The notes under the pieces were generated by a model. That model was not told the origin of the DNA and searched no databases. It worked only from the letters and a program-made list of their open reading frames with translations. Of a stretch of 64,000 bases of DNA, positions 1 to 64,000 are shown piece by piece. Numbering within the stretch: the stretch's first letter is position 1; every line of letters starts with the position of its first letter. The translations under genes were made by a program, and so were the position numbers. Origin of the DNA: JBDRCC01 sp043822065 [NCBI: archaeon] (lineage in GTDB: Archaea > Undinarchaeota > CAZHTU01); assembly GCA_043822065.1 (NCBI GenBank), contig JBDRCC010000020.1, positions 80,598 through 144,597 of the forward strand, given 5' to 3'.

Positions 1-1
1 G

Positions 2-565
2 GCAAAGGGCGGCGAACTCGAGAAAGAGATTGACGCAATCAAAGAAATTCTAAAGGACACAGTTACCATATCAAAACTCAACGCCAGCGCGGAGGAGCTT
101 GTCAGCAAGCTCATCGACATGGTGAAGCTCAGCCAGGACATGACGCGGAGCGTCTCAAAGAGCAACGAGGACGTGTCCCGCCAGATAAACAAGAGCATCC
201 AGGAGATGCGGGACAGCAACAGGGAGCTCAGCCAGAAGCTTGACGCCCTCCTTGAATTCTTCGCCGAGGCAGGCGAGAAGGAGGAGATTGAGCGGAGCGA
301 GATTGAGTCCGACATGCAGAAAGTATTATCACAGGTCTCCAGCAAGATAGACAACCTAGTCAGGAGCAACCAGGAAATCAGCAGCAAGACTAAGGAGCTT
401 GAGTTTAAGATGGAGGACCTTTCAAAGAAAAAGCACGTGCTAAGGCCAGCGCCGTTGCCTTCCGTGATGGAGCAGCCGGCGTTCCCAAAGCCGGAGCGGC
501 CAATGCCGCCGCCCCTTTCCAAGGGAGGCATCCCAGCCCCAAAGCCGTTCAAGCTTGAGGATTAA
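2..565 (+). CDS. Coiled-coil protein with proline-rich tail, 5' partial, first gene of pilus operon in window
   Basis: The reading frame is open from the window edge, so the N-terminus is missing; 187 codons are visible. An internal ATG at 119 exists, but the upstream codons continue the same Lys/Glu/Ile/Leu helical pattern, so I treat them as coding. The visible protein is one long charged coiled coil (heptads rich in Ser, Asn, Gln, Glu) followed by about 40 residues rich in Pro and Lys. It has no membrane segment. It ends 6 bases before the pilin gene at 572, so it is probably co-transcribed with the pilus genes. Coiled-coil accessory proteins occur next to archaeal pilus and archaellum ATPases, but I do not recognise a specific family. 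Function is unknown; a structural or cytoplasmic adaptor role is inference. Confidence 0.7.
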   Translation, partial: AKGGELEKEIDAIKEILKDTVTISKLNASAEELVSKLIDMVKLSQDMTRSVSKSNEDVSRQINKSIQEMRDSNRELSQKLDALLEFFAEAGEKEEIERSEIESDMQKVLSQVSSKIDNLVRSNQEISSKTKELEFKMEDLSKKKHVLRPAPLPSVMEQPAFPKPERPMPPPLSKGGIPAPKPFKLED

Positions 566-571
566 TCAAAA

Positions 572-1276
572 ATGGAGTCCAGGCAAATAGCAACCCATGC
601 GATAGTTTTCTGTTCGCTACTTCTTGCGATTGTTATAGTGATAGTCGGCTCTAATTTTCCAGGGCTTGCCTACCTGAACCTAATACTGCAGGCTGTCCTA
701 GTCTGCCTCCTGGCGGGAGTGATATTCATTCTAGACCGGATTCTCACAAAACTGGGCAAACGGGCAATAACGCCGGTCATCTCCGTCGTCCTGCTCCTCA
801 TGATGACTGTTGCCATCGCTGGCATAGCATGGTTCTGGCTCCAGGGCATGACCCAGCAGATACTCAACGCGACAGAGCAGACTGCAGACACCCAGCTCGG
901 CAGGCTCACGTTCGACCTCGACTTTGGAAGCGCGAAGGTCTACTGCAGCGGCCCGAACCCGTCTGACTCAGTAACCGCAGTCTCGGTCTTCGTTGCGGTA
1001 AACGCCGGCGCCAATAACATCCTGCAGGGCGTAATCCTCAACGGCAACGTCGTCGAGGAGGCAGACTTCGAGATAGTCAAAGTCGGGGACAGCCTCGGCA
1101 ACGGTGAATACAAGGAGATAAAGATACTCAACGGCGGCAACAAGTACACTGCCGGAGTCCTTGAGAAGGCTGACGATTCTGCCGACCTGGAAGTCGTCGT
1201 GAGGACGAACATCGACAAGGAAAAGGCGATAATGACCTTCGACGCCGACGCGCCATCCTCGACGACCTGCAACTAA
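572..1276 (+). CDS. Archaeal type IV pilin (Pilin_N type) with unusual N-terminal membrane extension
   Basis: Residues 64-92 (start RAITPVISVVLL) match the hallmark of archaeal pilins of the Pilin_N/DUF1628 type: a basic leader end, then Ala-x-x-Pro-Val-Ile, then one long hydrophobic helix. The prepilin peptidase would be expected to cut just before this helix. The rest is a beta-rich, Asn/Gly/Asp-rich extracellular domain of about 140 residues. Read from ATG 572, two extra hydrophobic stretches (about residues 9-29 and 33-55) precede the pilin, which is unusual. A GTG at 719 in the same frame would give a normal leader of about 15 residues and may be the true start. The stop overlaps the next start as TAATG. 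It is probably the major or a large minor pilin of this operon. Confidence 0.75.
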   Translation: MESRQIATHAIVFCSLLLAIVIVIVGSNFPGLAYLNLILQAVLVCLLAGVIFILDRILTKLGKRAITPVISVVLLLMMTVAIAGIAWFWLQGMTQQILNATEQTADTQLGRLTFDLDFGSAKVYCSGPNPSDSVTAVSVFVAVNAGANNILQGVILNGNVVEEADFEIVKVGDSLGNGEYKEIKILNGGNKYTAGVLEKADDSADLEVVVRTNIDKEKAIMTFDADAPSSTTCN

Positions 1277-1872
1277 TGAGAGGCCAGTTCACACCGATAG
1301 GAGCAATACTAATTGTAGCAATCCTAATAGCCCTGATAAGCTGGACCTATCTCTGGGCAATCCCCGTCATAGAAAAGCAGAAGACCGCAGTCCTTTACGA
1401 ATACTCAAAAAGCGAGCTTGAGGAAATGCGCGACGCGGTCAGGTCCGTCGCAGGCGCGGAGGGCGCCCAGCGGACCGTCAATGTAAACCTCAAAAGCCTC
1501 GAGTTCCGCCTCAACGAGCGCGGAGGCGAATTCTCAAACTCAATTGACATGAAGATAGGCTCGGACGTAAAGCTGCTCTCGGACAGCTGGTCTGTTGTTG
1601 ACTCCTCCGAGGACGACAAGGAGGCCGTCGGCGTGCTTGGCGAGGACAATGCAGGCGTCATAATAGGCAAGCAGGAAAAAGGGATACTATTCCTCCGCCT
1701 CTGGTACCGCGACCTTTACGACAGCCAGACAAAAAATTATTACAGGATAAACCTCGTCCGCAGTACCCCGTGGATAGTTGAGTCCGGGCGCCAGGAATTC
1801 GTCCTGAAGAATACTGCCCAGTACAAAGAGGGCGGCTACATAACAACCAACATAACGGTGTCGGTGAAGTAA
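1276..1872 (+). CDS. Pilin-like protein with short MRGQ leader
   Basis: The protein has 198 residues. It begins MRGQFTPIG, followed by a hydrophobic helix at residues 8-30, then a hydrophilic domain with an initial charged helix (YSKSELEEMRDAV) and later beta-strand-like segments. The layout of tiny basic leader, Gln, hydrophobic stalk and globular domain fits an archaeal type IV pilin or pseudopilin. Cutting after Gly3 would put Gln at mature position 1, as in the Q-x-S-x-E class known from methanogens. The glutamate is not obvious here, so this is inference. The start overlaps the previous stop (TAATG), and the next gene begins on the base after this stop, so translation is coupled. The exact role in the filament is unknown. 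Confidence 0.7.
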   Translation: MRGQFTPIGAILIVAILIALISWTYLWAIPVIEKQKTAVLYEYSKSELEEMRDAVRSVAGAEGAQRTVNVNLKSLEFRLNERGGEFSNSIDMKIGSDVKLLSDSWSVVDSSEDDKEAVGVLGEDNAGVIIGKQEKGILFLRLWYRDLYDSQTKNYYRINLVRSTPWIVESGRQEFVLKNTAQYKEGGYITTNITVSVK

Positions 1873-2271
1873 ATGCGCGCGCAGGCGACCATCATTGAGC
1901 AATTCATCCTCTTCGCAGCAGGCTTTGTCCTTTTTATCTACATCGCCGTAGGATTTGGCGGGATACAGGGCAAGTTCTTTTTTGAGGCGCAGGAGGGGGA
2001 CCTCCACTACGTCTCCGAATACGTTGCCCTAGAAATCGAGCGCGCCTGGAGCCTGATGGAGATCGGGCACGATGCCGAAGTCGAGATTACAATTGGCATT
2101 CCGGCGCCGAGGAACACCCTCCTCGAGCTTGACGGCAGCAGCGTCTGCGCGTCCGCCGACGAAAACCGGGTTTGCACGAAGGCAAACGTTCCCGCATCCC
2201 TGAAAGGAAAGACTTATAGTTTAGAAAGATTTAGCATATTCGGCTCCGGGCAGGAGATCAGGATAGAATGA
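1873..2271 (+). CDS. Small pilin-like protein (MRAQ leader)
   Basis: The protein has 132 residues. It begins MRAQATIIEQ, followed by a hydrophobic segment at about residues 10-30, then a short domain with two Cys near the C-terminus (SVCASADENRVC), which could form a disulphide outside the cell. The N-terminus resembles its neighbours at 1276, 5594, 6055 and 6453, which all start Met-Arg-(Gly/Ala). Glu9 lies close to where type IV pilins keep their conserved acidic residue. It starts directly after the previous stop, and its own TGA overlaps the ATPase ATG by 4 bases. It is probably a minor pilin. There is no enzymatic motif. Confidence 0.65.
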   Translation: MRAQATIIEQFILFAAGFVLFIYIAVGFGGIQGKFFFEAQEGDLHYVSEYVALEIERAWSLMEIGHDAEVEITIGIPAPRNTLLELDGSSVCASADENRVCTKANVPASLKGKTYSLERFSIFGSGQEIRIE

Positions 2272-3809
2272 AGGAAATATCGAGAAAGCACATGGGCGAG
2301 TGGATGCCGGAAGACAGGAGCAAGGTCGACGAGACTTACGACCTGATAAAAGTTGGCTCAAAGGCATTTGCCAAGGCGCGCATACACTGGGATGGGAAGA
2401 CAAACTCCCTCAAGTACGAAGTCATCGAGCCGAAGATAGACGACAGGCTCAAGGGCATACTCAAGCAGATTGAGAGCATACTGATAGACCGGCTCGAGAT
2501 TAAGTACGACAAGTTCGACATAAAGAAGAGCGAGGACTTCATAGGGCGCGAGATGGACGTCATCGCATCAGAGTACAACTTCACGCTTTCCGAGGCAGAC
2601 AAGACCGCCCTTAGCTATTATCTCCAGCGCGATTTCATCGGGCTCGAGCGGGTTGAGCCGCTCTTCCAGGACATCAAGCTTGAGGACATATCCTGCGACG
2701 GGACGAACGTGCCAGTCTTCGTCTTCCACAGGAACCCCTCGTACGGCTCCATCCAGACAAACACAATCTTCAGCACTCAGGACGAAATAGACTCCTTCGT
2801 GATGAAGCTCGCCCAGAGGTGCGACCGGGCGATAAGCGTCGCAGAGCCTCTCCTCGACGGGACCCTCCCAGACGGCTCAAGGGTCCAGGCAACGTTCGGC
2901 ACTGACGTCTCAAGGCGCGGCTCGACATTTACCATTCGTAAGTTCACGCCGGAGCCGCTTACGCCGGTGGACCTCCTAAAATTCGGCACGACTGATACTA
3001 GGACTCTCGCTTACCTCTGGCTCCTCATCGAGCACGGCTACTCCATCCTTGTCGCCGGCGCCTCAGCCACCGGCAAGACTGCCCTCCTGAACGCGCTTTC
3101 GCTCTTCATCCAGCCGGACGCAAAGATAGTCAGCATAGAGGACACTGCCGAGCTCAGGCTTCCGCACGAGAACTGGATACCGCAGGTCGCAAGGATAGGC
3201 TTCGGGCCGAGGGACGAGACCGGGGACAAGCTCGGCGAGGTAAGCATGTTCGACCTGCTCAAGGCAAGCATGAGGCAGAGGCCGGACTACATAATAGTCG
3301 GCGAGGTCAGGGGGCAGGAGACCTACGTCCTCTTCCAGGAGATGGCATCCGGCCACCCCGGGCTCAGCACCATGCACGCGGACTCCATAGACGCGGTCAT
3401 GGACAGGCTCGTAACCGAGCCGATATCCCTCCCGCCGAGCCTGATAGAGAACCTCGACGTCCTGATAGTCATAGTCCGCGAAAAGATCAAGGGCAAATAC
3501 GTCAGGCGGATAAAGCGGATTGTCGAGGTCACCGGCTTCGACGCCAGAAACAACAAGCCGATAATAAACGAGGTCTTCAGGTGGGACCACGCAAAGGACA
3601 GCTTCCTGACCGTCTCCGAGAGCAAGCTCCTCAAGGACATAATGAACGAGCGCGGGGCAAACAGGGAGAGCCTCAATGAGGAGCTCCACCGGAGGGCGCA
3701 GATACTCGAGTGGTTTGTCAAGAAGAAGATTACAAACTACCGCGACGTTCACAAGTACATAGACATGTACTACACTGACCCTGCCGCGCTCCTTGACACA
3801 CTAGGATGA
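2268..3809 (+). CDS. Type II/IV secretion system ATPase (pilus assembly, ArlI/GspE/TadA superfamily)
   Basis: This is the cytoplasmic ATPase that powers filament assembly. The protein has 513 residues. An N-terminal domain (1-230) precedes the motor domain. Walker A is GASATGKT at 264-271, the Walker B-type strand YIIVGEVRG is at 341-349, and the His box with SGHPGLSTMHADS is at 361-373. All are expected for this family. The length matches archaeal homologues (about 500-550). The start overlaps the previous stop by 4 bases (ATGA), and the membrane platform genes follow with the same overlap. No archaellum-specific genes such as ArlH, ArlF or ArlG are nearby, so an adhesive or Tad/Epd-like pilus is more likely than an archaellum. 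Confidence 0.93.
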   Translation: MKEISRKHMGEWMPEDRSKVDETYDLIKVGSKAFAKARIHWDGKTNSLKYEVIEPKIDDRLKGILKQIESILIDRLEIKYDKFDIKKSEDFIGREMDVIASEYNFTLSEADKTALSYYLQRDFIGLERVEPLFQDIKLEDISCDGTNVPVFVFHRNPSYGSIQTNTIFSTQDEIDSFVMKLAQRCDRAISVAEPLLDGTLPDGSRVQATFGTDVSRRGSTFTIRKFTPEPLTPVDLLKFGTTDTRTLAYLWLLIEHGYSILVAGASATGKTALLNALSLFIQPDAKIVSIEDTAELRLPHENWIPQVARIGFGPRDETGDKLGEVSMFDLLKASMRQRPDYIIVGEVRGQETYVLFQEMASGHPGLSTMHADSIDAVMDRLVTEPISLPPSLIENLDVLIVIVREKIKGKYVRRIKRIVEVTGFDARNNKPIINEVFRWDHAKDSFLTVSESKLLKDIMNERGANRESLNEELHRRAQILEWFVKKKITNYRDVHKYIDMYYTDPAALLDTLG

Positions 3810-4678
3810 GCAAATACAACGAGCTGGCGCACAGGCTGTTCAAGAGGCAGGCGGACAGCTACAAGCATTATTTTGACAACCTCCGGATAGACCTCAAGAA
3901 GGCCAACATGGCAATCACGATTGAGGAATACCTGTCCACTGCCATGCTTTCTTCAGTCATCTCTTTTGTCTTCATCTCGCTAATCTGCCTCCCAGTCCTT
4001 TCGCTCCTTATCAAGGAAATCAACCCGATATTCCTCGTTCCGCTGTCCCTGGTCCTAGGCGTTTCTACCGGCTCGGCGGTTTTTGTCGCCTACCTCATGT
4101 ACCCAACTTCCCAGGAGACAAGAATTAGCAAGCAGATAGACATGAACCTCCCGTTTGCTTCCATATACATGGCGACGGTCTCAGGCGCAGGGATACCTGC
4201 CCACCAGATGTTCAAGCTCCTCTCCCAGTTCAAGGAATACGGCGTGGTCTCAAGGGAGGCAGGCACAATCTCCACAGAAACCGAGCTCTTCGGAAAGGAC
4301 ATCCAGGAGGCCATAAAGCGCGCAGCGGAGCGGACGCCAAACGAGGACTTCAAGGAGATGCTCTGGGGGATACACACCATAGTCTCCAGCGGCGGGAGCC
4401 TTAGGAATTTCCTGAGCAGCACGAGCAAGAACCTCATGCGCCAGTACAACATGAGGATAGAGCAGTTCGGGAAGAAGCTCTCCATGTTCCTTGAGCTTTA
4501 CCTGACGCTGATATTCGTCGGGGCGATATTCTTCCTCATACTCAGCACCATCTTCGGGGCGATAGGCGCCGCGACCTCAACTGTGCTTTTCATGAACAAG
4601 CTGATAGTCTACTTCGCCCTCCCAGTCATCACAATCTTCTTCATAGCAATAATAAAGAACATTTCACCAGGCGGATGA
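3806..4678 (+). CDS. Type II secretion system F-domain membrane protein, first of a pair (TadB/TadC-like)
   Basis: The protein has 290 residues: a cytoplasmic N-terminus, two membrane segments at about 44-70 and 75-100, a cytoplasmic helical domain of about 120 residues, then two more membrane segments near the C-terminus. The helical domain carries the T2SSF pattern of charged helices around TPNEDFKEMLWG followed by SSGGSLRNFL. This is the platform on which pilin subunits are built into the filament by the ATPase. Archaellum ArlJ fuses two such domains in one chain of about 550 residues; here they are two adjacent genes, as in Tad systems and some archaeal pili. It overlaps both neighbours by 4 bases. 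Confidence 0.88.
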   Translation: MSKYNELAHRLFKRQADSYKHYFDNLRIDLKKANMAITIEEYLSTAMLSSVISFVFISLICLPVLSLLIKEINPIFLVPLSLVLGVSTGSAVFVAYLMYPTSQETRISKQIDMNLPFASIYMATVSGAGIPAHQMFKLLSQFKEYGVVSREAGTISTETELFGKDIQEAIKRAAERTPNEDFKEMLWGIHTIVSSGGSLRNFLSSTSKNLMRQYNMRIEQFGKKLSMFLELYLTLIFVGAIFFLILSTIFGAIGAATSTVLFMNKLIVYFALPVITIFFIAIIKNISPGG

Positions 4679-5592
4679 TAGACCTAAAAGAGATGGCACC
4701 GGAAAAGAAGGTCCTTGTGTTCAGCGGAGCGAGTGCAGTTGTTCTCCTGCTCATCCCGTTCCTCTTCTACGGCAAGCCGGTTTTCCTGAAGCTGATAGGC
4801 GGCTTTACCTTTGGTGCCATCCTAATCGCGGCGATACCCTACCTTGCGATACTCTACATCCGGAAGCGGCGCGTGGTCGTCCTTGAGGACCAGTTCCCGA
4901 ACTTCCTGCGGGACATTGGCGAGACTAAGAAGTCCGGCATGACACTCCCGCTTGCCATCCAGACAGCGACAAAGATAGACTACGGCGGGCTGAACGACGA
5001 CATAAAGCTGATGGCAAACCAGATTTCCTGGGGCGTGCCGTTCCCAGACGTAATCGAAAGGTTCTCCAAGCGGGCAAACTCCCCGTTTATCTCCAGGGCC
5101 GTAAGAATCATACTTGAGGCTGAGCGGAGCGGCGGGAACATCGCCGACGTGCTGGAATCCGTTGCTGAGGACGCAAGGATGATAAAGGAGGCTGAAATCC
5201 AGAGGGAGGTCTCCATGAGCGAATACCTCGCGACAGTCTACACTATATTCTTTATCTTCCTTGGCATAATCGTTGCGCTCAACCGCATCCTCCTCCCGCT
5301 CGCGTCAATCCCGGCAATCTCCGGATTCGGCGTAACCATGGCTGGCGGGACATACATCTTCAACGTGTCGTTCAAGATACTTTTCCTGCACATGACCCTG
5401 ATACAGGGGTTCCTCAGCGGCCTCCTTGCAGGGGAGATAAGCAAGTCCTCGCTGGTCGCAGGGCTCAAGCACTCCCTTATTTTCGTGCTTGCGGCATTCT
5501 TCGTGTTTATGGTCGCAGTCTATGACTTCCAGATCCAGTGCATGTTTGCGCCCACAGTGTCCATGTTCGAGGCGATGGGCTGCATCGGCTAA
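4675..5592 (+). CDS. Type II secretion system F-domain membrane protein, second of a pair
   Basis: The protein has 305 residues. Membrane segments lie at about residues 17-35 and 40-62. The cytoplasmic T2SSF domain follows, with RDIGETKKSGMTLPLAIQTA near residue 80 and ILEAERSGGNIADVLESVA near 150-170. Three or more hydrophobic segments are at the C-terminus. It pairs with the preceding gene to form the membrane platform of the pilus machine; the two probably act as a heterodimer in place of the fused archaellum ArlJ. The start overlaps the previous stop by 4 bases. Two Cys near the C-terminus (IQCMFAPTVSMFEAMGC) lie after the last membrane helix. Confidence 0.87.
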   Translation: MIDLKEMAPEKKVLVFSGASAVVLLLIPFLFYGKPVFLKLIGGFTFGAILIAAIPYLAILYIRKRRVVVLEDQFPNFLRDIGETKKSGMTLPLAIQTATKIDYGGLNDDIKLMANQISWGVPFPDVIERFSKRANSPFISRAVRIILEAERSGGNIADVLESVAEDARMIKEAEIQREVSMSEYLATVYTIFFIFLGIIVALNRILLPLASIPAISGFGVTMAGGTYIFNVSFKILFLHMTLIQGFLSGLLAGEISKSSLVAGLKHSLIFVLAAFFVFMVAVYDFQIQCMFAPTVSMFEAMGCIG

Positions 5593-5593
5593 G

Positions 5594-6058
5594 ATGAGGG
5601 GACAAAACTATCTGGGCTTCTTAGTGTCATCCGTAGTCCTCCTGATTGTTGTTGCCTATGCCGCATCATCCATGGTCGACATCGTTGTCCCTGCGCTGGA
5701 GGACAGGCAGGAAATGCTGATGGAGGTCCGCGCCTACTCTATCTTCCACCAGCTAGTGTCTTCGCCAGGCTACAAGGCGTCCTGGGAGGCAAGCCCCGGC
5801 TCGGTTGAGTTCATAGGGCTTGCAGAGGAATACGGCACCCTCTCATCGGCAAAGCTGCAGGCGCTGAAAAAGGCAAGCCCGGAAAAAATAAAGCAGTCTT
5901 TCGGCGATGAATACGACTATCAGATATGCCTTGGCGGATGCGGCGCGTACAGCGTCTCGACATCCTCTGTTGTCGAATCCCAAAGCGAGGTGTTTGTCCA
6001 ATTCCCGGTAGCGATTGACGACGGGACTTACTCAACCTTGCGGGTGGTTGTCAGATGA
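5594..6058 (+). CDS. Pilin-like protein (MRGQ leader)
   Basis: I placed the start at 5594, one base after the previous TAA, because it gives MRGQNYLGFL followed at once by a hydrophobic helix (residues 8-30). The longer frame upstream only re-reads the previous gene. The protein has 154 residues: an acidic/polar domain after the helix and a CLGGCG pair of cysteines near residue 115 that could form a disulphide. The N-terminus is shared with the pilin-like proteins at 1276 and 6453. It is probably a minor pilin or pseudopilin; I cannot say which position it takes. It overlaps the next gene by 4 bases. Confidence 0.65.
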   Translation: MRGQNYLGFLVSSVVLLIVVAYAASSMVDIVVPALEDRQEMLMEVRAYSIFHQLVSSPGYKASWEASPGSVEFIGLAEEYGTLSSAKLQALKKASPEKIKQSFGDEYDYQICLGGCGAYSVSTSSVVESQSEVFVQFPVAIDDGTYSTLRVVVR

Positions 6059-6456
6059 GGGCGTGGCTTAGGATTATCGAGGTCGTGATGGCAGCAATCC
6101 TGCTTATATCCTTCCTGCACCTTGCGCAGTCCCTTGCCTTTTACGAGCCTGACGTCAACCGCAAGCTGGCTGACCTGAACGTCCTCTCCCAGCAGGTCCT
6201 GCTTACGCTTGATAGCACCCCCATTGGCGAGAGCTACCTTCAGGAGGCAGTGCGCGCATCCGATTATGCAATGCTTAACGAGAAGACTGCGGAGATAGTC
6301 CCGCCGACCTACTTATTTGCTTACTCTACCGATGCAGTCTCAGCTAAGCTCCCTGCAGAGCCAGACATAGGCCACAGCTCTTATCTTGTTTCTTATCTCT
6401 CAGGCGGGGAAGTCAAGACAAAAAAAGTCGTGCTGTATGTCTGGAGGGCGATATGA
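6055..6456 (+). CDS. Small pilin-like protein (MRAW leader)
   Basis: The protein has 133 residues. It starts MRAWLRIIEVVMAAILLI: a short basic leader, a Glu at position 9 and a single hydrophobic helix up to about residue 27, then a mainly helical hydrophilic domain. The Glu just inside the hydrophobic segment is the feature most like classical type IV pilins, where it neutralises the N-terminus of the neighbouring subunit. It overlaps both neighbours by 4 bases, so it is translated with them. There are no enzymatic motifs. A minor pilin role is inferred from N-terminal form and operon position. Confidence 0.62.
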   Translation: MRAWLRIIEVVMAAILLISFLHLAQSLAFYEPDVNRKLADLNVLSQQVLLTLDSTPIGESYLQEAVRASDYAMLNEKTAEIVPPTYLFAYSTDAVSAKLPAEPDIGHSSYLVSYLSGGEVKTKKVVLYVWRAI

Positions 6457-6830
6457 GGGGGCAGTTCTTCATCCTCAGTGCAGTGATAATAATCGCGGCC
6501 ATAGCTGGCATCGTCGTGCTCCTTTCCGGCGAGACAGTCTCACTCTACGCCAATGTAAACGATGACACGGACTTCAGGCTTTACAACCTCGAGTCGCAGG
6601 CCGAGACTGTGCTCCGGCTTTCAGTCCAGGCCGGGCTCTCGCTAAGCCAGATTGAGGACGCGTTCTCAGGTTACGCCGAATACTCGGAGCGCGAGCTTGC
6701 AAAGGAGAGGATTTCCGCAACTTGGGAGTATGAGCTGTCCGGCAGCCAGTCAAGCCCAACCCTCACCTACACGCTAACCCTGAAAAACGGAAAAACCGTC
6801 GTGCGGGACTCAGCAGCCGTTTCTCCATAG
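6453..6830 (+). CDS. Small pilin-like protein (MRGQ leader), last gene of pilus operon
   Basis: The protein has 125 residues. It starts MRGQFFILSAVIIIAAIAG, then a hydrophobic helix to about residue 26, then a helical region and a short beta-strand tail. The MRGQ start is the same as in the products at 1276 and 5594. It overlaps the preceding gene by 4 bases. After its TAG at 6828-6830 there are 36 bases with a clear TATA box for pyrE, so the pilus operon ends here. It is probably a minor pilin. Confidence 0.62.
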   Translation: MRGQFFILSAVIIIAAIAGIVVLLSGETVSLYANVNDDTDFRLYNLESQAETVLRLSVQAGLSLSQIEDAFSGYAEYSERELAKERISATWEYELSGSQSSPTLTYTLTLKNGKTVVRDSAAVSP

Positions 6831-6837
6831 GAAAAGA

Positions 6838-6845
6838 TTTATACT
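6838..6845 (+). promoter_or_regulatory. TATA box of pyrE operon
   Basis: TTTATACT lies at -29 to -22 from the pyrE ATG at 6867. This is the distance expected for an archaeal TATA box in front of a leaderless transcript. There is no Shine-Dalgarno-like stretch before this ATG, which agrees with leaderless translation. Confidence 0.6.
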
Positions 6846-6866
6846 ATCCACCCATTAAAATGCACC

Positions 6867-7481
6867 ATGATTGAGGAGCTTCTAGGGGAGGTTGGAGCCG
6901 TCAAATTCGGCGAATTTACCTGGAAATCCGGAAAACAGGCGCCTTATTATGTCGACCTCAGGATACTGCCAAGCTTTCCGGAGGCGTTCAAGATAGTCGC
7001 GTCACAGATGGCGGAAGCCGTGAAAAAAATCCCAGACTACCAGTCGCGCAGGCTGGTTGGCGTCCCGCTGTCCGGCATATCCTTTGCGACCGCTGTCGGC
7101 CTGGAGCTGAACATGCCGGTGCTCTTTGCCAGGAAAGAGGCAAAGGGGCACGGCACCAAGAAGCTGCTTGAGGGGATTTTCAAGGCAGGTGACAGGGTAA
7201 TTCTCATAGAAGACGTAATCTCGACAGGCGTCAGCTCATCAGAGACGATAAGCAAGCTAAAAGAGGGGGGCCTTGCCGTCGAGGACATAGTCGCCGTGCT
7301 TGAGCACGGGATTGGCGGCAGGGAGAACCTGCACGCGCTCGGCCTTAGGGTCCACACCCTCACCAACATGACAAAGATTGTCAAGAGGCTTTCTTCCGGC
7401 GGAAAGGTCCCAAAGGAAAAGGTGAAAACAGTTGAGGAGTTTGTCAAAGCCGCCCTTACGGAACGAAATGCTAAGAACTAA
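6867..7481 (+). CDS. pyrE: Orotate phosphoribosyltransferase
   Basis: It makes orotidine 5'-phosphate from orotate and PRPP, the fifth step of UMP synthesis. The protein has 204 residues, normal for the family. The PRPP-binding signature VILIEDVISTGVS spans residues 111-123, and the mobile catalytic loop with ARKEAKGHGTKK spans 88-99. The start follows a TATA box at the leaderless distance. It overlaps pyrD by 14 bases and heads an operon pyrE-pyrD-pyrK-pyrC-pyrF. Confidence 0.95.
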   Translation: MIEELLGEVGAVKFGEFTWKSGKQAPYYVDLRILPSFPEAFKIVASQMAEAVKKIPDYQSRRLVGVPLSGISFATAVGLELNMPVLFARKEAKGHGTKKLLEGIFKAGDRVILIEDVISTGVSSSETISKLKEGGLAVEDIVAVLEHGIGGRENLHALGLRVHTLTNMTKIVKRLSSGGKVPKEKVKTVEEFVKAALTERNAKN

Positions 7482-8355
7482 GCTCGCAGGCGTCGAATTA
7501 AGGAACCCGCTTATACTTGCCTCAGGCATACTTGGGGACACAGGGCCCTCCCTCAAGCGGGCTTATGAGGCTGGCGCAGGCGCGGTCACGACAAAGTCGA
7601 TAAACGCAACAGAGCGCGAAGGCCACCCCAACCCGATAATAGTCGAGTACGAGCACGGCCTCCTGAATGCGGTGGGGCTTTCCTCCCAGCCGGCCGAGAA
7701 GTTCCTAAATGAGATAGACGCGTACTCCTTCCCGATCATAGTCAGCGTCCAGGGGCGCAAGCCGGAGGACTACGTGTCCGTCATCAAGCGGCTTGAGCAG
7801 AAGGCTGCAATTTTTGAGCTTAACCTTTCCTGCCCCAACATAGAGGGCATCATGCCGGCCGGCGACCCTGGCGAGGTGAAAAAAATAGTCTCCCTGGCAT
7901 CAGCCTCAACCCAAAAGCCGGTTTTCGTCAAGCTAAGCCCTAACGTCCCTGACATTGCATCAATCGCAATGGCTGCCGAGCGCGCAGGTGCGGACGGAAT
8001 AACCGCGATAAATACAGTCGGCCCTGGGATGGTTATCGACATAGAGACAAAACAGCCAATACTCTCCTTCAAGAAGGGCGGCGTCTCCGGGCCCGCCATA
8101 CGCCCGGTCGCGGTAAGGTGTATCTACGATATCTACGAAGCAGTGGAAATACCAATCATCGGCGTCGGCGGGGTTTTAACATGGGCGGATGCAGTCGAAT
8201 TTGTCCTTGCGGGCGCAGTAGGCATCGGCGTCGGCACTGCGATAATGTACAGCGGCCTCCCAATCTTCAAGGAAATAGAGCAGGGGCTTTCTGCCTACCT
8301 CAAAAAGAACAAATTCAGCTCGCTTGATGAGCTCAGGGGGCTTGCCCATGAATAG
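7468..8355 (+). CDS. pyrD: Dihydroorotate dehydrogenase, class 1B catalytic subunit
   Basis: It oxidises dihydroorotate to orotate, with FMN bound in a TIM barrel. I chose ATG 7468, which gives MLRTKLAGVELRNP, the usual N-terminus of this class (295 residues); the longer frame adds 12 residues that only re-read pyrE. The active-site loop NLSCPN has Cys122, the catalytic base of class 1 enzymes. FMN/phosphate-binding strands IIGVGGV and VGIGVGTA lie near the C-terminus. Class 1B enzymes work with an FAD/iron-sulphur partner, and pyrK follows directly, overlapping by 8 bases. The electron acceptor is therefore probably NAD. Confidence 0.94.
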   Translation: MLRTKLAGVELRNPLILASGILGDTGPSLKRAYEAGAGAVTTKSINATEREGHPNPIIVEYEHGLLNAVGLSSQPAEKFLNEIDAYSFPIIVSVQGRKPEDYVSVIKRLEQKAAIFELNLSCPNIEGIMPAGDPGEVKKIVSLASASTQKPVFVKLSPNVPDIASIAMAAERAGADGITAINTVGPGMVIDIETKQPILSFKKGGVSGPAIRPVAVRCIYDIYEAVEIPIIGVGGVLTWADAVEFVLAGAVGIGVGTAIMYSGLPIFKEIEQGLSAYLKKNKFSSLDELRGLAHE

Positions 8356-9097
8356 GCCGGAGGTAGTCTCAATAACAAAGGTCGTCCAGCACGCCCCTGA
8401 CATACGGACGTTCATCCTCTCAAAAAGCTTCTCCCCGCGCGCCGGGCAGTTCTGCATGGTTTGGGTGCCTGGCACGGGCGAGATACCAATGTCCTTCTCA
8501 CATGAGAACGGATTCACCGTCAGGAAGGTCGGCAAGGTCAGCTCTGCCCTTTTCAAAATGAAGCCGGGCGACAAGCTTGGAATCCGCGGCCCGTACGGGA
8601 ACGGGTTCAAGCTCAAGGGGAAGAGCGCGCTCATCGTCGCGGGCGGCTGCGGCGTTGCTCCGCTCCTTTTGCTTAACAAGCAGCTAAAGGCGAAAAAGGC
8701 AGTCATACAGGGCGGCTCAACCAAGCGCGACCTCGTCTTCAAGGGGGAGCTCGGCAGCATAAAATGCACCGACGACGGCTCGGAAGGCTACAAGGGGTTC
8801 CCTACATCCAAGGTCGAGGAGCTCCTGAATAAAACGAAGTTCGACCAGATTTACACCTGCGGCCCGGAAGCCATGATGGCAAAGGTAGTTGAAATCGGGG
8901 CGCGGCACAGGATTCCTGTCCAAGCCAGCCTTGAGCGGTACATGAAGTGCGCGTGCGGCATCTGCGGCTCGTGCGTCCTTGACCCGAGCGGCCTTCTGGT
9001 CTGCAAGGACGGCCCAGTATTTACCGGGCGGCAGCTGCGCGGGACAAGCTTTGGAAAGACAAGGAGGTCGAAATCAGGTAAAAAATGCACGATTTAG
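8348..9097 (+). CDS. pyrK: Dihydroorotate dehydrogenase electron transfer subunit (PyrK-like)
   Basis: The start at 8348 gives MNRPEVVSITKVV; the frame is longer, but the extra residues re-read pyrD. The protein has 249 residues: an N-terminal FAD-binding barrel (with PMSFS where many relatives have an Arg-containing version), a nucleotide-binding domain with AGGCGVAPLL and YTCGPEAMMA, and a C-terminal [2Fe-2S] loop. Ligand candidates are Cys201, Cys206, Cys209 and Cys219, followed by KDGPVF as in PyrK. It passes electrons from PyrD to NAD. Coupling to pyrD (8-base overlap) and pyrC (13-base overlap) supports this over other ferredoxin-reductase relatives. Confidence 0.9.
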   Translation: MNRPEVVSITKVVQHAPDIRTFILSKSFSPRAGQFCMVWVPGTGEIPMSFSHENGFTVRKVGKVSSALFKMKPGDKLGIRGPYGNGFKLKGKSALIVAGGCGVAPLLLLNKQLKAKKAVIQGGSTKRDLVFKGELGSIKCTDDGSEGYKGFPTSKVEELLNKTKFDQIYTCGPEAMMAKVVEIGARHRIPVQASLERYMKCACGICGSCVLDPSGLLVCKDGPVFTGRQLRGTSFGKTRRSKSGKKCTI

Positions 9098-10362
9098 TCA
9101 TCCTCAACGCAAAGGTCATGCGCCCAAAGGGGCTGGACGGGGTAAACATTGGAATCGACGGCGGCAAGATAACTGCCTTTGCAAAAAGCAAAATCCGCGC
9201 CGAGCGCACAATAGATGCGACCAGCTTCATAGTGCTTCCTGGGCTGATAGACATCCACGCCCATTTCCGCGACCCAGGCGAGACAAAAAAGGAGGACTTC
9301 TTCACAGGCACCTGTGCGGCGGCGCACTCCGGCGTGACTACTGTCTTTGACATGCCGAATAATGACCCTCCAATCAAGAGCATGTCCGACCTGAGGCGGA
9401 AGGACAAGATAGTCTCAGGCAAGGCGGTTATTGACTATGCGCTCTACCTTGGGGCAAAAAACCCCTACGAGGTTAAGGAGTCCCCGCTCACCAAATTCTA
9501 CACCGGCGGCTCCCAGCAGCTCTCAGTCTCCGAAAGGGAGTTTGAATCGTGCTATGCCGAAGCCAAGCACGCAGTCGTCCACGCAGAGGACTCGCAGGTC
9601 GTCGAGGCGAACCGGGCCAAAATAAAGAACCCGACAATCAAGGACCAATGCAGGATACAGGACGCCGAGTCTGCAGTCAAGGGGATAGAATTTGTCGGCA
9701 GGATGTACCGGACCCACCAGCGCCAGACGCACGTAACCCACATTTCGACTCCAGCAGAAATATCCGCGCTCCTTCCGGGGATAAGCTGCGACATGACGCC
9801 GCACCACCTCCTCCTCAGCAGGGACGATGCGGTCAACAACTTCTACAAGGTCGACCCGCCCCTCAGGCCGAAGGAGGACCAGAAAAAGCTCTGGCAGGAG
9901 CTCGAGGCAAGGGTCACAATGCTCTCCACCGACCACGCGCCGCACCTTAAGTCTGAAAAGGAGAAGGACTTTGAGGAAGCGCCGTCCGGCCTGCCAGAAC
10001 TGGACACTTACCTCCCCCTAATGCTAACAAAGGTAAACCAGGGCCTTCTCTCGCTGACTACATTTGTCAAGATGGCGTCTTCAAATCCCGCAGCGATATT
10101 CGGCTTAGAGTCAAAGGGCGCGATAGACATCGGCAAGGACGCCGACTTTGCGATAATAAACCTAAAAGAGGAAGGAGCTATACGGTCTGACAGCCTTTTC
10201 ACCAAATGCGGCTGGACGCCGTACGAGGGCTGGAAAACTATAGGAAGCCTGAAAACGACGATAGTCCGCGGAGAAATTGTTTTTGATAACGGCGAGGTGA
10301 CAAAGAAAAAATGGGGCAAGAATCTCCTATTGTCCTCGCGCTCGACACAACAGACAGAGTAA
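9085..10362 (+). CDS. pyrC: Dihydroorotase
   Basis: It closes carbamoyl aspartate to dihydroorotate. The protein has 425 residues, as expected for the long class I type of the amidohydrolase superfamily. The metal site GLIDIHAHFRDPGET at residues 53-67 supplies His58 and His60. DMTPHHLLL near 233 and LSTDHAPH near 280 supply further metal and catalytic residues. The start at 9085 is preceded by AGGT 7 bases upstream and overlaps the end of pyrK by 13 bases. Its C-terminal 17 codons overlap pyrF in another frame. Confidence 0.94.
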   Translation: MHDLVILNAKVMRPKGLDGVNIGIDGGKITAFAKSKIRAERTIDATSFIVLPGLIDIHAHFRDPGETKKEDFFTGTCAAAHSGVTTVFDMPNNDPPIKSMSDLRRKDKIVSGKAVIDYALYLGAKNPYEVKESPLTKFYTGGSQQLSVSEREFESCYAEAKHAVVHAEDSQVVEANRAKIKNPTIKDQCRIQDAESAVKGIEFVGRMYRTHQRQTHVTHISTPAEISALLPGISCDMTPHHLLLSRDDAVNNFYKVDPPLRPKEDQKKLWQELEARVTMLSTDHAPHLKSEKEKDFEEAPSGLPELDTYLPLMLTKVNQGLLSLTTFVKMASSNPAAIFGLESKGAIDIGKDADFAIINLKEEGAIRSDSLFTKCGWTPYEGWKTIGSLKTTIVRGEIVFDNGEVTKKKWGKNLLLSSRSTQQTE

Positions 10363-10940
10363 GGGCGCTCGAGGTTGTTGAGAAGACAAGGGACCATTTG
10401 GCTGCGGTTAAGATAGGGTGGCCTGCACTTCTCAGCCTTGGCAAGGGCTTCATAACGGAAATCCGCAGAATGGGCATTCCTGTAATCGCAGACCTCAAGC
10501 TGGCTGACATTGACAACACAATAAAGCTCATAGTGGACCAGGTGCTCGCCGCCGGTGCGGAATACGTCATCGGCCAGCCGTTTGTCGGGAAGCAGTCCTA
10601 CGGGCTTGTAAACCCGAAGAAGCTGATTCTCGTCGTTGAGATGAGCCACCCAGGCGCGCTTGAGTACATCCAGGGGCACACGGAGGCGTTCTGCAAAATG
10701 GCAAAGGAGCTTGGTGTGCATGGGATAGTCGCCCCCGCGACCAGGCCTGAGCGGGTCAGGCAGATACGCGAGTGGGTCGGCCCTGACATAAAGATATACT
10801 CCCCTGGGGTCGGAGCCCAGGGCGGAAGTGGAAAAGACGTGCTTGCCGCAGGCGCGAACTACATCATCGTCGGAAGGACGATATACGGCGACAAGGAGCC
10901 GGGAAAGGCAGTAAAAAAAGTTTTAGATTCCCTGAAGTAA
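10311..10940 (+). CDS. pyrF: Orotidine 5'-phosphate decarboxylase
   Basis: It converts OMP to UMP, the last step of the pathway. The protein has 209 residues. The catalytic tetrad region DLKLADIDNT is at 61-70, the substrate-binding start LALDTTD at 9-15, and the phosphate-binding VGRTIYGDKEPG near the C-terminus. The start must be near 10311 because the LALD strand begins only 8 residues later, so the gene truly overlaps the last 52 bases of pyrC in another frame. Its stop is adjacent to the end of the convergent aRF1 gene. Confidence 0.95.
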   Translation: MGQESPIVLALDTTDRVRALEVVEKTRDHLAAVKIGWPALLSLGKGFITEIRRMGIPVIADLKLADIDNTIKLIVDQVLAAGAEYVIGQPFVGKQSYGLVNPKKLILVVEMSHPGALEYIQGHTEAFCKMAKELGVHGIVAPATRPERVRQIREWVGPDIKIYSPGVGAQGGSGKDVLAAGANYIIVGRTIYGDKEPGKAVKKVLDSLK

Positions 10941-12020
10941 CTAATCCATCTTGTATCTCAGGAAGGCGGCAAACCCGCCAATCCTGAAAAGCTGTTCGCC
11001 CTCAGGCGTCTCACGCGATATAAGCATGACCTTCGTCCCGAACTCCTGGGACCTCTTGACTATGCCATCGGCAACCGCCTTGTCCGCGCCCTCTGATACC
11101 AGTATGGTGTCCGCAGCCCCCTGCTCAAGCGCCTTTAAGACATAGTCCTTGCCGTACGTCACAGCGCCGTCTTTTGCAATCTCGTCCAGAAGCCTCCGTA
11201 TCACCTGCTTCTCTTTCGTTATCTCCGCATCCTTGAGGAGGTCCTCTGACCTCTGGACAAGCTCCTCCAGCCCGTAGGATCCTGTATACCCGATGTCGAC
11301 GACGCCAAGTATCTTGCTGGTGAGGCTCGGCGGTATATTGTCTAAAAATTCGTTCTTGCTATGGCCAGGTCCGCCGACTATTATCCCCTTAACTTCAGCA
11401 TCCTTGAGTATCTCTATCGAGGACTCTACAATCTGCTTGTACCAGTCCTTTGCGAGGTTCTCTATGACGCGCTCGAACCTTGCCGCGGACTGCCCCCCTG
11501 CCCTGAATTTTCCGGGAACCATGCTTGACATGTGCTTTACCGGGACAATCCTCTTGCCCTTCAGGAATGCGATGTCAGCCTCCCGCCTGTCGACTACTAT
11601 CAGCGCATAAACGTCCTTTTCCTTGACCATCTCGAGCAGCGGGTCGAGGACGAACTCCTGCGAGCACCGGTAAAGCGCAATCTTCAGCGGGTCCGGCGGG
11701 ATTAGGGAATGCAGCTGGATGTCCTCCCTGCCCTCCGTCTGCGAGACGTTCCCGCAGAAAACGGCCAGCCCGTTTTTCGGCGTCTGCTTGAAGAGCTTGA
11801 GGTGCTGGATTATCCGCTCAAGGGCGGCTGTGACGTTTTTCCTTGTCGTCTTGGACTTGATGTTCTGGCTCGTCCCCTGCTCGTCGTAAAGCTTGCCTAT
11901 GACCTTGTTGATGTCGTAGCCGTCAGGTATGTAGACCGTAATCAGTTCGGTGTGCCTCCCGCGCTGGTTGGTGAGCTCTTCAATCTCCCGCTTAAACCTG
12001 TATGCTTCAATATCCGTCAT
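10941..12020 (-). CDS. prf1: Peptide chain release factor aRF1, lacking the minidomain
   Basis: It terminates translation at all three stop codons in archaea. Stop-codon recognition motifs NIKS at 53-56 and YRCSQEF (the Y-x-C-x-x-x-F motif) at 117-123 are intact. The hydrolysis motif GGQ is at 175-177 within KFRAGGQSAARFERV. At 359 residues it is about 50 shorter than typical archaeal aRF1. The shortfall lies in the C-terminal domain: from VLKALEQGAADTILVSEG it runs almost directly to TKVMLISRETPEGEQL, without the Cys-containing minidomain usually found between them. It should still be functional. It is convergent with pyrF, with no intergenic DNA. Confidence 0.95.
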   Translation of the reverse strand: MTDIEAYRFKREIEELTNQRGRHTELITVYIPDGYDINKVIGKLYDEQGTSQNIKSKTTRKNVTAALERIIQHLKLFKQTPKNGLAVFCGNVSQTEGREDIQLHSLIPPDPLKIALYRCSQEFVLDPLLEMVKEKDVYALIVVDRREADIAFLKGKRIVPVKHMSSMVPGKFRAGGQSAARFERVIENLAKDWYKQIVESSIEILKDAEVKGIIVGGPGHSKNEFLDNIPPSLTSKILGVVDIGYTGSYGLEELVQRSEDLLKDAEITKEKQVIRRLLDEIAKDGAVTYGKDYVLKALEQGAADTILVSEGADKAVADGIVKRSQEFGTKVMLISRETPEGEQLFRIGGFAAFLRYKMD

Positions 12021-12030
12021 ATAAAGAGGA

Positions 12031-14439
12031 CTAATCTTCTACTTTTATAAATATTCTCTCAGAAACCTTGTCGCCGCCTTTTTTGTCAGAATACTCGATT
12101 TCGCCTATTTTCATGGTCGCCTTAATCGTGGATTCCATCCCCCTCAAGTCTTCCTCCGAGCTGATGACCACCTTGCCGAGCGCGGCATTCATTGACATGT
12201 TCCGCTCCGTCTTGTACTTCCTTAGGTAGGCGATTGCCTCTATCGCCTGCGAGACAAGCCCTTCCGCTCCCTTGTCGGCTTCTTCAGCCTCAGGCCATTT
12301 CGCGAATGAGATGCTGGTCTCCTTTTTCCCTGGAAGGCATGAGTATATTTCCTCGCAGAAGAACGGGGCTACTGGCGAGAGCAGGGTGGCAGTTGTCTTC
12401 AGGACGGTGTACAGCGTGTACTGCGCAGCTTCCCTGGTCGCCTTCCCGTACTTCTCCGGCTCGTACAGCCTGTGCTTTACCATCTCAAGGTAGTTGTCGC
12501 AGAAGTCCTTCCAGATGAACTGCTGGACCGGCTGGACCGCATTTATGAACTCAAACTTCTCGAACGCATCCGTGACCGAGGCGGCAAGCGCTGACAGCTT
12601 TGAGAGTATCCACCTGTCTTCGGCTTCAAGCTTTGGCGCATTCCCTCCCTTGTAGTCCTCAAGGTGCATCATGGCGAACCTAGCGGCGTTCCAGAACTTC
12701 GTAAGGAACTTGTGGGAGTACTCGACGTCCTTCCAGGAGAATGGCAGGTCTGAGCCCGGAACGGAGTATGACGCCCACATCCTAAGCGAGTCTGCGCCGT
12801 ACTTCCTTATCGCCTCGTCCGGCGCGACGTAGTTGTTGAAGCTCTTGCTCATCTTCCTCCCGTCCTCGCCGTGGACCATACCGTTTACCATTACCTCCTT
12901 GAACGGGACCTTCCCTGTCAGCTCAAGGCACCTGAAAGTCGTATAGAACAGCCAGGTCCGTATTATCTCGTAGCCCTGCGGCCTGTTGCTCACGGGGTAT
13001 GCCATCTTGAAGACGTCGTCTTTCTTTTTCCATCCGCTCGCGACAAGCGGGCTTATTGACGAGTCAACCCAGCAGTCGCACACTTCGGGCGGCGCGTCCA
13101 TTTTATCAGAGCCGCACTTGGGGCACTTCTTAATCGGCGGCTTCTGCGTCGTCGGGTCTACGGGCAGGTCATCCTCCCTGGCAGGTATTATCTCCCCGCA
13201 CTGGCAGTACCAGAAGGGTATCGGCGTGCCGAAGACCCTCTGCCGGGATATTACCCAGTCCCAGTCAAGGCCGTACGCCCAGTCCGTAAGCCTCCTAAGC
13301 ATGTACTCCGGGAACCACTTCATCTGCTTCCCGCCCTCTGCAATCATCTCGCTCTTATCCCTGAGCTTTATGAACCACTGGAAGGTCGGTATCATCTCGA
13401 CCGGCTGCCTGCAAGCGCCCCTCTCTGCGTGGACGAGGACGTTGTGCCTGAACTTTTCGGTCTTCTTCAGCGCACCCTCCTTCTCAAGGTCCTTGAGGAA
13501 CTGCTCTCTCGCCCCCTTCGCAGTCAGGCCGGCATACTTGCCTGCCGCCTCAGTCATCTTTCCGTCCCTTCCTATGGCGCTTATGACCGGCAATTTGTAT
13601 TTCGCCTGCCACTTGAAGTCCATCTCGTCGCCGTAGGTGCAGACGTACACTGCGCCTGTCCCGAACTCCCGGTCAACGTCAGAGTCTGCAAGTATCGGCA
13701 CCTGCCTGTTGAAGACCGGCAGGGTCGCCTTCTTGTTGTGAAACGCCTTGTACCTCTCGTCGTCCGGGTGGACGAGAACGGCAACGCACGCCGGGCTTAG
13801 CTCCGGCCGCGTGGTCGCAATCTGTATCGGCTTTCCTGCGTCAGTCTTGAACTCGATGTAATGGAGCGTGCCGTCCATCTCGGAATATCCGAGCTCGGCG
13901 TTCGCTATCGCAGTGCCGCACTTCGTGCACCAGTGGGTCGGGTGCTCCTTGCGGTATATCATTCCTTTCCTGAAAAATTCAAGAAGCGACGACTGGACCC
14001 GCGCCTTGTAGTCCGCATCCATCGTCCTGTACTCATAATCCCAGTCCGCAGAGTAGCCCATCTCGTCAAACTGCCGCTTCATACCGGTTATGCACTTCTC
14101 TGTCCACTCTATGCACTTCTTCCTGAACTCATCCCGGTTCTCCTTTGGTATCTTGTACTCAGTCTCGACCCTGAGCTCTGTAGGCAGGCCGTGGCAGTCG
14201 AACCCCTGCGGGAGGAGGACGTTGTGCCCGGTGAGCCTCTTGTACCTGGCAACAAAGTCTATCCATGAGTGGTTGAGCGAATGCCCCATGTGGAGGGTGC
14301 CGGAGGTGAACGGCGGCGGCGTGTCAAAGGAGTAGACCGGCTTCTTTGACTTCCTGTCAAAGGCGAAAATCTTCTCCTTCTTCCAGAGGTCAGTCCACTT
14401 CTTCTGGAGCTCAAGATGGTCATACCTCTTGCCTAGCAT
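12031..14439 (-). CDS. valS: Valyl-tRNA synthetase
   Basis: It charges tRNA-Val. The protein has 802 residues, a compact archaeal size. The class I signature is HMGH at 50-53 within SGTLHMGH, and the second is GRKMSKSFNNYV near residue 525. Zinc-type Cys pairs CTKCG near 169 and CQCG/CPKCG near 410-440 are present. The C-terminal anticodon-binding helices are followed by a short tail. A TATA box sits at -29 to -22 of the ATG, so it is probably leaderless. A tRNA-Val(CAC) is encoded at 62126-62198. Confidence 0.95.
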   Translation of the reverse strand: MLGKRYDHLELQKKWTDLWKKEKIFAFDRKSKKPVYSFDTPPPFTSGTLHMGHSLNHSWIDFVARYKRLTGHNVLLPQGFDCHGLPTELRVETEYKIPKENRDEFRKKCIEWTEKCITGMKRQFDEMGYSADWDYEYRTMDADYKARVQSSLLEFFRKGMIYRKEHPTHWCTKCGTAIANAELGYSEMDGTLHYIEFKTDAGKPIQIATTRPELSPACVAVLVHPDDERYKAFHNKKATLPVFNRQVPILADSDVDREFGTGAVYVCTYGDEMDFKWQAKYKLPVISAIGRDGKMTEAAGKYAGLTAKGAREQFLKDLEKEGALKKTEKFRHNVLVHAERGACRQPVEMIPTFQWFIKLRDKSEMIAEGGKQMKWFPEYMLRRLTDWAYGLDWDWVISRQRVFGTPIPFWYCQCGEIIPAREDDLPVDPTTQKPPIKKCPKCGSDKMDAPPEVCDCWVDSSISPLVASGWKKKDDVFKMAYPVSNRPQGYEIIRTWLFYTTFRCLELTGKVPFKEVMVNGMVHGEDGRKMSKSFNNYVAPDEAIRKYGADSLRMWASYSVPGSDLPFSWKDVEYSHKFLTKFWNAARFAMMHLEDYKGGNAPKLEAEDRWILSKLSALAASVTDAFEKFEFINAVQPVQQFIWKDFCDNYLEMVKHRLYEPEKYGKATREAAQYTLYTVLKTTATLLSPVAPFFCEEIYSCLPGKKETSISFAKWPEAEEADKGAEGLVSQAIEAIAYLRKYKTERNMSMNAALGKVVISSEEDLRGMESTIKATMKIGEIEYSDKKGGDKVSERIFIKVED

Positions 14440-14460
14440 AGCAACAAAATAGGGGGAGTA

Positions 14461-14468
14461 TATTATAA
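14461..14468 (-). promoter_or_regulatory. TATA box of valS
   Basis: On the minus strand this reads TTATAATA at -29 to -22 of the valS ATG (14439). It lies in a short gap before the membrane protein gene that ends at 14476. Confidence 0.55.
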
Positions 14469-14475
14469 GCGTTAC

Positions 14476-15081
14476 CTAAACTGCTATCATCCCGACCAGC
14501 TGCGCCCCGAAAATCCAGAAGAACCACATGTGCCAGATGGTGTTGAAGAGGGCGTACTGCAGCTGGAAGAACGGCGGCCTTTCCCCCAGGACAATCCTGA
14601 GCGGCGTCGTGACGATGTACTGCGGTATTATGAACTGGAGGATGTACAGCACCATGCTGCCGCCTGCGTACGGGTACATGCTCGGCAGAACCACGCAGAA
14701 GACAATCCTCGTAAGGAACGTCACAGGCGTCTGCTGTGGGAACTCAAAGCACGCCAGCGCCTCTATTATCACTGTGACTATCGAAAATATCAGCCCGTAA
14801 AATACCCCGCCATAAATCGTCACTAGTATAGTCAGCCCCATCCCGACCTTGAACGACAGCGCCGGCCTGAACCTGTCCGGGAACCTCGTGAAGACGCTTA
14901 TCGCCATGAATGTAATCAGCGCAAAATAGAACCCGCCTGGCTTCTCAAGCCCGTACTTAAGGGCGAGGAAGTAAAAGGCAAAAAGGAATGCCGAGCCAAG
15001 GGCGAGTATGCTGGCTATGCCTGAGCTAGTTGGGACCATGTCTATAACTACATCCGTGATACCGCGCTTTCCCCCGTACAT
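14476..15081 (-). CDS. Polytopic membrane protein of unknown function
   Basis: The protein has 201 residues, almost all hydrophobic, with about five or six membrane segments (near residues 18-40, 45-62, 76-105, 120-150 and 175-200). A short cytoplasmic-looking N-terminus starts MYGGKRGITDVV. The C-terminal half is rich in Trp, Phe and Pro. I do not recognise the family. A minus-strand TTTATATT about 30-37 bases upstream of the ATG suggests its own promoter. It lies between valS and a histone-fold protein, which gives no functional clue. Confidence 0.6.
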   Translation of the reverse strand: MYGGKRGITDVVIDMVPTSSGIASILALGSAFLFAFYFLALKYGLEKPGGFYFALITFMAISVFTRFPDRFRPALSFKVGMGLTILVTIYGGVFYGLIFSIVTVIIEALACFEFPQQTPVTFLTRIVFCVVLPSMYPYAGGSMVLYILQFIIPQYIVTTPLRIVLGERPPFFQLQYALFNTIWHMWFFWIFGAQLVGMIAV

Positions 15082-15154
15082 GCCTCTATATACTAGTGCT
15101 CTGCCTGCTTAATATAAACCTTTCGCTGATACCGTATATACTATCAGCTTATAA

Positions 15155-15541
15155 TCAGCCAGACGCAGGGGGCTGCTCTTCGCGCGTGAGTATCCGCCTC
15201 TCTATGTCCCGCTTAAGCGCGTCAATGTCAAGCTGAACCTTCTCAAGCCCCTTCAGCAGCCTTTCCTTCTCTGCGTCGAGCTCGTCAGCAATCTGGTACC
15301 TCTTTATCGCCTCGTTGAAGTCGTCCAGGTCAAGGGTAGAATAGCGTGATTTGCCCATTCTCTTAGCCACGTTTTTTGAAATCTCGCCAAGCCAGAAATT
15401 CATAGCATTTTTTACCCTCCAGGATATTATGTGGTCCGGGGCGTTAGCCCTGATTATCCTGACAATCTGCGCCCTAGGGAACGGGCCGTTCGGAACCTCT
15501 TTTGGCTTTAGTTTATCACTCTTCGTGGCTTTTTTGGACAT
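15155..15541 (-). CDS. Histone-fold protein with C-terminal coiled coil
   Basis: I placed the start at 15541 (MSKKATKSDK), giving 128 residues; a longer frame exists, but the lysine-rich start is more natural. Residues about 20-85 read as a histone fold. A short helix PFPRAQIVRIIRANAP with Arg and Pro placed as in archaeal histones is followed by a long amphipathic helix (WRVKNAMNFWLGEISKNVAK). Then comes the RYSTLDLDDFNEAIKRY strap and third helix. A charged coiled coil of about 35 residues follows (LDAEKERLLKGLEKVQLDID). The N-terminal tail has many Lys. It is likely a DNA-binding chromatin protein. The coiled coil could link dimers. The assignment rests on pattern similarity only. Confidence 0.65.
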   Translation of the reverse strand: MSKKATKSDKLKPKEVPNGPFPRAQIVRIIRANAPDHIISWRVKNAMNFWLGEISKNVAKRMGKSRYSTLDLDDFNEAIKRYQIADELDAEKERLLKGLEKVQLDIDALKRDIERRILTREEQPPASG

Positions 15542-15573
15542 AAAAATCACCGTATAAGCTAATGCACCAATAG

Positions 15574-15581
15574 TAAATAAA
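15574..15581 (-). promoter_or_regulatory. Probable TATA box of the histone-fold gene
   Basis: On the minus strand this reads TTTATTTA, 33-40 bases upstream of the ATG at 15541, leaving a short leader. The plus-strand gene at 15629 has its own CTATTTAA at 15597-15604 (-32 to -25). Confidence 0.4.
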
Positions 15582-15628
15582 CTTATCCTTGGCAACCTAT
15601 TTAAGCAATTTTGCCGATATAAATGGGC

Positions 15629-16168
15629 ATGGCAAAGGTTGAAAAAAAGGGCAAGGGGCGTGCCCCTCCGCAGCTTTACAAGCCAAAGAAAAGGCTGAGG
15701 GAGCGGTTTTCCCCGGTCTTAATCGTTTCGATAGTTGGGCTGATCATTATGATTGGCTCAGTCGTAGCCTCATCTTTCAGCAACTACTTCAGCGAGACGC
15801 AGACAGCATCCAACACAGAAAATGAAACGGAATCCCCCCAGTTCACGGAAAATCTCATCCGCGCCCAGATAATGTCTGACAGCGAAATCCAGCGGCTGAA
15901 CTCCGAGGGGAAAACAGTCCTGCGTGCTGTTGACTTTCCGACATCGCCTTCCTCAAAGGAGCTCTCAAACCTCAACGTCCAGAACCTGGTAATCGAGCGG
16001 ATAAACTACAACGACGAGTGCTTCGGAAAGGTGCGCGCCGAATTCACGAATATCTGCCCTCCGGATGCGACGAAGCTCCCAGTCTACATAATCCTCAGCC
16101 CAGACGGTAGCCAGTCCGTCGTCTACGGCTACAAGACAATACCCGAGCTTGTTGCGCTCCTAAGCTGA
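15629..16168 (+). CDS. Membrane-anchored protein of unknown function
   Basis: The ATG at 15629 is favoured over 15623 because a TATA-like CTATTTAA lies at -32 to -25. The protein has about 179 residues: a strongly basic cytoplasmic N-terminus (many Lys/Arg in the first 28 residues), one membrane helix at about 31-52, then an outside domain. That domain begins with a Ser/Thr/Asn/Glu linker and continues as a small alpha/beta domain (LNVQNLVIERINYNDEC, PVYIILSPDG, VVYGYKTIPELVALL). The last part is loosely thioredoxin-like in strand order, but the two Cys (residues about 133 and 144) do not form CxxC, so I do not call it. The end overlaps the convergent PIN-ATPase gene by 9 bases. Confidence 0.6.
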   Translation: MAKVEKKGKGRAPPQLYKPKKRLRERFSPVLIVSIVGLIIMIGSVVASSFSNYFSETQTASNTENETESPQFTENLIRAQIMSDSEIQRLNSEGKTVLRAVDFPTSPSSKELSNLNVQNLVIERINYNDECFGKVRAEFTNICPPDATKLPVYIILSPDGSQSVVYGYKTIPELVALLS

Positions 16169-17935
16169 AGTCTCTTCTATCCTTACCTCAGCCTCAGACC
16201 GCAGGATTCTCTTTCCTTCCTTGGATCTCTTCCTCACCTTTATCTCGCCCTTTGAGCCAACGAGCGCGGAGAGGACAAGCCCCCGCCCGGCATAGACGTT
16301 CGCCCTCTTTCCGGCGAGTCCCTTGCCTACGGATATCACCAGGTTTCCAGAAGTCTCCTTAACATCATACTCGACGGATTTCTCAGCCGAGGTCACGGGC
16401 TTCAGGTTTATCCGTATCCCGAATTTTTTCTCAATCCGGCTTATGTTCGAGCCCTCCCTGCCTATTATCTGCGCCATCACGTGCTCTGGCACGTACACTT
16501 CCGCAAGCGAAGGCGAAACCGCGTCCACCCTGAAGTTCCGGGTGTAGCCCCGTATCTCGTCCGCAAGCTTCTCCTCGACAATCTTCTGGACGCCGCCCTT
16601 CTCCCTCTTTTCGACAGGCATCACTACGACCTCTTCGCCATACGAGTATATCTCGTACTCGACCTTGCCGGTGCCGAAATCCGAAACCTCTATCACAGGC
16701 CTAGCCAAGTCCTGCTCAGTCATGCCGTTCGGGACCTTGACTGTGAATTTCAGGCTGAGCACTTTGCCGGCTGCGCCTTTTTCTATGTGTATTATAGTGT
16801 CCACAAGCTGTGGAATTACGCCGAGCTCCACCCTGCCGATGAGCCGCTGTATAGCGTCTATCGGCTTTCGGGCGTGGACGACCCCGACCATCCCGACGCC
16901 AGCAAGGCGCAGGTCTGCGTAGGTCTCGAAGTCTGCGGTTTTCCTCAGCTCGTCGAATACCGTGTAGTCGGGTCTTACTAGAAGGAGGATGTCCGCAGTC
17001 TTTGCCATGTTGCCCTCAAGCGCGGAATACTGCGTTATGTCCGGCGATACCTGGAGGTCGCGCGGGTGCTCCATCGTCTTGACTATTTTTCCCATCCCAA
17101 GGTACATCTCTGCAACCGCCTGGACGAACGTAGACTTACCAGAGCCCGGCGGGCCTGCGACGAGCACGCCCTCTGCAGCTTTGAGCCGCTCCAACAGCCC
17201 CTTGTCGAGCTTGTAGTCTTCTATCGCGAGCTTTTTTACAGGCCTCACTGCGGTTATCTCGGTCCTCTCAGAGAACGGCGGCTGGGTCACGGCTATCCTG
17301 TACTCGCCGAGCTGGTATATTGAGGCGCCGTACATTTTCATCTCCGTGCCTCCTGAAACCCTTGCGTGGTCGTTTATGTTTTTGACAATTTTGTTTATCT
17401 CATCCTTTGGTATCTCATTGCCGCTGATTTCGACAAGCTTTGTTTCGCCTGGCAGACCGACTTTTGCCTTAGGCGTCCTCCCCTCTTTTAGGTGGACGCT
17501 CTGGGCTCCCTCAGAAAAATAATTCGAGACAAGAAGCTTTTCTATGTACGGCTCCACATAATCGCATGAAATCCCCTTTGCGTTTGCGACCTCTGCCTGG
17601 ACTATGTCAGCCGTCAGCAAAACAGCGCCCTGCTTCTGGGCGGTGTCCCTTATGATTGCGTCAAGCGAGCCGGCTTTTGCAAGGCGTATCTCCTCTGCCG
17701 TCGGCCTTTCACCGATGTACTCTAATTTTATTTTCCCTTCCGCCTCAAGCCCCCGCAGCTTTTTTATCTCTTCAAGCCCCTCAAATCCAATCTGCCTGCC
17801 CCGGTTTGCCTGGCCCTCAAGCTCGGAGAGGACAATCTCCGGGATTATTATCGTCGCGCCATCATACTTGCCGCTTGAGATAAGCTCTGAAAGCTTTTTT
17901 TCAATTATGACTGATGTATCTGGAACTACTTTCAT
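16160..17935 (-). CDS. PIN domain - ATPase - KH domain protein (archaeal COG1855 type)
   Basis: The protein has about 591 residues. The N-terminal PIN nuclease domain has VPDTSVII with Asp6, SLDAII with Asp92 and LLTADIVQAEVA with Asp110, so the acidic centre is intact. The central PilT-like ATPase has Walker A GPPGSGKST at 261-269. The C-terminal KH domain (VYVPEHVMAQIIGREGSNIS, about 490-510) suggests nucleic-acid binding. The order is the conserved archaeal PINc/ATPase family, probably RNA processing or quality control; the exact role is not known. An ATG at 17947 (MRLQMK) is also possible and better spaced from an AT-rich ATTTATCC at 17972-17979. Confidence 0.88.
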   Translation of the reverse strand: MKVVPDTSVIIEKKLSELISSGKYDGATIIIPEIVLSELEGQANRGRQIGFEGLEEIKKLRGLEAEGKIKLEYIGERPTAEEIRLAKAGSLDAIIRDTAQKQGAVLLTADIVQAEVANAKGISCDYVEPYIEKLLVSNYFSEGAQSVHLKEGRTPKAKVGLPGETKLVEISGNEIPKDEINKIVKNINDHARVSGGTEMKMYGASIYQLGEYRIAVTQPPFSERTEITAVRPVKKLAIEDYKLDKGLLERLKAAEGVLVAGPPGSGKSTFVQAVAEMYLGMGKIVKTMEHPRDLQVSPDITQYSALEGNMAKTADILLLVRPDYTVFDELRKTADFETYADLRLAGVGMVGVVHARKPIDAIQRLIGRVELGVIPQLVDTIIHIEKGAAGKVLSLKFTVKVPNGMTEQDLARPVIEVSDFGTGKVEYEIYSYGEEVVVMPVEKREKGGVQKIVEEKLADEIRGYTRNFRVDAVSPSLAEVYVPEHVMAQIIGREGSNISRIEKKFGIRINLKPVTSAEKSVEYDVKETSGNLVISVGKGLAGKRANVYAGRGLVLSALVGSKGEIKVRKRSKEGKRILRSEAEVRIEETSA

Positions 17936-18012
17936 CTGGAGCCGCATTTCAGAAATAGCCGGATACATCCCATTTATCCGCTAGCTTTTTATCCTTTTTG
18001 CAGGGGGCAAGG

Positions 18013-18020
18013 GTTAAATA
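18013..18020 (+). promoter_or_regulatory. TATA box of the gene at 18043
   Basis: GTTAAATA lies at -30 to -23 of the ATG at 18043. This supports that start over the longer frame from 17998. Confidence 0.5.
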
Positions 18021-18042
18021 CCAATCAAAATTTACCCATCGC

Positions 18043-18480
18043 ATGCTCTCTGAAAAAAACCTCAAGACGCTTCTGCTCGCGCTCATGCCAAAGCAGTTCC
18101 CTGGCTACACCTTCGCCCAGGATGTAAAGGCCGGCGCATGGAAGATACCCCTACTTGGGACTGCCCAGACGCCGGAAAGGATTCTGCGCCAGGCCTTCAT
18201 CCAGGTCGAGACCGAGACGAACTTTGTCAAGGAGAATATCGAGGCCCACACCTTCATCCTTGGGAACCTTGCGAAAAAGGGCTTCCTAAAAAAAGGGGAC
18301 GCTTACTGGGTAGTCCACGGCGGCGAAGTCCTCCCTGAAGTAGAGCAGTATGCAAAGGACAGCGGCATAACCATCAAGGACAGGAAATGGCTCATCGCTA
18401 TGGTCACTAAGCACAAGGCAGACAAGGCAGTCAAGTACGTTATTCAGACGCTTGAGGCAGCCAATTCCTGGAACCCCTGA
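18043..18480 (+). CDS. Conserved-looking protein of unknown function
   Basis: The protein has 145 residues from ATG 18043, a start supported by the upstream TATA box. It is soluble with mixed helix and strand. Noticeable segments are QFPGYTFAQDVKAGAWKI, LRQAFIQVETETNFVKENIE, GDAYWVVHGGEVLPEVEQYA and KDRKWLIAMVTKHKADKAV. There are no Cys, membrane segments or recognised catalytic motif. The last 37 bases overlap the end of the convergent peptidase gene. I do not recognise it. Confidence 0.6.
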   Translation: MLSEKNLKTLLLALMPKQFPGYTFAQDVKAGAWKIPLLGTAQTPERILRQAFIQVETETNFVKENIEAHTFILGNLAKKGFLKKGDAYWVVHGGEVLPEVEQYAKDSGITIKDRKWLIAMVTKHKADKAVKYVIQTLEAANSWNP

Positions 18481-19448
18481 AGGGCTCCGTTTTCCATAAG
18501 CACAAACCCGCTCTCAAAGCTTATCGTCGGGTTTTTTATCACCATGTCTATGTGCAGCGGCACGCTGACGCCGCCGCCGAAACCTGTGTTGTTCCCGAGC
18601 GCAACATGGCACGTCCCAAGTATCTTCTCCCCTTCGAGCGCGGTCTCAAATCCCACTGCCTGCTTGTTCGTCCCGATTCCGAGCTCGGCAATATTGTACA
18701 CCTTGTCCCCGAGCTTCTCCGGCATGAGTATCCTTTTTAGTTCATCCGCCCTGGAGCCTGATAGCGACTTAACCATCCCGCCCTCGACCTCAATTGTCAG
18801 CGGCTCCTTCAGCTTTCCCATTTGGCTTATGCCGCCGTCGACGACTATCTTTCCGTACGACTTTCCCTCGTTCGGCGCAAAGAAGGCCTCGCCCGCAGGC
18901 AGGTTTCCGCCTGACCCCTTGCCAGTGTAGATTCCATTGTCCTCGTGGACAGTCCGCCCGGTCCGGTATACTGTGAAGTCAGTCCCAGCCGCCGTCCTTA
19001 TCTTTACCCTTTCGGCGTGCCGAACCTTCCTTGCCACGTAGTTCGTCACGGGCACAACCTCTGCCCGGTAGTCAAGCGAAAGCGTCCTCAGGAACATGTC
19101 CTTGGTAATGTGCGGCATCGACGCCCAGCGCACCCCCATCCCGCTCGCAGCCTTTCTCGCGGCAGTGTGTGAGAGGGAGTATGTAGTCGGCATAAGGAGG
19201 ATGTCCGCGTCAAGCATGTTGTGGCTTATCTCCTCAGGCGGCTCCGTCCCGTCCCCGCCGGTTTCAGGCATTACTTCCATGAAAGAGTCCGAAGCGATTT
19301 CTTTTGACGCCTTGAGCAGCGCCTTTGCAATCGCAGCCCTCTGGCGGCTTCCCCTGTCGGTTATTATGTAAGCCCGCTCATTGTAGTAGAGCCCCATGTT
19401 TTCCTTTACCACCTTCCGGGCAACTTCAAGGAGCTTCTTTCCAATCAT
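18444..19448 (-). CDS. M29-like aminopeptidase family protein (COG2309 type)
   Basis: The protein has 334 residues. The C-terminal two thirds fit the thermophilic aminopeptidase (M29/AmpS-like) family: GNLPAGEAFFAPNEG near 180, then VYNIAELGIGTN near 252, CHVALGNNTGFGGG near 281 and LHIDMVI near 297, where acidic and His residues for two metals would sit. The N-terminal third resembles the leucyl aminopeptidase-like archaeal branch. It probably releases N-terminal residues from peptides in the cytoplasm, but some members of the branch are uncharacterised. The start overlaps hisS by 4 bases, so the two are one operon. Confidence 0.8.
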   Translation of the reverse strand: MIGKKLLEVARKVVKENMGLYYNERAYIITDRGSRQRAAIAKALLKASKEIASDSFMEVMPETGGDGTEPPEEISHNMLDADILLMPTTYSLSHTAARKAASGMGVRWASMPHITKDMFLRTLSLDYRAEVVPVTNYVARKVRHAERVKIRTAAGTDFTVYRTGRTVHEDNGIYTGKGSGGNLPAGEAFFAPNEGKSYGKIVVDGGISQMGKLKEPLTIEVEGGMVKSLSGSRADELKRILMPEKLGDKVYNIAELGIGTNKQAVGFETALEGEKILGTCHVALGNNTGFGGGVSVPLHIDMVIKNPTISFESGFVLMENGALQGFQELAASSV

Positions 19449-20698
19449 GCGAAGAACTCTGCTATTTTTTTCAGCTCGACCTTTTTCTCATCGCCAGTCT
19501 CCATGTTCCTGACCGTCACTTTCTTTTCCTCAAGGTCGCGCTTTCCGACTATTATGCAGTATGAAACCGAATTCGAGTTTGCCCACTCAAGGTTTTTAGA
19601 AAGCTTCCTGCCTGCGATGTCATACGACGCGCTAAGCCCCGTTTCCCTAAGTGCTGATGCTATCCCTATCGCCTCGCCAAGGACGTCCGGCCCTACCGGC
19701 ACTACGAAAATGCTTTTCTCGCCTTTGAAGTCTGGAACCTTTTTCTGGCTTTCAAGCGCCATGAGCGCCCTTTCTATCCCGCCGGCGCACCCAGTCGCTG
19801 GCATGTCCTTTCCGGAGAAAATCTTGACTAGAGAGTCGTACCTTCCGCCGCCGAAGAGCGCGCCAAGGTTCGGGTTACCATTCTCATAAGCCTCAAACAC
19901 AACCCCAGTGTAGTACCCTATCCCCCTGACCACTGTCAGGTCAAGCTCAGCCTTCTTGCCAAGCTTTCCAAGGTATTCGAAAACCTTTTCGAGGCTTTCA
20001 ACGCCTTTTACTTTTTCTTTCTTCAGCCCAGCAAGGTTCTTCGCCCTAAGCTTTTCCAGGACGGAGTCTGCAGTCTTCTTGTCTACGCCATACTTCCCGA
20101 ACTCCCTGTACAGCTCCTCCTTTGATACCTTCTTTATCTTGTCTATCGTCCTGAGCGCCCCGTCAATCTGCTTCACGCCTGCCTTCTGGAGGATGTCCTC
20201 CGCAATCTCCCTGTTTCCGACAAGAACCTCGCAGCCCTTCAGCCCGAGCTCGTCCAGGATGTCAATCGAGAGGGCTATGACCTCGGCATCGGCCTCAGCG
20301 CCGTCTACTCCGAAGACTTCTACGTTCCACTGGTAGAACCACCGCTTCCGCCCGTATCCCGGGCGGTCGTACCTCCACATTGAGGAGATGCAGGCGAGCT
20401 TTACAGGCTTCTGCCAGTTCGGGTTTGCCGCGACCATCCTCGAGCACCCGACCGTCAGGTCGAACCTCAGCCCGAGCTCCCTGCCTGACTTGTCCTTGAA
20501 GTCATAAATCTCATTCCTTATCTCTTCCCCGGACTTTGCCGAAAGGGTTTCGAACTCCTCAACAAAGCTCGGCTCGACCAGCCTGAAGCCGTACCTCTTG
20601 AAGACCGACTTTATCCTGGAGTAAACCCACTCCCTCGTGAGCATCTCTTCCGGTCCAATGTCTGCCATGCCTCGCGGCGGCTGGAATCCCATGCCCAC
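19445..20698 (-). CDS. hisS: Histidyl-tRNA synthetase
   Basis: It charges tRNA-His. The protein has 417 residues, normal for HisRS. Class II motif 2 reads MWRYDRPGYGRKRWFYQWNV. The histidine-specific loop DLTVVRGIGYYTGVVFEAY is complete. Motif 3 region ATGCAGGIERALMAL is followed by the C-terminal anticodon-binding domain. The start could be 20698 or 20692; the latter lies 24-31 bases from an AT-rich octamer at 20716-20723 that also serves the opposite gene. It overlaps the downstream peptidase by 4 bases. Confidence 0.94.
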   Translation of the reverse strand: MGMGFQPPRGMADIGPEEMLTREWVYSRIKSVFKRYGFRLVEPSFVEEFETLSAKSGEEIRNEIYDFKDKSGRELGLRFDLTVGCSRMVAANPNWQKPVKLACISSMWRYDRPGYGRKRWFYQWNVEVFGVDGAEADAEVIALSIDILDELGLKGCEVLVGNREIAEDILQKAGVKQIDGALRTIDKIKKVSKEELYREFGKYGVDKKTADSVLEKLRAKNLAGLKKEKVKGVESLEKVFEYLGKLGKKAELDLTVVRGIGYYTGVVFEAYENGNPNLGALFGGGRYDSLVKIFSGKDMPATGCAGGIERALMALESQKKVPDFKGEKSIFVVPVGPDVLGEAIGIASALRETGLSASYDIAGRKLSKNLEWANSNSVSYCIIVGKRDLEEKKVTVRNMETGDEKKVELKKIAEFFA

Positions 20699-20715
20699 TA
20701 TAATGAAATAATAAG

Positions 20716-20723
20716 TTTTTAAT
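20716..20723 (+). promoter_or_regulatory. TATA-like element between hisS and the divergent membrane protein gene
   Basis: The plus strand reads TTTTTAAT at -30 to -23 of the ATG at 20746. On the minus strand the same bases read ATTAAAAA, 24-31 bases before the alternative hisS ATG at 20692. Only 47 bases separate the two start codons. Confidence 0.45.
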
Positions 20724-20745
20724 ACTTAGGTTCCTTAGTGTTTTC

Positions 20746-21513
20746 ATGCTATCTATACGGAAGGCAGTTTCGCAGGGTGTCGAGGTGATAAGCTCGAACA
20801 CAATAATAATTTTCCCGATACTGCTTTACTCAATATTCGTCTCTCTCGTCGTGGCATTTAGCTTCATGCCCATCCTGGGGACGAGCCAGGTTGACCTCAT
20901 GGCAATAGACCTTTCCCTTCTTGCCCGAAACACCGACGCCCTCTTCGGCGCCTTAATCATCGACGCGCTTTTCCTCCTCATCCTCGGAGCCTTCTTCAAC
21001 TCGATAACCCTCTCAATGATAAAGGAGGGCTGGAAGCGGGGCATAACCGGCTTCGCGCTTTCCTTTGGCTCAACATATTTCGCCCCAATCCTGGGGGTAA
21101 CACTCGCCAAGGGGCTGATAACCGGATGCCTCCTTTCCCTTGCAGCACTCCCCTTATTCATCGGCCCTTCCGTGCCGGCGGTTATAATTTCCGCCACGTC
21201 CGTTTTCCTTCTTGTAATCGTCCTGTTGGGGCTCTTTTGGGTCAAAGAGAGCGTGGTTGCCGAGAACAAGGGCGTCGCTGCCGCCTTGCGGAACTCCTGG
21301 AACTTTACGCGGCTCAACCTCTATGGCACAATCATGATAATAGCTGCCGTCGCAGCCCTTGAAATGATGGCATTTGCTTCCCGCCAGAGCGTGCCCCAGG
21401 CAGCCACCCCAATCACTCCATTAATCGGGGTAATAGCACTTTTCCTTGAGCTTTTCCTGTCTGCCACGGCCAAGTCAGTCAAGCTCGCCGCATACCTAGA
21501 AACACACAAATAG
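20746..21513 (+). CDS. Membrane protein of unknown function
   Basis: The protein has 255 residues with about six hydrophobic segments (near 19-41, 63-92, 105-135, 142-168, 188-208 and 220-240). The loop between the fourth and fifth (VKESVVAENKGVAAALRNSW) is of the type seen in archaeal membrane proteins related to the DUF4013/GdpD-membrane groups, which often carry a xxSxxxSW-like helix. I offer that only as a resemblance. It is monocistronic: divergent from hisS and followed by 84 bases before acs. Confidence 0.6.
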   Translation: MLSIRKAVSQGVEVISSNTIIIFPILLYSIFVSLVVAFSFMPILGTSQVDLMAIDLSLLARNTDALFGALIIDALFLLILGAFFNSITLSMIKEGWKRGITGFALSFGSTYFAPILGVTLAKGLITGCLLSLAALPLFIGPSVPAVIISATSVFLLVIVLLGLFWVKESVVAENKGVAAALRNSWNFTRLNLYGTIMIIAAVAALEMMAFASRQSVPQAATPITPLIGVIALFLELFLSATAKSVKLAAYLETHK

Positions 21514-21597
21514 AAAAATTATAAAAGGCAGTTTTCCTTAAAGTTGGAACTTCAAGGGACGCATTCTGTTCCTTACAGTTATAAAGGATAAACAAAA

Positions 21598-23403
21598 ATG
21601 GCCAAATCTAAAACTTCGAAAAAGAAAACTGGCAAGGTCATGACCCTTGCCAAAGAAAAGGGAATGAAACATAGCTACTATGTTGTCGAGAAGCACCTCG
21701 AGAATTTCCCTGCGAAACCAAATATGCCTAGCTACGAGAAAGCCAGGAAGACCTTCAAGTGGAAAGACCTCAAGAAGGAAATTGACTGGTTTGACGGCGG
21801 CAAGCTGAACGTCGCGTACAATGCTATCGACAGGCACACAACGACCTGGAGAAAGAACAAGGTAGCGCTCTATTGGGTCGGCGACGACGACAGGCTCGAG
21901 AAATACACTTTCCTCGAGATGTCAAAGCTTACCAACAAATTCGCCAATGTCCTGAAAAAGCTTGGCGTGAAGAAGGGAGACCGTGTCTTCATATTCATGC
22001 AGAGGACGCCGGAGATATACGTCGCATTCCTCGGAGCCCTCAAGATAGGGGCTATCGCGGGAACACTGTTCCCTGCGTTCGGAAGCGACGCACTCAAGGA
22101 CAGGCTCGGGGACTGCGGTGCAAGCGTGCTTGTAACCGACTCTGTGCTTGCAAAGCGGGTATACCCGGTAAAGAGCGAACTTCCAAACCTCAAGAACATA
22201 GTCCTTGTGGACAAGGAGACAGAGCTCAACCCGGGCGAGTGCAGCTACAAGGCGCTCATGAAAGAGGCGTCCGACAAATTTGATGTCGTAGAGATGGACC
22301 CGGAGGACTACATGTACATGCTCTACACTTCCGGCACGACCGGCAAGTCGAAGGGCGTAGTCCATGCCTCTGCTGGGGTCATCCAGCAGATGATTACCTC
22401 CCGGTGGGTTCTTGACCTCCAGGAAGACGACGTCTACTGGTGCACCGCAGACCCAGGCTGGGTCACGGGCATTGTCTACGGCATTATCGGGCCGTGGGTC
22501 AATGGCGTGTCTTCTGTCGTCCATGGTGGAAGGTTCAGCCCCGACGTCTGGTACAAGATAATCCAGGACTTCAAGGTGACCGTCTGGTATTCCGCACCGA
22601 CAGCGGTAAGGATGCTGATGTCCGCAGGCGCTGACGTCGTCAAGAAGTACGACATGTCAAGCCTGAGATACCTCAACAGCGTCGGCGAGCCGCTGAACCC
22701 AGAGGCAATCAAGTGGAGCTATGACGTCTTCGGCCTTGTTTTCCACGACAACTGGTGGCAGACCGAAACCGGCTCAATCCTGATTGCGAACTACCCGTCA
22801 ATGAAGATAAAGCTCGGCTCCATGGGCAGGCCATTCCCAGGAATCGAGGCTGCAATCATTGACGACAGCGGGAAGAGGCTCAAGGCCGGCGAAGAGGGCC
22901 ACCTTGCAATAAAGCCGGGCTGGCCCGCAATGATGCGGACCATCTGGAAGAACCAGCCGAAGTACGACTCGTGCTTCAAGAACGGCTGGTACTACTCCGG
23001 TGACAAGGCCTGGATGGACAAGGAAGGCTACTTCTGGTTCATCGGCAGGGCTGACGACGTCATAAAGACGTCGGGCGAAAGGGTAGGCCCTTTCGAGGTC
23101 GAGTCCGCCCTTGTCTCCCACCCGGCGGTTGCCGAGGCAGGAGTCATAGGCAAGCCAGACCCGCTCAGGGGAGAGATAATAAAGGCTTTCATCACCCTGA
23201 GGAAGGGCTACACCTGGTCGGATGCTCTCAAGGACGAGATAGTAAAGCACACCAAGAAGCACCTGGCAGGCCACGCCTACCCGCGGGAAATTGAGGTCGT
23301 GGACAAGCTCCCGAAGACAAGGTCCGGCAAAATCATGCGCCGCGTCCTTAAGGCGAAGGAGCTCGGCCTCCCGATAGGCGACACCGCAACCCTCGAAGAT
23401 TAG
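21598..23403 (+). CDS. acs: Acetyl-CoA synthetase, AMP-forming
   Basis: It activates acetate with ATP and CoA. The protein has 601 residues, slightly shorter than common Acs (about 630-650). The ATP-binding motif YTSGTTGKSKGVVH starts near 243. WWQTETGS near 387 and YSGDKAWMDKEGYFWFIGR near 465-483 match the acyl-adenylate core. DVIKTSGERVGP precedes the C-terminal domain. The C-terminal KTRSGKIMRR near 573-582 contains the lysine that is acetylated in other Acs. The N-terminus is Lys-rich (MAKSKTSKKKTGK). A hairpin terminator follows the stop. Confidence 0.93.
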   Translation: MAKSKTSKKKTGKVMTLAKEKGMKHSYYVVEKHLENFPAKPNMPSYEKARKTFKWKDLKKEIDWFDGGKLNVAYNAIDRHTTTWRKNKVALYWVGDDDRLEKYTFLEMSKLTNKFANVLKKLGVKKGDRVFIFMQRTPEIYVAFLGALKIGAIAGTLFPAFGSDALKDRLGDCGASVLVTDSVLAKRVYPVKSELPNLKNIVLVDKETELNPGECSYKALMKEASDKFDVVEMDPEDYMYMLYTSGTTGKSKGVVHASAGVIQQMITSRWVLDLQEDDVYWCTADPGWVTGIVYGIIGPWVNGVSSVVHGGRFSPDVWYKIIQDFKVTVWYSAPTAVRMLMSAGADVVKKYDMSSLRYLNSVGEPLNPEAIKWSYDVFGLVFHDNWWQTETGSILIANYPSMKIKLGSMGRPFPGIEAAIIDDSGKRLKAGEEGHLAIKPGWPAMMRTIWKNQPKYDSCFKNGWYYSGDKAWMDKEGYFWFIGRADDVIKTSGERVGPFEVESALVSHPAVAEAGVIGKPDPLRGEIIKAFITLRKGYTWSDALKDEIVKHTKKHLAGHAYPREIEVVDKLPKTRSGKIMRRVLKAKELGLPIGDTATLED

Positions 23404-23413
23404 AGATTCATCA

Positions 23414-23447
23414 GGGAGGGGCAGTCCCCTCCCCTTTCTATTTTTTT
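23414..23447 (+). terminator. Hairpin plus T-run downstream of acs
   Basis: A perfect 8-bp stem (GGGAGGGG at 23414-23421, CCCCTCCC at 23426-23433) with a CAGT loop is followed by a pyrimidine stretch ending in seven T (23441-23447). It lies 10 bases after the acs stop and before the end of the convergent gene at 23466. A strong GC hairpin of this bacterial style is uncommon among the intergenic gaps of this window. Confidence 0.7.
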
Positions 23448-23465
23448 AGCAGCCCAGCACCAGCT

Positions 23466-23930
23466 TCAGTAGAAAATCGACAGCCCTGCGAAAAGTATTA
23501 TGGCGAACAGGATTTTCTCCGTCAGCGAGCCGGTCCTTATCGGCCCGGAAATCTTTTTGTTCCAGAATGGGTAGAAAAGTGCGACGCCCTCTTTGGTCAT
23601 GGCATCAAGGGCAAGGTGGCTCATGTACCCTGCGAAAAACGGCAGGAAAATCCTTTCCGCAAACGCCAGCGAGAGCATCCCTACAATAACCATCGCAACA
23701 GCAAATCCGCTGAACGAGTGTATCCATCCCCTGTGCCCCGCAAGCCAGCTTATTATGTCGGAAAGCGGCCTTACCTTCCGCCCCAGCTTAGACTTCGGGG
23801 TGTCAATGTCCGGCAGGAGCGCGCCCAGCGCGAGGAATATGACAAAGAGGAGCCCCGGCTCAAAATAGCCCTTCTGCGCCCCGTAGACTCCTACCACGAT
23901 TGCAAAAAGTATGTGGGTTTCCCAAAGCAT
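23466..23930 (-). CDS. YdjM/DUF457-family membrane-bound metal-dependent hydrolase
   Basis: The protein has 154 residues with four hydrophobic segments. Family features are visible: HILFAI near the N-terminus (His6), GALLPDIDTPKSKLGRK with two Asp near residues 40-42, and LAGHRGWIHSFSGF with three His. The last two are the likely metal ligands. Relatives sit in the cytoplasmic membrane; substrates are poorly known. The family call rests on this His/Asp pattern. Confidence 0.82.
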   Translation of the reverse strand: MLWETHILFAIVVGVYGAQKGYFEPGLLFVIFLALGALLPDIDTPKSKLGRKVRPLSDIISWLAGHRGWIHSFSGFAVAMVIVGMLSLAFAERIFLPFFAGYMSHLALDAMTKEGVALFYPFWNKKISGPIRTGSLTEKILFAIILFAGLSIFY

Positions 23931-23955
23931 GCCTTCACTATAAAAGAAGTCTTAT

Positions 23956-24438
23956 TTAATCTTTCTTGAGCCTTGCAATGTCTCCGAGCGTTAGCGGCTG
24001 GTCGGACGGCTTTTTCTGCCCGATGACGTCCTTTATCTGCTGCCGCAGGCTTACCCTGAAAAGCCTTTCTATTTTCCTTACAGTCTCGTCATTGGGCCGT
24101 ATTGCCTCGTGCTCCATGCTCTTGACAACAGACTCTTTCTCATTTAGCTTCAATCCCAGCTCCTTCAGGGACCAGCCATTCTTCTCGCGCTCGTGCCTTA
24201 TCATCTCGCCATACCCTGAAATCAGGTAATCCTCTGCATCTATCTCGCCCGGGTCAAGCCTGGCTTCAAGCCTTGATTTGTGCACTATCCTGCCGTCGTC
24301 AGCCGGCACAGGCCTTGGCTGCGCCACCTGCCCGACAACACTCCCGAATTTCGAGCAAGCCTTGCAGACCTTCAGCTTGGTGCCTGAAACCTCGGCAATT
24401 ACCAGCTCCCCAGCCCTGCCGCAAATTTCGCAGTCCAT
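23956..24438 (-). CDS. Multiprotein bridging factor 1 homologue (aMBF1)
   Basis: The protein has 160 residues. An N-terminal zinc ribbon (Cys3, Cys6, Cys25, Cys28) is followed by a flexible linker and an XRE-type helix-turn-helix at about 84-140 (GEMIRHEREKNGWSLKELGL). This is the archaeal MBF1 layout. In archaea it binds the small ribosomal subunit and affects translation; a transcription bridging role is known in eukaryotes. It is divergent from mevalonate kinase, sharing a 51-base promoter region. Confidence 0.9.
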   Translation of the reverse strand: MDCEICGRAGELVIAEVSGTKLKVCKACSKFGSVVGQVAQPRPVPADDGRIVHKSRLEARLDPGEIDAEDYLISGYGEMIRHEREKNGWSLKELGLKLNEKESVVKSMEHEAIRPNDETVRKIERLFRVSLRQQIKDVIGQKKPSDQPLTLGDIARLKKD

Positions 24439-24460
24439 CGCCTATCTTATCTCCATAAAA

Positions 24461-24468
24461 GATTTAAC
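24461..24468 (+). promoter_or_regulatory. TATA-like element shared by mvk and the divergent MBF1 gene
   Basis: GATTTAAC lies at -29 to -22 of the mvk ATG (24490). On the other strand the same bases (GTTAAATC) lie at -30 to -23 of the MBF1 ATG (24438). The spacing fits both genes. Confidence 0.45.
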
Positions 24469-24489
24469 TGTGCCGGTCATAGGAACTGC

Positions 24490-25404
24490 ATGGTTTCCAA
24501 AGCATCGGCTCCTGGCAAGCTGATACTCTTCGGCGAGCACGCAGTCGTCTACGGCGTTCCGTCAATCGTCTGCGCCATAGGCAAGCGGATATTCGCGACG
24601 GTGGAGCCAGCCAAAAAAAGCTCCCTCGAGTTCGACTCAATCAGCATCAGCTCCCCGCTTGACGGAGAGCTTGAGCTGCTCAAGTTCTTCAAGCGCGGGG
24701 TAGGCCTCATAGGCAAAGAGGCGAAAATAAGGATTGACTCCCAGATCCCAATTGGCGCGGGCCTTGGCTCGTCCGCGGCTATGGCATGCTCCTTCCTGAA
24801 AGCCGCCTCTGCAGAGTTCGGCTTGAACCTTGGCACCGCGCAGATAGCTGAATACGCCCTGGAGATGGAAAAAATCGTCCATGGGACCCCATCCGGCGTC
24901 GACCCGGCAGTTTCTGCCAATGGGGGGTTCATCGAATTCCAGAAGGGGGTTATAACTCCGCTGAAGCCCACTAACCTGCCTTTAATCATCGGCTACACCG
25001 GCAAGGAGCGCAGCACAAAGCAGACAGTCTCCCACGTCGCCGAGCTCCATAGGGAAAAGCCGGAGATGACTGGCAAAATCTTCTCACAGATACACGAAAT
25101 TGTCCGCAAGGCAAAGGCTGAAATACAGCAAGCCAGCCCAGACCTTGGCAAGATTGGAAAGCTCATGACAAGAAACCACGAGCTCCTCCAAAAGCTTGAA
25201 GTCAGCTCTGCCGAGCTTGATAAGCTAGTCGGGGCGGCGCTCGAAGCCGGCGCCCACGGCGCAAAGCTTACTGGTGCCGGAGGCGGGGGCTGCATGGTCG
25301 CCCTTGGCGGCCCGGAAGTTTCCGAAGCAATTAAAAATTCAGGGGGCATAGTAATAGAGTCGGGAATCTCAAAGGAGGGAGTCAGAGATGAGAGACTTTC
25401 TTAA
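24490..25404 (+). CDS. mvk: Mevalonate kinase
   Basis: It phosphorylates mevalonate with ATP, the first committed step of the isoprenoid cluster that follows. The protein has 304 residues. The GHMP kinase motifs are N-terminal APGKLILFGEHAVVYG (7-22), the phosphate loop PIGAGLGSSAAMACS (87-101) and C-terminal GAKLTGAGGGGCMVAL (about 256-271). HGTPSGVDPAV near 136 is typical of mevalonate kinase. It overlaps the UbiD-type gene by 17 bases. Confidence 0.93.
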   Translation: MVSKASAPGKLILFGEHAVVYGVPSIVCAIGKRIFATVEPAKKSSLEFDSISISSPLDGELELLKFFKRGVGLIGKEAKIRIDSQIPIGAGLGSSAAMACSFLKAASAEFGLNLGTAQIAEYALEMEKIVHGTPSGVDPAVSANGGFIEFQKGVITPLKPTNLPLIIGYTGKERSTKQTVSHVAELHREKPEMTGKIFSQIHEIVRKAKAEIQQASPDLGKIGKLMTRNHELLQKLEVSSAELDKLVGAALEAGAHGAKLTGAGGGGCMVALGGPEVSEAIKNSGGIVIESGISKEGVRDERLS

Positions 25405-26611
25405 CCTGCTCAGGGAAAGCAAGCTCCTGCGCGAAGAGGAGGCTACGCTTAAGTCTGTCCCCGAAATCCTCAAGAAAAACCCAGAGGACGCGTTCCTTTT
25501 CGACGTCGGCAAGGAATTCAAAGTCGTGTCTGGCATCCTTGCGACCCGCCACAAGTTTGCACTCGGGCTCGGGGTGAAGGAATCCAGGCTTTTGGACGAA
25601 ATCTCAAAGTCCTATGCTTCGAAGGGAAAAATATCAAAAGCCAAAACCGCACCGTTCTTTGAGAACTCCGCAAGGGACCTGAAAAAAATACCCATCCCAA
25701 TCCAGTACAAGGGGATGCCTAAGTACTTCACATCATCAATCGTCGCCGCAAAGGACCCGGAATACGGGCTTAACCTCTCCTACCACAGGATGCAGATAAA
25801 GGACGGAAAAACCCTCCATGCCCGCGTCGTCAGACGGCACCTCTTCGAGTTCATCCAGCGCAACGGCGAGATGGACATAGCAATAATACTCGGCGCAGAC
25901 CCGTCGATACTCCTCTCTGCCGCGGCGACGGTCGAAATCGGAAAGAGCGAGTATGAAATCGCCTCCTACTTCAAAGACCTCAAGCTCGTCGAGCTTGACA
26001 ACGGTATCCCTGTCCCGCAGAACGCCGAGATTGTGATTGAGGCAAGGATAACCAAAGAGCGCGCCTACGAAGGCCCGTTCGTCGACCTGACCGGAACCTG
26101 GGACATAATCCGAAAGGAGCCGGTAATCAAGGTCAAGAAGGTGCACTACCGGAACGACCCGATATTTTACACTATAATGACCGGGCTGAGGGAGCACGCC
26201 CTCCTGATGGGTATGCCCAGGGAGCCGGCGATATACAACGCGGTAAACAAGGTGTCAAAGTGCATAGGCGTCGTTCTGCCTGTTCCTGGGTGCTCCTGGC
26301 TGCACGGCGTAGTCTCAATCGACAAGAAATCAGACGACGAGATCCCGAAAGTTGTGGAAGCCGCGTTCGGCGCCCACTCGAGCATGAAGCACCTGTTCAT
26401 TGTCGACTCTGACATCGATGTCAAAAACGCAGCCCAGGTCGAATGGGCGCTTGCCACAAGGTTCCAGGCGGACAAGCACCTGACCGTTTTCCCGCGGCAG
26501 TACGGCTCCTCGCTAGACCCCTCGATTAAAGAAGGGCTGACCGCAAAGGCGGCATTCGACTGCACGATACCGGTAAAAAAAGACAGGTCCAAATTCAAGC
26601 GGCAGATATGA
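25388..26611 (+). CDS. UbiD-family decarboxylase, probably anhydromevalonate phosphate decarboxylase
   Basis: The protein has 407 residues. The fold is recognisable from RATITKER-like ARITKERAYEGPFVDLTG (about 218-235), where UbiD enzymes carry their Arg/Glu catalytic residues, and from the C-terminal VEWALATRFQADKHL segment. UbiD enzymes need prenylated FMN, made by UbiX, encoded at 28863. Together with mevalonate kinase, the AcnX subunits and IPK, it fits the archaeal modified mevalonate pathway, in which trans-anhydromevalonate 5-phosphate is decarboxylated to isopentenyl phosphate. The specific substrate is inferred from context. The start overlaps mvk. Confidence 0.87.
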   Translation: MRDFLNLLRESKLLREEEATLKSVPEILKKNPEDAFLFDVGKEFKVVSGILATRHKFALGLGVKESRLLDEISKSYASKGKISKAKTAPFFENSARDLKKIPIPIQYKGMPKYFTSSIVAAKDPEYGLNLSYHRMQIKDGKTLHARVVRRHLFEFIQRNGEMDIAIILGADPSILLSAAATVEIGKSEYEIASYFKDLKLVELDNGIPVPQNAEIVIEARITKERAYEGPFVDLTGTWDIIRKEPVIKVKKVHYRNDPIFYTIMTGLREHALLMGMPREPAIYNAVNKVSKCIGVVLPVPGCSWLHGVVSIDKKSDDEIPKVVEAAFGAHSSMKHLFIVDSDIDVKNAAQVEWALATRFQADKHLTVFPRQYGSSLDPSIKEGLTAKAAFDCTIPVKKDRSKFKRQI

Positions 26612-27264
26612 GATTCGCAATTTTCGACCTTGACGGCACATTAGTTGACACTCTGAAGCCACATGTCGACTCCTTCATAGCGATAGCCGAAAAGTACGGG
26701 GTCGAAACCAACCGCCGGGAGATTGAGGACCTCTTCGGGGTCAGGGCAAAGGAGATATACCAGCTCCTTATCGCCCGCCAGAAGCTTGACCTCGATGCAG
26801 GAAAGCTTGCGGAGGAAAAATACGCCTACATGCAGGCGCACCTCAAGCCGTTTGAGCTTCTGCCCGGCGTGAAGGCGCTGCTTGAGCACATGCAGTCAAG
26901 AAAAATCAAGATGGCGGTGGCGACCGGGACGAGCAAGCCAGTCCTTGTGAAAAATGTATTGGGCATGGCAGGCATCCTGCAGTATTTCGACAAAATAATC
27001 ACTGCCGAAGAGGTTTCATTCACAAAGCCTGACCCGGAGATATACCTCAAGGCAATCTCCGCCCTCGACCCGGAACAAAAATACCCAAAATCCGAATTCC
27101 TCGCTTTTGAGGACTCAACCTACGGCGTCCAGGCAGCTCACGGCGCCGGCTTGCGCTGCGTCGCGGTTGCAACTGGCAGGGCAAAAAAAGTGGACCTGAC
27201 AAAGGAAAAGCCATACCTTCTTCTCGACACATTAGAGGATGCCGCCCTAAAGCAAATACTATAG
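26608..27264 (+). CDS. HAD-superfamily hydrolase
   Basis: The protein has 218 residues. Motif I is FDLDGTLVD at 6-14 with nucleophile Asp7 and Asp9, followed by a helical cap. Motif II is VATGTS near 107, motif III Lys in FTKPDPEIY, and motif IV FLAFEDSTYGVQAA. The form resembles phosphoglycolate phosphatase and beta-phosphoglucomutase relatives. It overlaps the UbiD-type gene by 4 bases, so it is translated with the isoprenoid genes, but its substrate is unknown. A role on a phosphorylated isoprenoid or sugar intermediate is possible and unproven. Confidence 0.85.
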   Translation: MRFAIFDLDGTLVDTLKPHVDSFIAIAEKYGVETNRREIEDLFGVRAKEIYQLLIARQKLDLDAGKLAEEKYAYMQAHLKPFELLPGVKALLEHMQSRKIKMAVATGTSKPVLVKNVLGMAGILQYFDKIITAEEVSFTKPDPEIYLKAISALDPEQKYPKSEFLAFEDSTYGVQAAHGAGLRCVAVATGRAKKVDLTKEKPYLLLDTLEDAALKQIL

Positions 27265-27277
27265 CCTCAAGGATAGC

Positions 27278-27285
27278 TTTTTAAC
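27278..27285 (+). promoter_or_regulatory. TATA box of the AcnX large-subunit gene
   Basis: TTTTTAAC lies at -31 to -24 of the ATG at 27309. The isoprenoid cluster therefore seems to have a second promoter after the HAD gene. Confidence 0.45.
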
Positions 27286-27308
27286 TGCCTCACCTTATTC
27301 CTTTATAG

Positions 27309-28463
27309 ATGCACATTACAAAATCCGAGGAGAAAATACTCAGCGGCGAGGAAGGCCCTGTTAAGCAGAAGGCATTGGAGCTCCTTGTCGGCCTTGGAAA
27401 GATATTCGGCGCAGAGAGGCTCATCCCTGTCAAGTCCGTCCAGGTTGCCGGGGTCTCTTACCAGAACATTGGCGATGCCGGGCTGGACTTCCTGAACGAC
27501 TGGGCTGCAGAGGCAAAGGTCGTCGTCCCAACAACCCTTAACCCCGCAGGCATGGACCTCGAGAACTGGGAGCCGTTTGTCGGTCACGAATTCGCTGAAA
27601 AGCAGCTTGAAATCATAGACGCCTACCGCAGGATGGGGATTCAGATAACCTGCACCTGCACGCCGTACTACGTCGGCAACGTCCCGAACGCCGGCGACCA
27701 CATCGCCTGGTCGGAGTCGTCAGCCGTCGTTTATGCAAACTCAGTGCTTGGCGCATACACAAACCGCGAAGGCGGTCCGTCCGCCCTTGCGGCGGCAATC
27801 ATCGGAAAAACCGCATGCTATGGCTACCACATTGACGAAAACCGCGTCCCTGTGGTCCAGGTAACCGTCCCGGAAACGATGTTCGACTACTCAGACTACT
27901 CTGCCGCAGGCTACTGGATAGGGAAAAATACAGACGGCGTGCCAATCGTAGACTTTGGCCAGGCGCCAAAGAACGAATACCTCCGCGGGTTTTCCGCAGG
28001 CCTCGCTGCAAGCGGGGACAAGGCCATGTTCCACCTTGGCAGGCGCGAAGGCCTGCCCGAAGTCGTCATGCACGAGGAAGACCTGATTGGCGTCTATGCC
28101 AGCTTCACCTCGGAGTCCGAATTTGATGCGGTCTACCTTGGCTGCCCCCACCTGTCCTTCCAGGAGGTTGGCAGGGTGGCAAGGACTGTCTCGAACAAGA
28201 AGCTCAGGTATCCACTCCTTCTCTTCTGCTCGCGGGAAATCTACCGCCAGGCATTTTACAAGGGCTACCTCGACATCCTAAAGCGCGCCGGCGCATACCT
28301 CATCGCTGACACCTGCATGGTCGTTTCACCCCTAAAATACAAGTCCGTACTCACAAACTCTGCCAAGGCTGCGCACTACCTCAAGAGCTTCGGCGTCAAG
28401 GTCGAGCTGGCTTACACAGACGACTGCATAAAATACGCCCTCGGAGGAAAGTATGAAGGCTGA
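27309..28463 (+). CDS. Phosphomevalonate dehydratase large subunit (AcnX catalytic subunit)
   Basis: The protein has 384 residues and matches the aconitase X (DUF521) family: CTCTPYYVGNVPNAGDHIAW near 112-131, AIIGKTACYGYHIDENRVPV near 163-182 and YTDDCIKYALGG at the C-terminus. Archaeal members with a separate small subunit convert mevalonate 5-phosphate to trans-anhydromevalonate 5-phosphate using an iron-sulphur cluster. The neighbours (mevalonate kinase, UbiD/UbiX, IPK) make that role more likely than the proline-metabolism role of other AcnX enzymes. It overlaps the small subunit gene by 11 bases. Confidence 0.9.
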   Translation: MHITKSEEKILSGEEGPVKQKALELLVGLGKIFGAERLIPVKSVQVAGVSYQNIGDAGLDFLNDWAAEAKVVVPTTLNPAGMDLENWEPFVGHEFAEKQLEIIDAYRRMGIQITCTCTPYYVGNVPNAGDHIAWSESSAVVYANSVLGAYTNREGGPSALAAAIIGKTACYGYHIDENRVPVVQVTVPETMFDYSDYSAAGYWIGKNTDGVPIVDFGQAPKNEYLRGFSAGLAASGDKAMFHLGRREGLPEVVMHEEDLIGVYASFTSESEFDAVYLGCPHLSFQEVGRVARTVSNKKLRYPLLLFCSREIYRQAFYKGYLDILKRAGAYLIADTCMVVSPLKYKSVLTNSAKAAHYLKSFGVKVELAYTDDCIKYALGGKYEG

Positions 28464-28866
28464 GAAAGAGGTCAGGGGGCGCATCGTCTACCATGGCATA
28501 GCCAAGGGCAAGGCGCTTGTCTCAAAAAAGCGGCTGAGCTTTTACGGCTCAATAGACTTCAAGACCGGAAAAATCCAGGAGAAGGACTCCGACATATATG
28601 GCAAATCAATCAAGGACACAATCCTTGTCTTCCCAGGCGGCAAGGGCTCGACCGTCGGGAGCTTCGCCCTCTACAGGCTCCACAAGTCCGGGCTTGGCCC
28701 GAAGGCGATAATAAACTCCGAAACCGAGCCGATAATTGCGGCAGGCGCAATCCTCTCCGGAATCCCGCTAATCGACAAGCTCGAGAAAGACCCTGCCAAG
28801 TTTATAAAAACCGGGGACATTGTCTTAGTAGACTGCAATAACGGGGTTGTTTCAGTAGAAAAATGA
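28453..28866 (+). CDS. Phosphomevalonate dehydratase small subunit (AcnX swivel domain, DUF126)
   Basis: The protein has 137 residues. [18 protein letters not shown] (about 59-76) and [16 protein letters not shown] (about 86-101) are the DUF126 hallmarks. It is the mobile domain that closes over the AcnX active site; bacterial relatives can be fused. It overlaps the large-subunit gene by 11 bases and ubiX by 4, so all three should be made together. Confidence 0.9.
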
Positions 28867-29384
28867 AAATTTTGGTTGGCGTCACCGGTGCTTCAGGAGC
28901 GATATACGCAAAGCGCCTTATAGAAGAGCTGAACGGCAGTGAGGTCATAATAAGCGAGTCCGGGAAAAAGGTCGCAGAGCTCGAGGGCGTAGAGCTTCCC
29001 GAAGGGGACTATGGCTATAAGGACATGGCCGCCCCGCCAGCTTCCGGCTCGGCAGGCTACACCCACATGGTAATCATACCTTGCTCTATGAAAACCCTTG
29101 CCTGTGTCGCGAACGGCATCTCTGACAACCTGATAACCCGTGCGGCTGACGTCATCCTGAAGCAGAGGGGAAAGCTTGTCGTCGTCCCGCGCGAGACCCC
29201 GCTAAGCCTCATCCACATCAAGAACATGGAGCGCATAACCCTCGCCGGCGGGATAGTCCTCCCCGCCATGCCTGGGTTCTACCACAAGCCTAAAACAATA
29301 GGCGACCAGGTTGATTTTGTCGTTGGAAAGGTATTAGAAACTCTCGGTATTAATCATAACCTGTACAAAAAATGGGGAAAATAA
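28863..29384 (+). CDS. ubiX: Flavin prenyltransferase
   Basis: It makes prenylated FMN, the cofactor of UbiD enzymes. The protein has 173 residues. The flavin-binding start [17 protein letters not shown] is at 3-19. [20 protein letters not shown] and [13 protein letters not shown] match the family. Its place between the AcnX subunits and IPK ties it to the UbiD-type decarboxylase at 25388. The last 13 bases overlap IPK. Confidence 0.93.
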
Positions 29385-30187
29385 ATAGACTCAGAAAGCC
29401 GAAGCAGAAGCGCAGCCTTACGGTCCTCAAGCTCGGCGGCAGCGTCGTCACAAAGAAGGCGAACGCATTCACGCTTTCCGACCACCTCCCTCGGTTGGCC
29501 AAGGAAATCAAGGGCTCGGGGGTGCGAAACCTGATAATCGTCCACGGCGGCGGCTCGTTCGGCCACTATCCTGCGCACAAGCACGAAATAAACAAGGGGT
29601 TCAAGCACGAGTCCCAGATTTTCGGCTTTGCAGAGACCCAGAAGGCGATGGAAGTGCTGAACAACCACGTCGTAGAAGCCCTTCAGGCGGAGGGCATACC
29701 CGCCTTTCCAATACAGCCCTCCGCAATAACCATAATGGAGAACGGTAAAATCAAGATATTGTACTCCGGAATAGTCAAGCGCGCCCTGCATATAGGGCTG
29801 GTCCCAGTCCTCTACGGCGTCCCGGCACTTGACCTGAAAATGGGCTTCTGCATACTTTCCGGCGACGAAATCGTAAACAACCTCGCAAACAACCTCAAGG
29901 CGACGCGCGTCCTCCTTGCCTCCGACGTCACCGGTGTCATGACTGCCGACCCGAAAACTGCAAAAACCAAGCCAAAGCTCATAAAAACTGTCACAGAGAA
30001 GAACTATAAGCGGCTCAGGCTTTCACTCCCTGGCGTCACTGACGTCACAGGGGGAATGTGGAAAAAGGTGAACGAGCTGCTGAATCTTGCAAAGTTTGGC
30101 ATCCAGAGCGAGATAATCGATGCCACCCTCCCTGGAAACCTGAAGCGCGCGCTTCGCGGGGAAAAAATAGGGACTACGATAAAATGA
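29372..30187 (+). CDS. Isopentenyl phosphate kinase
   Basis: It converts isopentenyl phosphate to IPP, completing the archaeal mevalonate route. The protein has 271 residues of the amino-acid kinase fold. Phosphate loop [11 protein letters not shown] is at 19-29 and the family hallmark HGGGSFGH at 58-65; the last His (65) is the one that distinguishes IPK from other kinases in the superfamily. [14 protein letters not shown] is near the C-terminus. The ATG overlaps ubiX by 13 bases, and the stop overlaps the isomerase start by 4. Confidence 0.93.
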
Positions 30188-31182
30188 CTGCGATAAAGAA
30201 ACGAAAAGCGGACCACATAAACATCTGCATGGAGATGGGAGTCGAGTCCGGGTTCACCGGGTTTGAAAGCTTGAACTTTGCCCACAGGATTCCCACGATA
30301 AGCAAGAAGGACATTTCAACAAAAGTCAAGTTCCTCAAGTGGGAGTTTGACCTTCCTTTCCTGATATCCTCAATGACCGGCGGATGCAAGGAGGCAATTG
30401 ACATAAACCGCAACCTTGCGGGCGCGGCGCAGTCCATGAACGTCCCGATTGCCCTCGGCTCCGGCAGGGCCGCGCTTGACGACAAGTCACTGGCAAAAAG
30501 CTACTCTGTCGCCAGGAAGGCAGCGCCAAACGCAGTCATATTCTCAAACATCGGCGCCCACCAGCTTAAGGAGTACTCCCCCTCGCAGATAAGCGAGCTG
30601 GTAAAAATGGTAGACGCAGACGGAATTTTTGTCCACTTCAACCCGCTTCAGGAGGCAATCCAGCCGGAGGGCGAGACAGACTTTAGAAACGTGTTTTCTG
30701 ACGTCAAAAAGCTTGCGTCGTCAGCGAAAGTGCCGGTAATCGCAAAGGAAACCGGCTGCGGATTCTCAGGCGAGGACGCCAAGAAGCTCGAAAAGGCAGG
30801 CGTCGCGGCAATAGAGATAGCCGGATGGGGCGGAACAAACTTCTCGCTTGTAGAAGCATACCGCAGAAAGGATGAAATCGGCAGGACTTTCAGTGCCTGG
30901 GGGATACCAACCCTCCAAAGCCTGATGGAATGCGTCGACGCAGTCAAGATACCCATCATATGCTCCGGCGGGATGCGCACCGGAATAGACGCTGCCAAGG
31001 CAATTGCCGTCGGGGCGTCCCTTATCGGCTTTGCCAAGCCCCTGCTCGGGCCTGCAGTGACAAGCAAGGCGGCAGTAGAGCAAAAGCTCCAGCACATAGC
31101 TTCAGAGCTGAAAATATCCATGTTCCTTACCAACTCCAAGAACCTTCCTGAGCTAAGGAAAGCAAAACTCTACGTGATATAA
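30184..31182 (+). CDS. Type 2 isopentenyl-diphosphate delta-isomerase (FMN-dependent)
   Basis: It interconverts IPP and DMAPP. Starting at 30184 (ATGA overlap with IPK) gives 332 residues, as in known type 2 enzymes; the longer frame only re-reads IPK. RKADHINI at 7-14 is the usual N-terminal motif. SSMTGGCKEAIDINRNLA near 63-80 and the FMN-phosphate site CSGGMRTGIDAAKAIAVGA near 260 are present. It is followed immediately by the prenyltransferase gene. Confidence 0.93.
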   Translation: MTAIKKRKADHINICMEMGVESGFTGFESLNFAHRIPTISKKDISTKVKFLKWEFDLPFLISSMTGGCKEAIDINRNLAGAAQSMNVPIALGSGRAALDDKSLAKSYSVARKAAPNAVIFSNIGAHQLKEYSPSQISELVKMVDADGIFVHFNPLQEAIQPEGETDFRNVFSDVKKLASSAKVPVIAKETGCGFSGEDAKKLEKAGVAAIEIAGWGGTNFSLVEAYRRKDEIGRTFSAWGIPTLQSLMECVDAVKIPIICSGGMRTGIDAAKAIAVGASLIGFAKPLLGPAVTSKAAVEQKLQHIASELKISMFLTNSKNLPELRKAKLYVI

Positions 31183-32166
31183 ATGCCGATTGTAGGACTA
31201 CTGCTATACGTAATACAACTCCTTTCCGAGCTTATAATCGGGATGCTGCAGGCGGTTGTCATAATCATTGCCACAATCATCTCCCAGCTGTTCGAGATGA
31301 AGCGGATTAAAACATACCTTGAGCTCTCCAGGGCAGGGAACAGCATCCTCACCGCGCTTTTTGTCATCGTTGTCTGCCTCATGAGCGGCCTGAACCGCTA
31401 CGATCTCATGTTTTCCGCAGCCGCAGCCGCCACACTAGTAACTGCCGCAGGAAACTCGATAAACGACTACTTTGACCGAGGGATAGACAAGATAAACAAG
31501 CCCAAGCGCCCGATACCATCTAGGCGGGTTTCGGCAAAATACGCATACCATTACTCCCTGCTGCTGTTTGCGGCTGGAATTGTGATAGCGGTCTTCATCA
31601 ATGTCCCGACCGCGTTCATAGCAATCGTCAACGCATTCGTGCTCTATGCCTACGCCGCTAGGTGGAAGCGCAGCGGGTACTTTGGGAACATAGTCGTCAG
31701 CTATCTTGCCGCAAGCGTGTTCATCTTCGCCGCCGGAGTCGCCAGCACCCTTTTCAGCTGGCTCATAGGTTTCACAATCGCGGTTTTCGCATTCCTCGTA
31801 ACTATGGGGCGGGAAATATCAAAGGACATGGAGGACTTCGTCGGGGACAGCTCGGTCAACGCGAAGACCCTGCCAGTAATCAGGGGAATGCCTTTTTCAG
31901 GCAAGGTCGCAAGCAGCTACCTCGGGGTTGCAATCTGCTTCAGCTGGGTACCCTACCTGCTTGGCGTCTTCACTTCATTTTACCTGATAATAATCTGCCT
32001 CGCAGATATCATCCTGCTGTCTGCGATATACCTGCTTGTAGAGAAGCCAAGTGAGGAGTCCGGCGCCAACGTCCAGAAGGCGCTCAAGGCTGCCATGTTC
32101 GTCGCCCTGATAGCCTTTATTGTCGGCTCTCCGAATATTTATGAACTAGTAGCCAGTTTACTATAA
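31183..32166 (+). CDS. UbiA-family prenyltransferase, probably digeranylgeranylglyceryl phosphate synthase
   Basis: It attaches the second geranylgeranyl chain to GGGP in ether-lipid synthesis. The two Asp motifs of UbiA enzymes are present: NDYFDRGIDKINKPKRPIPS at 94-113 and REISKDMEDFVGD near 207-219. About eight or nine membrane helices follow. The start at 31183 directly follows the isomerase stop and adds a hydrophobic segment of about 35 residues not usual in the family; ATG 31297 (MKRIKTYLELSRAGNS) gives the standard N-terminus. GGGP synthase follows 2 bases after the stop, which supports this substrate over quinone or heme prenylation. Confidence 0.87.
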   Translation: MPIVGLLLYVIQLLSELIIGMLQAVVIIIATIISQLFEMKRIKTYLELSRAGNSILTALFVIVVCLMSGLNRYDLMFSAAAAATLVTAAGNSINDYFDRGIDKINKPKRPIPSRRVSAKYAYHYSLLLFAAGIVIAVFINVPTAFIAIVNAFVLYAYAARWKRSGYFGNIVVSYLAASVFIFAAGVASTLFSWLIGFTIAVFAFLVTMGREISKDMEDFVGDSSVNAKTLPVIRGMPFSGKVASSYLGVAICFSWVPYLLGVFTSFYLIIICLADIILLSAIYLLVEKPSEESGANVQKALKAAMFVALIAFIVGSPNIYELVASLL

Positions 32167-32168
32167 CC

Positions 32169-32927
32169 ATGATTCCAGGAAAAATAGAGAACTACCTCAA
32201 TAAAAGAAAAGCAGAAGAAGGGTGCCTCTTCTTTGGCGTAATCGACCCAGTCGACCACCTCAGCATAGAGTCTGCGGTAAAGGCCGCGGTGCAGACCTAC
32301 AAGGACGGTGCGGACGCGATTGTCGTAGGTGGCTCAATCGGGGCGCAGGGATTCATACTCAACCGGACAATCAAGGGAATCAAGGAGCAGACTGACGCAC
32401 CGGTCATCCTCTTCCCGGGAAACATCGCGACAATAAGCCCGTATGCCGACGCGATATACTTCATGTCAATGTACAACTCAAGGAACCCGTACTGGATATT
32501 CGGCGCCCAGCTGATGGCTGCGCCGGTCATAGAGAGCATGAAGCTCGAATCCATCCCAACTGCTTACCTCATGGTCGAGCCGGGCGGGACTGCCGGCTGG
32601 GTTGCTGACTGCAAGCTCATACCAAGGGACAAGCCGAACTTCGCGGCTTATTCCGCACTGGCGGCTGACTTGATGGGTTCAAGGTTCGTGATAACTGATG
32701 TCGGCTCTGCGGCGCCAGCCCCTGTGCCAGCCAAGATTGTTGAAGCGGTCCGCAAGTCAATATCCGGCTTCTACATCGTCGCTGGCGGCATAAGGTCGCC
32801 GAAGCAGGTCAAGGACATAGTGTGCGCCGGCGCTGATGCGATACACGTCGGCACTGCGATTGAGAAGAAGGGCAGCGTCTCAAACCTCATCAGGGCCTGC
32901 AAGTCAGAGGCAAAAAAGCGCCTATAA
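32169..32927 (+). CDS. Geranylgeranylglyceryl phosphate synthase
   Basis: It joins geranylgeranyl diphosphate to sn-glycerol 1-phosphate, the first ether bond of archaeal lipids. The protein has 252 residues, a TIM barrel. GVIDPVDHLSIES near 18-30, AIVVGGSIGAQGF near 49-61, ILFPGN near 79 and the phosphate-binding IVAGGIRSPKQ near 200 are the family motifs. It is the last gene of the isoprenoid operon and overlaps the convergent kinase-like gene by 6 bases. Confidence 0.92.
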   Translation: MIPGKIENYLNKRKAEEGCLFFGVIDPVDHLSIESAVKAAVQTYKDGADAIVVGGSIGAQGFILNRTIKGIKEQTDAPVILFPGNIATISPYADAIYFMSMYNSRNPYWIFGAQLMAAPVIESMKLESIPTAYLMVEPGGTAGWVADCKLIPRDKPNFAAYSALAADLMGSRFVITDVGSAAPAPVPAKIVEAVRKSISGFYIVAGGIRSPKQVKDIVCAGADAIHVGTAIEKKGSVSNLIRACKSEAKKRL

Positions 32928-33641
32928 CAGCGCAACTGCGACAGCTATCGGAATTGTGAAATTGTCGTCTATGGGCAGGTTCAGCCAGTCCATAAGCATT
33001 CCTATCACCGCAGCTATCAGCGCCATGTTCGGCGCGATAACTGTCTTGCATATCATGAACGCGGCTATCAGCCCTGCAAAGCTGCCTTCCGCTGTCCTGT
33101 TCTCCGCAATTTTCATCGTCCCGAACGCCATCCCGAACGCGGTCGAAAACGAATCGCCGAATGCGAGCACGAGCACGGCAGCCATTACGGCACTCTCATG
33201 CGGCGCAAGCCCGAGGAGCGGCGGCAGGACTCCGAAGAGGAAAATAGTCAAAAAGACCCCAATCGAGTAGAAAATTGCGCCCTTGAACGGTCTGACATCA
33301 GCCCTCTCAAAATGGCGGAGTGAATGCGACGCAAAAGGCACCTTAACCCCTCTGCCCACTAGCTGGGATACGGTAGCAAATACAAGCATCACAGCAGATG
33401 CGATTGCCAATGCTTCGAGCATGCCCCAGAGCATTATAGAGTAAACTATGAGTATCCCATACGACAGGTGGACTATCTGCCTGCCTTTCTCCCTGTACTT
33501 TGTGTGCGGGAGCATCTTTACCACAAAAAGAACAGCTATTGACGCGATGCAGGTCAGGAAGAAGTCGTCAATTCCGTGGAGGCTGCCTAGCAGCAATGTC
33601 ATAATTGTAGCGCCAGTGGCGGTTATAACAACTTTTCTCAT
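32922..33641 (-). CDS. Dolichol/phytol kinase-like membrane protein (COG0170 type)
   Basis: The protein has 239 residues with about seven membrane segments. REKGRQIVHLSYG (about 50-62), VLAFGDSFSTAFGMAFG (about 157-173), AENRTAEGSFAG and IDDNFTIP (C-terminus) match the CTP-dependent polyprenol kinase family (Sec59/VTE5-like). It probably phosphorylates a polyprenol such as dolichol or geranylgeraniol in the membrane. It lies tail to tail with the isoprenoid operon. The stop/start junction with the permease overlaps by 4 bases, so it is expressed after that gene. Confidence 0.8.
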   Translation of the reverse strand: MRKVVITATGATIMTLLLGSLHGIDDFFLTCIASIAVLFVVKMLPHTKYREKGRQIVHLSYGILIVYSIMLWGMLEALAIASAVMLVFATVSQLVGRGVKVPFASHSLRHFERADVRPFKGAIFYSIGVFLTIFLFGVLPPLLGLAPHESAVMAAVLVLAFGDSFSTAFGMAFGTMKIAENRTAEGSFAGLIAAFMICKTVIAPNMALIAAVIGMLMDWLNLPIDDNFTIPIAVAVALL

Positions 33642-34912
33642 TTTTTTCTCCCCTTCATGTAGAAGTATATCGGCATCCCGCTGATGACTAGCCCGCCCCC
33701 TATCGATAGGTACACCCAGCTGGTTTGGCTAAGGAGGAATAGGGATAGCCCGACAGCGATTGCAACGACGACATGCACAAGCGGGACTTTATATGGTATG
33801 TTCTTCAGCCGCTTCCTTTCGACCAGGACGGAAAGAAATACTGGTATGTACATAAACATTGCGACAACAACCAAAATACCGATTATCTCCTCAAATCCGC
33901 CCAGCAGGATTGCAAGCGATGCAAATGCCATCTGGAACAAAAGGGACTTGTACGGCGTGCCAAGCTTCCCGTGGACTGCGCACAGGAAGTTGGGGAAGAG
34001 GCCGTCCCTTGCAAGTGCAAATGGAAGCCTGGCAGTCCCGGCAACCCATGAGTTCAGGCACCCCAGGAGAACCGCAACCGCGCCGCCCGCGATTACCAAA
34101 GCGCCCTTTTTCCCAAGGAACACCTCTGATGCAACCGCAAGCGGGTACTTTGACGCCGCTATGGACGACTGGTCTATCAGCCCAAGGGTGACGAATATCA
34201 CTGCGCAGTAAATCAGGGTTACAAAGACGCTGGAGTAAACCACCGCCCTAGGAACGTCCCTCGTCGGGTTTTTGGCGTCCTCTGCAAAATATGTTATTGT
34301 CTCCCACCCCATAAACGGCTCTACCACCCATACTGCCGCCGCAAGCAGAATTGGCAAAGTAACTACTTGGGTGGGCCTGAAATTTGAGATGTCAATCCAG
34401 TATACTCCCCACGTCACGAACATCCACAGCACCAGGATGGAGATTGTGGTAAGGATGTACTGTGCCTTCAGCCCCCACTTCATCCCGAAGATGTTTATCG
34501 CAGTTATCAGCACGAGGATTGCGATTGCGAGGGCAATTTCCATCCCGTGCCCCATCGGAACGAAATACGATATGTAGAAGCTTGTCGCAATCGCGAGCGA
34601 AGCTATCGTAACCCAGCTGACCAGCCAGGCAGACCATCCGGAGACAAACCCTGCGAACTCCCCGAAAGCCTCCTTTACGAATATGTAAGGTCCGCCCGCG
34701 TTTGGGTGGATGCTTGAGAGCTCGGCAAAGCAGAGCGCCATGAATATCGTCAGGACTCCGAGCTCAAGCCATACGAAAAATGATGCGACCCCTGCGATGT
34801 TCGTAACTATCGCCGGGATTACGAATATGCCGGTCCCGACTATCGCGCCTATCCCAAAAAAGACAAGCTCCACAAGCCCTAGGTTTTTTGATAGACGCCC
34901 GGCTTTTTCCAT
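33638..34912 (-). CDS. APC-superfamily amino acid permease
   Basis: The protein has 424 residues with about twelve membrane helices. The first helix carries FFGIGAIVGTGIFVIP, the substrate-binding GxG motif typical of APC transporters. AELSSIHPNAGGPYIFVKEAFG follows helix 2. The helix 6 region PFMGWETITYFAEDAKNPTRD is also standard. The substrate cannot be read from sequence. It is divergent from guaA with its own TATA box, and the polyprenol-kinase-like gene follows in the same operon. Confidence 0.9.
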   Translation of the reverse strand: MEKAGRLSKNLGLVELVFFGIGAIVGTGIFVIPAIVTNIAGVASFFVWLELGVLTIFMALCFAELSSIHPNAGGPYIFVKEAFGEFAGFVSGWSAWLVSWVTIASLAIATSFYISYFVPMGHGMEIALAIAILVLITAINIFGMKWGLKAQYILTTISILVLWMFVTWGVYWIDISNFRPTQVVTLPILLAAAVWVVEPFMGWETITYFAEDAKNPTRDVPRAVVYSSVFVTLIYCAVIFVTLGLIDQSSIAASKYPLAVASEVFLGKKGALVIAGGAVAVLLGCLNSWVAGTARLPFALARDGLFPNFLCAVHGKLGTPYKSLLFQMAFASLAILLGGFEEIIGILVVVAMFMYIPVFLSVLVERKRLKNIPYKVPLVHVVVAIAVGLSLFLLSQTSWVYLSIGGGLVISGMPIYFYMKGRKK

Positions 34913-34919
34913 CGCTCTC

Positions 34920-34927
34920 TTTAAATA
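34920..34927 (+). promoter_or_regulatory. TATA box of guaA
   Basis: TTTAAATA lies at -34 to -27 of the ATG at 34954. It supports this start over the longer upstream frame, which would run into the permease promoter. Confidence 0.45.
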
Positions 34928-34936
34928 TTACCATAT

Positions 34937-34944
34937 TATATAAA
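34937..34944 (-). promoter_or_regulatory. TATA box of the APC permease gene
   Basis: On the minus strand this reads TTTATATA at -32 to -25 of the permease ATG (34912). The guaA and permease promoters are interleaved in 41 bases. Confidence 0.55.
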
Positions 34945-34953
34945 TCCTTACAA

Positions 34954-36498
34954 ATGGACACGATTCTTGTTGTTGATTTTGGCTCTCAGGTAGCCCATTT
35001 GATATCGCGGAGGGTGCGCGAATTGGGCGTCTATTCCGAGATAATCCCCTACGACACCAGCATCATTTCGCTAAATAAGAAGATAAAAAAGCTCAGCGTC
35101 CGAGGCATAATACTTTCAGGCGGGCCTGACTCAGTCAGGGGTGGGCCAAAGGTCCCGAAGCAGATGTTCTTCCTTGGAGTCCCGGTGCTCGGAATATGCT
35201 ACGGCCACCAGCTAATCGCCCACATGCTCGGCGGAAAGGTAGTGCCATCCAAGCAGAGGGAGTACGGCTTTTCAGTCCTAAGGCACAAGCCAGGCTCCAC
35301 GCTGCTCAAGGGCCTCAAGCCAGAGGAGCGGATATGGATGAGCCACGGGGACACCGTCTCCGAACTGCCGCCTGGATTTAAGGGGATAGCGTCGACGCCC
35401 AAAATAAAAATAGCAGCATTCGAGGGCCCGAACGGAATCTACGGCGTCCAGTTCCACCCAGAGGTCAGGCACACAGTCTCGGGCATGAAAATCCTGCGGA
35501 ACTTCCTTACAATCTGCAAGGCAAAACGCGACTGGGCAATGGGCGATTTCATAAAAACCCAGGTCGCTGGGCTGAGGCGGCAGATAGGCTCCGGGCGCGT
35601 AATCCTCGGGTTAAGCGGCGGCGTCGATTCCTCCGTTGCGGCAGTCCTTCTGGACAAGGCAGTCCACGAAAACCTCCACTGCGTTTTTGTCGACAACGGG
35701 CTGGTCCGCCTTGGGGAGCCGGAATATGTCGCATCCACTTTCAAGAAGCACTTGGGGTTCACACACTTCCATTCCATCGATGCAAGCAAGGAGTTCCTTT
35801 CCAAGCTTGCCGGGGTCACAGACCCTGAAAAAAAGAGAAAGATAATAGGGGAGACATTCATCCGCGTCTTCGAGCGGAAGGCGCGCGAGCTTGAGAAGAA
35901 GCACGGAACGTTTGACTTCCTTGCCCAGGGCACGATATACCCTGACCGCATAGAGTCCGCAAAGGCAAGCAGGGCTTCCACCAGGATTAAGAGCCACCAC
36001 AATGTCGTCCTCCCCAAAAAGATGAGGCTCAAAGTCGTCGAGCCGCTCAAGGACTTGTACAAGGACGAAGTCCGCGTCGTGGGCAAAAAGCTCGGCCTCC
36101 AGAAGGGGATACTCTGGCGCTGGCCGTTCCCTGGCCCAGGGCTTGGGGTCAGGTGCCTTGGAGAGGTTACAAAAGAAAAGCTCGAGATACTCAAGAAGGC
36201 AGACAAAATCGTCGACTACGAGCTGAAGAAGGCAGGCCTTGAGGGCCGCATCTGGCAGGCGTTCCCAGTAATCCTCCCTGTAAAATCGGTCGGCGTCATG
36301 GGGGACTCGCGCACATACTCCTTCATCGTCGCCATACGCTCGGTCGAGAGCGTCGACGCGATGACCGCGAACTTTTCAAAGCTCGACTGGGCGCTTCTCG
36401 AGCACATAGCCTCAAGGATAGTCAACGAGGTCAAAGGGGTAAACCGAGTACTATACGACATAACCAACAAGCCGCCGGCGACCGTCGAGTTCGAATAG
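34954..36498 (+). CDS. guaA: GMP synthase, glutamine-hydrolysing (single chain)
   Basis: It converts XMP to GMP with glutamine and ATP. The protein has 514 residues. The N-terminal class I amidotransferase has GICYGHQL (nucleophile Cys) near 83-90 and FHPEV near 167. The ATP-pyrophosphatase domain has LGLSGGVDSSVAAVLL near 212-227. The C-terminal dimerisation domain carries RWPFPGPGLGVR and the final YDITNKPPATVEFE. Many archaea make this enzyme from two separate subunits; here it is one chain. Confidence 0.95.
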   Translation: MDTILVVDFGSQVAHLISRRVRELGVYSEIIPYDTSIISLNKKIKKLSVRGIILSGGPDSVRGGPKVPKQMFFLGVPVLGICYGHQLIAHMLGGKVVPSKQREYGFSVLRHKPGSTLLKGLKPEERIWMSHGDTVSELPPGFKGIASTPKIKIAAFEGPNGIYGVQFHPEVRHTVSGMKILRNFLTICKAKRDWAMGDFIKTQVAGLRRQIGSGRVILGLSGGVDSSVAAVLLDKAVHENLHCVFVDNGLVRLGEPEYVASTFKKHLGFTHFHSIDASKEFLSKLAGVTDPEKKRKIIGETFIRVFERKARELEKKHGTFDFLAQGTIYPDRIESAKASRASTRIKSHHNVVLPKKMRLKVVEPLKDLYKDEVRVVGKKLGLQKGILWRWPFPGPGLGVRCLGEVTKEKLEILKKADKIVDYELKKAGLEGRIWQAFPVILPVKSVGVMGDSRTYSFIVAIRSVESVDAMTANFSKLDWALLEHIASRIVNEVKGVNRVLYDITNKPPATVEFE

Positions 36499-37449
36499 TC
36501 AGATAAAAAGATACAGCATATTCCCGAATATCAGCGTCGCGAATATCGCTATAAGGAAGACTGGCACAAACGGCAAGCCCCACTTCACTATAAAACCATC
36601 CTGCAACTTCCCGCTTTCCACGAGCTTGTTTATCTCCGCAACCTGGTCCTTCGTCAGCCCGTTCGGGTCTGAGGAGTCATAGACTACCTTTGCCGCACGC
36701 TTCCTCCGAGCCTTTGTGCTTTCCTTTTCAGGCACCTTAAGCAGCTTCTTTCCCTCCTGCAGTATGTCGACCGTGAGGAGGTCGAACTCCACGAGCTGCT
36801 TTGCCCTCGCCGGAAGCCTGAAGCAGACATCCTCAACGACCTTGACGAACTTCACCAGCACCCAAAACATCGGAACGAGCGCAGCCAGTGCCAGCAGGGG
36901 GTACATCAGCATAAGCGCAGCCGCGCCCCACACCCCAAGGCTGTAGTTTATGTACAGCCCGGCTGCAAGCAGCATCCCAGCCACGAGGGCGAGCAGCCCA
37001 GCAATCTCCTTTGCGCCAGCCGAGACCGAAAGCCTGAACCTGCTCTTGACATCCTTGTTCCCAAGCGAAATCCCGACCGAGTAGGCTATCGAGTAAAAAA
37101 ACGCCACTATGAAGACGTTGATGAAATAGTCGAGCAAAAAGTACTGCCCTCCCCAGGTAAGCCCGCCGAACATTATGCCAAGCGCGGCAAGTATCTTGAC
37201 GTCCGCCCCGCCCCACTGCCCCATCATGAACATTATGTAGCCGAAAATAAAAAGCGCCACCCCCGCAACTGCGGCGTAGACTGCTATGTGCATGTCCCCG
37301 TAGTAAAATCCTGCAGCTAGCTGGTAGACAAATGCGGCTATTATGAACCCGTCAGTGACCTTGTCGTCAACCTCCCGCGTCTTGATGTCGAGCCAGCTTG
37401 TGTAGGCAAGGTATATTGTCGCCGCAAGCACCGGCAAAAGAAAATTCAT
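36499..37449 (-). CDS. Archaeal prepilin peptidase (A24 family)
   Basis: The protein has 316 residues, a polytopic membrane aspartic protease. The two catalytic Asp are visible: SWLDIKTREVDDKV with Asp21, and the GxHyD motif as GGAD at 80-83 within QWGGADVKIL. A central cytoplasmic insert of about 75 residues rich in Lys and Arg lies before the last helix, longer than in archaellum peptidases. It probably processes the pilin-like proteins of the operon at 572-6830. It overlaps the dCTP deaminase-like gene by 4 bases. Confidence 0.85.
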   Translation of the reverse strand: MNFLLPVLAATIYLAYTSWLDIKTREVDDKVTDGFIIAAFVYQLAAGFYYGDMHIAVYAAVAGVALFIFGYIMFMMGQWGGADVKILAALGIMFGGLTWGGQYFLLDYFINVFIVAFFYSIAYSVGISLGNKDVKSRFRLSVSAGAKEIAGLLALVAGMLLAAGLYINYSLGVWGAAALMLMYPLLALAALVPMFWVLVKFVKVVEDVCFRLPARAKQLVEFDLLTVDILQEGKKLLKVPEKESTKARRKRAAKVVYDSSDPNGLTKDQVAEINKLVESGKLQDGFIVKWGLPFVPVFLIAIFATLIFGNMLYLFI

Positions 37450-37934
37450 ACGACTTTCCCGCCCTGGTACCTTCCCGAGTATGCCTTCGTCCTGCCTTCA
37501 ACAGTCTCAAAGACAATCTGGCATATCCTCGCGCCCCTCTCAAGGGCAAGGTTGTAGTGGCCGTCATTCTTCAGGCCGACCGTGAGCTTCCCCTTGTAAC
37601 CTGGGTCGACGACCGCGTGCCTCAGGCTTCCGCCCATCCTGAAGAGCGAGCTCCTTGGGAGAAGCCTCGCAAGCAGGTCGTCCGGCATGTTGACTTTCTC
37701 CATTGTGTCGACCAGGACGTACTCGTTTGGCTTTATTATGAACTTCTCGCCGCCAACCTTCTCTACCTCGGGCATCACCCTCTCATCCTTGCCGAGCTTA
37801 CCCTCACCCGTTGCGCGGTATACGGAATCCAGCCTCAGGTCGACTCCGGCGCCGCCGACGTTCGCATGCTCAGAATTCTCTAACAGCATCTCCTTCTCAA
37901 CTCGTTTTACAATCTCTTCGTATCCAAGTATCAT
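37446..37934 (-). CDS. dCTP deaminase / dUTPase family protein
   Basis: I placed the start at 37934 (MILGYEEIVKR), giving 162 residues. LLPRSSLFRMGGSLRHAVVDPGYKG (split here: RSSLFRMG then VDPGYKGKLTVGL) is the trimeric dUTPase-fold signature with the Dcd-like arrangement, and IKPNEYVLVDT precedes it. It makes dUMP precursors or removes dUTP. At 162 residues it is shorter than many Dcd proteins, so dUTPase activity alone is also possible. It overlaps the prepilin peptidase by 4 bases. Confidence 0.85.
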   Translation of the reverse strand: MILGYEEIVKRVEKEMLLENSEHANVGGAGVDLRLDSVYRATGEGKLGKDERVMPEVEKVGGEKFIIKPNEYVLVDTMEKVNMPDDLLARLLPRSSLFRMGGSLRHAVVDPGYKGKLTVGLKNDGHYNLALERGARICQIVFETVEGRTKAYSGRYQGGKVV

Positions 37935-37965
37935 ACGACCCCAATGGAGCCGAGAAATAAAAACC

Positions 37966-39306
37966 TTAGCATAAGCCGTCAAGCGTTGAAAGGAACTCGC
38001 CGACGCGGTCTGTAGGCACATATGCCCCGCATGCAACAGTGTGCCCGCCGCCTATGCCACCGGATGACTTCGCAGCACTCCTGAACCTTTCGCCAAGGTC
38101 GAACCCGTCCAATACCAGGAGCCTGGAGCACCTCCCGCTTATCTTTGCTGTCCCGTTGCCCGAAGAGGAAATGCCGACTATCGGCTTGTACGGGTCGGAC
38201 ATCTGCGAGCCCAGCAGCATGCCGGCTACCGTCCCGACAATTGTCTCGCTTATCTGGTCCCGCGCGTCAAAGTACTGTATCCTGTCCTTTTTCTGGACGC
38301 CATCCGCTTCGATGAACTCCATCCCCCTTGCGAGGTTCTGCCGGTGCCTCTTGAGCAGCTTAAGCATTTCTGAATACGCGCCTTTCCTGTCCCCCTTGCA
38401 TACCTCCAGCGCAATCTCCGGCTTGCCGTTCCTGCCGCAGGCATTAAGGCACGTCGTGTACTCATCAATGTCCCTCAGCTCGGTCCGCGGCTCCTCGTCC
38501 GCTAGCTGGTACGTCTCCCCGACTATGAGGCTGCCCACGTACCTCCTAAGCTTTTCAGGGGCGTGGTACAGCGCCCTTTTCGTAAGCGCGGTCCCTAGCT
38601 TCTGCTTTTCTTCAAGCGTAAAATCGGCAATGGCCCTCCATTTGCCTTCGGACTTCTGCTCTATGCCCAAGTCCTTTAGGAGCATGTGGCTCCCTGCCTG
38701 GGAGTTGCTGACGTTTGGTATGTACGGGTCTGTGAAGTACTGCAGCGCCATAAACGCCGGTCTGGTCTGCCTGCCGTATATCTGCAGGTCATTCTGGACA
38801 AGCACCTTTCCGCTGGCGACTGCCTCCTTTAGTATTTTGCTGTTCGCGCCATCAAGCCTGCCCCAAAAGTTCTGCACGTCCCCGACTGCGCCGATGACTG
38901 CAAGGTGCGCGAGGTCGGAATTCTCCCTGCTCATATGCCTTGCAAAAAGGTAAGCCATTCCGGCGCCGCTTATCTCCGTGGCTCCGTTGTGCCCGAGGTT
39001 GTGCGCGTTGAGATGGATTATTCCCTCCGGCTTTTCCTGCGCCGGCTTGTGGTGGTCCAGTACAATCCCCTCTGTTCCCATAAGGAGCTCCAACTGCCCA
39101 GAGCCCAGGTCGGAGAAAATGTAGAAGCCGTCCCCTGGCGCCTCTACCAGCTGTTTTACGAAGCTGACTTTGTGGTCTATCCCTGCCCTCCCCAATGCGG
39201 TGCTGAGGATAGCCGCTGCTGATATGCCGTCTGCGTCTATGTGGCTTATCAGCTCGACAGAACTTTCCTGCTTCAGCCTGTCGATAGCCTTGCTGAATCC
39301 TTCCAT
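37966..39306 (-). CDS. RecJ-like DHH-family phosphoesterase
   Basis: The protein has 446 residues. Metal-binding motifs are SHIDADGISAAAIL (His22, Asp24, Asp26), an Asp in FSDLGSG near 66, and the DHH signature VLDHHKP at 82-88. The C-terminal DHHA1 domain has GGIGGGHTVACGAYVP. This is the archaeal RecJ/GAN-like branch of single-strand nucleases linked to replication and repair, although nanoRNase activity is also known in relatives. The start overlaps the DUF192 gene by 34 bases. Confidence 0.87.
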   Translation of the reverse strand: MEGFSKAIDRLKQESSVELISHIDADGISAAAILSTALGRAGIDHKVSFVKQLVEAPGDGFYIFSDLGSGQLELLMGTEGIVLDHHKPAQEKPEGIIHLNAHNLGHNGATEISGAGMAYLFARHMSRENSDLAHLAVIGAVGDVQNFWGRLDGANSKILKEAVASGKVLVQNDLQIYGRQTRPAFMALQYFTDPYIPNVSNSQAGSHMLLKDLGIEQKSEGKWRAIADFTLEEKQKLGTALTKRALYHAPEKLRRYVGSLIVGETYQLADEEPRTELRDIDEYTTCLNACGRNGKPEIALEVCKGDRKGAYSEMLKLLKRHRQNLARGMEFIEADGVQKKDRIQYFDARDQISETIVGTVAGMLLGSQMSDPYKPIVGISSSGNGTAKISGRCSRLLVLDGFDLGERFRSAAKSSGGIGGGHTVACGAYVPTDRVGEFLSTLDGLC

Positions 39307-39650
39307 TCCAGAGTATCTCCTTCAGAAAAGCCGGAGTTGGTGTTTAACTCAAGCACGTACCTTACTGCAGTCTTAGGATAATAAACTTTCCATGTCTTTG
39401 GGTCGGACGTAATCGGCCTTGCGGACTGAACAGTAACTACGCGCCGCTTCTCATCCACAAAGACTATGTCCAGCGGGAACAGCATCTTCCACATCCATAT
39501 GCCGTGCCGCCTGCTGTAGCCGAAGTCCATTAGTATCCCGGCGTCATCCGCAAGCGAGCCCCGCCGGCTAAGCCCCAGGGTGCGCTCCCTCAAAGTCTTT
39601 TTTACCTCAACCTTGTACTTCCCCCCAGTCCTTATGTTCTTCACTATCAC
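39273..39650 (-). CDS. DUF192 family protein
   Basis: The protein has 125 residues. Family hallmarks are RERTLGLSRRGSLADDAGIL (about 21-40), GIWMWKMLFPLDIVFVD (about 51-67) and AVRYVLELNTNSGF (about 94-107), a small beta-rich fold of unknown biochemical role. No signal peptide is seen. It overlaps the RecJ-like gene and is divergent from NMNAT with 42 bases between starts. Confidence 0.85.
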   Translation of the reverse strand: MIVKNIRTGGKYKVEVKKTLRERTLGLSRRGSLADDAGILMDFGYSRRHGIWMWKMLFPLDIVFVDEKRRVVTVQSARPITSDPKTWKVYYPKTAVRYVLELNTNSGFSEGDTLEWKDSARLSTG

Positions 39651-39662
39651 CCATGAAGAATG

Positions 39663-39670
39663 GTTAAAAA
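39663..39670 (+). promoter_or_regulatory. TATA box of the NMNAT gene
   Basis: GTTAAAAA lies at -30 to -23 of the ATG at 39693, which supports that start over an in-frame ATG at 39660. Confidence 0.5.
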
Positions 39671-39692
39671 CAATAAAAACCTATGCTTCTCA

Positions 39693-40208
39693 ATGAAGAC
39701 AGCCCTTTTGGTCGGCAGGTTCCAGCCTTTTCACAACGGCCACCTTTTCCTGATAACGCACATACTCTCCTGCGAGGACAAGCTCACAATCGTTGTCGGC
39801 AGCTCGCAGGAATCAAGGACCGAGCGAAACCCATTCACCGCCGCAGAGCGCATCTGCATGATACACCGTGCGCTTGAGAATGAGGCCATCCTTGAAAGCA
39901 GGTTTAACCTGATAGCCGTTCCGGACCAAAAGGACGACGCTGCGTGGCTGGACCGCCTCTTGCATGCCTCCCCTCCCTTCCAAACGGTCTACGCAAATGA
40001 CGACTGGGTCAGGGGAATATTCAAGTCAACCGGGTTTAAGGTTGTTAAGCCGCCATTCTTCGGCAGGGACGTCCACAAGAGCAAAGAGATCCGGAACAGG
40101 ATGAAAATGGACCTCCCTTGGAAGGAATTCGTCCCTGAGAAGGTGGCGCACTACCTTGAGGAGATAAACTGGCACCAGATTTTTGAGCAAATAGGCGGCA
40201 GCTCATGA
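39693..40208 (+). CDS. Nicotinamide-nucleotide adenylyltransferase
   Basis: It makes NAD from NMN and ATP. The protein has 171 residues, the size of archaeal NMNAT. The nucleotidyltransferase start is LVGRFQPFHNGHLFLI at 6-21 with HNGH at 14-17. VVGSSQESRTERNPFTAAER near 41-60 and the C-terminal KSKEIRNRMKMDLPW complete the active site. It ends 6 bases into the convergent Hjc gene. Confidence 0.92.
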   Translation: MKTALLVGRFQPFHNGHLFLITHILSCEDKLTIVVGSSQESRTERNPFTAAERICMIHRALENEAILESRFNLIAVPDQKDDAAWLDRLLHASPPFQTVYANDDWVRGIFKSTGFKVVKPPFFGRDVHKSKEIRNRMKMDLPWKEFVPEKVAHYLEEINWHQIFEQIGGSS

Positions 40209-40589
40209 GGCGACTGCTGAAAATGATTTTCCGCTTTTCTCAGCCGCCGCCCTGCTTACTTTGTACTTCTGCCCTTCGGTCCTCTCCAGCCCTTCTGGCG
40301 GCAGAAACCTCCAGTCCTCATAATTGAACCTGACTCCGATAAGCGCCTGTGCCCCGAACTTTTTCGAGAACTCTAAAAGGCCCTCCACCTGCTCCGGTTC
40401 TATATACACTGTCGAGCTCTTGGACGCCTTGCACTCAACCGCGAGTATTTTCTTCCCGTTCCCCACAATAATGTCCGGTGCCGGGTACCTGCTTACCCCG
40501 GAGCCGGCAGACCTCACCACACCGTAGCCAGCGTCATAAAACATCTGCATAAGCTCCCTTTCAAGCCTTGAGCCCTTTTTTGACGACAT
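40203..40589 (-). CDS. hjc: Archaeal Holliday junction resolvase Hjc
   Basis: It cuts four-way DNA junctions in recombination. The protein has 128 residues. The metal centre is readable: Glu10 in SRLERELM, Asp39 in APDIIVGNG, and Glu52 and Lys54 in ILAVECKAS. A Ser/Gly segment RSAGSGVSRYPAP precedes the Asp as in Hjc. It is divergent from the CBS operon and shares with it a short promoter region. Confidence 0.92.
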   Translation of the reverse strand: MSSKKGSRLERELMQMFYDAGYGVVRSAGSGVSRYPAPDIIVGNGKKILAVECKASKSSTVYIEPEQVEGLLEFSKKFGAQALIGVRFNYEDWRFLPPEGLERTEGQKYKVSRAAAEKSGKSFSAVAS

Positions 40590-40610
40590 TTTTGCGTTTT
40601 GAAGCTAAAG

Positions 40611-40618
40611 TATTTATA
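40611..40618. promoter_or_regulatory. TATA element between hjc and the CBS operon
   Basis: The plus strand reads TATTTATA and the minus strand TATAAATA. It lies at -29 to -22 of hjc (minus) and at -36 to -29 of the first CBS gene (plus). It is the only TATA-like octamer at a plausible distance for both genes in a gap of 57 bases. Confidence 0.5.
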
Positions 40619-40646
40619 GCTCCTTGGATTTTATAACGTAGGGGAC

Positions 40647-41195
40647 ATGGATAATAGAATAATTACTGTCAAAGAGGCTATGACGCCCGAGGTTAAGACG
40701 GTCAGCCCTTCTGACAGCCTTGAAAAAATATCGAAGTTTATGGTTGACCACCACATCGGCTGTGTTGTTGTTTCAGATAAAAAGCCGGTTGGGATAGTAA
40801 CCGAGGCAGACGTAGTAATGGCTGTTTCGCAGGGGATGGACCCAAAGAAGCTGAAGGCCCAGGAGATAATGACCTCGCCGGTTATTTCTGTTAATCCACA
40901 CGAAGATGTCATAGAGGTTTCGAAGAAGCTCTCAAAATACAACATACGCAGGATTCCAGTTATGGACGGGGACAAGCTTTTGGGGATAGTGACCTCCCAC
41001 GACCTGCTCAGGGTTGCGTCCGAAGAGGAAGCCATCCTGTCGGAGATTGTCGACGTCCGCCTTGGCCACATTTTCGGCTCAAAGAAGCACAGGTACTTCA
41101 CAGGCAGGTGCGAGGTCTGCACCGAATATTCTGACTTCCTGAGGGAAATAAACGGCAAGCTTGTCTGCCAAGAATGCGTTGATTCCGAAGCATGA
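40647..41195 (+). CDS. Two-CBS-domain protein with C-terminal zinc ribbon (CBS operon gene 1)
   Basis: The protein has 182 residues. Two CBS domains form one Bateman module: VKEAMTPEVKTVSPSD...GIVTEADVV, then AQEIMTSPVISVNPHE...GIVTSHDLL. A linker leads to a four-Cys zinc knuckle at the C-terminus (Cys155, Cys158, Cys174, Cys177). CBS modules bind adenine nucleotides or SAM and act as sensors; the zinc knuckle may bind nucleic acid or protein. No catalytic domain is present. It overlaps the next gene by 4 bases and starts an operon of five CBS proteins. Confidence 0.88.
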   Translation: MDNRIITVKEAMTPEVKTVSPSDSLEKISKFMVDHHIGCVVVSDKKPVGIVTEADVVMAVSQGMDPKKLKAQEIMTSPVISVNPHEDVIEVSKKLSKYNIRRIPVMDGDKLLGIVTSHDLLRVASEEEAILSEIVDVRLGHIFGSKKHRYFTGRCEVCTEYSDFLREINGKLVCQECVDSEA

Positions 41196-41920
41196 TACTA
41201 AAAGACATACTGGTTAAGCCAGTCACAATCGACTGTGCACAGTTAGCGACGAAGGCGCGCGCCATCCTCAAGAAAAAAAAGGCTAATTACCTGATTGCCA
41301 CTGAAAAAGGGAGGCCTTCAGGGATAATCGACCTCAAGCACGTCATCCGGCTGAAGGACAAAAAGTCAAACCTCCTCTGCAAGAGCCTGGCTGAGCCGGT
41401 AAGGGCGATATTCTCGCCTGACCTGCCGCTGCTTGATGCCGCAAAGCTCCTGCTCACATCAAAGTCAGAAGTTGGGATTGTCCTTGAAGCCGGGAAAATG
41501 CGCGGCGTTGTCGACTACCCTGCTCTGCTTGATGGCTTTATAAAAGCAAGATACGCTCCGAAAAAAATGGCAGTCTCCGACCTAAAGCCTTCGATGCTTT
41601 CAATCAGCTCAAAGTCCTCAGTCAGTGCGGCGCTGAAGCTGCTGTCTGATGCGCCGGCTGTTGCAGTCCTCCAAGGCAGCAAGGTAGTAGGCGTTGTCTC
41701 AAGGCACGACTTCCTCCGCCACAGCGAAATGCGGCAGGGCGGCAGGCACATTAGCGGGGCTACAAATTCCCCTGCCGTAACCGTGGTGCCGGGCTCAACG
41801 GTAGCCGGTGCGGCAAAGATGATGGTGTCGAAAGGGCTTTCCCTTCTCCCTGTGGTCGAAGGGGATTCATTCGCAGGATCAATTACGGCTGCAGACCTCG
41901 TGTCTGCTTACGTGGGGTGA
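41192..41920 (+). CDS. Four-CBS-domain protein, divergent (CBS operon gene 2)
   Basis: The protein has 242 residues and can be read as four CBS repeats, the first two weakly conserved (ATEKGRPSGIIDLKHVI; LEAGKMRGVVDYPALL), the last two clearer (LQGSKVVGVVSRHDFLR; VEGDSFAGSITAADLV). The whole chain is CBS domain, with no membrane or catalytic part. It overlaps gene 1 by 4 bases and lies 3 bases before gene 3. Ligand unknown. The weak first pair may be structural only. Confidence 0.8.
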   Translation: MILKDILVKPVTIDCAQLATKARAILKKKKANYLIATEKGRPSGIIDLKHVIRLKDKKSNLLCKSLAEPVRAIFSPDLPLLDAAKLLLTSKSEVGIVLEAGKMRGVVDYPALLDGFIKARYAPKKMAVSDLKPSMLSISSKSSVSAALKLLSDAPAVAVLQGSKVVGVVSRHDFLRHSEMRQGGRHISGATNSPAVTVVPGSTVAGAAKMMVSKGLSLLPVVEGDSFAGSITAADLVSAYVG

Positions 41921-41923
41921 AAC

Positions 41924-42808
41924 ATGCAAAACAGGATACGGGATTCGTTAAGGAAAACATTCAACAGAAGGATTTCTGACTACGGCCCGGTTGACTTCGG
42001 CACGCACAGAGCAGAGAAGCCCTCGCAGATACTCCCAATCGCCTCAAAGAAGGTCGTCAGCGTTACCAAGACCACCCCGATAAAAAAGGCAACCCAGGTG
42101 ATGGCTGAGATGGGCGTTAGGAGAATACCCGTCGTGGACCCGGGGACAAACCGGCTTGTCGGCATATTCACGTCCACTGACGTAATGGACTTTTTGGGCG
42201 GAGGGCAGAAATCGAAGCTTGCCGACAACATAAGCAAGGCGCTGAACTATCCAGTCGGCCGCCTCATGGAGGAAAAGGTAAGAACACTCTCCGAGAGCTC
42301 AACAATTACTGATGCGGTTGATACATTCCTCTCCGTCGGCGTAGGGGGCGTTCCGGTAGTCGGCAAAAAAGGCGAGCTTATCGCAGTTCTGACAATACGC
42401 GACTTAATGCACCTTATCGCTGGCAGGGATACCGGCGTAAAAGTGCGCGACGTCATGTCCAAGCCAGTGGTCGCAAGCCCCAACATGGGGGTCACAGACG
42501 TCACAAAGGTCATGGTCCGGAACAACTACTTCCGGCTCCCAGTTGTGGAGAATGACACCGTTGTCGGGATGATAACTTCCATGGACCTTGTAAGGGCGGT
42601 TGCGAGCTCGGAGATATTCAGCCCGAGCATTCTGGTCAAGGACGTCATGACAAAGAAGGTCACGGCAACTAGGCCTGAAACAGACATAGGGCAGATAGCC
42701 CAGATAACGTACGAGCGCGGAACCGGGGCATTCCCAGTGATATCCCAAAACAAGCTCGTAGGCATAATAACCGAGTACGACGTAATGCGGGGTGCATTTA
42801 AAAAATGA
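41924..42808 (+). CDS. Four-CBS-domain protein with basic N-terminus (CBS operon gene 3)
   Basis: The protein has 294 residues. An N-terminal segment of about 35 residues is rich in Arg and aromatic residues (IRDSLRKTFNRRISDYGPVD). Four CBS domains follow, with repeats RRIPVVDPGTNRLVGIFTST, GGVPVVGKKGELIAVLTIRD, FRLPVVENDTVVGMITSMD and GAFPVISQNKLVGIITEYD. VRDVMSKPV and VKDVMTKKV open the third and fourth. GGGGTG lies just before the ATG. The N-terminal segment might bind a partner or nucleic acid; that is a guess. It overlaps gene 4 by 4 bases. Confidence 0.88.
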   Translation: MQNRIRDSLRKTFNRRISDYGPVDFGTHRAEKPSQILPIASKKVVSVTKTTPIKKATQVMAEMGVRRIPVVDPGTNRLVGIFTSTDVMDFLGGGQKSKLADNISKALNYPVGRLMEEKVRTLSESSTITDAVDTFLSVGVGGVPVVGKKGELIAVLTIRDLMHLIAGRDTGVKVRDVMSKPVVASPNMGVTDVTKVMVRNNYFRLPVVENDTVVGMITSMDLVRAVASSEIFSPSILVKDVMTKKVTATRPETDIGQIAQITYERGTGAFPVISQNKLVGIITEYDVMRGAFKK

Positions 42809-43560
42809 TAGCCAAGGACTACCTAGAGCAGACCTTCTCCGTAGAGGCGAACGACACACTCTCCCATGTAAAGAAAATGATGCTGCGGCACAAGTCCACT
42901 TTTGCCCTCGTCTTTGACAACGGGGCGTTCTCAGGGCTCATAACTGCCAAGAGCATGCTCCAGAAAAACAAGACAGGCGCAAAATGGAAGCGGCGCAACG
43001 TCGAGCTTCTCCTTGCGAGAAACGCAACCCTGCCAAACGTCCCAGTTATAACTCCGGACTACTCCGCTGCGAATGTCGCAAAGCTTCTGGTGCGGGATTC
43101 GCTTCCAGCGGTTCCAGTCAGCGACGGCAAAAAAATAATAGGCGTCGTCACAAGGTACTCACTCCTTGAGCACTTCAACAAGAATTACAAGAACGCGTAC
43201 AAGGTCTCAGACCTCATGCACAAGGACATAGTCACCGTCAACAAAATGCACTCGGTAAAGCATGCGCACCAGCTCCTCTTCAAGAGGGACCTGACCAAGA
43301 TTGTGGTAGAAGATGAGCGGATGCCAATTGGCGTCGTTACGGACCGGGACCTGCTGTTCAAGTCCGAGGACGGCGCGCAGGTAAAGGACATCATGTCCAA
43401 GGGCGTCTATACTGTGAAGCCGACCGATGACGCAGCCGCAGCAGGCGCGCTGATGCTGAAATACCGGGTTTCAAGCCTTCCAGTGGTGGGGGCGGCCCTA
43501 ATGGGCGTGCTTACCCGCTCAGACCTAATAAAGAAGATCAAGGAGCCGCAGGGCAGATAG
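42805..43560 (+). CDS. Four-CBS-domain protein (CBS operon gene 4)
   Basis: The protein has 251 residues, four CBS repeats: FALVFDNGAFSGLITAKSML, PAVPVSDGKKIIGVVTRYSL, TKIVVEDERMPIGVVTDRDL and SSLPVVGAALMGVLTRSDL. It has no other domain. Residues VSDLMHKDIVTV and VKDIMSKGVYTV open the last two. It overlaps gene 3 by 4 bases; gene 5 begins 12 bases after the stop. Confidence 0.87.
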   Translation: MIAKDYLEQTFSVEANDTLSHVKKMMLRHKSTFALVFDNGAFSGLITAKSMLQKNKTGAKWKRRNVELLLARNATLPNVPVITPDYSAANVAKLLVRDSLPAVPVSDGKKIIGVVTRYSLLEHFNKNYKNAYKVSDLMHKDIVTVNKMHSVKHAHQLLFKRDLTKIVVEDERMPIGVVTDRDLLFKSEDGAQVKDIMSKGVYTVKPTDDAAAAGALMLKYRVSSLPVVGAALMGVLTRSDLIKKIKEPQGR

Positions 43561-43572
43561 GATGGAGGAAAA

Positions 43573-44343
43573 ATGAAGATATCAAGCATTATGCAAAAAG
43601 ACGTTACGACGATTGACAAGGACGAGACGGTCCACAACGCCATCTCAAAAATGTCAAAGGCATCCGTTTCCAAGCTTCCGGTCTTGAACAACGGGAAACT
43701 AGTTGGCATAGTCACCTATTCCGACCTGCTAAAGGTCCTTGGCTCGTCAAGGCAGCAGGCAGTGCCGACCCACATTCACGTCAGCAATGCGATGCAGCGT
43801 GACGTCAAAATTGCGAGTGAGGATCACGAGCTTTCCCATGCCGCCAGCCTTATGGTCACCTACGGCATATCCTCGCTTCCGGTCATGCGCGGCGACTCCA
43901 TAGTCGGCATAGTGACAAAGACTGACCTCGTTGGAACTTTCACGGACAAGGCCGCCAAGGTAAAAAGTTTGATGATCCATCCGGTAACGATCTCTCCGAC
44001 CGACCGGATAGTGCATGCGCGCGAGATAATGTTCAAAAAGGGCATCTCAATGCTGCCTGTTGTCGACGATGGGGAAGTTCTCGGGACAATAAATGAGGGG
44101 CACATAGCTGAGACGCTGGACGTCTTCAGGCGGAAAACAGAAAAGCACCAGGCGAAGCGCGTTGCAGAGATACTCGTTGAGGACATCATGTCCAGGGAAA
44201 TCCCGTCAACTACCCAAGATACCTCGGTCGTCGACGCAATAAAAGCCATGAAGCAAAAGGGGACGACATCGCTTCTCGTCATGGACAAAGGCAAAGTAGT
44301 GGGCGTCTTTTCTAAGACAGATATACTCCCTCTTCTGAGGTAA
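43573..44343 (+). CDS. Four-CBS-domain protein (CBS operon gene 5)
   Basis: The protein has 256 residues, four well-conserved CBS repeats: SKLPVLNNGKLVGIVTYSDL, SSLPVMRGDSIVGIVTKTDL, SMLPVVDDGEVLGTINEGHI and TSLLVMDKGKVVGVFSKTDI. GGAGG 4 bases before the ATG is a strong ribosome-binding site. It is the last gene of the CBS operon; the small DUF167 gene follows after 22 bases. Confidence 0.88.
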   Translation: MKISSIMQKDVTTIDKDETVHNAISKMSKASVSKLPVLNNGKLVGIVTYSDLLKVLGSSRQQAVPTHIHVSNAMQRDVKIASEDHELSHAASLMVTYGISSLPVMRGDSIVGIVTKTDLVGTFTDKAAKVKSLMIHPVTISPTDRIVHAREIMFKKGISMLPVVDDGEVLGTINEGHIAETLDVFRRKTEKHQAKRVAEILVEDIMSREIPSTTQDTSVVDAIKAMKQKGTTSLLVMDKGKVVGVFSKTDILPLLR

Positions 44344-44365
44344 CCTATATAAAGCATGTCCAAGA

Positions 44366-44692
44366 ATGAGTAAGTACATCCTAAATCCTACTGATTCTGG
44401 GTGCGAATTGCGCATCCAGGTATCGGCAAATTCCAAAGATTTCAAGATTACAGGATTAACATTTGATAATGTCGTAAAAATCAAGTGTACCCAGCCCCCT
44501 TTAGAGGGCCGCGCCAACCGCGAGATCGAGTCTCGCCTGGCTGAATTCTTTGGAGCTAAGACACAAATAAAGCAAGGCAGTGAAAAAAGCACTAAAAAGT
44601 GGGCTGTTATTGACCTCCCAATTGGCGAGGCCAAGGCAAAGCTCGACAAAGTGCTCGCTGCAACGGAGGAAAAATGGCAAAAATCGCGTTAG
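44366..44692 (+). CDS. DUF167 (YggU) family protein
   Basis: The protein has 108 residues. CELRIQVSANSKDFKI and IKCTQPPLEGRANREIESRL are the hallmarks of this small conserved family, whose function is not established. TATA-like CTATATAA at 44345-44352 lies only 14-21 bases before this ATG, closer than usual, so the promoter or start is uncertain. It overlaps dnaG by 19 bases. Confidence 0.85.
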   Translation: MSKYILNPTDSGCELRIQVSANSKDFKITGLTFDNVVKIKCTQPPLEGRANREIESRLAEFFGAKTQIKQGSEKSTKKWAVIDLPIGEAKAKLDKVLAATEEKWQKSR

Positions 44693-45990
44693 CGACTGAA
44701 AAGTACATCATATATGCAAAGTTCGAGGCGGCAGGAATCGTTGAGAAGCCTGACATTATCGGAGCAGTTTTCGGGCAGACCGAGGGGCTCCTCGGCGACG
44801 AGCTCGAGCTAAGGGAGCTGCAGAAGAGCGGAAGGATAGGGCGGATTGACGTCGACCTGTCGACCAGGGACGGAAGGTCGGAGGGCGTCATAAAAATCCC
44901 ATCGTCCCTCTCCAAGGAGGAGACCGCACTCGTCGCAGCTGCAGTTGAGACCATCGACAGGGTTGGCCCCTGCGAGGCAAAGCTGAAAATCGACAAGGTC
45001 GAAGACGTCAGGATGGAAAAGCGCCAGTACATCATGGGCCAGGCTAAGAAAATACTGGACGGCATGATTGTCTCAAGCGTCGGGTCATCCGAAATGTCCC
45101 GGACTGTCAAGAGCGATTACCGCATCTCAAAAATTGGGAGCTACGGCTCCGACGCGCTTCCGGCGGGGCCGGAGGCAGAGTCCTCAAGCGAGATAGTGCT
45201 CGTTGAGGGCAGGGCTGACGTCCTGAACCTCCTGAAGGCAGGGATAAAGAACTGCGTTTCAATAGAGGGCACGGCAATACCCCCGTCCGTCGTTCAGCTG
45301 TCAAAAGACAAAAGCGGAACAATTTTTGTCGACGGCGACCGCGGCGGAGACCTAATAATCAAGGAGCTTATGCAGAAGGCAAGGGTTGACTTCTTTGCGA
45401 AGGCGCCGGATGGAAAGGAGGTCGAGGAGCTTACCCAGAAGGAGATTCTCCAGTGCCTCCGGAACCGGAAGCCAATTGCGGAGTTTTCGACATATCCGAC
45501 AAGGCAGCCCGCAAGGGACTACTCTGACCGGCCCTCTCGGGGCTACTCTGAGCGGCCCAGGCGGGAATACTCAAGCAGGTCTTCGAGCAGCCGGGATGGC
45601 AAGCCCCGTGTGCGGCGCGATTCCCACAGTGATGTGCCTTACAGGTCCTCGCACGACACAGACGAGCCGCGCGAAAGGGCGCCATTCGCGCCCTCGCGGA
45701 AGTTCCCAGAGTTCCAGCCATTCATGAGGCGGGCTATGCAGTACAGCTCAGCAATACTCCTCGGGCCTTCGAACGCCGAAATCGGCGAGGTTCCCGCGAA
45801 GGAGCTTTCGAAGGTTCTTGACGACCTTGGCAATGACTCCAAAGTCGAGGCAGTGGTCGTTGGCAGCACCGTGACACAGGAAATAGTCGACGCAGCCCAG
45901 CGGAAAGGCGTGAAATACCTTGCTGGCGCGCGCAGGATGTATTCCAAAAAGTCGCGGGACCTGACCGTCTTGGGGCTTTCAGACCTGTAG
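44674..45990 (+). CDS. dnaG: Archaeal DnaG (primase/exosome-associated) with Arg/Ser-rich linker
   Basis: The protein has 438 residues. The N-terminal domain (KYIIYAKFEAAGIVEKPDII...) matches archaeal DnaG. The TOPRIM core has IVLVEGRADVLNLLKAG near 174-190 and FVDGDRGGDLI near 219-229 with the acidic metal residues. Archaeal DnaG is part of the RNA exosome and has some primase activity in vitro. Residues about 270-347 form a low-complexity stretch with Tyr-Ser and Arg-Pro repeats (RDYSDRPSRGYSERPRREYS), which looks disordered. The conserved C-terminal domain follows. The start overlaps the DUF167 gene. Confidence 0.92.
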   Translation: MAKIALATEKYIIYAKFEAAGIVEKPDIIGAVFGQTEGLLGDELELRELQKSGRIGRIDVDLSTRDGRSEGVIKIPSSLSKEETALVAAAVETIDRVGPCEAKLKIDKVEDVRMEKRQYIMGQAKKILDGMIVSSVGSSEMSRTVKSDYRISKIGSYGSDALPAGPEAESSSEIVLVEGRADVLNLLKAGIKNCVSIEGTAIPPSVVQLSKDKSGTIFVDGDRGGDLIIKELMQKARVDFFAKAPDGKEVEELTQKEILQCLRNRKPIAEFSTYPTRQPARDYSDRPSRGYSERPRREYSSRSSSSRDGKPRVRRDSHSDVPYRSSHDTDEPRERAPFAPSRKFPEFQPFMRRAMQYSSAILLGPSNAEIGEVPAKELSKVLDDLGNDSKVEAVVVGSTVTQEIVDAAQRKGVKYLAGARRMYSKKSRDLTVLGLSDL

Positions 45991-46077
45991 CCAGCTTTTT
46001 CCAAACTGGCCCAAGAACAACCGCCGGCTTAGCAAGCCGGTCAGAACTATCTCCGAGCCAGGCAGCCGCCTGGCCGG
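45991..46077. other. Short intergenic stretch with three successive hairpins
   Basis: Between the convergent dnaG and the 71-residue protein gene are three inverted repeats. 45991-46009 has CCAG/CTGG arms with TTT/AAA inside. 46024-46040 is a perfect 7-bp stem CCGGCTT/AAGCCGG with an AGC loop. 46057-46074 is a perfect 7-bp stem GCCAGGC/GCCTGGC with an AGCC loop, ending 3 bases from the stop of the minus-strand gene. They may end transcription from both sides or form a structured RNA. I see no box C/D pair. Confidence 0.6.
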
Positions 46078-46293
46078 CTAGATTAGGTTCATCTTTTTGG
46101 AAACGTCCAGAAGCGTGTCGACGTCCTTCACGTCCATCGGGCCCACTATCCCGAACATCCATGGCTCTACGTCAGCGCCTATCTCCGCAATAGTATTTCC
46201 CCTGTAGTTTATCTTGACGTTGTAGCCGTTGTCCGCAAGCTCTTCGCACAACCCCTTTATCTTCGAGTATTTCCCGATAATCGAGTCTATCAC
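46078..46293 (-). CDS. Small unknown protein, GTG start, coupled to the 52-residue gene
   Basis: The protein has 71 residues. Start is GTG at 46293, inside the stop of the upstream gene (GTGA), so translation is coupled. The sequence is a helix (IIGKYSKIKGLCEELADNGY) followed by strand-like VKINYRGNTIAEIGADVEP and a C-terminal helical part. Its middle resembles that of the upstream 52-residue product (hydrophobic/basic strand, Gly, second strand), so the two may share a fold. Function unknown. Confidence 0.65.
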   Translation of the reverse strand: MIDSIIGKYSKIKGLCEELADNGYNVKINYRGNTIAEIGADVEPWMFGIVGPMDVKDVDTLLDVSKKMNLI

Positions 46294-46448
46294 TTCTCCC
46301 CCTTGAAAATCTCGCCTATTAAGTTTGGCTTCAGAATGTCGACGCTTATGTTTTTGCCGTCGCCAGTTATCCTGACTGCGACGTGGCCTTTTATCTTGAT
46401 GTCCACCTCAGCCCCGGACTTCAGAAGCGCATCAACAATCTCATTCAT
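46290..46448 (-). CDS. Small unknown protein of 52 residues
   Basis: ATG at 46448, stop TGA at 46290-46292. The product begins MNEIVDALLKSGAEVDIKIK and ends LIGEIFKGEK: one helix, then two amphipathic strands. A minus-strand GTTATTAA lies at -30 to -23 of the ATG, the standard promoter distance. Its stop overlaps the start of the 71-residue gene. The exact TATA spacing and the GTGA coupling make it a credible gene despite its size. I do not recognise a family. Confidence 0.6.
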   Translation of the reverse strand: MNEIVDALLKSGAEVDIKIKGHVAVRITGDGKNISVDILKPNLIGEIFKGEK

Positions 46449-46470
46449 GCCATCTAAGAAAGCGCGTTAC

Positions 46471-46478
46471 TTAATAAC
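46471..46478 (-). promoter_or_regulatory. TATA box of the small-protein pair
   Basis: On the minus strand this reads GTTATTAA at -30 to -23 of ATG 46448. Confidence 0.45.
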
Positions 46479-46526
46479 CTTTTTCAATGCAACACCCTAA
46501 AAAACAAGCCCGCACTCTTATCCGGC

Positions 46527-47147
46527 ATGGGAATTGCCAGGCTCGCAAGTGACCTGCGGAAGCTTCCAATAGCGCAGGAGGTGGCTGACAGGGTATCCGA
46601 GTTCCGGCTTCTTGGAAAGAAGGGCAGCCAGGCGTGGTTCTCCGAGCTTAGCTTCTGCGTCCTGACTGCAAACGCGACCGCCCAGAAGGGGATTGAGCTC
46701 CAGGAAAAAATTGGGCACGGCTTTCTTACCCTGGTAGAAACGCAGCTCCAGGCAAAGCTGAAGTGCCACGGCTACCGCTTCCACACCAGGGCGGGCTTCA
46801 TCGTATACAACCGCAGGTTCTCTAACCTCAAGGACATCATACTCCGGTTCCGGACGTCTGCCGAAGCCCGCGAATGGCTTGCCAAAAACGTAATGGGCGT
46901 AGGCTACAAGGAGGCGAGCCACTTCCTCAGGAACGTCGGCTTCATGGACGTTGCCATCCTCGACAGGCACATATTAAATGTCATGAAGGAGTACGGCGTC
47001 ATAATGGAAATTCCGAAGGCGCTGACGCCAAAAAAATACCTCGAGATTGAAAAAGCCCTTCTCCCGCTCTCAAGAACAACCAAGCTGTCCCTGGGGGAGC
47101 TCGACCTCTACCTTTGGTACATGAAAACCAGCAAGGTGCTGAAATAG
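46527..47147 (+). CDS. Archaeal 8-oxoguanine DNA glycosylase/AP lyase (Ogg2 type)
   Basis: The protein has 206 residues of the HhH-GPD superfamily. The catalytic lysine is Lys128 in VMGVGYKEASHFLRNVG, and the catalytic Asp is Asp146 in VAILDRHIL. The N-terminal helices include FSELSFCVLTANATAQ. It removes 8-oxoguanine and cuts the resulting abasic site. Monocistronic; CTAAAAAA at 46497-46504 lies 23-30 bases upstream. Confidence 0.92.
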   Translation: MGIARLASDLRKLPIAQEVADRVSEFRLLGKKGSQAWFSELSFCVLTANATAQKGIELQEKIGHGFLTLVETQLQAKLKCHGYRFHTRAGFIVYNRRFSNLKDIILRFRTSAEAREWLAKNVMGVGYKEASHFLRNVGFMDVAILDRHILNVMKEYGVIMEIPKALTPKKYLEIEKALLPLSRTTKLSLGELDLYLWYMKTSKVLK

Positions 47148-47179
47148 AGAACGGGTTTTGCGTCAAAACTGGCACGGTC

Positions 47180-48322
47180 CTAAAGTACGAAGTTGAAGAC
47201 GTATCCGAGCAAAAGTATCTGCGGCACGGTTATTACAGGCAGCCAAAGCGCCGTCCTCCTTCCAATGTTCGACCACAGCACGCCTATTTCGGTGTAATCA
47301 GTTGCAACGCCCGCCATGAGGAAGACAAAGCTGTTTCCGAATGCCCCAGTCTGCCTGAAAATCTCGAACGCCATTGGCGAGCTGCCCTCTGAGCAAATCT
47401 CAATTACTGTCGCCACCGTAAGAGTCACAAGCATGCCGAGCGCGCTGGCGCCCATGAACCTCATAAAAAAGTGCTCAGGGACGAACGCCCTCGCGGTCGC
47501 AGCGAACATCATCCCGATTATTATCCACCAGACCACCATCCTGGTGAGCGACCAGCAGCCCATCAGGACCCCGCTCAGCATCTCACCGGCCTGCTTTGGC
47601 GACTTCCTGTAGGCCGCCCACCGCCTCCTGACGTCCTTTCTTATGGAAAAGCCGCTCGAAACCTTGACGCTGTTTGGGTTCCTGTCCATTTTTCCAATCC
47701 CATCAAGGGCCTGGTAGGCAAAGCCCGTTATAACGGCTATCACTATCGCTGACGCCACAAGATACAGGGCTTTAAACCCGAAAAAGCCGAACAGGAGGAT
47801 GGTCACTGGCAGGTTTGCCCATGGGCTTGCAAGAAGGAATGCCACCACCGCCGGGACAGATGCTCCCTTTTTGTATAACTGCACGGACAGGGCGAGAATT
47901 CCGTGGCTGCATGCGCTCATCATAAACCCAAGCAGGACGGCATACAGCACCGTGATTCTTTTCGTGCCTGAAAGGTACTTGGATATGTACTCCTTCGGGA
48001 TGAAGTAATCTATTGCCCCGCCCAAGCCGAGCCCGAGCAGTATTGCCCACCAGATTATCCTGAAATAGTCCAGAAACGCCAAGCGCCACGGCATCAGCGG
48101 CTCAACAAAATACGATGCTCCAAGAATGCCTACAGCAACAAGCGAAACGATGTAAACCTTCTCTTTGTACCAAGGGTGGCTCTCTTTTCCGCATGCTATG
48201 CAGATTGAGTGCGGGATTTTGTTCTCTTTCTCGTATTTCCTAAGGCAGCGCTCGCTGCAGAAATACTCACCGTGCATGGGAATTGTCCCGTCCATTCCGC
48301 AGACAGGGCATTTTTTAGCCAT
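47180..48322 (-). CDS. ArsP/DUF318-type permease with N-terminal TRASH-like zinc finger
   Basis: The protein has 380 residues. The first 50 residues hold six Cys (5, 8, 22, 26, 41, 44): CPVCGM...FCSERC is a TRASH/MYM-like metal knuckle and CIACG a further pair. An eight- to nine-helix permease follows, with GFMMSACSHGILALSVQLYK and VAFLLASPWANLPVT, matching COG0701 permeases; relatives include organoarsenical transporters. It is the last gene of an operon with superoxide reductase and rubrerythrin. The soluble metal-binding head suggests metal sensing or transfer, but the substrate is unknown. Confidence 0.82.
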   Translation of the reverse strand: MAKKCPVCGMDGTIPMHGEYFCSERCLRKYEKENKIPHSICIACGKESHPWYKEKVYIVSLVAVGILGASYFVEPLMPWRLAFLDYFRIIWWAILLGLGLGGAIDYFIPKEYISKYLSGTKRITVLYAVLLGFMMSACSHGILALSVQLYKKGASVPAVVAFLLASPWANLPVTILLFGFFGFKALYLVASAIVIAVITGFAYQALDGIGKMDRNPNSVKVSSGFSIRKDVRRRWAAYRKSPKQAGEMLSGVLMGCWSLTRMVVWWIIIGMMFAATARAFVPEHFFMRFMGASALGMLVTLTVATVIEICSEGSSPMAFEIFRQTGAFGNSFVFLMAGVATDYTEIGVLWSNIGRRTALWLPVITVPQILLLGYVFNFVL

Positions 48323-48327
48323 GCCTG

Positions 48328-48663
48328 CTAGAACACGTCCACGCTATATATTGCTTCCCACTTTCCGTGGATGTTGCAGCTTTCCCTCGCAGCAAGGCTG
48401 CCTGATTTTGAAAGCTTTATCCTAAAAACCGCTTCCGCTACTGTGTCTGGAGGGACCTTGAAGCCCTTTTTGGCTATCTCCTTTCCCCCGAACCAGAGCG
48501 AGACCCACTCTATATGGTGCGCCCCTTCCATAGGGTGCGGGACGCTCCCGACATTCACCCTCACTTCAAACTCCTTTCCGGCTGAAATCCTCTTAGGCAG
48601 TTCTGCTACCGGCAGGTGCTTTTCGTTTCCAGGCGCTTCCTTGTGCTTATATTCTGAGTCCAT
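48328..48663 (-). CDS. Superoxide reductase (one-iron, neelaredoxin-like)
   Basis: It reduces superoxide to peroxide without making oxygen. The protein has 111 residues. The iron ligands are all visible: His16 in NEKHLPVAEL, His43 and His49 in VPHPMEGAHHIEW, and Cys96 and His99 in SCNIHGKWE. Glu14 and Lys15 next to His16 are as in active enzymes. It lacks the N-terminal desulforedoxin domain of two-iron desulfoferrodoxin, but that domain is encoded as its own gene 8 bases upstream. GGTGG precedes the ATG. Confidence 0.93.
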   Translation of the reverse strand: MDSEYKHKEAPGNEKHLPVAELPKRISAGKEFEVRVNVGSVPHPMEGAHHIEWVSLWFGGKEIAKKGFKVPPDTVAEAVFRIKLSKSGSLAARESCNIHGKWEAIYSVDVF

Positions 48664-48671
48664 TTTTCCAC

Positions 48672-48785
48672 CTACTGCAGGGTCATGTCCTGGCCGCAGC
48701 AGACCAGAGTACCGGCTCCAGCCCCGACAACCTTGACCTTGTTCCCGCAGATTTCACACAGGTATGTCTGTCCAATCTTAGTCAT
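48672..48785 (-). CDS. Desulforedoxin-like 37-residue protein (detached N-terminal domain of desulfoferrodoxin)
   Basis: ATG 48785 to TAG 48672-48674, with GGGGG 6 bases before the ATG. The product is 37 residues. LCEICGNKVKVVGAG and LVCCGQDM give the desulforedoxin pattern C-x2-C...C-C with Cys10, Cys13, Cys29 and Cys30, which holds one iron in a distorted tetrahedral site. In desulfoferrodoxin this domain is fused to superoxide reductase; here the two are neighbouring genes. It probably donates electrons to the reductase. Confidence 0.85.
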   Translation of the reverse strand: MTKIGQTYLCEICGNKVKVVGAGAGTLVCCGQDMTLQ

Positions 48786-48793
48786 TTTTCCCC

Positions 48794-48904
48794 CTATTCA
48801 CAGTTGCACTCCAATCCCGTTTCATCGCATTTGCACAGATCCTTTCCGCAGTTCGGCATGTCGCACTTCTCACTATCTTCCTTCTTTTTCTTTTTCCAAA
48901 ACAT
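48794..48904 (-). CDS. Cysteine-rich microprotein of 36 residues
   Basis: ATG 48904, stop 48794-48796. The product starts MFWKKKKKEDSEK and continues with six Cys (14, 19, 24, 26, 33, 35) in CDMPNCGKDLCKC and ECNCE. The Cys density suggests a metal-binding peptide of metallothionein type. It starts 1 base after the stop of the 33-residue gene, inside a seven-gene operon for oxidative stress, so it is very likely expressed. No known family recognised. Confidence 0.65.
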   Translation of the reverse strand: MFWKKKKKEDSEKCDMPNCGKDLCKCDETGLECNCE

Positions 48905-48905
48905 C

Positions 48906-49007
48906 TTATCCGCAGCAGCCGCACCTGCAGTCGCAATCCACCATCTTCTTGCCGCAGCACATGGCAGACGTCCTAGAATGCTTTCCGCATTTTTTGCAGT
49001 GGTACAT
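48906..49007 (-). CDS. Cysteine-rich microprotein of 33 residues with desulforedoxin-like knuckles
   Basis: ATG 49007, stop TAA 48906-48908. It has nine Cys in 33 residues. The first part, YHCKKCGK...MCCGKKM, repeats the desulforedoxin spacing (C-x2-C-G and C-C-G-x2-M). The last nine residues, CDCRCGCCG, are a dense metal clasp. It may be a shortened desulforedoxin paralogue with a metal-storage tail; that is inference. It lies 12 bases after the EncFtn-like gene stop and 1 base before the 36-residue gene. Confidence 0.62.
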   Translation of the reverse strand: MYHCKKCGKHSRTSAMCCGKKMVDCDCRCGCCG

Positions 49008-49019
49008 GCTCTTTGCTCC

Positions 49020-49241
49020 TCAATCGTGCTCTTCGAACACCTTATTCTGGACTTCGTCGCTCTTCCTGAGGTACTCCACGAGCATCGCCACATGCTCCTT
49101 CTCCTCGTTCATGTTGTGGGTCAGGACTTTTTTCAACTCCTCATCATGGGTCGTGTCTATCCGCCCCTGGTACTTGTTTATCGCGTCCAGCTCTTCAATC
49201 AGTGACTGCCTTGCAAAATTCAAATCCATCGAACTTACCAT
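49020..49241 (-). CDS. EncFtn-like (encapsulated-ferritin family) protein
   Basis: The start at 49241 lies 1 base after the rubrerythrin stop, with GGAGG just upstream; the product has 73 residues (49229 is an alternative ATG). IEELDAINKYQGRIDTTHDE and NMNEEKEHVAMLVEYLRK match the two-helix encapsulated ferritin family, with the Glu of the first helix and the E-x2-H of the second as iron ligands. EncFtn proteins form decamers that oxidise iron and are usually packed in encapsulin shells. No encapsulin gene is in this window, and the C-terminus lacks an obvious cargo peptide. Confidence 0.8.
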   Translation of the reverse strand: MVSSMDLNFARQSLIEELDAINKYQGRIDTTHDEELKKVLTHNMNEEKEHVAMLVEYLRKSDEVQNKVFEEHD

Positions 49242-49242
49242 T

Positions 49243-49746
49243 TTAACCTCCAAAGACCATGAATTTCGAACCATCGGTGCCGCACAGCGGGCACCTGCCC
49301 GGCCTTGACTCGTGTGTATACCCACATACCGGGCATACATAAAACTCTTTCTGCCGGATGTCCCCTCCTGACTCAAATGTTTCTAGGGCTTTCCTGAAAA
49401 GGCCCTCATGTATCTTCTCAACCTCGTTTGCCCAGTTGAAGGTCTTCCAGGCATCGTCGTTTTTTTCCTCTTTTGCATTCTTCATGAATTCAGGGTACAT
49501 CTTCTGGTGCTCGTAGGCTTCACCCTCAATCGCCTTTTTGAGGTTCTCTTTTGTATCCTTAACACCGTTCATTATGCCAAGGTGGTTGTGCGCGTGCACA
49601 GTCTCCGCCTCGGCAATTGCCCGGAACATGTTAGCGATATTCTTTTTGCCGTCCTTCTCCGCCCTCTTTGCAAAGGCAAGATACGCCCTGTTTGCCTGGC
49701 TCTCGCCGGCGAAGGCGGCCTTCAAATTTTCATCAGTTTTCCCCAT
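49243..49746 (-). CDS. Rubrerythrin
   Basis: It reduces hydrogen peroxide with a di-iron centre. The protein has 167 residues. The ferritin-like domain has AFAGESQANRAYLAFA, EAETVHAHNH, GEAYEH and ANEVEKIHEGLF, supplying the Glu and His ligands. The C-terminal rubredoxin domain has Cys138, Cys141, Cys152 and Cys155. GGAGGGG lies 2 bases before the ATG, an unusually strong ribosome-binding site for this window. It is the first gene of the seven-gene operon running to 47180. Confidence 0.95.
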   Translation of the reverse strand: MGKTDENLKAAFAGESQANRAYLAFAKRAEKDGKKNIANMFRAIAEAETVHAHNHLGIMNGVKDTKENLKKAIEGEAYEHQKMYPEFMKNAKEEKNDDAWKTFNWANEVEKIHEGLFRKALETFESGGDIRQKEFYVCPVCGYTHESRPGRCPLCGTDGSKFMVFGG

Positions 49747-49787
49747 GTCCCCTCCAAAACCTTATAAGCAATACTAATTTTAGCTCA

Positions 49788-49813
49788 CTTATAACTATTC
49801 TGTTCTAGGAGGT
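49788..49813 (+). promoter_or_regulatory. TATA-like element and Shine-Dalgarno sequence of the reverse rubrerythrin gene
   Basis: CTTATAAC at 49788-49795 lies at -31 to -24 of ATG 49819. AGGAGGT at 49807-49813 is an ideal Shine-Dalgarno sequence 5 bases before that ATG. Both being present is uncommon here; if the transcript starts about 25 bases after the TATA element, the Shine-Dalgarno would be at its very 5' end. Confidence 0.45.
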
Positions 49814-49818
49814 ATATC

Positions 49819-50340
49819 ATGATGCAAGTGTTCCGGTGCAAGATATGCGGAGACCCATACATAGGCGAGGCGGCACCGACCCACTGCCCGTTCTGCGGCG
49901 CGCCAAAAAAATACATAATCCTTGCGAAGGACTACGTTGAACCGATTATAAAGAGTATGTCCGAGGCTTCACGGAAGAACCTCGAAGCGGCGGTAAAGCT
50001 CGAAGCGAGCAACTCCGCGTTCTATAAATGCGCCTCAACCAAGGCGCTGGCGAAGAAGGACCAAATCGGGTACGCAATGTTCAAGGCGCTTTCGAAAGTC
50101 GAAGCTGAGCATGCAATAACCCTGGCAAAGGCGCTCGGCGCCCCGCGCCCGGAAATGGGCGAGGAAAGCTGCTCTGCAGAGTTCCCAGAGAACGTTGCCA
50201 GCGCCAAGCAGAGGGAGGCGCGCGCAACCAAGCACTACGGCGAGTTCCTTGCCGCAGCCACTGAGCCAAGGCTGAAGGAAATCTTCGGTGCACTAATCGA
50301 GGTGGAGAAGACCCACGCGGAGTTGCTAAACTCAATATGA
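49819..50340 (+). CDS. Reverse-type rubrerythrin (N-terminal rubredoxin domain, ferritin-like domain)
   Basis: The protein has 173 residues. The rubredoxin knuckles are at the N-terminus (Cys7, Cys10, Cys23, Cys26), the reverse of classical rubrerythrin. The ferritin-like four-helix part contains AAVKLEASNSAFYKCA, LSKVEAEHAI, REARATKHYGEF and LIEVEKTHAELL, which carry the Glu/His iron ligands. It probably reduces peroxide. It is divergent from the rubrerythrin operon and overlaps the peptidase gene by 4 bases. Confidence 0.88.
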   Translation: MMQVFRCKICGDPYIGEAAPTHCPFCGAPKKYIILAKDYVEPIIKSMSEASRKNLEAAVKLEASNSAFYKCASTKALAKKDQIGYAMFKALSKVEAEHAITLAKALGAPRPEMGEESCSAEFPENVASAKQREARATKHYGEFLAAATEPRLKEIFGALIEVEKTHAELLNSI

Positions 50341-51326
50341 GCCAGATGCTAAAAAAGCTGCAGCGCCGGCTGGACGGGAACACACTGTTCCTGATAAACC
50401 TCCGCCAGAGGGACCCGAATTTAGTTTACCTCACCGGCCTCTCTGGTGCCTACGGCGGCTGCGCCCTTATGGCGACCGCAAGCCGTACCGTGTTTCTTGT
50501 CAACGAGATGGAATTCGGGCATGCCAAGTCCGAGCTCGCCATCCCTGTCAAGCAGGTCAAGGATGTCTTCGAATACTTGAAGAAAAACCGGGAGGGCAAT
50601 ATACTCGCAAACGAGAAATTTGTCCCGCATTCCACCTACTTAAAACTCCGCAAAGCAGGTCCTGTAAAAGACTGCTCTGACCAGCTCTTCAAGATGCGGA
50701 TGGTCAAGGAGAATGAAGAGATAGAAAAAATCCATGCCGCAAAGAAAATCGCACTCTCTGCGTACAACAAGCTGAACCTCCGCATGCCGGAAGCCGAAAT
50801 CGCCCGCGACTTCGCATACCTTATCTCTGACAGGGCAGAGCCCGCATTCGAGACGATATCCGCCGCGGACTCTAACTCGACAAAGCCGCACTATACTACC
50901 GGAAGAAAAAAGGCGAAACGCCTTTTGCTCTTCGACTTCGGCGCGAAGTACCAGAACTACTGCTCAGACCTGACGCGGATGAAGTTCTTCAAAAAGACGC
51001 CAGCCATGAAAAAGGTCGAGGAAGCCGTCCTCTCCGCAAGGGACGCAGCAATCGATGCTGCAAAACCGGGCGCTACGGCTGGCGATGTCGCGAAAGCTGC
51101 AAATTCTGGGATACGAAAGGCAGGGTTCGGAAAATACATCCTCCACAGCATAGGCCACGGCATCGGCGTCGAAGTGCACGAGGAGCCGTTCTTCGGCGAG
51201 AAGTCAAAGACCATACTTGAGCCAGGAATGGCATTCACAATTGAGCCGGGAATATACACAAAGACGTTCGGCGTCAGAATCGAGGACGACTACGTCCTCA
51301 CAAAAAACGGCTGCGGGCTAATATAG
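50337..51326 (+). CDS. Xaa-Pro aminopeptidase family protein (M24B)
   Basis: It removes an N-terminal residue before proline. The protein has 329 residues. The creatinase-like N-terminal domain is followed by the pita-bread fold with metal ligands: LLFDFGAKYQNYCSDLTR (two Asp), HSIGHGIGVEVHEEP (His) and AFTIEPGIYTK plus VRIEDDYVL (two Glu). ATGA overlap with the rubrerythrin-like gene couples the two. The end overlaps DUF371 by 9 bases. Confidence 0.9.
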   Translation: MSQMLKKLQRRLDGNTLFLINLRQRDPNLVYLTGLSGAYGGCALMATASRTVFLVNEMEFGHAKSELAIPVKQVKDVFEYLKKNREGNILANEKFVPHSTYLKLRKAGPVKDCSDQLFKMRMVKENEEIEKIHAAKKIALSAYNKLNLRMPEAEIARDFAYLISDRAEPAFETISAADSNSTKPHYTTGRKKAKRLLLFDFGAKYQNYCSDLTRMKFFKKTPAMKKVEEAVLSARDAAIDAAKPGATAGDVAKAANSGIRKAGFGKYILHSIGHGIGVEVHEEPFFGEKSKTILEPGMAFTIEPGIYTKTFGVRIEDDYVLTKNGCGLI

Positions 51327-51731
51327 TTCAAGGAAAACCTCTATCTGCTGGTTCTCGCCCTTCAGCTTTTCTTTAAACTCTTTGGAGAAATCCTTCGCTG
51401 CCTTGTCAGCGCGTATCGCAAGCGTCCTGTTTGAAGCAAAATCAGTTTTTCTCACCACCATCTCAGTTGGGTGGCTCAACTCCAAGTCCGGCGAGCCGCG
51501 TGCATCTACCACTTCCTCTAAGCCCCCTGCAACGAGCCTTACGGTCAGGTTGCGGCCTTTCCTCAGCATCTGCTTAAATGCAGGCGATAACTCATTCAGC
51601 CCCCTGTCAGCCCTTACTCCGACTATGCAGTCGCCGGTTTTGCTCAGCTCAGCGTCCTTGGTAATCTCTAAGGTCGTCGGATGGCTGGCAGAAATGTTTT
51701 TATGCCCAAAGCACACTATCTTCTCTATCAC
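51318..51731 (-). CDS. DUF371 family protein
   Basis: The GTG at 51731 gives IEKIVCFGHKNISASHPTT as N-terminus, and 137 residues. CFGHKNISASHPTTLEIT, CIVGVRADRGLNEL and LSHPTEMVVRKTDF are the repeated halves of DUF371, an archaeal family of two similar beta units, suggested to bind DNA but not characterised. A minus-strand TATAATTG lies at -30 to -23. The reading frame stays open further upstream, but that part is antisense to aspartate dehydrogenase. Start codons of the two genes are adjacent. Confidence 0.83.
   Translation of the reverse strand: MIEKIVCFGHKNISASHPTTLEITKDAELSKTGDCIVGVRADRGLNELSPAFKQMLRKGRNLTVRLVAGGLEEVVDARGSPDLELSHPTEMVVRKTDFASNRTLAIRADKAAKDFSKEFKEKLKGENQQIEVFLELY
51697..51704 (+). 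promoter_or_regulatory. Probable TATA element of the aspartate dehydrogenase gene
   Basis: TTTTTATG at -35 to -28 of ATG 51732. It lies inside the coding sequence of the divergent DUF371 gene. Confidence 0.4.
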
Positions 51732-52505
51732 ATGGCAAAGAAAATCAAACTTGCAATTATAGGTTGTGGTGCCATAGGCAAATACGTCTACGATTACGCC
51801 AGCAAACGCATGAAGGCCGAGTATGACGTTGTGCGTGTTCTTGACAAAAACGCGAGAGCCATTTTCGGGATAGGCAATATCACAGACGATTTCGATGAAT
51901 TTATGCGCGGTCTGGATGCGGACATTGTCTTGGAGTGCGCCAGCCATGCGGCAGTCCGCGACTATGCAGAACGGGTGCTCGAATCCGGCAAGGACCTGAT
52001 TGTGATGAGTACCGGGGCCTTCCTGCTGTACGATAGACTGCTCCAGAGGCTTGAGAAAATCGCAAAAGAAAAAAATATCAAGATTTACGTCCCTGCCGGG
52101 GCGTTTGGCGGCATAGATGCCCTTGCAGCGGCAGCTGTCGGCAAAATTAACAGGGTCAGGCTGGAAACGGAAAAGCCCAAAGGAAGCCTGAAGCCGGCAT
52201 CCGGCGGCAAACCGCACCAGCTTAAGAGTGCAACTGCCCTGGAAGCTGTCAGGGAGTACCCGCGCAACGTGAACATCGCCGCAACCATAGCCATTGCGGG
52301 GGCCGGAAAAGAGAGGAAATTTGTCAATGTGATCCCAAAAAATAACGGCATGAATACTCACCGCCTTGAGGTCGACGGCGAATTCGGGGATTTTGTATTC
52401 AGAATCAGCAGCAAGCCTTCGGAAAATGCCTCAACGTCTGCCATTGCGGCAATGAGCGCGGTTGCCTGCCTGAAAAAAATTGCTAGCCCCCTGCAGATAG
52501 GATAA
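51732..52505 (+). CDS. L-aspartate dehydrogenase (NadX-like)
   Basis: It oxidises aspartate to iminoaspartate, the precursor of quinolinate in NAD synthesis. The protein has 257 residues from ATG 51732 (MAKKIKLAIIGCGAIGKYV). The Rossmann motif GCGAIG is near 12-17. GAFGGIDALAAAAVG near 123-137, YPRNVNIAATIAIAG near 177-191 and the C-terminal SSKPSENASTSAIAAMSAVA fit the family. The end overlaps the convergent kinase gene by 23 bases. Confidence 0.88.
   Translation: MAKKIKLAIIGCGAIGKYVYDYASKRMKAEYDVVRVLDKNARAIFGIGNITDDFDEFMRGLDADIVLECASHAAVRDYAERVLESGKDLIVMSTGAFLLYDRLLQRLEKIAKEKNIKIYVPAGAFGGIDALAAAAVGKINRVRLETEKPKGSLKPASGGKPHQLKSATALEAVREYPRNVNIAATIAIAGAGKERKFVNVIPKNNGMNTHRLEVDGEFGDFVFRISSKPSENASTSAIAAMSAVACLKKIASPLQIG
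51754..51761 (-). promoter_or_regulatory. TATA box of the DUF371 gene
   Basis: On the minus strand this reads TATAATTG at -30 to -23 of the GTG start. It lies inside the aspartate dehydrogenase coding sequence. Confidence 0.45.
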
Positions 52506-53019
52506 GCTCGTCGAGTCCGTCAACATAATTCAAGTAATCTACAATGCCGTATCTTGCTTCATTTTTGCCGTCTATAACGTTTATTGCCTCCTGTATGCTG
52601 GCCTGCAAGCTTGTGGTGTTGTCAATTTCAGCGACCAGCTGGTTGTGTTCCAGCGCTTGCTGCAGGCAGTAGTCCAGGCATTCCGCCTCCGCATTCTCCC
52701 TGACTTTTTTGAAAGGGTAGTTTCTCGCGACAAGCCTTTTGACAAGCTCTCCCGGATGGCATCTTATCACGAAAACAATGTCTGCCGGAATAAGCTCTGC
52801 GTAATTCGAGACGAATATTACATCGCCCTTGTCCTTGAGCAGCTCCTTTAGCTTTTTTACATTCACTTCGAGGGTGTGCCTTTCCTCGTCCGGAGTTGTC
52901 AATCCCTTCTCCTTTGCAAAGCTCCCAAGGTCAATTAGCTCAAACTTCAGCCTCTCAGCCAGCCTTCTTGCAATGGTGTGCTTGCCAGTCCCAGGTGTCC
53001 CGGTTACAGAAATCCGCAT
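52483..53019 (-). CDS. Adenylate kinase 6 / Fap7-like nucleotide kinase
   Basis: The protein has 178 residues. The P-loop is GTPGTGKHT at 7-15, with His14 where the family normally has Ser or Thr. LIDLGSFAKEKGL, VIFVSNYAELIPADIVFVIR and RNYPFKKVRENAEAE fit the AK6/Fap7 family, which acts in small-subunit ribosome maturation and as an adenylate kinase. It begins on the base after pyrI ends, so it is in the pyrB-pyrI operon. Confidence 0.83.
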   Translation of the reverse strand: MRISVTGTPGTGKHTIARRLAERLKFELIDLGSFAKEKGLTTPDEERHTLEVNVKKLKELLKDKGDVIFVSNYAELIPADIVFVIRCHPGELVKRLVARNYPFKKVRENAEAECLDYCLQQALEHNQLVAEIDNTTSLQASIQEAINVIDGKNEARYGIVDYLNYVDGLDELILSAGG

Positions 53020-54404
<1,385 letters not shown>

Positions 54405-54449
54405 TTATATCGCAATTCTTAAGTACTGGCTCTTTTTATCTTTATCCAA

Positions 54450-55301
54450 ATGATACTATCCCTAAGCCACCAGGCGCTCTGGAACTTCTCGACCAGCACA
54501 TTCCTTAACGTCGCGAAGGACTACTTCCGCGGGGTCGAGCTCGTAGACGAGCCAAGGCTCTTCAGCTGGGAGCTTGAGGACAACCTCCAGCCGGTCAAGG
54601 AAAAGCTTTCGACCATGGACATGCGGGTCACGCTGCATGCCGCCTACCGCGACCTGAACATCTCTTCCACAATCCCTCCTGTCAGGTCCCTAAGCATCGA
54701 GCTCATCAACCGCTCGATAGACAAGGCAGCCGAGCTTAACGCCGAGGTCGTCACCGTGCATCCAGGCAAGATGTCCGGGCGCAAGATTGACAAGGCAGAC
54801 GCGGAGATGCTCCTTGTCGAGAGCCTCGACAAGATATGCAAGCACGCAGAGGAGCGGAATGTCAAGGTGGCGCTTGAAAACATGACGCCAGGTCCAAAGA
54901 AGCTCTGCCAGACGCCCGAGGACTTCCTCAACATACTCTCAAAGGTCAATTCCAGCGCACTCGGCATCTGCGTTGACTTTTCCCACGTCCACCTTATGAA
55001 ATACCGCCCTGACAAATTTGTCGAGCCGATAAAGAAGCACATAATTAACGTCCACCTGTCAGATTCCGCTGCGGACGAGGACCACCTCTACCTTGGCGGG
55101 GGCATGATTGACGTCGAGGAGATATTCGAGCTGCTCGGCGACATCGGATACACCCGCTCCTGCGTCCTTGAATTCTGGTTCCCGAAAGACCCGCTTGAGG
55201 GGCTCCTGAAATCCGCAAAGACTGTGCGCGAGGCTTTTGACAAGATAGAGCAGAAGCGGCTTGCCCCGCCAAAAAAAGCTAAGACTTCCTCGCGAAAGTG
55301 A
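54450..55301 (+). CDS. Xylose-isomerase-like TIM-barrel protein
   Basis: The protein has 283 residues. Family pattern of endonuclease IV and sugar isomerases: LHAAYRDLN near 59, AEVVTVHPGKMSG near 96, VKVALENMTPG near 136, LGICVDFSHVHLMKY near 170-184, INVHLSDSAADEDHLYLGGG near 196-215 and VLEFWF near 238. These supply His, Glu and Asp metal ligands. The substrate is unknown: AP endonuclease and sugar isomerase activities are both possible, although the DNA-binding loops of endonuclease IV are not evident. A Lys-rich tail ends the chain. Confidence 0.82.
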   Translation: MILSLSHQALWNFSTSTFLNVAKDYFRGVELVDEPRLFSWELEDNLQPVKEKLSTMDMRVTLHAAYRDLNISSTIPPVRSLSIELINRSIDKAAELNAEVVTVHPGKMSGRKIDKADAEMLLVESLDKICKHAEERNVKVALENMTPGPKKLCQTPEDFLNILSKVNSSALGICVDFSHVHLMKYRPDKFVEPIKKHIINVHLSDSAADEDHLYLGGGMIDVEEIFELLGDIGYTRSCVLEFWFPKDPLEGLLKSAKTVREAFDKIEQKRLAPPKKAKTSSRK

Positions 55302-56004
55302 GAAACGCAGTGTGCCCTATTCCCTGGGTCTTTGGCCTTGTTTTGTTGTCGCCTATTTCCCACTCACGCTCAATTATCTCCTTTGTCCTTATGTACCTGA
55401 AGCCGCCAAGCTTCTGGTAAACCCTCTGGACCTGCTCGATGACTGGCGAGTAGACAATCAAATATCCCCCTGGCTTCAGGCACTTCTTGGCAGTTTCAAC
55501 CGCCAGCTCAGGCGAGCCCATGTCAAGCACAAACACGTCGCACTTCTCCTTCACGCCCTGGCAGACGTCCTTGTTCCGCAGGACTGCATTCTTCGCTCCG
55601 GCAAGCCTAATATTCTTTTTTGCCACCTCAAAAAAGTCCGCTCTAATCTCATAGGAATAAACCTTCTTCGCTATGCCTGCAAGGAAAATGCAGAGCGCCC
55701 CAGAGCCAGTCCCGGCTTCGATGACAACGTCTTTTTTGCTCAGGCCAGTGTACGCGGCTATAATCCCCGAATCCTTCAGGGTGATAATCTGCGGCATCCG
55801 CCTTATCTTCCTGAGCATGTCAGGGAGCCGCGGCTCAAGGCAGAAGAACTCCACCCCCATATGGCTCTTCACCGTTATGCCGTACTTTTTTCCTATTAAC
55901 GCGCCGAGGTCTATCTCGCCGTGCTGGGTGCTGAACTTCTTTTTTTCCACCCTGACCACGTAGCTCCGCGGCCCGGAAAGGAGGACCCAGTCGCCGGATT
56001 TCAT
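55279..56004 (-). CDS. tRNA (adenine-N1)-methyltransferase TrmI
   Basis: The protein has 241 residues. The N-terminal beta domain has KKFSTQHGEIDLGALIGKKYG. The SAM-binding motif VIEAGTGSGALCIFLAG is at 94-110, then VFVLDMGSPE. This matches archaeal TrmI, which methylates A57 and A58 in the T loop of tRNA. The end overlaps the convergent TIM-barrel gene by 23 bases. It overlaps the small membrane protein gene upstream by 4 bases. Confidence 0.9.
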   Translation of the reverse strand: MKSGDWVLLSGPRSYVVRVEKKKFSTQHGEIDLGALIGKKYGITVKSHMGVEFFCLEPRLPDMLRKIRRMPQIITLKDSGIIAAYTGLSKKDVVIEAGTGSGALCIFLAGIAKKVYSYEIRADFFEVAKKNIRLAGAKNAVLRNKDVCQGVKEKCDVFVLDMGSPELAVETAKKCLKPGGYLIVYSPVIEQVQRVYQKLGGFRYIRTKEIIEREWEIGDNKTRPKTQGIGHTAFLTFARKS

Positions 56005-56243
56005 GCGGCACCCCGCATCAGCATGGGCAGAAGGAACACAACCAGGAATATTGCAAACGCCGCTACCGTAATCATTCTTAGCATGCGCGGGTCGTTCCCG
56101 AACCCGAACGGTATCGGGCCGATAAAGCCGGCAACTGCGACCTTCGATTCGCCGCTTGCCGCCCCTGAAACGCTTCCTGCGATTACCAGCAGTATTCCTA
56201 TGAATACTGTTATAAATCCGATTGTAATTAGGTACTCACTCAT
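56001..56243 (-). CDS. DUF131 / TIGR00304 family small membrane protein
   Basis: The protein has 80 residues, two membrane helices (about 5-27 and 58-76) joined by a loop with SKVAVAGFIGPIPFGFGND, the family hallmark. It is known only in archaea; function not established. It overlaps trmI by 4 bases and is divergent from secF. Confidence 0.83.
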   Translation of the reverse strand: MSEYLITIGFITVFIGILLVIAGSVSGAASGESKVAVAGFIGPIPFGFGNDPRMLRMITVAAFAIFLVVFLLPMLMRGAA

Positions 56244-56279
56244 AAATAACCTAAAGAAGAGTTTTTTAAATTGGTTGCG

Positions 56280-57143
56280 ATGGACGTCCTTAACGTAAAA
56301 GAGCAGACCTACAGAAAATTGTTCATAATCCCACTTCTCCTGCTGTCTTTTTCACTGATTGTTTTGGCAAACGCCTACCTGCACGGGGACATCCTTGAGC
56401 GCGACATTGACCTTAAGGGCGGGGTCCAGATATCCATGGCATATTCAACGCCAGTTGACGCCTATTCGTTTGAGCGCCAGCTTACTGAAAAGGGCATACC
56501 TGACGTCCGCGTGAGGACTACGAGCGACTTTTCTGGCGAGCAGACCGGGCTCCAGATAGAGGCGGGAGTAGACAACCCGGACGAGTTTGAGTCCGCTGTA
56601 GAATCCATCATAGGCATGGAGCTGACCGACGAGAACCGCTCAATAACCAACTTCGGCTCAACCCTTGCCGAGTCCTTCTGGAAGCAGGCAAGAAAAGCAA
56701 TCCTCTGGGCCGTTTTCCTTATGTGCACAATAATCGTCATCGCCTTCAGGAAGCCAGTGCTCTTTGGGGCAATACTCCTCAACGTATTCGCTGACATAGT
56801 CACAACTTTGGCATTCATGAACCTCTTTAGCATCCAGCTCTCCCTTGCTTCAATCGCCGCCCTCCTGATGATACTCGGAACCGGCGTCGACAGCAACATA
56901 CTCCTTAGCACCCGCGCCTACCGCCAGCGCGGGGGGGAGATGGTTTCAAGGATCAACGAGGCGCTCCTTACCGGGCTTGTGATGTCAGCCGCCATCCTGC
57001 TCGTGCTGCTCTCAATCCTATTTTTTGCAAGGGCCCCTGCCCTGACCACAATAACCTCAGTCCTCTTCATTGGGATGTCTGTTGACACCCTATACACATG
57101 GATTATGAACGTCAACATACTCTTGAGGTGGGGCAAAAAATGA
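56280..57143 (+). CDS. secF: Protein-export membrane protein SecF
   Basis: It forms, with SecD, an RND-like accessory to the Sec translocon. From ATG 56280 it has 287 residues (an in-frame TTG at 56271 would add three). There are six membrane helices: one at the N-terminus, then a periplasmic-side domain with DLKGGVQISM, then five with LMILGTGVDSNILLSTRAYR near 204-223. The charged residue pattern in these helices is conserved in SecF. Its TGA overlaps the secD ATG by 4 bases. Confidence 0.93.
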   Translation: MDVLNVKEQTYRKLFIIPLLLLSFSLIVLANAYLHGDILERDIDLKGGVQISMAYSTPVDAYSFERQLTEKGIPDVRVRTTSDFSGEQTGLQIEAGVDNPDEFESAVESIIGMELTDENRSITNFGSTLAESFWKQARKAILWAVFLMCTIIVIAFRKPVLFGAILLNVFADIVTTLAFMNLFSIQLSLASIAALLMILGTGVDSNILLSTRAYRQRGGEMVSRINEALLTGLVMSAAILLVLLSILFFARAPALTTITSVLFIGMSVDTLYTWIMNVNILLRWGKK

Positions 57144-58654
57144 ACAAAAAAATGTTCATGGAATGGCGCGTCATAGCACTCTTCCTATTCCTGTTGCTGT
57201 CCCTCATGTCAATCGGCCCGCGGTCAACCACTTACCTGGACATAACCCACGTAGAATTCAACTCCACTGCCTGGAATTATGGAATCCGCCCAGGCATGAC
57301 AATCTACCAAGTAAACGGAAAGGCTGCAACCAGCGTTGATGTTTTCGTGTCAGCGACAAGCGGCCTCTCCGAGGGCGACACCCTCACTATGGTCATAGAC
57401 AAGCGCGCCGCGTCTCTCCTGATCACAGGCCCCCTTGGAATTGAAGTCATTGATCAGAGGCCGACAAACATCCGCCTCGGCCTGGACATCCAGGGAGGCA
57501 CAAGGGCGATAGTCAAGCCGGTTACAAATTCGCCCTCAAAGAACGTCACGATTGCAACGCTCGAGGTCCTTGAGGCAAGGATGAACACCTACGGGCTCCA
57601 AGAGGTTAAGTCAAAGCCTGTCGAGGACGCATATGGAAACTGGTACATCCAGGTAGAGCTCGCAGGCCCCGGCAGCGAACGGGTCCTCAACGTAATAAAA
57701 AATGTCGGGCGGTTCGACGTCCGCGTCAGGAACCAGACAATATTAACCGGCTCTGACATCGCAACAGTCGGCGCACCCCAGGCCCAGATGCAGGGCGGCT
57801 ACGGAACGCCGTTCACAATAAGCCCAGACGCCTCAGACTCCCTCCAAAAGGCATACTTCTCAGCAGTGAAGAGCAACGAGACCACATGCCTAACCGAAGA
57901 GGACTGCCCTGGATTCTACCAGTGCGTCCCGGGCATAAAGCTCTGCAGGCCGCTCATCGAGATGTACCTCGATGACGAGCTCAAATTCTCAGCGCCAGCC
58001 CAGACCCAGCTCCACGAGTCATTCCTCGCAGGCATCCAGACCCAGGAGCTGATTGCTTCGGTCGGAGACCCTGACACTGCGAAGAATTTGGAGGTCGTCA
58101 TGCGCTCTGGAACCCTGCCAGCTGGAGTGACCGGCGCCGAGGTAATCTCGCGTGACTTTGTAGACCCGACGCTCGGAAAGGACTTTGTCAGGTCAACCCT
58201 AGTCGCAGCAGTTGTCTCCCTGCTTGCGGTCTCTGCAGTAGTCCTCATTAGGTACAGGAACCTCAAAATATCATTTGCAATAATGTTCACCGGAATATCC
58301 GAGGTAATAATACTCCTCGGCGCGGCTGCCTTCCTCAGGCAGGACCTCGACCTTCCGGCGATTGCAGGAATCATAGCTGCGATAGCCACGGGCGTCAACC
58401 AGCAGATAATAATGACCGACGAGATCCTCGGGAAGGCCGGTGCTGGGCAATCCACATCCCAGAAGATGAAAACTGCATTCTTTATCATAATTCTTGCTAC
58501 CCTGACAATCATGGCGACAATGCTGCCGCTTATGACGCTCGGCATAGGGCTTGTCAAAGGATTCGCCATAATGACGTTCCTTGGCGTCCTCTTTGGATTC
58601 TCAATAACCAGGCCGGCATACGGCAAGATACTGACCTATCTCATCAAGAAGTGA
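57140..58654 (+). CDS. secD: Protein-export membrane protein SecD with four-cysteine insert
   Basis: The start at 57140 (ATGA overlap) gives 504 residues. The large outer domain contains RLGLDIQGGTRAIVKPV, the SecD hallmark. The C-terminal half has five membrane helices including IATGVNQQIIMTDEI. The N-terminal part also has a PDZ-like segment (WNYGIRPGMTIYQVNGKAA). Unusual is Cys250, Cys256, Cys262 and Cys269 in CLTEEDCPGFYQC plus GIKLC, a compact disulphide-type knot in the outer domain. Confidence 0.93.
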   Translation: MNKKMFMEWRVIALFLFLLLSLMSIGPRSTTYLDITHVEFNSTAWNYGIRPGMTIYQVNGKAATSVDVFVSATSGLSEGDTLTMVIDKRAASLLITGPLGIEVIDQRPTNIRLGLDIQGGTRAIVKPVTNSPSKNVTIATLEVLEARMNTYGLQEVKSKPVEDAYGNWYIQVELAGPGSERVLNVIKNVGRFDVRVRNQTILTGSDIATVGAPQAQMQGGYGTPFTISPDASDSLQKAYFSAVKSNETTCLTEEDCPGFYQCVPGIKLCRPLIEMYLDDELKFSAPAQTQLHESFLAGIQTQELIASVGDPDTAKNLEVVMRSGTLPAGVTGAEVISRDFVDPTLGKDFVRSTLVAAVVSLLAVSAVVLIRYRNLKISFAIMFTGISEVIILLGAAAFLRQDLDLPAIAGIIAAIATGVNQQIIMTDEILGKAGAGQSTSQKMKTAFFIIILATLTIMATMLPLMTLGIGLVKGFAIMTFLGVLFGFSITRPAYGKILTYLIKK

Positions 58655-58711
58655 GGCGGCATGCAGGCTCACGTTCAAAATCTAATCTTGTCGGGCTAAG
58701 GCCTACCTTTT

Positions 58712-59071
58712 CTAATTGTTGAAGGCGTTCTCTCCGCCATCCTGGATGTCGACTATCGCCTGTGCAAGGTCCCCGCCTGCGGACTTAAGGGCGTTTGCCG
58801 CGACGTTAAGGTCCGCCCCGGTCTGCTCCATGACCATCTTGAGGTCGGCCTCGTCCACGTCGTCTCCCTCTTCGGCATCCCTCTCGACGCCCTTGCCTAT
58901 TACCTGCCAGGTCTCCTGGCCCATAAGGTTCATCCTCTGGACCTGCGGGTTCTCGATTATTATGTCCTTGTCCTCTGTTTCGATTATTACCCGCTTCGCA
59001 TGGATGTCCTCCATGTTCATCTGCTTCATCATCTTCTTTATCTGCGACGGATTTATTCCCATTCCCTTCAT
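58712..59071 (-). CDS. Nascent polypeptide-associated complex protein (alpha-NAC)
   Basis: It binds nascent chains at the ribosome. The protein has 119 residues: a basic N-terminus with QIKKMMKQMNMEDI, the NAC beta barrel (KRVIIETEDKDIIIENPQV), and a C-terminal UBA domain (MEQTGADLNVAANALKSAGG). Archaea have only this subunit, which forms homodimers. Minus-strand CTTATCAA at 59095-59102 lies 24-31 bases before the ATG. The last few residues (ENAFNN) extend slightly beyond the UBA domain. Confidence 0.94.
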   Translation of the reverse strand: MKGMGINPSQIKKMMKQMNMEDIHAKRVIIETEDKDIIIENPQVQRMNLMGQETWQVIGKGVERDAEEGDDVDEADLKMVMEQTGADLNVAANALKSAGGDLAQAIVDIQDGGENAFNN

Positions 59072-59119
59072 GCCAGTAGATATCCCTCACCTAATTGATA
59101 AGCTTAACGGATTTTCGAA

Positions 59120-60136
59120 TCAAAGCGCATTGAAATCTATGCAGGCAATCCACTCTTTTGGGCTTACCTGCCTGCCCTTGTTCCACTCAAGGAGCCTGAA
59201 CTTCCGCTTATTTGACTCGACAATCCCTTTCGTTTCCAGTATCTTTTCCTCAAACATGCCGCCCTTTACAAGTACGTGGTAATGCACAACCCCCTCTGGC
59301 TTCAGCACGCCAAGCGCTACCGGGAGGAAGCCCTCCGCCATCTTCGGCAGGTTCATGACCACCCTGTCGACCTTGAATCCTCTGCAGACATCCCTCGCGT
59401 CCCCCTCGCGCACTTCGACAAGCGAGTCCACCTTATTCAGCCCAACATTTTTTCTCATGTACTCCACCGCATCAGGGTTTATCTCCACGGCAATTACCCT
59501 TGCCCCGGATGTTTTTGCAATAAGCACCGCAAACGGCCCGACCCCTGCGAACATGTCCAGGACGGTTTCGTCTTTTTTCACTTTCTTCGCAACCCGCAAT
59601 CTCTCCGTCGCGAGCCGCGGCGTGAAAAAGACCTTTGACACGTCAAGCAGGTACCTGCACCCGTGCTCCCTATGGGTGGTCTCCGTCCTTTTCTCCCCGG
59701 CGAGGAACTCTACATCTCTTACCCGGTACTCGCCCTCGACCTTTCCTAGCCTCTTGACCACCGTCTTGACGTTCTTGTGCACCTTTAGTATCGCTTCCGC
59801 AACCAGCCGCTCCCTCTTTTCAAGCTCCGGCTTGATTAGGAGCACGGCAATATCGCCTATGACGTCGTACGCCCGGGTGACCTCTTTCAGCTCCCCTTCC
59901 GGCAGCCTGCCCCTCAGGACCTCCATTATGCTCTTCGGCTGGGCTGCCCGCTTCCTTATCTTTTTCTTGGAAGCCTGTGCGCCGTATCTCTTTAGAATGC
60001 TGTCGCCTGCCTTTCCAGCAAAGCCAAAATAAACGTACTTCTCGTCCGAACCAGCAGCCCCCTGTTCGAGAAGCCCTCTTTTTGCAAGCTCCCGCCTCAG
60101 CTTCTCTGCTTTTTTCTTTTCAACCCGGATAATCAT
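59120..60136 (-). CDS. tRNA (guanine37-N1)-methyltransferase Trm5
   Basis: It methylates G37 next to the anticodon, preventing frameshifts. The protein has 338 residues. An N-terminal D1-type region precedes the Rossmann domain. ETTHREHGCRYLLDVSKVFF near 158-177, VLDMFAGVGPFAVLIAKTSG near 193-212 and the catalytic-type loop RVVMNLPKMAEGFL near 260-273 fit Trm5. The ATG overlaps the AMP phosphorylase stop by 4 bases. Confidence 0.92.
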   Translation of the reverse strand: MIIRVEKKKAEKLRRELAKRGLLEQGAAGSDEKYVYFGFAGKAGDSILKRYGAQASKKKIRKRAAQPKSIMEVLRGRLPEGELKEVTRAYDVIGDIAVLLIKPELEKRERLVAEAILKVHKNVKTVVKRLGKVEGEYRVRDVEFLAGEKRTETTHREHGCRYLLDVSKVFFTPRLATERLRVAKKVKKDETVLDMFAGVGPFAVLIAKTSGARVIAVEINPDAVEYMRKNVGLNKVDSLVEVREGDARDVCRGFKVDRVVMNLPKMAEGFLPVALGVLKPEGVVHYHVLVKGGMFEEKILETKGIVESNKRKFRLLEWNKGRQVSPKEWIACIDFNAL

Positions 60137-61662
60137 CTTATGTGCAAATGTGGGTGGATTTTCTCCAGCACCATGCTCTCAACAGAAACCGGCTTTACAG
60201 TGTCCGCAATCCTCCTTGCGAGCATGAGCTTTTCCTTGTTGTCTGCGTATATGGTGTAGAGCTTGGTGCCCTTTGCGACTTTCTCCCCGACTTTGTTATC
60301 TAAATACACGCCTGCGCCCTTGTCACGCGGAGCCCCAGCGGCGCGGGTTACCATCTTGATTCCGTGGTTGCTTATCCTTGCCACATATCCCCTCTTTTCG
60401 GAGTACACCGTTGTAGCGTACTTCCCAGGCTTAAGCTTCGTAGACTTTACATCCGGGTTTCCGCCCTGAGCCTCTACTATCTCCTTGAACTTTTTCATGG
60501 CGTCGCCGCTTTCGAGAATCTTCATTGCGTCCTCTGAACCGTGCCCCTGCCGCGAATAGCCGCCAAGCTCCAGCAGCATCCCTGCTATGCCGGTCGACTT
60601 CTCAATCAGGGATGTCGGGTGCCCTTTGCCCTCAAGGACCTCGAGCGCCTCCTTTGCTTCTATTATTGGGCCCATCGCATGCCCTACAGGCTGGGCGCCG
60701 TAGGTCAGTGCGCACTCCACTTGTATGCCCATCCTCCTTCCAATCTCTATAAGGTCGCGTGCGAGCTCTTCGCCTAACTTCCGGTCAGGTATCTTTGTCT
60801 CGCTGCCTATCGGTATGTCCATGACGACATAATCCGCGCCGACCGCCTTCTTCTTGCTCATTATGCTCGCGAGCAGGAGCGGCCGCGGGTCTATGTCCAG
60901 CGGGTACTCGACCTGTATCATCATGTCGTCAGCAGGCGCCAGGTCTACTGCGCCACCCCATACCAGGCAGCCGTTCGTCTTCTGAACGACTTTCTTTATC
61001 TGGTTTAGGCCGAGGTCGACAGGGCACAGGACCTCCATCACGTCTGCCGTTCCCGCCGGGCTGGTTATCGCCCGTGAACTCGTCTTGGGTATGGTAAGGC
61101 CTGCGCTTGCAATTATCGGCACTATTAACAGGCTTATCTTGTTTCCCGGCACCCCTCCAATTGAGTGCTTGTCGAAGACCGGGCCCTCTATGTCCAGGAC
61201 GTCCCCGCTTTCCGCCATTGCACGGGTGAGCACCTCGACCTCTTCCATGTCCATCCCCTTGGAGTGGAGGCCGCAAACGAACGCTGCAATCTCTATGTCC
61301 GAAAGGCTTCCATCAACCATCTCGGAAATAATCCGCTCTATCTCCTGTTTCGACAGGTTGTGCCCGTTCAGCTTCTTGACTATGCTGCTTACCGATTCCG
61401 GCTTCTCAAGGTGTGAAACTAAGACGTTTGAATTTCTTTTCATGTTCAGGGCCTTCTGGACTTCGTCGAAAATCCCGACCTCGCCTGGCTTGACAAACTT
61501 GCCAGTAGTATTGACTATCGCTGACGTGAAATCCCCCTCGTATTCAACCCTTACCCTAGAGCCTGCCCTTACCCCAAGGTCTGCGGCATCAATGTCGTTG
61601 AGGACAACCTCTTTTTGTGCAAAGTCTACGTCAATTATCCTGGCTTTCAGCTTTTTCTTCAT
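60133..61662 (-). CDS. deoA: AMP phosphorylase (archaeal thymidine-phosphorylase family)
   Basis: It splits AMP (and other NMPs) to base and ribose 1,5-bisphosphate. The protein has 509 residues, as in archaeal AMPpase. The extra N-terminal domain of about 85 residues (KKKLKARIIDVDFAQKEVVL) distinguishes it from bacterial thymidine phosphorylase. DKHSIGGVPGNKISLLIVPI near 163-182 and the phosphate-binding SSRAITSPAGTADVMEVL near 194-211 are intact. In archaea the product feeds ribulose bisphosphate and type III Rubisco; neither partner is in this window. A TATA box precedes it. Confidence 0.9.
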   Translation of the reverse strand: MKKKLKARIIDVDFAQKEVVLNDIDAADLGVRAGSRVRVEYEGDFTSAIVNTTGKFVKPGEVGIFDEVQKALNMKRNSNVLVSHLEKPESVSSIVKKLNGHNLSKQEIERIISEMVDGSLSDIEIAAFVCGLHSKGMDMEEVEVLTRAMAESGDVLDIEGPVFDKHSIGGVPGNKISLLIVPIIASAGLTIPKTSSRAITSPAGTADVMEVLCPVDLGLNQIKKVVQKTNGCLVWGGAVDLAPADDMMIQVEYPLDIDPRPLLLASIMSKKKAVGADYVVMDIPIGSETKIPDRKLGEELARDLIEIGRRMGIQVECALTYGAQPVGHAMGPIIEAKEALEVLEGKGHPTSLIEKSTGIAGMLLELGGYSRQGHGSEDAMKILESGDAMKKFKEIVEAQGGNPDVKSTKLKPGKYATTVYSEKRGYVARISNHGIKMVTRAAGAPRDKGAGVYLDNKVGEKVAKGTKLYTIYADNKEKLMLARRIADTVKPVSVESMVLEKIHPHLHIR

Positions 61663-61684
61663 GCCAAAGGAAAAGCTTTACCTG

Positions 61685-61692
61685 TTAAAAAA
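61685..61692 (-). promoter_or_regulatory. TATA box of the AMP phosphorylase-Trm5 operon
   Basis: On the minus strand this reads TTTTTTAA at -30 to -23 of ATG 61662. Confidence 0.5.
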
Positions 61693-61755
61693 CCTTTGTA
61701 ATAATAATGCCTGGTGGTTTGGGGTGCCTGCCGCAGTCCAATGCCGCAAACAACG

Positions 61756-62040
61756 CTATAACCTATTTTTCAAGGGAATGTCTATCGTCGAGACGTTTGT
61801 CTCGCCCGATTCCCCCATCAGCTTTTCGGTCCCTATCTTTATCTCGCCGACCTGCGCAGTCTTTACGAATCTGTTCCTTACAATCTCAGCGACGTCGACT
61901 GCCTTGGATATGGTCCTTCCGCGGGCCCTTATGCTTACCTCCGAGGTCTTGTTGTTGAACTGCGTGACAACTGCCAGGACGTAGTTCATGACTGGCTTGC
62001 TGCCGATAAACACTGTGGAGTCGTCTTTTCTCTCTGGCAT
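61756..62040 (-). CDS. DNA/RNA-binding protein Alba
   Basis: It is an abundant archaeal chromatin protein. The protein has 94 residues. [19 protein letters not shown] at 10-28 contains the DNA-binding Lys15, then [19 protein letters not shown] and the beta-hairpin [20 protein letters not shown]. All fit Alba. GGGGGG lies 6 bases before the ATG, a possible ribosome-binding site. With the histone-fold protein at 15155 this gives two chromatin proteins in the window. Confidence 0.95.
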
Positions 62041-62125
62041 AAGTATCCCCCCGTCGGTTCTATAGCTAATACTACTTTTGCGGCTCTTTTAACATTACCG
62101 CATATTCTTCAAAATATTATAAAAA

Positions 62126-62198
62126 TGGGCCCGGCCGGATTTGAACCGGCGACCTTCGCCGTGTGAAGGCGACGTCATAGCGACTAGACCACAGGCCC
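62126..62198 (-). tRNA. tRNA-Val (anticodon CAC)
   Basis: A 73-base cloverleaf. The acceptor stem is GGGCCTG with CGGGCCC, including one T-G pair. The anticodon stem is TCGCC/GGCGA around loop TTCACAC, so the anticodon is CAC, reading GTG. The T arm is GCCGG TTCAAAT CCGGC. The discriminator is A and no CCA is encoded. There is no intron. An AT-rich run with five T follows the 3' end and probably ends transcription. It starts 10 bases after the glycosyltransferase gene. Confidence 0.95.
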
Positions 62199-62208
62199 CC
62201 GCTTCTAT

Positions 62209-64000
62209 CTACTCCACCGGTTTAATAAAACTTTCGGCGTAGACCCGCTCATATGAGCTTGCCGTCTTCTGGTATATCTGGAGGTCGACCCAGTTTCCTG
62301 CCTCCCTTGAGAACTGTGCGTAAATGAATTCAGTCGGCCGCCCCCTTACCCGCGTTTCCGCATAGACAAAGAATGCGTCATCGTCGACCGGCACCACCCA
62401 GCTCTCGGTCTCGTACATCCCGTCCTCGACCTTCCAGTGCGAATTCGGCTTGAAGCCGCCCTCCCACGCGCCCTTTGCGGCTGGCTGTATCGCCTGCGGG
62501 TTTATAGATGTCAGGGCGTCCACGAATCCCTCTGAGAAATACGCGTCGCCCTGGCTCGACGCCCGGTTTATCCGCTGGGCGCTAAGCTGCTGGCCGTCAT
62601 AGAAAAGGAAAAGCGTCTCAAAAATCCCGGGCTTCTCCTCAAAAGCATAGTCATAGCTGTTGAGATTGTCCGGTATGCTCCACACAATTGCAAGCATCTG
62701 TGTATCCTGGTTGTACATGAACGTGGTCGGCTGGTAGTTTTCGTAAACAAAGTCACGTATTTCCGTCTGCGTCCACCAATAGTCAGTGGAATACACTCCG
62801 CCTGCGACCGGCCCGCGCACGTCAATTATCTTCGAGGGCGTTTCGCGCTGCAATTTTCCAACTACCTCCTCCGGGCGTATATCCCCGACCGCGAACCGCC
62901 TTGGGTTCATGTCCACAAGGTCCCCAGCTATCCTGAGGTCGCGCGACAGCGCAAAATACGGCCCCATCGGAGACGAGGTGTCAAATATTACCTGCCCCGG
63001 CCTGAGGTCAAAGCTGTCATAAAAGCCGCTGTAGACATCAGCCTCCTTGAACCAGACTGTATTGAAGTAGGTCCAGAATCCGACGGCCACTGCAGCCACC
63101 AATATTATCGCGAGCCCCATCTTGTATGCCTCGTTCCGCTTGCCCTCCCTGTTCCACAAGTCCGCGAAGAGCATTCCCCCGAGTATGCAGAAGAACGGGA
63201 CGATGTACATCACATACCAGAAGTATACTTCCGAGATGAGGAAGTACCCCAGCAGGCTGCTCGCAACCGCAAGCGAGCAGAGCACGGCGAGCTCCTTATC
63301 CTTCTTGAACGCGAAGTACGCCATTGAGAGCATGGCTATCAGGAAAAGCGGCATCTCATGCCAGAATAGCTGGAAAAACCCGTACTTGAAGCCGAAGACC
63401 GTGGCGCCCTTTCCAATGTGGTACAGAACCGTATTCTCCACAAAATTGGGCACGAACGCAAGCAGGACGAAGACCGGCGCGATGGTCAGGGCTCCGTGGA
63501 CGACCTTGTACTGCTTCTTGTAAATGTTGTACGCGAATATGACAATCATCACCGGGAACGTCGAATACCTCACGAGCGCGGCAAGCCCAAGCATGATGCC
63601 TGCGCAGTACGGCTTCTTTTCCAGGCTGTAATACGCCGCCGCCATTATGAACGCGAGGTTAAGCGCGGCGCCGACGGTAAAATACGTAGTGTACTCAAAA
63701 AACGGCGACGACAGGAGCAGCACTGCGGCGATAAGCCCGGCATACCTCTTGTGCCTCTCGCCGATTAGGTAGACTGAAAACAGTATTGCAATCCCTGCAA
63801 CGGCCGGCTGGATTATTCCTGTGCCAATGCCTGCGCCGAATATCTTGTATATCAGCGCTGTCGGGAAAATAAGAAGCGGCGGGTGGGCAAAAAAGAAGTC
63901 CCTGTACGGAATCACGCCGTCGGCAAATATCTTCGCCATGTACAGGTAAATGGCATTGTCCCCGTGTATCGGCACTACGCCGGATGCCAAAGCCAGGAGC
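62209..64000 (-). CDS. GT-C family membrane glycosyltransferase, 5' partial
   Basis: The frame is open to the window edge, so the N-terminus is missing; about 597 residues are visible. Near its start is HGDNAIYLYMAKIFADGVIP then YRDFFFAHPPLL, the outer-loop pattern with an acidic residue seen in GT39/ArnT-type enzymes. About ten membrane helices follow to residue about 310. A soluble C-terminal domain of about 280 residues comes last (with NYQPTTFMYNQDT and SHWKVEDGMYETESWV). It probably transfers a sugar from a lipid carrier outside the membrane. The acceptor is unknown. Confidence 0.8.
   Translation of the reverse strand, partial: LLALASGVVPIHGDNAIYLYMAKIFADGVIPYRDFFFAHPPLLIFPTALIYKIFGAGIGTGIIQPAVAGIAILFSVYLIGERHKRYAGLIAAVLLLSSPFFEYTTYFTVGAALNLAFIMAAAYYSLEKKPYCAGIMLGLAALVRYSTFPVMIVIFAYNIYKKQYKVVHGALTIAPVFVLLAFVPNFVENTVLYHIGKGATVFGFKYGFFQLFWHEMPLFLIAMLSMAYFAFKKDKELAVLCSLAVASSLLGYFLISEVYFWYVMYIVPFFCILGGMLFADLWNREGKRNEAYKMGLAIILVAAVAVGFWTYFNTVWFKEADVYSGFYDSFDLRPGQVIFDTSSPMGPYFALSRDLRIAGDLVDMNPRRFAVGDIRPEEVVGKLQRETPSKIIDVRGPVAGGVYSTDYWWTQTEIRDFVYENYQPTTFMYNQDTQMLAIVWSIPDNLNSYDYAFEEKPGIFETLFLFYDGQQLSAQRINRASSQGDAYFSEGFVDALTSINPQAIQPAAKGAWEGGFKPNSHWKVEDGMYETESWVVPVDDDAFFVYAETRVRGRPTEFIYAQFSREAGNWVDLQIYQKTASSYERVYAESFIKPVE

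What the first reader, a model, noticed from the sequence alone, without database searches (positions are those of the whole stretch)
47180..50340. Oxidative-stress and metal operon with two cysteine-rich microproteins
Seen: minus-strand order rubrerythrin, EncFtn-like, 33-residue protein (9 Cys), 36-residue protein (6 Cys), desulforedoxin, superoxide reductase, TRASH permease, with gaps of 1-12 bases. A reverse-type rubrerythrin is divergent. The 33-residue protein keeps the desulforedoxin knuckle spacing and adds CDCRCGCCG. Inference: a complete superoxide-to-peroxide-to-water pathway with iron buffering, in which the microproteins hold or deliver metal. Genes this small are usually missed.
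Basis: partly seen in the sequence, partly recalled or inferred. Interest (0 to 1): 0.65.

Follow-up and report, generated by a model that had tools for sequence, protein, structure and literature searches.

The report
Archaeal oxygen-defence operon with microproteins
An uncultured archaeon carries a compact set of genes for removing superoxide and peroxide and handling iron, with one probable and one possible tiny cysteine-rich protein inside it; the enzymes are ordinary, while the tiny proteins have no relatives in the genomes searched and their job is unknown.

Summary
The seven ORFs lie as stated, with gaps of 1, 12, 1, 8, 8 and 5 bases. Rubrerythrin, EncFtn-like, desulforedoxin (Dx), superoxide reductase (SOR) and ArsP-type permease match profiles. 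A rubrerythrin-type match lies within 3 kb of SOR in 26 of 55 related loci (25 clear): an ordinary setting. Two things are unusual. (1) Dx and SOR are separate intact genes; of those 55 loci, 46 carry them fused, 8 have SOR alone, 1 is interrupted. (2) The 33-residue ORF is probably real: gene-like codon usage, Shine-Dalgarno-like site, and the only one of 197 ATG ORFs of 25-60 residues with 16% Cys or more. It is an orphan: no orthologue in 389 and 150 overlapping genomes, Pfam, NCBIfam or PDB. It is not a desulforedoxin by motif (CX2CX9CC, not CX2CX15CC). The 36-residue ORF fills its gap but has codon usage below all 247 operon fragments; translation is doubtful. Best reading: an oxygen-stress and metal operon whose 33-mer binds metal; buffering versus electron transfer stays open. 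Side find: an unnamed Cys-tail microprotein family upstream of ArsP permeases in 5 of 7 genomes.

The parts
49243..49746 (-). Rubrerythrin, 167 aa, C-terminal rubredoxin-like domain
   Evidence: PF02915 3.1e-25, PF21349 3e-8; NCBIfam rubrerythrin and nigerythrin matched below their curated cut-offs
49020..49241 (-). EncFtn-like ferritin-like protein, 73 aa, ends ...FEEHD
   Evidence: PF22277 7.7e-23; PDB NE0167 1.4e-13 and Rru_A0973 6.5e-12; equivalents of Rru E32, E62, H65 invariant in 19 of 19 homologues
48906..49007 (-). 33-residue microprotein, 9 Cys, CX2CX9CC plus tail CDCRCGCCG; orphan
   Evidence: no Pfam/NCBIfam/PDB match; no orthologue; GGAG 8 bases before ATG (read)
48794..48904 (-). 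36-residue ORF, 6 Cys, Lys-rich start; coding status uncertain
   Evidence: for; codon usage against; no family or orthologue
48672..48785 (-). Stand-alone desulforedoxin, 37 aa, CX2CX15CC
   Evidence: PF06397 1.2e-16, TIGR00319 above cut-off; desulforedoxin structure 1cfw 5.7e-10
48328..48663 (-). 1Fe superoxide reductase (neelaredoxin type), 111 aa, separate from Dx
   Evidence: PF01880 1.4e-26, TIGR00332 above cut-off; PDB 4brj 2e-16; EKH-x26-H-x5-H-x46-C-x2-H read in the sequence, within the motif quoted
47180..48322 (-). ArsP-type permease, 380 aa, with N-terminal Cys-rich (TRASH-like) segment
   Evidence: PF03773 1.1e-32; treble-clef PF09889 5e-4, below its cut-off; SO_0444 Cu/Zn efflux model 126 bits of 300 needed; 'TRASH' comes from no call
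49747..49818 (.). 72-base divergent intergenic region with a TTATAAG...CTTATAA pair, possibly two divergent promoters
   Evidence: read by eye; inference
49819..50340 (+). Reverse rubrerythrin, 173 aa, rubredoxin-like domain first
   Evidence: PF21349 at 5-32 and PF02915 at 53-171
46527..47147 (+). N-glycosylase/DNA lyase, convergent neighbour of the operon
   Evidence: NF002305 242 bits, cut-off 183; homologue within 3 kb of SOR in 20 of 55 loci

Best explanation
This is an oxygen-stress and metal-handling operon of an uncultured archaeon. SOR reduces superoxide to peroxide, rubrerythrin and the divergent reverse rubrerythrin reduce peroxide to water, EncFtn-like oxidises ferrous iron that would otherwise feed Fenton chemistry, and the ArsP-type permease with its Cys-rich N-terminus exports a thiophilic metal. 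Desulforedoxin is encoded apart from SOR and so can act as a soluble FeS4 carrier. The 33-mer is a translated, lineage-specific microprotein whose CX2C...CC set and Cys tail bind a soft metal (Fe, Zn or Cu), most likely as a small metal buffer or carrier in the same stress. Shown here: gene order, families, ligand residues, gene-like codon usage of the 33-mer. Inferred: co-transcription, metal binding, metal identity, direction of transport, and translation of the 36-mer.
For: Gene order and short gaps; families; ligand residues kept. Within 3 kb of SOR in 55 loci: rubrerythrin-type match 26 (25 clear), DNA lyase 20, EncFtn-like 11 (10 clear), ArsP 4. EncFtn-like overlaps or abuts the start of SOR in L073-L078 and L093. 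A close permease homologue lies on the same strand as SOR in G405. 33-mer codon usage and Cys content. Other Cys-rich small ORFs lie beside ArsP or SOR: L083, L199, L200, L206.
Against: No orthologue of the 33-mer: 20 of 389 and 5 of 150 genomes gave weak matches (E 0.0025-0.09). 14 of the first 20 were scanned for the motif without a hit, 11 were read, and no 33-mer-like motif occurs in all 225 fetched loci, 1.14 Mb. The 36-mer: 18 of 389 weak matches, 13 read, none an orthologue. Structure prediction of the 33-mer is uninformative (pLDDT 58). 36-mer codon usage is not gene-like. Metal binding is composition only: in Haloferax, 5 of 14 purified C(P)XCG proteins were zinc-free, though the three of these analysed held another metal (PMC11241148, abstract).
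Confidence: 0.5

Rival explanations
1. The 33-mer is an electron carrier, not a buffer: a shortened desulforedoxin-like FeS4 protein that, with the stand-alone desulforedoxin, passes electrons to SOR and the rubrerythrins in place of rubredoxin.
For: Dx split from SOR; the 33-mer shares MYxCxxCG-like and CCGxxM-like ends with Dx, 36% identity in the alignment.
Against: Loop of 9 instead of 15 fails the CX2CX15CC motif (PMC3116461 and PMC11980386 passages); five extra Cys have no evident use in an FeS4 carrier; no match to Dx or rubredoxin profiles.
Confidence: 0.2
2. The operon is chiefly a thiophilic-metal (Cu, Zn, Cd or organo-arsenical) export unit with oxidative-stress genes attached; the small Cys proteins hand metal to the permease, as guessed for the Cys-tail microproteins found upstream of other ArsP permeases.
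For: A Cys-tail microprotein abuts an ArsP_1 permease in G145, G403, G402, G204, G033; the permease has a Cys-rich N-terminus; nearest NCBIfam model is SO_0444 Cu/Zn efflux, below cut-off.
Against: The window microproteins are not members of that family (profile scores -13.9 and -8.7 bits), are not next to the permease, and the permease is longer (380 against 300-320 aa); most genes of the operon are iron enzymes.
Confidence: 0.2
3. One or both microprotein ORFs are not genes: the 234-base stretch between EncFtn and Dx is a spacer that happens to be open, or a decayed desulforedoxin duplicate.
For: No orthologues; 36-mer codon usage; any-start ORFs fill such gaps in 4-6% of shuffles.
Against: For the 33-mer: codon usage, SD-like site, 9 Cys all TGC as is usual in window genes (103 TGC to 2 TGT). 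0 of 2,000 shuffles of each gap combine gap filling with the Cys count.
Confidence: 0.15

Closest known systems
Desulforedoxin / desulfoferrodoxin centre I (PF06397)
   Same: The 37-aa gene is a true stand-alone desulforedoxin. The 33-mer shares the CxxCG and CCG knuckles with it.
   Different: The 33-mer has a loop of 9, not 15, and a five-Cys tail; it does not match PF06397.
Dx-SOR (2Fe, class I superoxide reductase)
   Same: Both halves are present, adjacent and in order.
   Different: They are two genes with their own start, stop and SD-like site; 46 of 55 relatives are fused. The SORGOdb passages read list fused Dx-SOR, SOR, HTH and atypical classes, not a two-gene form (PMC3116461).
rbr operon of Clostridioides difficile
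   Same: A section headed 'The rbr operon' treats rubrerythrin and SOR together (heading and one passage seen, PMC11980386).
   Different: Its SOR is the fused 2Fe type (same passage); its other genes were not read.
Encapsulated ferritin (EncFtn)
   Same: Family and ferroxidase residues.
   Different: No C-terminal targeting extension: it ends ...FEEHD, and 12 of 19 homologues likewise end in HD; below the NCBIfam cut-offs.
Haloarchaeal C(P)XCG zinc-finger micro-proteins
   Same: Under 70 aa, Cys-knuckle motifs.
   Different: Nine Cys, Cys-dense tail, different setting; one abstract and listings seen.
SO_0444 / ArsP permeases (PF03773)
   Same: Permease family, above the Pfam cut-off.
   Different: Cys-rich N-terminal segment; below the SO_0444 and SaoE cut-offs.

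Membership tests
Desulforedoxin (for the 33-mer) | CX2CX15CC metal site | tested here: not met
   CX2CX9CC (sequence); definition from passages of PMC3116461 and PMC11980386
Desulforedoxin (for the 33-mer) | match to PF06397 or TIGR00319 | tested here: not met
Desulforedoxin (for the 37-mer) | CX2CX15CC and PF06397 | tested here: met
Superoxide reductase, neelaredoxin type | (E)(K)H(x)19-27H(x)5H(x)40-63C(x)2H, PF01880 | tested here: met
   E14 K15 H16, x26, H43, x5, H49, x46, C96, x2, H99 counted in the sequence; motif; PF01880
EncFtn | ferroxidase residues E32, E62, H65 (Rru numbering) | tested here: met
   alignment; invariant in 19 of 19 homologues
EncFtn | C-terminal targeting peptide and encapsulin partner | tested here: inconclusive
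   no C-terminal extension; encapsulin not searched for, no whole genome held
SO_0444 Cu/Zn efflux transporter | curated NCBIfam cut-off | tested here: not met
   126.3 of 300 bits
ArsP-linked Cys-tail microproteins (alignment A3, defined here) | profile match | tested here: not met
   33-mer -13.9 bits, 36-mer -8.7 bits
[quoted passage not shown]
   33-mer has CKKCG and CGCCG, which fit loosely; definition seen only in the abstract
C(P)XCG zinc-finger micro-proteins | metal binding | not testable with these tools
   needs protein

The most novel reading that the evidence does not exclude
The 33-mer is the first of an undescribed kind of metal-binding microprotein, made by shortening a desulforedoxin and adding a metallothionein-like Cys tail, that loads or protects the iron enzymes of anaerobic oxygen defence; together with the Cys-tail microproteins beside ArsP permeases it would show that archaea of this kind run oxygen and metal stress through a layer of unannotated thiol microproteins.
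Probability: 0.2. Interest if true: 0.6.

Novelty: new variant of a known kind. Interest (0 to 1): 0.35.

Why it matters
The enzymes are textbook. What could matter is that proteins of 30-55 residues, easily missed in annotation, may supply or buffer metal for oxygen defence and metal export in uncultured archaea. The recurring ArsP-linked Cys-tail family makes that testable with synthetic peptides, whereas the window's own 33-mer is so far a single example.

Tried and rejected
Orthologue searches for the 33-mer and 36-mer gave weak matches only; those read lie in larger frames (some look aminoacyl-tRNA synthetase-like or aIF1-like by eye) or in frames that overlap longer ORFs. Plasmid tblastn with the 33-mer: no match. 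Viral contigs with the permease: no relative. PDB with the 33-mer at E up to 10: none. AlphaFold on the 33-mer: pLDDT 58, not used, no fold search made. A frameshift or sequencing error as the cause of the Dx/SOR split was rejected because SOR has its own SD-like site and ATG, and past the Dx stop neither frame continues the relatives' linker (by eye); in L216 the split does look like a frameshift. Membership of either microprotein in the Cys-tail family was rejected.

Papers: in the capped lists, no title or abstract start shown describes a microprotein beside SOR, a two-gene Dx/SOR or ArsP-linked Cys-tail proteins. The two papers holding 'desulforedoxin-like' were checked by passage and speak of centres in larger proteins. 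The library lacks most subscription journals, so this is not proof of absence.

The 40 SOR regions are 24 of the 33 SOR-bearing genomes of the G002 phylum (the 24 whose places were listed) plus 16 lower-scoring places of other genomes, out of 202 genomes with SOR; the high-scoring SORs of other archaea were not fetched for wide neighbourhoods. One search examined 56 loci and dropped one (L217, SOR fragment); 12 of its 55 loci span only about 1.5 kb on each side and many contigs end early, so its neighbour counts are lower bounds. Its limit is E 0.01: one of 11 EncFtn matches (L195) is a different ferritin-like protein and one of 26 rubrerythrin-type matches (L210) is a 48-residue rubredoxin-like ORF; at E below 1e-5 (and 100 aa or more for rubrerythrins) the counts are 10 and 25. 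One search used 19 of 20 fetched EncFtn loci; L174, with a stop in the frame, fell below the limit.
Full report
Observation. Minus-strand order: rubrerythrin, EncFtn-like, 33-mer, 36-mer, desulforedoxin, SOR, ArsP-type permease, gaps 1, 12, 1, 8, 8, 5 bases. Reverse rubrerythrin is divergent across 72 bases. The window is archaeal: GGGP synthase, aRF-1, Alba, aMBF1, archaeal isopentenyl phosphate kinase and DnaG (PRK04031) pass NCBIfam cut-offs. No whole genome is held. By valyl-tRNA synthetase the closest of 20 held genomes tested is G165 at 53% identity, then G240 and G034 at 45%, so no close relative was available.

The known parts. Pfam or NCBIfam recognise every gene except the two microproteins. 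SOR fits the whole ligand motif (E)(K)H(x)19-27H(x)5H(x)40-63C(x)2H quoted in a passage of PMC11980386, with spacings 26, 5, 46 and 2; its best solved relatives are SORs. Desulforedoxin matches solved desulforedoxins. EncFtn-like matches NE0167 and Rru_A0973, and the residues equivalent to Rru E32, E62 and H65 are invariant in 19 of 19 homologues at E below 1e-12; mutating these loses or lowers ferroxidase activity (PMC11202242 passages). The same passages state that EncFtn without a shell oxidises but does not mineralise iron.

Is the setting ordinary? SOR is in 202 of 389 genomes drawn as relatives of a Diapherotrites archaeon. Of 56 fetched SOR loci, 55 gave a SOR match; within 3 kb of it lie a rubrerythrin-type match in 26 (25 clear), the DNA lyase in 20, EncFtn-like in 11 (10 clear), ArsP in 4. 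So the enzyme set is a common neighbourhood. EncFtn-like overlaps or abuts the SOR start in seven genomes (L073-L078, L093). EncFtn-like relatives occur in 72 of 389 genomes at E 1e-5; the closest 13 are 59-80% identical. By eye some of their neighbours look like ZIP, CDF and VIT transporters (these names are recalled, not scanned).

Split desulfoferrodoxin. Of the 55 SOR ORFs, 46 have the Dx motif fused in front, 8 have none, 1 is interrupted. The window has both halves as intact neighbours, each with an SD-like site. The SORGOdb passages read list no two-gene form. A stand-alone Dx-like ORF beside a fused Dx-SOR exists in G274 (L196).

The permease. Close homologues were found in 2 of 87 genomes of the G002 phylum (G031, 52%, two TGA inside; a 36-residue stretch in G021; 9 of 87 have any match at 1e-5) and 3 of 29 of the G165 phylum (G185 61%, G404 55%, G405 in pieces; 10 of 29 have any match at 1e-8). 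In G405 it follows SOR on the same strand after one ORF, in a broken frame; in G031 it lies 1.7 kb from SOR on the other strand. In G185 the contig ends inside the gene, so its upstream genes are unknown; SOR there is on another contig.

The 33-mer. For: codon score 0.274 against a gene-fragment mean of 0.259; 1.5% of out-of-frame fragments reach it; the only one of 197 ATG ORFs of its size class with 16% Cys or more, 3 of 448 if GTG and TTG starts count; filling its gap with 9 Cys in 0 of 2,000 shuffles, though any-start ORFs fill such a gap in 6%; GGAG before the start. Against: no orthologue among 389 and 150 overlapping genomes, none in plasmids, Pfam, NCBIfam or PDB, and no similar motif in 225 fetched loci. 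It resembles Dx (36% in the alignment), but with a loop of 9 instead of 15 it fails the Dx motif.

The 36-mer. It fits the gap, but its codon score of -0.342 is below all 247 overlapping operon fragments and 99.8% of gene fragments, and 47% of out-of-frame fragments reach it; TGT, AGT, TTG and GAT codons drive this, and without TGT it is still -0.218. The codon test is rough on such short genes: the real Dx scores 0.038, reached by 13% of out-of-frame fragments. I see no clear SD site, so it would depend on coupling to the 33-mer. I put its translation at about 0.5-0.6.

A side result. Looking at ArsP neighbours turned up a 33-54-residue family (Lys-rich start, Cys-cluster tail). A three-row profile found it in 6 of 29 genomes of the G165 phylum, two of them rows of that profile; a seven-row profile found it in 1 of 83 of the G002 phylum, itself a row. 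It lies directly upstream of a 300-320-residue PF03773 permease in 5 of the 7 (G145, G403, G402, G204, G033); in G103 a cation ATPase is upstream, and in G274 an ORF without Pfam match. Five of the seven were scanned and match no Pfam or NCBIfam model at E up to 10. The window microproteins are not members. It supports the general idea of thiol microproteins working with such permeases, not the specific claim about the 33-mer.

Verdict. Observation confirmed; interpretation partly supported. The operon is a new variant of a common arrangement. The 33-mer is probably real and probably binds metal, but it is a single example and its function is inferred.

Noticed in passing
L199:3310-3432, L200:4436-4567, L220:1489-1611, L222:1501-1641, L221:653-793, L223:1450-1614, L083:2750-2851: Unnamed family of 33-54-residue proteins with a Cys-cluster tail, directly upstream of an ArsP_1 permease in 5 of 7 genomes; the five scanned match no Pfam or NCBIfam model.
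   Followed up: partly
L157-L168 and window 49020-49241: An EncFtn-like subfamily with a conserved C-terminus F-E/G-x-H-D; 12 of 19 homologues end in HD. Whether these genomes have an encapsulin was not searched.
   Followed up: partly
window 46527-47147 and L072-L111, L193-L216: An N-glycosylase/DNA lyase gene lies within 3 kb of SOR in 20 of 55 loci, suggesting DNA repair travels with superoxide defence.
   Followed up: partly
L206:1280-1357: A Cys-rich ORF of 22-25 residues (MDDKCCGCSSDCC...) sits just downstream of SOR in G403.
   Followed up: no
L216:201-520: Dx and SOR frames are interrupted in G359, probably a frameshift or assembly error.
   Followed up: no
L010 / L072 (G031): The closest G002-phylum homologue of the permease has two TGA codons inside and is followed by a Cys-rich DUF2769 protein (layout, family).
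   Followed up: no
window 40647-44343: Five consecutive plus-strand ORFs that look like CBS-domain proteins (by eye; not scanned).
   Followed up: no
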